Positions 1 through 11,619 of a DNA stretch of 11,619 nucleotides are shown here, piece after piece. The position numbers and the translations under genes were made by a program. This DNA is from an uncultured Vogesella sp. Its GTDB lineage: Bacteria; Pseudomonadota; Gammaproteobacteria; Burkholderiales; Chromobacteriaceae. The notes beneath the pieces were generated by a model, which was not told the DNA's origin, made no database searches, and saw only the letters and a program-made list of their open reading frames with translations. The number at the start of each line of letters is the position of its first letter. Position 1 is the first letter of the stretch. The DNA lies in assembly GCA_946479405.1 (NCBI GenBank), contig CAMLGD010000093.1, positions 1-11,619 of the forward strand, written 5' to 3'.

Positions 1-18
1 TCTGCTATCGTCCTATCT

Positions 19-945
19 ATGCAGCCAATCATTTCCATATCGAATCTCTCCAAGTCCTACGCTTCCGGCTTCCAGGCACTGAAACAGGTCAATCTGGATA
101 TCCGGCGCGGGGAAATCTTCGCCTTGCTGGGCCCGAACGGTGCCGGCAAGACCACGCTGATCAGCACCATCTGCGGCATCGTCAATCCGAGCGAGGGCCG
201 GATTCTGGTCGATGGCCACGATATCGTCACCGACTACCGCGCGGCCCGCGCCATGATCGGCCTGGTGCCGCAGGAGCTGACTACCGATTCCTTCGAATCG
301 GTGTGGGCCACGGTGTCGTTCAGCCGCGGTCTGTTCGGCAAGCCGAAAAACCCGGCCTACATAGAAGAAGTGCTCAAGGCACTATCGCTGTGGGACAAGA
401 AGGACAACCGCATCATGACGCTGTCCGGCGGCATGAAGCGGCGCGTGCTGATTGCCAAGGCACTGTCGCACGAGCCATCCATCCTGTTCCTCGACGAGCC
501 AACGGCGGGGGTCGATGTCCAGCTGCGGCGGGATATGTGGCAGCTAGTGCGCTCGCTGCAGGCCCGCGGCGTCACCATCATCCTGACCACCCACTACATC
601 GATGAAGCCGAGGAGATGGCCGACCGCATCGGGGTGATCAGCAAGGGCGAGATTATCCTGGTGGACGGGAAGGCCGAGTTGATGCGCAAACTCGGCAAGA
701 AACAGCTGACGCTGCAACTGGAGATGCCGCTGGAACAGCTGCCGCCAGAACTTGCTGGCTATGCGCTGGAACTGGCAACTGGTGGCAGCGAGCTGGTCTA
801 CACCTACGACGCGCAAGGCGAGCGCTCCGGCATCCTCGCCTTGCTGCAGATGCTGAATGAGGCAGGCATCCGCTTCAAGGACCTGCACACCACGCAAAGT
901 TCGCTGGAAGACATCTTTGTCAGCCTGGTGCGGGGGAAAAAATGA
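19..945 (+). CDS. yadG: ABC exporter ATP-binding subunit, YadG type
   Basis: This is the cytoplasmic ATPase of a two-gene ABC-2 exporter; the substrate is unknown. The 308-residue protein shows Walker A GPNGAGKT (about 38-45), Q-loop Q85, the ABC signature LSGGM (135-139), Walker B ILFLDE (155-160) and the H-loop histidine in TTHY (192). The wording around these motifs ([33 protein letters not shown]) closely recalls E. coli YadG. The C-terminal 100 residues are the less conserved tail common in this family. It overlaps the permease gene by 4 bp (ATGA), so the two are translationally coupled. No Shine-Dalgarno sequence precedes the ATG and no in-frame stop occurs in the 18 bases before it, so the true start could lie outside the window. 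Substrate assignment is not possible from sequence. Confidence 0.93.
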
Positions 946-1703
946 ACTTGTACGCAATTCGCGCGATTTACCGTTTCGAAATGGCCCGCACCGCCCGCAC
1001 GCTGATGCAGAGCATCATTTCGCCGGTGATTTCCACCTCGCTGTATTTTGTGGTGTTCGGCGCCGCCATCGGCTCGCGCATCCCGCAGACCCACGGCATC
1101 AGCTACGGTGCCTTCCTGGTGCCGGGGCTGATCATGTTGTCGCTGCTGACGCAGAGCATCTCCAATGCCTCGTTCGGCATCTACTTTCCCCGGTTCACCG
1201 GCACCATCTACGAGCTGCTGTCAGCGCCGATTTCCTACCTAGAGCTGGTGGTGAGCTATGTCGGCGCGGCAGCGACCAAGTCCATGGTGCTTGGCCTGAT
1301 CATCCTGGCCACGGCCGGGCTGTTCGTACCGCTACAGGTGCTCCACCCGCTGTGGATGCTGCTGTTCCTGGTACTAACCTCGGTTACCTTCAGCCTGTTC
1401 GGCTTCATCATCGGCATCTGGGCGGATGGCTTTGAAAAACTGCAGGTGATCCCGCTGCTGATCATCACCCCGCTGACCTTCCTTGGCGGCAGCTTTTACT
1501 CCATCGATATCCTGCCGCCGTTCTGGCAAACCGTCGCGCTGTTCAACCCGGTGGTATACCTGATCAGCGGTTTTCGCTGGAGCTTCTACGGCATTGCCGA
1601 CGTCAGTGTCGGCATCAGCCTCGCCATGACCATCGGCTTTCTGGCGCTGTTCATGGCGATCGTGGCATGGATCTTCAAGACCGGCTATCGCATCAAGGCC
1701 TAG
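942..1703 (+). CDS. yadH: ABC-2 type exporter permease, YadH type
   Basis: This is the inner-membrane partner of the preceding ATPase, 253 residues, the usual size for the ABC2_membrane family. Hydrophobic stretches fit about six membrane helices, with a short cytoplasmic N-terminus rich in Arg (MARTARTL). The late segment [14 protein letters not shown] followed by [13 protein letters not shown] is the signature ending of this permease family and matches the E. coli YadH style. Its start codon overlaps the stop of the ATPase gene (ATGA at 942-945), which argues for one mRNA and stoichiometric subunit production. No terminator is visible after the stop. The transported compound is unknown; family members export drugs, polysaccharide precursors or lipids, so no specific role is claimed. 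Confidence 0.92.
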
Positions 1704-1721
1704 CCGCAACGCGCCGTCAGT

Positions 1722-1750
1722 TTGTCGAATGCCAGGATGTGGCCTATCCC
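1722..1750 (+). promoter_or_regulatory. possible sigma70-type promoter for the cupin gene
   Basis: TTGTCG (1722-1727) and TATCCC (1745-1750) are separated by 17 bp in the 141-bp gap after the exporter genes. Both boxes are imperfect, so this is weak evidence. The cupin gene could also be read from the exporter promoter, since no terminator lies between them. Confidence 0.25.
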
Positions 1751-1844
1751 GGTAAATAAGCATTACACGTGGGCAGGCGGGCATGACAGCGCAGCATGGC
1801 GAACGCAACGATTTGGTCCAGCCAGGACCAGCAAGGAGCGTGTG

Positions 1845-2189
1845 ATGAGCAAGGAGCAGGCGGCACCGGAAACCAGTGGCGTGACGGTACAGTTACTCGC
1901 CACGATTGATCTTGGCCCGGAAATAGAGGGCATGGCAGGGCGACAACTGCGCATGCGCATGGTCACCATCGCACCTGGAGGGGTGTTCGGCCCGCTGCAC
2001 AGCCATAAAGACCGGCCAGGCACCGTCTACATTCTGCAGGGCACCATCACCGACCATCGCGATGGCATGGCGACCGACTACGGGCCGGGCGTTGGCTGGC
2101 CAGAGGATCGGCACACCATGCACTGGCTTGAAAACCGCGGAACCGTGCCGGCGGTGGAAATCTCGGTCGATATCGTCCGGTCGGATTGA
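1845..2189 (+). CDS. small single-domain cupin protein
   Basis: This 114-residue protein is a single cupin beta-barrel. Motif 1 is seen as GPLHSHKDRPGTVYILQG (residues 49-66, metal-ligand candidates H52 and H54), and motif 2 as a second histidine pair (H90, H93) in EDRHTMHWLEN. The Glu usual in the first cupin motif is absent: the region reads RPGT. Metal binding therefore probably uses three or four histidines, or is altered. The ATG at 1845 is chosen because AAGGAG lies at 1833-1838, six bases upstream; the open frame runs on to 1722 but has no ribosome site there and its translation is not cupin-like. No signal peptide is seen. Function is unknown; stand-alone cupins of this type include enzymes and sensors. 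It converges with the Lrp-type gene downstream. Confidence 0.82.
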   Translation: MSKEQAAPETSGVTVQLLATIDLGPEIEGMAGRQLRMRMVTIAPGGVFGPLHSHKDRPGTVYILQGTITDHRDGMATDYGPGVGWPEDRHTMHWLENRGTVPAVEISVDIVRSD

Positions 2190-2351
2190 GCTGTCAGCGT
2201 CACAAGGTTTGCTGTTGGCCGTCCGCAGGCAAATGGGCTGCCACGTAAACTCTTGCCCGCGAAGCCCCCGGCAAGCCATCAGTGCCATGGCTGGCAGACA
2301 TCAGCTTGCGTAATGGCAGATGACAATCCGCTCCGCAAACCGGCCAACACC

Positions 2352-2369
2352 GCGGCCAACGTTGGCCGC
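2352..2369. repeat. 18-bp perfect palindrome, copy 1 (intergenic)
   Basis: GCGGCCAACGTTGGCCGC is its own reverse complement: two head-to-head copies of the 9-mer GCGGCCAAC. It sits in the 284-bp convergent gap between the cupin and Lrp-type genes. An 8-base partial copy, CGGCCAAC, lies just upstream at 2341-2348. An identical palindrome occurs at 4871-4888. No T-run follows on either strand, so a classic intrinsic terminator role is not supported. Confidence 0.95.
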
Positions 2370-2384
2370 ATGCGGCGTGGCGAC

Positions 2385-2413
2385 GCGGTAGCAGCCGGTC
2401 AGCTGGCTACCGC
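2385..2413. other. hairpin in convergent gap
   Basis: GCGGTAGC (2385-2392) pairs with GCTACCGC (2406-2413). AGC/GCT extends the stem past a one-base bulge at 2405, leaving a six-base loop. It may slow or end transcription of the two converging genes, but there is no T-run, so it is not called a terminator. The rest of the gap 2190-2473 shows nothing further that can be named apart from the palindrome at 2352. Confidence 0.5.
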
Positions 2414-2473
2414 TTGCCAATTTGCCGGCCGTGCGTAGCGGATGTCACAACAGCCGCCAGAACAGCTGGATTC

Positions 2474-2917
2474 CTACCGCGGAGGCAACACCGGCCGCAG
2501 GCTGATAGGTGTGGACAGGATGATGCTGGTACGCGTTTCGCCCAGATCGTTCAGCCGCGACACCAGCAGCTCCAGGTGCGATACGTCGCGTGCCAGCAGA
2601 CGGAATACATAGGAGTCGTTGCCGGTGACATGGTGGCACTCCTGCACTTCCGGCATGGCGGCCAGCCTGTCGAGCAAGGTTCTTTTGGCAGGCTGCGGCA
2701 CGGTGATGCCCACCAGCGCCGATAGCGCATAGCCGGTTTTCAGCGGTGCCACCACCGCGTGGTAGCCGCGAATCACCCCTGCTTCTTCCAGCCGCTTCAC
2801 CCGCTCCGACACCGCCGGCACCGACATGCCCACCCCCTGCGCCAGTTCGGTCAGCGATTGGCGGGCATTGGCCTGCAGTGCAGCCAGAATGGCCCAGGAT
2901 TTACTATCTATTTCCAT
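2474..2917 (-). CDS. Lrp/AsnC family transcriptional regulator
   Basis: This 147-residue DNA-binding protein has the standard two-domain layout. An N-terminal winged helix-turn-helix covers about residues 3-55 (LTELAQGVGMSVPAVSERVKRLEEAGVIRG). A C-terminal RAM/ligand-sensing domain covers about 62-140, with the typical VTGNDSYVFRL segment at 97-107. Family members form dimers or octamers and respond to amino acids. It is divergent from a LysE-type exporter gene and shares a 129-bp control region with it, the same arrangement as other amino-acid exporters and their regulators. It probably controls that exporter and itself in response to the exported amino acid (inference). The ATG at 2917 starts a textbook Lrp N-terminus (MEIDSKSWAIL), although the ribosome site is weak. 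Length is normal for the family. Confidence 0.93.
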   Translation of the reverse strand: MEIDSKSWAILAALQANARQSLTELAQGVGMSVPAVSERVKRLEEAGVIRGYHAVVAPLKTGYALSALVGITVPQPAKRTLLDRLAAMPEVQECHHVTGNDSYVFRLLARDVSHLELLVSRLNDLGETRTSIILSTPISLRPVLPPR

Positions 2918-2937
2918 TTGTAAGGCTCATCTTGGTT

Positions 2938-2954
2938 TTGCCTTAAATTGGCAA
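2938..2954. promoter_or_regulatory. candidate Lrp-type operator between divergent genes
   Basis: TTGCC (2938-2942) and GGCAA (2950-2954) form an inverted repeat around the A+T-only core TTAAATT. Lrp/AsnC sites usually have short dyad arms around an A+T-rich centre, which this matches. It lies 20 bp upstream of the regulator start and about 90 bp upstream of the exporter start, inside the shared intergenic region. No convincing -35/-10 pair could be fixed for either gene. Confidence 0.45.
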
Positions 2955-3046
2955 GTCAATGTGCACAACCACCCACAGCATGGCATGGTTCGCCGCAAGC
3001 GTCACCGGCACACTAAGGACATGAATTCTGCTACTGGGAGCAAGCA

Positions 3047-3673
3047 ATGACTGTGTTTATAGAAGCCGTCGCCATCGGGCTGGCGATTGCCGCACCGGTG
3101 GGGCCGATCGGCTTGTTGTGCATTGAGCGCACCCTGCACCACGGCCCGGCGCGCGGGCTGGCGACCGGGCTGGGCGCAGCTACTGCCGATGCGGTGTACG
3201 CCAGCCTGGGCGCTGCAGGTATGGGGGTAGTGATTGGCTGGCTCACCACACTGGCTGCGCCACTGGCCCTGATCGGCAGCGCGCTGCTGCTGTATCTGGG
3301 TATTGGCACTCTGCGCCGGCCGCAAGCTGTACGCGCGGCGCAGGCAAAAGAAGGAGGCAGCCTGCTGGGCGCCTACAGCAGTGCCTTGGCGCTGACACTG
3401 AGCAACCCGATGACCATTCTGTCTTTCATCGCGGTATTTGCCGGGCTGGCAGGCGGCCGTGCCCCCGGCAGCGCCGAGGCGCTGCTGATGGTGCTGGGAG
3501 TGTTCTCTGGTTCGGCCCTGTGGTGGCTGCTGTTGGCCTATGGGGGTGGCCGCCTGCTGTCAAAACTGGGCCATCGGGGCCGCCGCTGGGTGGACCGCCT
3601 GTGCGGGCTGCTGCTGATCGGCTTTGCCGTGCTGATTGCCTGGCGAGTGTTGCCGACAATCGTGGCATTCTGA
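3047..3673 (+). CDS. LysE/RhtB family amino-acid exporter
   Basis: This inner-membrane protein of 208 residues has the family's usual size and about six hydrophobic helices. Diagnostic segments are APVGPIGLLCIERTL near the N-terminus (16-30, the family's PGP-like motif), GLGAATADAVYA (41-52) and LSNPMTILSF (118-127). LysE/RhtB proteins export amino acids such as lysine, arginine, threonine or homoserine by proton antiport; the substrate here cannot be read from sequence. The ATG at 3047 is supported by GGGAG at 3036-3040, six bases upstream. Its divergent neighbour is an Lrp/AsnC regulator, which probably induces it when the amino acid is in excess (inference). No T-tailed hairpin follows the gene. 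Confidence 0.92.
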   Translation: MTVFIEAVAIGLAIAAPVGPIGLLCIERTLHHGPARGLATGLGAATADAVYASLGAAGMGVVIGWLTTLAAPLALIGSALLLYLGIGTLRRPQAVRAAQAKEGGSLLGAYSSALALTLSNPMTILSFIAVFAGLAGGRAPGSAEALLMVLGVFSGSALWWLLLAYGGGRLLSKLGHRGRRWVDRLCGLLLIGFAVLIAWRVLPTIVAF

Positions 3674-3687
3674 TGCTTACTACGGCT

Positions 3688-3702
3688 AACATGTGGCATG
3701 TT
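3688..3702. other. short dyad AACATG-TGG-CATGTT
   Basis: Six-base arms with a three-base loop lie 15 bp after the exporter stop and about 66 bp before the next gene. It has the size and symmetry of a repressor half-site pair, or of a weak 3' hairpin. Nothing in the window decides between these. Confidence 0.35.
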
Positions 3703-3768
3703 CTTAAAGATATCGGCATTGCTGTCGATAAGCTGTCTGCCAGATAGCATCTATTATGTGAGACCAAT

Positions 3769-4098
3769 ATGGAAATCCGCAGCAATATCAGCGCGATACC
3801 CTATTCCGCCCCGGTAAGTGCGCCCCAGACAGCGGCTGCCGGCGCAGAGGTAGCCACAGCGCCAGCGGAAACACCCTCCACCATCGTCAGCCTGCAATCG
3901 CCGACCCCAGCAGCGACGGGAACTGCGGGCGGCACCGAGCCGTCACCGGTCAAATCTTTTACCTATGGTGCGCTAGGTTTGCCGGAACCGCTGCCAGACG
4001 ACACGCCGTCGGCCAAACCGGAAAACACGTATTTCACCGCCGGCAAGTGGGTTGCGGCAGCCGCGACAGTCGGTTCCATCGTCTCGCTGCTGGTCTGA
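3769..4098 (+). CDS. small Ala/Pro/Thr-rich protein with C-terminal membrane segment
   Basis: A 109-residue protein of unknown function. Residues 1-62 are low in complexity and rich in Ala, Pro, Thr and Ser, probably disordered. A short conserved-looking block SFTYGALGLPEPL (63-75) follows. The end, YFTAGKWVAAAATVGSIVSLLV (88-109), is a single hydrophobic helix running to the C-terminus, as in a tail-anchored inner-membrane protein. There is no N-terminal signal peptide. TATTAT at 3752-3757 could be a -10 box but lies very close to the ATG, and no good Shine-Dalgarno sequence is seen; the ATG at 3769 is the only start available in the frame. The reading frame has normal codon use for this DNA, and I believe similar proteins with the same ending exist in related bacteria, but no function can be assigned. 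Confidence 0.7.
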   Translation: MEIRSNISAIPYSAPVSAPQTAAAGAEVATAPAETPSTIVSLQSPTPAATGTAGGTEPSPVKSFTYGALGLPEPLPDDTPSAKPENTYFTAGKWVAAAATVGSIVSLLV

Positions 4099-4144
4099 TT
4101 TTTATGGACCTTCGCCCACGCGACATGCCCTACATCAATAAAAT

Positions 4145-4173
4145 TTGACAAATCAAGCATTTAGCGCCATACT
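4145..4173 (+). promoter_or_regulatory. sigma70-type promoter of the infA-like unit
   Basis: A perfect -35 box TTGACA (4145-4150) is followed, after exactly 17 bp, by CATACT (4168-4173), which matches four of the six bases of the -10 consensus. Transcription would begin near 4180, giving a leader of about 155 bases before the IF-1-type start codon. The DNA just upstream is A+T-rich (AATAAAAT). This is the best-looking housekeeping-type promoter in the window. Confidence 0.7.
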
Positions 4174-4191
4174 GCTTTTTGCCTCTTCTCT

Positions 4192-4212
4192 GGCGCCACC
4201 TCTACTGGCGCC
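4192..4212 (+). other. 5' leader stem-loop upstream of infA paralogue
   Basis: GGCGCCA (4192-4198) pairs with TGGCGCC (4206-4212) around the loop CCTCTAC, giving a seven-base G+C-rich stem about 12 bases from the predicted RNA 5' end. Such a stem may stabilise the mRNA or take part in leader regulation. No known riboswitch class is recognised. Confidence 0.5.
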
Positions 4213-4334
4213 TGCCTTGCCTTAACTGCTGTCAAATCGCACAGCAATTTCCGCTCAGGTTTACGAAGCAACCTGCCATGTCAGAGCGATTAACGCTGCA
4301 CGTGGCTGCCTACCATTTCAAGATTGGAGCTGCC

Positions 4335-4595
4335 ATGTCCAAAGAAGACATGATCGAACTGCAAGGTGTTGTCATCGAGATGCTGCCGGAATCGCGTTTT
4401 CGCGTTCGGCTCGATAACAACGTGGAGATTCTCGCCTATGGCTCGGGCAAGATGAAACTGCACCGTATCCGTGTGCTGGTTGGCGACCGAGTCACGGTGG
4501 AAATGTCGCCCTATGATCTGACCAAGGGCCGCATCAACTTCCGCCACCCTACCGCAAAAATAGAACATGCTGCGCCAATGAGGCGCCGCCATTAA
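4335..4595 (+). CDS. infA: translation initiation factor IF-1 paralogue with basic tail
   Basis: This 86-residue protein is an S1/OB-fold IF-1, which binds the 30S ribosomal A site during initiation. Residues 1-71 align by eye with E. coli IF-1: [18 protein letters not shown], then [38 protein letters not shown]. coli IF-1 has 72 residues; here about 15 more follow, ending in MRRRH. That extension is typical of the second infA copy in many betaproteobacteria, which lies outside the ribosomal-protein cluster, as here. The ATG at 4335 is chosen for TGGAG at 4325-4329 and for the family N-terminus. An in-frame ATG at 4278 would add 19 residues not seen in the family. It shares the 4145 promoter and probably its mRNA with the small gene 40 bp downstream. 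The special role of the paralogue is unknown. Confidence 0.9.
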
Positions 4596-4635
4596 TCGGC
4601 TACCCGCCAGCGGGTTGCCGCAAAGGAAATACCCA

Positions 4636-4815
4636 ATGAAAATCAAAGAACTGAAACAGGGTGACCGCATCACCCAGCAAATCGACAATTCGACTATCGC
4701 GTTTGAAGTAATGTCCATCCAGCAAATCGGCCGCCGCTTCATGGTGACCTTCCGCTCGGCGTTCGGCATCGAAAGCGCCAGCTACCAGGGCGAAGCCTGC
4801 GTCACCGCAGCATAA
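4636..4815 (+). CDS. conserved-looking 59-residue protein of unknown function
   Basis: A short soluble protein beginning MKIKELKQGDRITQQIDNS and ending in QGEACVTAA. The alternating pattern of hydrophobic and polar residues (RITQQI, IAFEVMSIQQI, RRFMVTFRS) suggests a small beta-barrel, but no family is recognised. The ATG at 4636 is well supported by AAAGGA at 4622-4627, eight bases upstream. It lies 40 bp after the infA-like stop with no terminator between them and is closed by a strong terminator 22 bp after its own stop, so the two genes form one transcription unit. This context hints at a translation- or RNA-related role, which is inference only. The strong ribosome site and terminator make it a real gene despite its size. 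Confidence 0.75.
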   Translation: MKIKELKQGDRITQQIDNSTIAFEVMSIQQIGRRFMVTFRSAFGIESASYQGEACVTAA

Positions 4816-4830
4816 GCACCGGCAGTCAAA

Positions 4831-4860
4831 AAACAGAACCCGCCTTTCGGCGGGTTTTTG
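4831..4860. terminator. bidirectional intrinsic terminator
   Basis: AACCCGCC (4837-4844) pairs with GGCGGGTT (4849-4856) around the tetraloop TTTC. On the + strand it runs into a T-rich stretch; on the - strand, after CTG, into six T residues. It ends the infA-like unit from the left and copA from the right. Confidence 0.9.
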
Positions 4861-4870
4861 CTTTTCCGGC

Positions 4871-4888
4871 GCGGCCAACGTTGGCCGC
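4871..4888. repeat. 18-bp perfect palindrome, copy 2 (intergenic)
   Basis: GCGGCCAACGTTGGCCGC, identical to 2352-2369. It ends one base before the copA stop codon and lies 14 bp from the bidirectional terminator, again in a convergent gap. Confidence 0.95.
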
Positions 4889-4889
4889 A

Positions 4890-7244
4890 TCAGCGCCAGC
4901 GTCGCAACAACAGCGAGTTGCTGACCACCGATACCGAGCTGGCCGCCATCGCCGCCCCGGCAATCACGGGGTTGAGCAGCCCCACAGCCGCCAGCGGAAT
5001 CCCCAGCACGTTGTAGATAAAGGCGAAGAACAGGTTCTGCCGGATCTTGCGCATGGTGGCGCGCGACAGGCGCACGGCATCGGCCAGATGCAGCAGATCG
5101 CCGTGCATCAGCGTCACGTCCGCCGCCTCGATGGCAACATCCGCCCCGGCGCCCATGGCAAAGCTGACATCGGCAGCGGCCAGCGCCGGCGCATCGTTGA
5201 TGCCATCGCCCACCATCGCCACCCGCAGGCCCTGCGCCTGCCAGTGGCGGATTTGCGCCGCCTTGTCCTGCGGACTCTGGCTGGCATACACCTCACTGAT
5301 GCCAGCCTGGCGCGCGATGGTGCTGGCGGTTTCCGGCTTGTCGCCGGTAAGCATCGCCACTTTCACCCCCAGGGCAGCCAGCGTCTGCACTGCCTGCGGC
5401 GACGTTGGCCGCAGCTGGTCAGCCAGCGCCAACAGTGCCTGCGGCACGCCATCGCGCGACAGCGCCAGCACCGTCTTGCCCTGCGCATACAGCGGCTGCG
5501 CCAGCGCCGGTACCGTACCCAATACCCAGTCCGGTGTTCCCAGCTGCAAGCGGCCAACGTTTGGCAACACAGCGCTGACGCCCTTGCCGATGGTGGCCTC
5601 GAACGCCTCCACCGCCGCCAGCGGCAACTGCTGTCTGGCGGCAGCGGCAAGGATGGCCAGCGCCAGCGGGTGCTCGGCACCCTGCTCCAGCGCCGCCGCC
5701 CACCCCAGCCACTGCTCCCCGTCACCGGCAGTCAATGGCACGATGTCGGTGAGCTGCGGCTTGCCGACGGTAAGGGTACCGGTCTTGTCCACCACCAGCA
5801 GATCCAGCTCCGCCGCATGCTGCAGCGCGGTGGCGTTGCGGAACAGCACGCCGCGGCGCGCACCGTTACCCATGCCCACCATGACCGCAGTGGGCGTGGC
5901 CAGCCCCAGCGCGCAAGGGCAGGCGATCACCAGCACCGCCACCGCGTGGATGAAGGCTTGCGGCCAGTCGCCACTCAGCCAGACGGTCAGCAGCAACGTC
6001 AGCAAGGCAATAGCCAGCACCGCCGGCACGAACACCGCGGCAATCTTGTCTGCCAGTGCCTGGATCGGCGCCTTGCTGCCCTGCGCCTCGGCCACCGCGC
6101 GCACGATGGCCGCCAACTGCGTGTGCGCCCCCACGCCGCGGGCGCGCACTTTCAGCATACCGCCGCTGTTCTGGGTGCCGGCATACACCCGGTCGCCCAC
6201 GCCGCGCTCCACCGGCAGGCTCTCGCCGGTAAGCAGGCTCTCGTCCAGCACCGCCTGCCCGGCCTCCACCTCGCCATCCACCGCCAGCCGTTCGCCGTGG
6301 CGCACGATCACCAGATCGTCCGCTTGCAGCTGGCCGATCGGCAGCTCCAATAACTGGCCGTCGCGCTCTACCCGCGCGGTCTTGGGCGACAGCGCCAGCA
6401 GGCTTTCGATGGCGCCGGCGGTGCGGCGCTTGGCACGCGCTTCCAACAGCTTGCCCAGCAGCACCAGGGTGATGATCACCGCACTGGCTTCAAAGTAGAC
6501 ATACAGCTCGTGCATGCCGGCCACGGTGACCCATGCCGACCACAGCCACGCCATGCTGGTGCCCAGCGCCACCAGCACGTCCATATTGGCGCCACCACCG
6601 CGCAGCGCCAGCCAGGCGCCGCGATAGAAGCGCCAGCCGACCAGAAACTGCACCGGCGTCGCCAATGCCAGCTGCCACTCGCGCGGCAGCCAACCGTGGT
6701 GACCGCCGGCCGCCATCGTCCACATCTCACCGGCGAACGGCAGGGTCAGCAGCAGCGACAGCGCAAACCACAGCAGCTCGTGCTGGTAGTGCTGCCGCGC
6801 GGCCTGTTCGCGCGCAGCGCTGTCATCGCTTTGCACGCTGGCGTCGTAACCGGCGCGACGTACGGCGGCGATGACATCGTCGGCCTGCAGACTGCCGGCG
6901 GGAAAGCGTACCGTAGCGGTTTCGGTAGCGAAGTTGACGTTGGCCGCAGCGCCCGGCAGCCGGTTCAGCACTTTCTCGATGCGCTGTGCACAAGCCACGC
7001 AGGTCATGCCGCTGATGGCCAGTTGTACGCTGGCCTCCGGCACGGCGAAACCGGCCTTGCCAATGGCGGTACGCAAGGCGGCGACATCCTGTTGCGCGGG
7101 GTCGAATTCGATACGGGCGGACTCACTGGCAAAGCTGACGCTGGCACTGACGCCCGGCAGGCGGCCCAGCACTTTTTCGATACGCTGCGCGCAGGCGACG
7201 CAGGTCATGCCCTGTACCGGCAGGGTGACGATTTGCTGACTCAT
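4890..7244 (-). CDS. copA: Cu(I)-exporting P1B-type ATPase CopA
   Basis: An inner-membrane pump of 784 residues that hydrolyses ATP to export cytoplasmic Cu(I). Two heavy-metal-binding domains come first, each with GMTCVAC (CxxC cysteines 15/18 and 82/85). Then follow the membrane helices, the actuator TGES (339-342), the CPC metal site in the membrane (442-444), the phosphorylated Asp of DKTGT (486), HP (525-526) and GDGIND (679-684). YN (744-745) and the final MAASS (766-770) are the extra ligands typical of Cu(I) pumps (subgroup P1B-1), which separates it from Zn/Cd pumps. The open frame reaches an ATG at 7274, but that codon falls inside the predicted -10 box. The ATG at 7244 is therefore used; it has GGAA upstream and gives the normal N-terminus MSQQIVTLPVQGMTC. 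It is likely copper-induced. No chaperone or regulator gene is adjacent. Confidence 0.95.
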   Translation of the reverse strand: MSQQIVTLPVQGMTCVACAQRIEKVLGRLPGVSASVSFASESARIEFDPAQQDVAALRTAIGKAGFAVPEASVQLAISGMTCVACAQRIEKVLNRLPGAAANVNFATETATVRFPAGSLQADDVIAAVRRAGYDASVQSDDSAAREQAARQHYQHELLWFALSLLLTLPFAGEMWTMAAGGHHGWLPREWQLALATPVQFLVGWRFYRGAWLALRGGGANMDVLVALGTSMAWLWSAWVTVAGMHELYVYFEASAVIITLVLLGKLLEARAKRRTAGAIESLLALSPKTARVERDGQLLELPIGQLQADDLVIVRHGERLAVDGEVEAGQAVLDESLLTGESLPVERGVGDRVYAGTQNSGGMLKVRARGVGAHTQLAAIVRAVAEAQGSKAPIQALADKIAAVFVPAVLAIALLTLLLTVWLSGDWPQAFIHAVAVLVIACPCALGLATPTAVMVGMGNGARRGVLFRNATALQHAAELDLLVVDKTGTLTVGKPQLTDIVPLTAGDGEQWLGWAAALEQGAEHPLALAILAAAARQQLPLAAVEAFEATIGKGVSAVLPNVGRLQLGTPDWVLGTVPALAQPLYAQGKTVLALSRDGVPQALLALADQLRPTSPQAVQTLAALGVKVAMLTGDKPETASTIARQAGISEVYASQSPQDKAAQIRHWQAQGLRVAMVGDGINDAPALAAADVSFAMGAGADVAIEAADVTLMHGDLLHLADAVRLSRATMRKIRQNLFFAFIYNVLGIPLAAVGLLNPVIAGAAMAASSVSVVSNSLLLRRWR
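5402..5412 (-). repeat. motif copy GCGGCCAACGT inside copA
   Basis: An 11-base half of the palindrome lies on the coding strand, read as codons for Arg-Pro-Thr. The surrounding 15 bases (5401-5415) are identical to 6936-6950 in the same gene, although the codon frame differs. Confidence 0.85.
5550..5560 (+). repeat. motif copy GCGGCCAACGT inside copA, near-palindrome
   Basis: The half-site is followed by TTGGC, so the site is one inserted T away from a longer palindrome. It is read on the coding strand as Asn-Val-Gly-Arg, a frame different from the other two copies in copA. Confidence 0.85.
6937..6947 (-). repeat. motif copy GCGGCCAACGT inside copA
   Basis: The 11-base half-site is read as Ala-Ala-Asn-Val in the linker strand of the second metal-binding domain. 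Confidence 0.85.
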
Positions 7245-7272
7245 GGCGATTTCCGACGAGGAATATAAACCC

Positions 7273-7301
7273 ATGATATACCCCTACAGGGTATATAGCA
7301 A
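7273..7301 (-). promoter_or_regulatory. copA promoter with CsoR-like operator in the spacer
   Basis: On the - strand, TTGCTA (7301-7296) and TATCAT (7278-7273) form a -35/-10 pair with a 17-bp spacer. Nearly the whole spacer is an inverted repeat: arms ATATACCC (7276-7283) and GGGTATAT (7289-7296) around five bases. Arms of the TATACCC/GGGTATA type are known for CsoR/RcnR-family repressors, which release DNA on binding Cu(I). A protein bound here would block RNA polymerase directly. Transcription would start near 7266, leaving a leader of about 22 bases. No regulator gene lies in the window. Confidence 0.7.
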
Positions 7302-7349
7302 AGTCGTGTTGAACAGCCATCCACCAGCAATCTGCTGCAGCTAGCCCCT

Positions 7350-7381
7350 GCTGTGCGCCCCTCCCGGGCGCAAGACACAGC
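7350..7381. other. bulged hairpin between corA and copA
   Basis: GCTGTG (7350-7355) pairs with CACAGC (7376-7381), and CGCCC (7356-7360) with GGGCG (7366-7370); CAAGA is bulged out on one side. It lies about 30 bp after the corA stop on the - strand. There is no T-run, so it may be a weak or Rho-assisted end for corA; this is uncertain. Confidence 0.4.
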
Positions 7382-7400
7382 GGGCCGACGACACGCCACT

Positions 7401-7409
7401 GCGGCCAAC
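7401..7409 (+). repeat. motif copy GCGGCCAAC after corA stop
   Basis: A single 9-base copy lies two bases from the corA stop codon, in the corA-copA gap. Like the two full palindromes, it sits at the 3' end of a gene. Confidence 0.75.
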
Positions 7410-7410
7410 C

Positions 7411-8478
7411 TTACAGCCAGCGGCGGCGCCAGAAAATGAAGCCCAACACCAGCGCAATCAACGCCATGCCGGCCATCACGCCGAAATAGCCATAGCGCCA
7501 GTGCAGCTCCGGCATGTTGTCAAAGTTCATGCCGTAGATGCCGGCAATCAGCGTCAGCGGCATGAAAATGATGGTGATCACCGTCAGCACCCGCATCTGC
7601 ACGTTGAGGCGGTTGGACTGCGCCGACATGTACAGATCCAGCATGCCGGAGATCACCTCGCGCGCGGTTTCCAGCGATTCAATCAGATGCAGGGTGTGGT
7701 CGAAGGCATCGCGCAGGTACAGCAGCGTGCCGTGCTGAAAGAAAGTGTGGTCGCCGCGGGTCAGCACATTGAGCACCTCGCGCAGCGGCACCAGCGCGCG
7801 GCGCAGGCGCATTGCCTCCTGCTTCTGGCGCTGGATGCGCGCCAGAATGAAGCGGTCGTGGCCGGACAATACCTGCTTGTCCAGCTGCTCCACATTGGCG
7901 TTGAACTGATCGATGACGCCAAAGTAGTCATCGATGATGGCATCCAGCAGGCCATAGGCCAGGTAGTCGGCTCCCTGCTGACGAAGTTGGCCGCGCCCCT
8001 GGCTCAGCCGTTCGCGCAGCGCGGCAAACACGCCCAGCGGCTGGGTCTGGAAACTGAGCACAAAGCCCTGCCCGATCACCAGGTATACCTGGTCGTGCTG
8101 CAAGCGCTGGTTGTCCGGCTGGTAGCGGTACACCCGGGTGGCGATGAACAGGTAGTCGCCGTAGTCGTCCACCTTGGGCCGCTGCCGGCTGTTGAGAATG
8201 TCCTCCAGCACCAGCGGGTGCAAACCGAAGCGCTGGCCGATCGCCTGCATCAGCGCCGGATCAGTCAGACCATACACGTTCAGCCATAGCACCGGCAGCT
8301 GCGGCCGGTACGCCAGCCCCTCTTCCAGCGTGGCAAACACCGTCTCGCGGCATTCGGCGGCGTTGTATTCGATCAGCGAGATGCGGCTCGCCAGCGCGGG
8401 CGCCTCCCCCGCCGGCAGCAGCGTGCCCGGAGGCTCGCCCAGAGTGGGAAAACGCTGTTTCAGATGTGGATGACGCAT
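7411..8478 (-). CDS. corA: CorA-family magnesium/cobalt transporter
   Basis: A 355-residue inner-membrane channel that takes up Mg2+ (also Co2+ and Ni2+) as a pentamer. A large cytoplasmic N-terminal domain of mixed alpha/beta structure and long helices fills residues 1 to about 290. Two membrane helices follow (about 296-315 and 331-349), joined by the diagnostic GMN motif in YGMNFDNMPEL (316-318). The end, FWRRRWL, is basic, as expected for the cytoplasmic tail. The frame is open back to 8529, but that stretch lies inside the ppx terminator. The ATG at 8478 is preceded by GGAG, four bases upstream, and is therefore the start. Length is slightly above E. coli CorA (316). Its transcription must begin in the short region between the ppx terminator and the gene, or by read-through; no clear promoter was found. 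Confidence 0.93.
   Translation of the reverse strand: MRHPHLKQRFPTLGEPPGTLLPAGEAPALASRISLIEYNAAECRETVFATLEEGLAYRPQLPVLWLNVYGLTDPALMQAIGQRFGLHPLVLEDILNSRQRPKVDDYGDYLFIATRVYRYQPDNQRLQHDQVYLVIGQGFVLSFQTQPLGVFAALRERLSQGRGQLRQQGADYLAYGLLDAIIDDYFGVIDQFNANVEQLDKQVLSGHDRFILARIQRQKQEAMRLRRALVPLREVLNVLTRGDHTFFQHGTLLYLRDAFDHTLHLIESLETAREVISGMLDLYMSAQSNRLNVQMRVLTVITIIFMPLTLIAGIYGMNFDNMPELHWRYGYFGVMAGMALIALVLGFIFWRRRWL
7986..7994 (-). repeat. motif copy GCGGCCAAC inside corA
   Basis: The 9-mer lies on the coding strand, read in a Gly-Gln-Leu frame. Confidence 0.7.
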
Positions 8479-8490
8479 ATGGCTCCAGAC

Positions 8491-8525
8491 AGAAAAACGG
8501 CCGTGGCAGCTGCTGCCCACGGCCG
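8491..8525 (-). terminator. intrinsic terminator of ppx
   Basis: On the - strand, CGGCCGTGG (8525-8517) pairs with CCACGGCCG (8506-8498), the stem continuing past a one-base bulge, and is followed at once by TTTTTCT. It starts about 35 bp after the ppx stop and ends 12 bp before the corA start codon, separating the two genes. Confidence 0.88.
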
Positions 8526-8559
8526 GCACCCAGCGGCCTGCGCGGCCGCCTACCCTGGC

Positions 8560-10053
8560 TTATTCGCCACGCATTTCCAGCGCTACGCCGATGTCTCGCC
8601 ACTGGCCGATTTCCTGCTTGAAGGCGGCGGTGGTCAGCGGGTTGGCCGCCAGCCAGGCCTTGCCCACGGTCAGCGCGTAGCCGTTGAGGGTGCGGCGCAG
8701 GCCGTGGATGGCATCCACGTCCACCGGGTTGCGGCTGCGGCAGAACAGCGCCGCCAGCCGTAGCGCCAGCACCGCCGGCCACAGCGACTCGTCGCTGACT
8801 TCCTTCAGCATCTTGCCCATGTCGCCGCGATGGCCTAGCACGATGGTGGCCAGCACGCTCTGCTCGCGGCGCGAGAAACCGGGCATGTCGGCATTGTTGA
8901 GAATGTAGGCGGAATGCTTGTGATAGGCAGTGTGCGCAATCGACAGACCGATCTCGTGCACCCGCGCCGCCCAGATCACCCGCTTGAGCATGTCCTCGTC
9001 CAGCGGCTCACCGGCGACCATGCGGTACAGACGCTCGGCCAGCTGTGTCACCCGCTGCGCCTGTGCCGTATCCACGTGGTAGCGGCGCTTGAACTGGGCA
9101 ATGGTGGAGTCCCGCATGTCCTTCTCCCGCTGGCGACCAAGCAGGTCGTACAGCACGCCGTCGCGCAGCGCGCCATCGGTAACGATCATGCGCTCGACCG
9201 CCAGCGACTCGAACACCGCGATCATGATTGCCAGCCCACCCGGCAATACCGGTGCACGGTCGGCTTTCAGGCCATTGATGGCGATATTGCGGATGTCGCC
9301 ACAGCGCTGCAGCGCCTCGCGCAGGCGCTTCATGCCGGCCAGGGTAATCTCGCCGCCAAACCAGTCGTTGATCTCCATGATGTCGCGCAGCGAGCGCGCG
9401 GTGCCGGAGGTTCCCACCGCCAGCTGCCACTCGCTGAGCGGATACTGGTGCGCAATGCGCTGGATCTCGTTGCGTGCGGCCAACTCGGCATCGCGGAAGG
9501 CATTCTTGCTGATCTTGCCATCGACGAAGAAGCGCTTGCTGAAGGTAACGCAGCCCAGCGGCAGGCTCTCGGTCACATGCGCCTTGTACTGGCTACCGAT
9601 GATGAACTCGGTGGAACCGCCGCCGATGTCCACCACCAGCCGCCGCTCCTTGGTGGCTGGCAGCGTGTGTGCAGCGCCCAGATAGATCAGGCGGGCCTCT
9701 TCGCGGCCGGCAATGATTTCGATGGGGAAGCCCAGCAGCCGCTCGGCTTCCACGATGAAGGCCGGCGCGTTCTTCGCCACGCGCAGCGTGTTGGTACCCA
9801 CCACGCGCACCTGCTTCGGGTCCAGCCCGCGCAGCCGCTCGCCAAAACGTGCCATGCATCCCAGGGCACGGGCCAGCGTTTCTTCATCCAGCGTCTTGTC
9901 TTCTTGCAAACCGCCGCCCAGGCGCACGGTTTCTTTGAGGGAATCGAGGGTATACAGCTGGTCGTCTACCACACGGGAAATCTGCAGCCGGAAGCTGTTG
10001 GACCCCATGTCCACGGTAGCCAGCACGTCAAACGGGGGCGTGACGGTACTCAA
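8560..10053 (-). CDS. ppx: exopolyphosphatase (Ppx/GppA family)
   Basis: A 497-residue cytoplasmic enzyme that removes terminal phosphates from inorganic polyphosphate. Visible features are the ASKHA phosphate-binding segment VDMGSNSFRLQ (14-24), the catalytic-region GREEARLIYLGAA (117-128) with its acidic residues, and the second nucleotide/phosphate motif VVDIGGGSTEF (140-150). A C-terminal HD-like domain shows VHEIGL and HKHSAYIL, as in E. coli PPX. The start is taken as TTG at 10053: AAGGGG lies eight bases upstream and gives MSTVTPPFDVLATVDMGSNS. The longer frame, from 10104, would begin inside the phoU terminator. Length suits PPX. It follows phoU by 82 bp, linking polyphosphate use to phosphate signalling. 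A GppA activity (pppGpp hydrolysis) cannot be excluded. Confidence 0.92.
   Translation of the reverse strand: MSTVTPPFDVLATVDMGSNSFRLQISRVVDDQLYTLDSLKETVRLGGGLQEDKTLDEETLARALGCMARFGERLRGLDPKQVRVVGTNTLRVAKNAPAFIVEAERLLGFPIEIIAGREEARLIYLGAAHTLPATKERRLVVDIGGGSTEFIIGSQYKAHVTESLPLGCVTFSKRFFVDGKISKNAFRDAELAARNEIQRIAHQYPLSEWQLAVGTSGTARSLRDIMEINDWFGGEITLAGMKRLREALQRCGDIRNIAINGLKADRAPVLPGGLAIMIAVFESLAVERMIVTDGALRDGVLYDLLGRQREKDMRDSTIAQFKRRYHVDTAQAQRVTQLAERLYRMVAGEPLDEDMLKRVIWAARVHEIGLSIAHTAYHKHSAYILNNADMPGFSRREQSVLATIVLGHRGDMGKMLKEVSDESLWPAVLALRLAALFCRSRNPVDVDAIHGLRRTLNGYALTVGKAWLAANPLTTAAFKQEIGQWRDIGVALEMRGE
8641..8649 (-). repeat. motif copy GCGGCCAAC inside ppx
   Basis: The 9-mer lies on the coding strand, read as Ala-Ala-Asn near the C-terminus. 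Confidence 0.7.
9476..9484 (+). repeat. motif copy GCGGCCAAC inside ppx, opposite orientation
   Basis: The coding strand carries GTTGGCCGC, spanning codons for Glu-Leu-Ala-Ala; frame and orientation both differ from the copy at 8641. Confidence 0.7.
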
Positions 10054-10085
10054 AAAGCTCACCCCTTGTCGGAGATTGGTTGAAT

Positions 10086-10117
10086 AAAAAAACGGCGGTA
10101 ACAATGTTACCGCCGTT
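10086..10117 (-). terminator. intrinsic terminator of phoU
   Basis: AACGGCGGTAAC and GTTACCGCCGTT (10091-10102 and 10106-10117) form a perfect 12-bp stem with a three-base loop, followed on the - strand by an unbroken run of T (10092-10086). It lies 18 bp after the phoU stop and only about 32 bp before the ppx TTG start, so little room is left for a separate ppx promoter. Confidence 0.93.
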
Positions 10118-10135
10118 CGCTAGGCTGGTGCACGC

Positions 10136-10849
10136 TTATTGGGCGGCATCGCCCAGCGATTCGCGCTTCTTTTCTTCCAGCGAGGTGTGGCGGATGTCCT
10201 TGCCCTTCACCAGATACACCACGTATTCCGAGATGTTCTTGGCGTGATCGCCGATGCGCTCGATGGCCTTGCACAGGAACAGCGTGTCGATGGAGGTGCT
10301 GATGGTGCGCGGATCTTCCATCATGAAAGTAATCTGCGCACGCAGCTCGGACGAGTAATCCTGGTCCAGCAGCATGTCCTCCTCGGCCAGCTCCACTGCG
10401 GCGGTCGGGTCCAGACGGGCAAAGGCGTCCAGCGCACGATGCAGCATGGCGATGGCGGTTTCCGCCATCTTGGATGCCTCGCGGAAGCGCGGCGCCGGCA
10501 TGCGGGCGCCCTGGCACAGATCGCGGCCAACCCGCGCGATCTTCTGCGCTTCGTCGCCGATGCGCTCCAGATCGGTAATGGTCTTGATCACCGTCACCAC
10601 CATGCGCAGGTCGCTGGCCGCCGGCTGACGGCGCACGATGATGTGCTGGCAGTCTTCATCAATCTGCACTTCCAGCGCATTGACCTTGGCATCGTCGGCG
10701 ATCACGCGCTCCAGGCGTGCCACATCACCCTCTTGCAAGGCGTCCATGGCGGCGCGGATCTGCTGCTCTACCAGCCCGCCCATCTGCAACACACGGGTGC
10801 GGATGGTTTCGAGCTCCAGGTCATACTGTTTGGAAAGATGTTCGGGCAT
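10136..10849 (-). CDS. phoU: phosphate signalling/transport regulator PhoU
   Basis: A 237-residue cytoplasmic protein made of two three-helix PhoU repeats. Each repeat carries the family's metal-binding sequence: TDLERIGDEAQKIARV (about 92-107) and KAIERIGDHAKNISEYVVYLVKGKDIRH (about 194-221). PhoU connects the PstSCAB phosphate transporter with the PhoR/PhoB two-component system and holds the phosphate regulon off when phosphate is plentiful. Normally phoU ends the pst operon; here no pst gene precedes it in the window, and its upstream neighbour is rpiA, with its own terminator. It therefore has its own promoter in 10850-11049. GAGG six bases before the ATG supports the start. Length is normal. 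Downstream ppx shares its phosphate theme. Confidence 0.96.
   Translation of the reverse strand: MPEHLSKQYDLELETIRTRVLQMGGLVEQQIRAAMDALQEGDVARLERVIADDAKVNALEVQIDEDCQHIIVRRQPAASDLRMVVTVIKTITDLERIGDEAQKIARVGRDLCQGARMPAPRFREASKMAETAIAMLHRALDAFARLDPTAAVELAEEDMLLDQDYSSELRAQITFMMEDPRTISTSIDTLFLCKAIERIGDHAKNISEYVVYLVKGKDIRHTSLEEKKRESLGDAAQ
10523..10531 (+). repeat. motif copy GCGGCCAAC inside phoU
   Basis: The coding strand carries GTTGGCCGC, read as Val-Gly-Arg. Confidence 0.7.
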
Positions 10850-10870
10850 GTCAGACCTCGGTCAGAATTT

Positions 10871-10886
10871 CGACGTAACGACGTAG
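10871..10886 (-). repeat. tandem 8-bp repeat before phoU
   Basis: CGACGTAA followed directly by CGACGTAG, and then a partial third unit CGTAAC. It lies 22 bp upstream of the phoU start, in its probable 5' leader, and may be chance. Confidence 0.5.
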
Positions 10887-10907
10887 CGTAACCCAGCTTT
10901 GTGACAG
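10886..10907 (-). promoter_or_regulatory. possible PhoB (PHO) box upstream of phoU
   Basis: On the - strand, CTGTCACAAAG is followed immediately by CTGGGTTACGC. The first 11-mer fits the PhoB half-site (CTGTCAYAWAW) closely, and the second keeps only the leading CTG plus scattered bases. Its place about 37 bp before the phoU ATG is sensible for a phosphate-regulated promoter. The remainder of the gap 10908-11049 shows no other site I can name. Confidence 0.35.
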
Positions 10908-11049
10908 GCAGATTGCAACTCCCGCAATTCCGGCGCCCGCACCGGCTGGGGCGTCCAAGGTTGCCGCAATGTAAAGCTCATTCCTCACGCGTCCGGCCCC
11001 GGACAATGGCAGCAGTGCAGCCGGCCTGCGTCATGCGCCGACGGCCATG

Positions 11050-11084
11050 AAAAATGCTGCCCACCCGCGCAGGTAGGCAGCATT
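11050..11084 (-). terminator. intrinsic terminator of rpiA
   Basis: AATGCTGCC (11053-11061) pairs with GGCAGCATT (11076-11084). An inner ACC/GGT pairing extends the stem, and on the - strand five T residues follow. It starts 23 bp after the rpiA stop and separates rpiA from phoU. Confidence 0.9.
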
Positions 11085-11107
11085 CCGCAGCGCGACAGCA
11101 ACGCGGC

Positions 11108-11619
11108 TTAGCGGTACTCCTTCACACCGTCCGGGGTGCCCAGCAGCAGTACATCGGCGCGGCGCGCGGCAAACAGGCCGTTGGTGACCACGCCCACGAT
11201 CTGGTTGATCTGCTGTTCCAGCTTCACCGGCTCGGCAATCTGCAGGCCGTGCACATCCAGGATGATGTTGCCGTTGTCGGTGGTGACGCCCATGCGCCAT
11301 TCCGGGTGGCCGCCCAGCTTCACCAGCTCGCGCGCCACGTGGCTGCGCGCCATCGGGATCACCTCCACCGGCAGCGGGAAGTTGCCCATCACCGCCACGT
11401 ACTTGCTGGCATCGGCAATGCAGATGAACTGCTGCGCCACCGCGGCCACGATCTTCTCGCGCGTCAGCGCCGCGCCGCCGCCCTTGATCATGTGCAGATG
11501 GTGGTTGACCTCGTCGGCGCCGTCCACATATACCGGCACCTCGTCCGGACCGACGCTGTTCAGGTCCAGCACCGGGATGCCGATCTCTTTCAGCCGCTTG
11601 CTGCTGGCCTCGGAGCTGG
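11108..11619 (-). CDS. rpiA: ribose-5-phosphate isomerase A (partial, N-terminus outside window)
   Basis: This enzyme interconverts ribose 5-phosphate and ribulose 5-phosphate in the non-oxidative pentose phosphate pathway, in the cytoplasm. The window holds the last 169 codons; compared with E. coli RpiA (219 residues), about 50 N-terminal residues lie beyond 11619. Active-site segments are present: the DGADE acidic pair in YVDGADEVN, the lysine of [14 protein letters not shown] with its catalytic Glu region, and the C-terminal GVVTNGLFA block. The upstream reading [21 protein letters not shown] joins smoothly in the same frame, so the gene is not broken; it is only cut by the window edge. 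It has its own terminator, so co-transcription with phoU is unlikely. Confidence 0.96.

Follow-up and report, generated by a model that had tools for sequence, protein, structure and literature searches.

The 9-mer GCGGCCAAC, which recurs across an 11,619-nt stretch of DNA (hereafter the window), is quite likely the core of a candidate Vogesella DNA uptake sequence, part of a divergent DUS family read by a ComP-like pilin. The word looks like a 'self' label for kin DNA and a so far unrecognised cousin of the Neisseria DUS, and is probably a remote dialect of the Neisseriaceae DUS with its CTG core altered to CCG. Among the functions offered in a first-pass annotation of this DNA (uptake, methylation, nucleoid organisation and recombination), uptake fits best.

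The window derives from a Vogesella-like bacterium (Chromobacteriaceae). It carries the 12 exact copies that the first-pass annotation had counted, six per strand (Table 1), and GCGGCCAAC is its most frequent 9-mer. The annotation had also expected less than one copy by chance; in agreement, dinucleotide shuffles contained 0.42 copies on average and two at most, with none of 200 reaching 12. Likewise as described, 7 of the 12 copies lie within the 11-mer GCGGCCAACGT, most TTGGCC hexamers (12 of 19) are part of the word, and the genic copies are read as VGR (twice), AAN (twice), LRPT, RGQL and ELAA. By our own gene coordinates, five copies are intergenic, and four of these form two perfect 18-bp palindromes, GCGGCCAACGTTGGCCGC, each flanked by convergent gene ends. 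The GT end of the 11-mer arises in part from such head-to-head palindromic pairs. In a sample from the genome of a relative, the word is usually preceded by T and followed by C-T-T-G, giving TGCGGCCAACCTTG, also within genes; the context of the single intergenic copy in the window, TGCGGCCAACCTT, agrees with this full consensus.

Table 1. Copies of the word in the window and their gene context
Position	Strand	Feature	Context or reading
2352..2369	.	Perfect 18-bp palindrome GCGGCCAACGTTGGCCGC, two head-to-head copies, hairpin-forming	Flanked by 3′ ends of cupin-like gene (+, ends 2189) and AsnC/Lrp-like gene (-, 3′ end 2474)
4871..4888	.	Second perfect two-copy palindrome GCGGCCAACGTTGGCCGC	1 base beyond copper ATPase stop (- strand, 3′ end 4890); faces IF-1-like gene end (4595)
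5404..5412	-	Copy in copper ATPase gene	Sense, L-R-P-T
5550..5558	+	Copy in copper ATPase gene	Antisense, V-G-R
6939..6947	-	Copy in copper ATPase gene	Sense, A-A-N
7401..7409	+	Intergenic copy	1 base beyond stop of CorA-like gene (-, 7411-8529)
7986..7994	-	Copy in CorA-like gene	Sense, R-G-Q-L
8641..8649	-	Copy in ppx-like gene (exopolyphosphatase)	Sense, A-A-N
9476..9484	+	Copy in ppx-like gene	Antisense, E-L-A-A
10523..10531	+	Copy in phoU-like gene	Antisense, V-G-R

The suggestion that this is a genome-wide signal was borne out in relatives, where GCGGCCAAC occurs thousands of times per Vogesella-clade genome (2,499-3,490 copies in 8 of 8, at a density of about 1 per kb, versus 100-269 in 13 of 13 others). 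Copy numbers in the hundreds to thousands, on both strands, are a DUS trait. The 10-mer GTTGGCCGMA is similarly abundant, with 1,888-2,925 copies in 13 of 13 Vogesella-clade genomes, 1,149 in Pseudogulbenkiania ferrooxidans 2002 and 629-2,226 in the six sister genomes searched. Words of this kind are present in 22 of 61 family genomes, and the sister words TCGGCCAAC and TCGGCAAAC appear in 9 of the 48 outside the Vogesella clade. One of these nine is P. ferrooxidans 2002, the 'Lutiella nitroferrum 2002' that a 2013 paper reported as without an obvious uptake sequence (PMC3630211). Across 399 sampled genomes of the order, KCGGCCAAC exceeds 1,000 copies in eight, all of them family genomes already counted. 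One genome, G031, additionally uses the dialect GTTTGCCGAA, which lacks GGCC. Sister genera with similar GC show no excess of GCGGCCAAC, and in a 200-kb sample of a 4.8-Mb Chromobacterium genome (G038) all four of the dialect words examined were near expectation, its top words stemming from a CRISPR-like repeat array. Among the literature matches listed, there was no report of the word, or of uptake sequences in these genera, beyond Frye 2013, and none of DNA uptake or binding measured in these bacteria; Frye's Table S1D of over-represented 10-mers may print the word without recognising it as a DUS. GGCCAAC in one DNA-uptake paper belongs to a cloning primer.

Motif, frame, strand and pair analyses were carried out on an 800-kb sample of one relative genome (G061). 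The motif is sharp: 565 exact copies are present, and no one-off neighbour exceeds 36 copies apart from those at position 8 (G 186, C 63, T 62). The conserved part of the element spans 10-14 bp and is non-palindromic. Its sites are also conserved, with 238 of 262 (91%) retained at aligned sites in seven close genome pairs versus 6,726 of 11,719 (57%) for matched control words. Called genes carry more copies in their first (5′) fifth, an excess that we leave uninterpreted given that their starts were guesses.

The word is unevenly distributed. Its density thins about ten-fold, from 0.85/kb at GC 0.64-0.68 to 0.08/kb at GC < 0.56, low-GC windows serving here as a proxy for mobile DNA. Defence genes of the BREX and Abi types lie in two word deserts, one of which also holds a serine recombinase, and a 182-kb contig of genome G055 is word-poor as well; by these three measures the word is, like a DUS, scarce in mobile DNA. 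The 800-kb sample further contains 46 close inverted pairs of the hairpin type, 19 in called genes, 2 at the sample edge and 25 classed as non-genic. By script-made gene calls, 24 of these 25 fall in a region that contains at least one gene end and a single one in a divergent region, though such regions make up 22% of called intergenic bases. With the window palindromes, this set shows the DUS trait of inverted pairs at transcription ends. PMC3630211 describes dialects that differ between genera, and head-to-head copies close to gene ends, as features of uptake sequences.

The first-pass annotation had stated that the Neisseriaceae uptake sequence is different. This stands for the core, which is CCG and not CTG, but the two elements are perhaps related. 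Read on the opposite strand, the consensus lines up with the Neisseria sequence, in register, at 8 to 9 positions out of 12. The commonest opposite-strand 12-mers, AGGTTGGCCGAA and AGGTTGGCCGCA, give ungapped alignments with Neisseria AG-mucDUS (AGGTCGTCTGAA) that match at 9/12 and 8/12. For AGGTTGGCCGAA, 0.9% of shuffles and 0.6% of random words attain the in-register 9/12. The similarity is weaker elsewhere: three other dialects give 8/12 in register (chance 4-6%), the value for the Vogesella 12-mer, and a shift of the 12-mer by one base gives 7/12 (chance 20-25%). Of the eight DUS dialects published, this comparison covered four, on both strands and at seven offsets. CTG is absent at +6 to +8, its place being occupied by CCG; the CTG core is reported as required in N. 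meningitidis (PMC3630211). In all 23 genomes searched, the canonical GTCTGAA is less than twice as frequent as its reversed control. Pasteurellaceae USS, a self-DNA label of short words in thousands of copies (AAGTGCGGT and ACAAGCGGT), is similar in its style of distribution, and these words are rare here (2 and 3 copies in the 800-kb sample). We thus rejected canonical DUS or USS words, which are not enriched, as the signal.

A minor pilin of one group is found in 22 of 22 word-bearing genomes, and has the ComP-receptor trait of being a type IV prepilin nearest to ComP by sequence and model. Matching to solved structures, performed singly for two group members, gave ComP as the best PDB match for both V. 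oryzae (2M3K, E 1.5e-6) and Crenobacter cavernae (2NBA, E 2e-13), and the V. oryzae model has ComP as its top three Foldseek matches. ComP was absent from the PDB matches listed for another V. oryzae pilin, a PF16732 member used as control. PF16732 was discarded as a receptor marker, with 61 of 61 genomes matching and 60 above the cut-off; as it is too broad, a narrower alignment was used. In a protein search, the best 120 of 6,985 matches were mainly pilins of other groups. A ComP-like pilin match of at least 110 bits occurs in 56 of 61 family genomes, word-less ones included, so the pilin gene does not predict the word. A β1-β2 loop pattern is associated with the word (21 of 22 word genomes versus 1 of 28), a comparison framed after the sequences had been seen, clustered on the tree and worth one to three independent contrasts; G055 carries the word with a divergent loop. 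Two cysteines are conserved in the pilin group (28 aligned sequences), and therefore there is no DD region pinned by two disulfides. ComEC was rejected as a competence marker: it is present in four of four genomes searched and is uninformative because 10 of 14 control genomes also have it. Papers on ComP give four cysteines for Neisseria ComP, state that no ComP homologue is present in Pasteurellaceae and, in one from 2025, call the way ComP reads DNA enigmatic (from among PMC12061091, PMC11316581, PMC3868556, PMC4906244, PMC12826045; see also PMC2346458). Like Neisseriaceae DUS, then, the word recurs about once per kb on either strand and in every frame, forms inverted pairs at gene ends, has dialects particular to genera and goes with a ComP-related pilin; it differs in its CCG core, its family, Chromobacteriaceae, and a pilin with two conserved cysteines.

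Several other explanations for such a word were weighed. These genomes are GC-rich and the commonest reading frame is GCG-GCC-AAC (117 of 402 intragenic copies), as might be seen if codon usage or base composition had produced the excess. Yet synonymous shuffles retain a mean of 49 copies (maximum 64, n = 30) versus the 402 observed, all six codon frames are raised 5.7-13.5 fold, and sister genera of similar GC lack the word. The excess is thus frame-independent, and codon selection does not explain it, as the annotation had argued; with the genome counts, the shuffles refute such an artefact, whose likelihood we consider negligible. An intracellularly bound recombination or chromosome-organisation signal, of the Chi, KOPS or nucleoid-protein kind, would likewise be a short word found often and throughout the genome but seldom in probable imports, and its sites could be conserved as those of GCGGCCAAC are. 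HIP1, Chi and KOPS are all short over-represented genome words, HIP1 being palindromic and Chi and KOPS strongly strand-polar, whereas GCGGCCAAC is neither. Its strand balance (267 leading versus 298 lagging) rules out a replication-polar signal, and its head-to-head pairing at gene ends and its genus-level dialects are traits described for uptake sequences; we regard this class of signal as unlikely.

Multiplication as hairpins, in the manner of a dispersed REP-like or terminator element, would account for the 46 close inverted pairs and their scarcity in divergent regions. However, pairs comprise at most 92 of the 565 copies and 402 copies lie within called genes, in every frame, making this origin very unlikely. 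A word maintained by a methylation or restriction-linked modification system might be suspected from the palindrome GGCC within GCGGCCAAC, but the 10-14 bp conserved part is non-palindromic, the GTTTGCCGAA dialect lacks GGCC, and genomes usually avoid restriction sites, whereas this word is enriched; we judge it extremely unlikely.

For an uptake sequence, we propose that the full element, approximately CAAGGTTGGCCGCA on the other strand, would be bound on free DNA by the ComP-like minor pilin within a type IV pilus. Word-bearing kin DNA would then be taken up preferentially, and its recombination after import would preserve and spread the word, thereby maintaining it. Between genera the word would drift to sister dialects, and head-to-head pairs may be reused as hairpins at gene ends. 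We are evenly divided on a broader history, in which ComP-like self-DNA recognition would predate Neisseriaceae and trace to their common ancestor with Chromobacteriaceae. There, CTG would have become CCG, at least four dialects (GTTGGCCGCA, GTTGGCCGAA, GTTGGCCGAG and GTTTGCCGAA) would have arisen, and recognition would have disappeared from Chromobacterium, from Aquitalea-like bacteria and from further lineages whose retained pilin has a changed DNA-contact loop.

The well-known uptake-sequence families, Neisseriaceae and Pasteurellaceae, are mostly host-associated. Vogesella is a freshwater bacterium, and Chromobacteriaceae are largely free-living. If our reading is true, a largely free-living family would join the uptake-sequence bacteria, including a genome reported in 2013 as without an obvious DUS, and the 'essential' CTG core would be open to change. 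The natural variants of word and receptor would offer material for learning how ComP reads DNA, and the word itself would provide an easy way to mark imported DNA in the genomes of these bacteria.

The window had been flagged for an over-abundant 9-mer, hereafter the word, and the count holds: twelve exact copies, six per strand, occur where 0.42 are expected. Seven copies lie within genes, in several frames, while four of the five intergenic copies pair up into two perfect 18-bp palindromes. Three sites carrying GGCCAAC without the full word (2214, 2342 and 3532) are likely background or decayed copies. As read from translations rather than by family search, the genes of this 11.6-kb window encode an ABC transporter, cupin, AsnC/Lrp, LysE-type protein, IF-1, copper ATPase, CorA-like protein, ppx, phoU and an rpiA-like product. 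Despite 95% identity between its Ppx and that of Vogesella oryzae, the DNA is only 80% identical over 10.8 kb, so the window probably derives from another Vogesella species. The V. oryzae genome (L068-L086, L001) itself shows an excess of C/G runs (CCCCCCCC, 100 vs 2.5 expected), which may be phase-variable tracts or may stem from the assembly.

The candidate genome-wide DNA signal of the first-pass annotation proved real, genome-wide and common to a clade. Among 21 relatives counted, all eight Vogesella-clade genomes, among them two MAGs that bear only the name 'Neisseriaceae bacterium' and a third genome named 'Beta proteobacterium L13', carry 2,499-3,490 copies, nearly equal between strands; the remaining 13 carry only 100-269. 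Across the family, 13 of 61 genomes belong to this class, with G057-G061 assigned to the clade by presence of the word and by ComP-like proteins (minor pilins resembling the Neisseria uptake receptor) in one supported group (100/99). A survey of 399 sampled genomes of the order, covering the pattern KCGGCCAAC alone, found more than 1,000 copies in 8 genomes, all already-known family members.

An 800-kb sample of the complete genome G061 contains 565 exact copies. One-base neighbours number at most 36 each, except at position 8 (G 186, C 63, T 62); the neighbour GCGGCCAGC is likely a background word. The 5′ flank is T in 91% of copies, and the 3′ flank prefers C, T, T, G, each in about half. 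Because 396 intragenic copies have identical flank preferences, word and flanks are a single element of about 14 bp.

Could coding or replication account for this abundance? With genes called by a simple codon-score script (79% of the sample covered), 402 intragenic copies were found, whereas 30 synonymous shuffles averaged 49, and every frame is enriched (5.7 to 13.5 fold), which rules out a codon effect. Density is 0.64/kb in genes and 0.95/kb between them. A replication-polar signal is likewise ruled out by the leading and lagging counts (267 vs 298, strands by GC skew). Close inverted pairs number 46 among the 565 copies: 19 within called genes, 2 at the sample edge and 25 classed as co-directional (13), convergent (11) or divergent (1), divergent regions being 22% of called intergenic bases. 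Some pairs resemble intrinsic terminators, AAGGTTGGCCGCATGCGGCCAACCTTTTTT (L225) for example.

Conservation was scored excluding gapped or poorly aligned sites, in counts that are not independent (loci are common to several pairs, and both directions of each comparison contribute sites). In seven close orthologous-locus pairs (DNA identity 0.91-0.94), 238 of 262 word sites are exact in the partner, compared with 6,726 of 11,719 composition-matched anagram sites; eight deeper pairs keep 59/147 and 1,257/5,737, respectively. Word sites therefore both persist and turn over.

The word is rare in likely imports. In G061, 18 4-kb windows with GC below 0.56 hold 6 copies (0.08/kb, 4.6 times local expectation), and 94 windows at GC 0.64-0.68 hold 321 (0.85/kb, 16 times). 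Seven gaps of at least 7 kb lack the word, and nine proteins were inspected from five of them. Two of the stretches are low in GC and nearly word-free: L209 has BREX-type genes alongside a serine recombinase, and L211 an Abi-type gene; of the other three inspected, two have metabolic genes and one nothing recognised. Similarly, a 182-kb contig of the relative G055 has 4 TTCGGCCAA in 60 kb vs 98 in 160 kb of chromosome.

Dialect words in the family; de novo counts are from samples of 40-362 kb
Genomes	Dialect word	Basis
Vogesella	TGCGGCCAAC	de novo count
JH1-16, Gulbenkiania, Pseudogulbenkiania	TTCGGCCAAC	de novo count
G049 (Crenobacter cavernae per its protein record), G050	CTCGGCCAAC	de novo count
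G031	TTCGGCAAAC and TTCGGCCAAC	de novo count
G055	TTCGGCCAAC	

Related genera carry their own forms. The sister pattern TCGGCMAAC reaches 1,004-2,465 copies in 9 of 61 whole genomes (next highest, 423). The Vogesella word is scarce in five sister genomes (100-227 copies), and TTCGGCCAA is at background in all eight Vogesella genomes counted (23-63). G031 has two uptake-like words at once, as does Simonsiella, with two DUS dialects according to passages of PMC3630211. In the same passages, Frye et al. place Lutiella nitroferrum 2002 (NCBI current name, P. ferrooxidans 2002) among five genomes without obvious DUS; its genome has 1,149 copies of GTTGGCCGMA vs 19 for the reversed control. Although the genome G056 has a word-type ComP loop, its count of the 10-mer is just 205 (control 21), so the system there is perhaps in decay or diluted. 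In G051, a genome without the word, the ComP-like frame at L279 has one internal TGA. G038 of the Chromobacterium clade has overlapping words (L246-L255; among them GTGTTCCCC, CCCACGCACG and GGGATGAACC), each present ~70 times, that resemble a CRISPR array.

On the opposite strand, JH1-16 and G055 have AGGTTGGCCGAA as their commonest 12-mer, and three Vogesella samples have AGGTTGGCCGCA. Compared with four DUS dialects from published passages (both strands, seven offsets), AGGTTGGCCGAA best matches AG-mucDUS at offset 0 (9/12, a score reached in 0.9% of shuffles and 0.6% of random words), where AGGTTGGCCGCA matches 8/12 (4-6% by chance); moving the 12-mer one base gives 7/12 (20-25% by chance). 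Descent from a common origin with Neisseria DUS is thus suggested, not proven. The conserved Neisseria DUS core is CTG, whereas Vogesella and sister words have CCG there, and canonical GTCTGAA is not enriched in the 23 genomes searched. On most of the sequence-based tests the system looks as one built on a DNA uptake sequence should, but it fails those for the CTG core and for four cysteines, which Neisseria ComP has, unlike the ComP-like pilins aligned here. Judged from sequence, we file the word as a new CTG-less variant that would be DUS-like in its working, outside the published DUS set.
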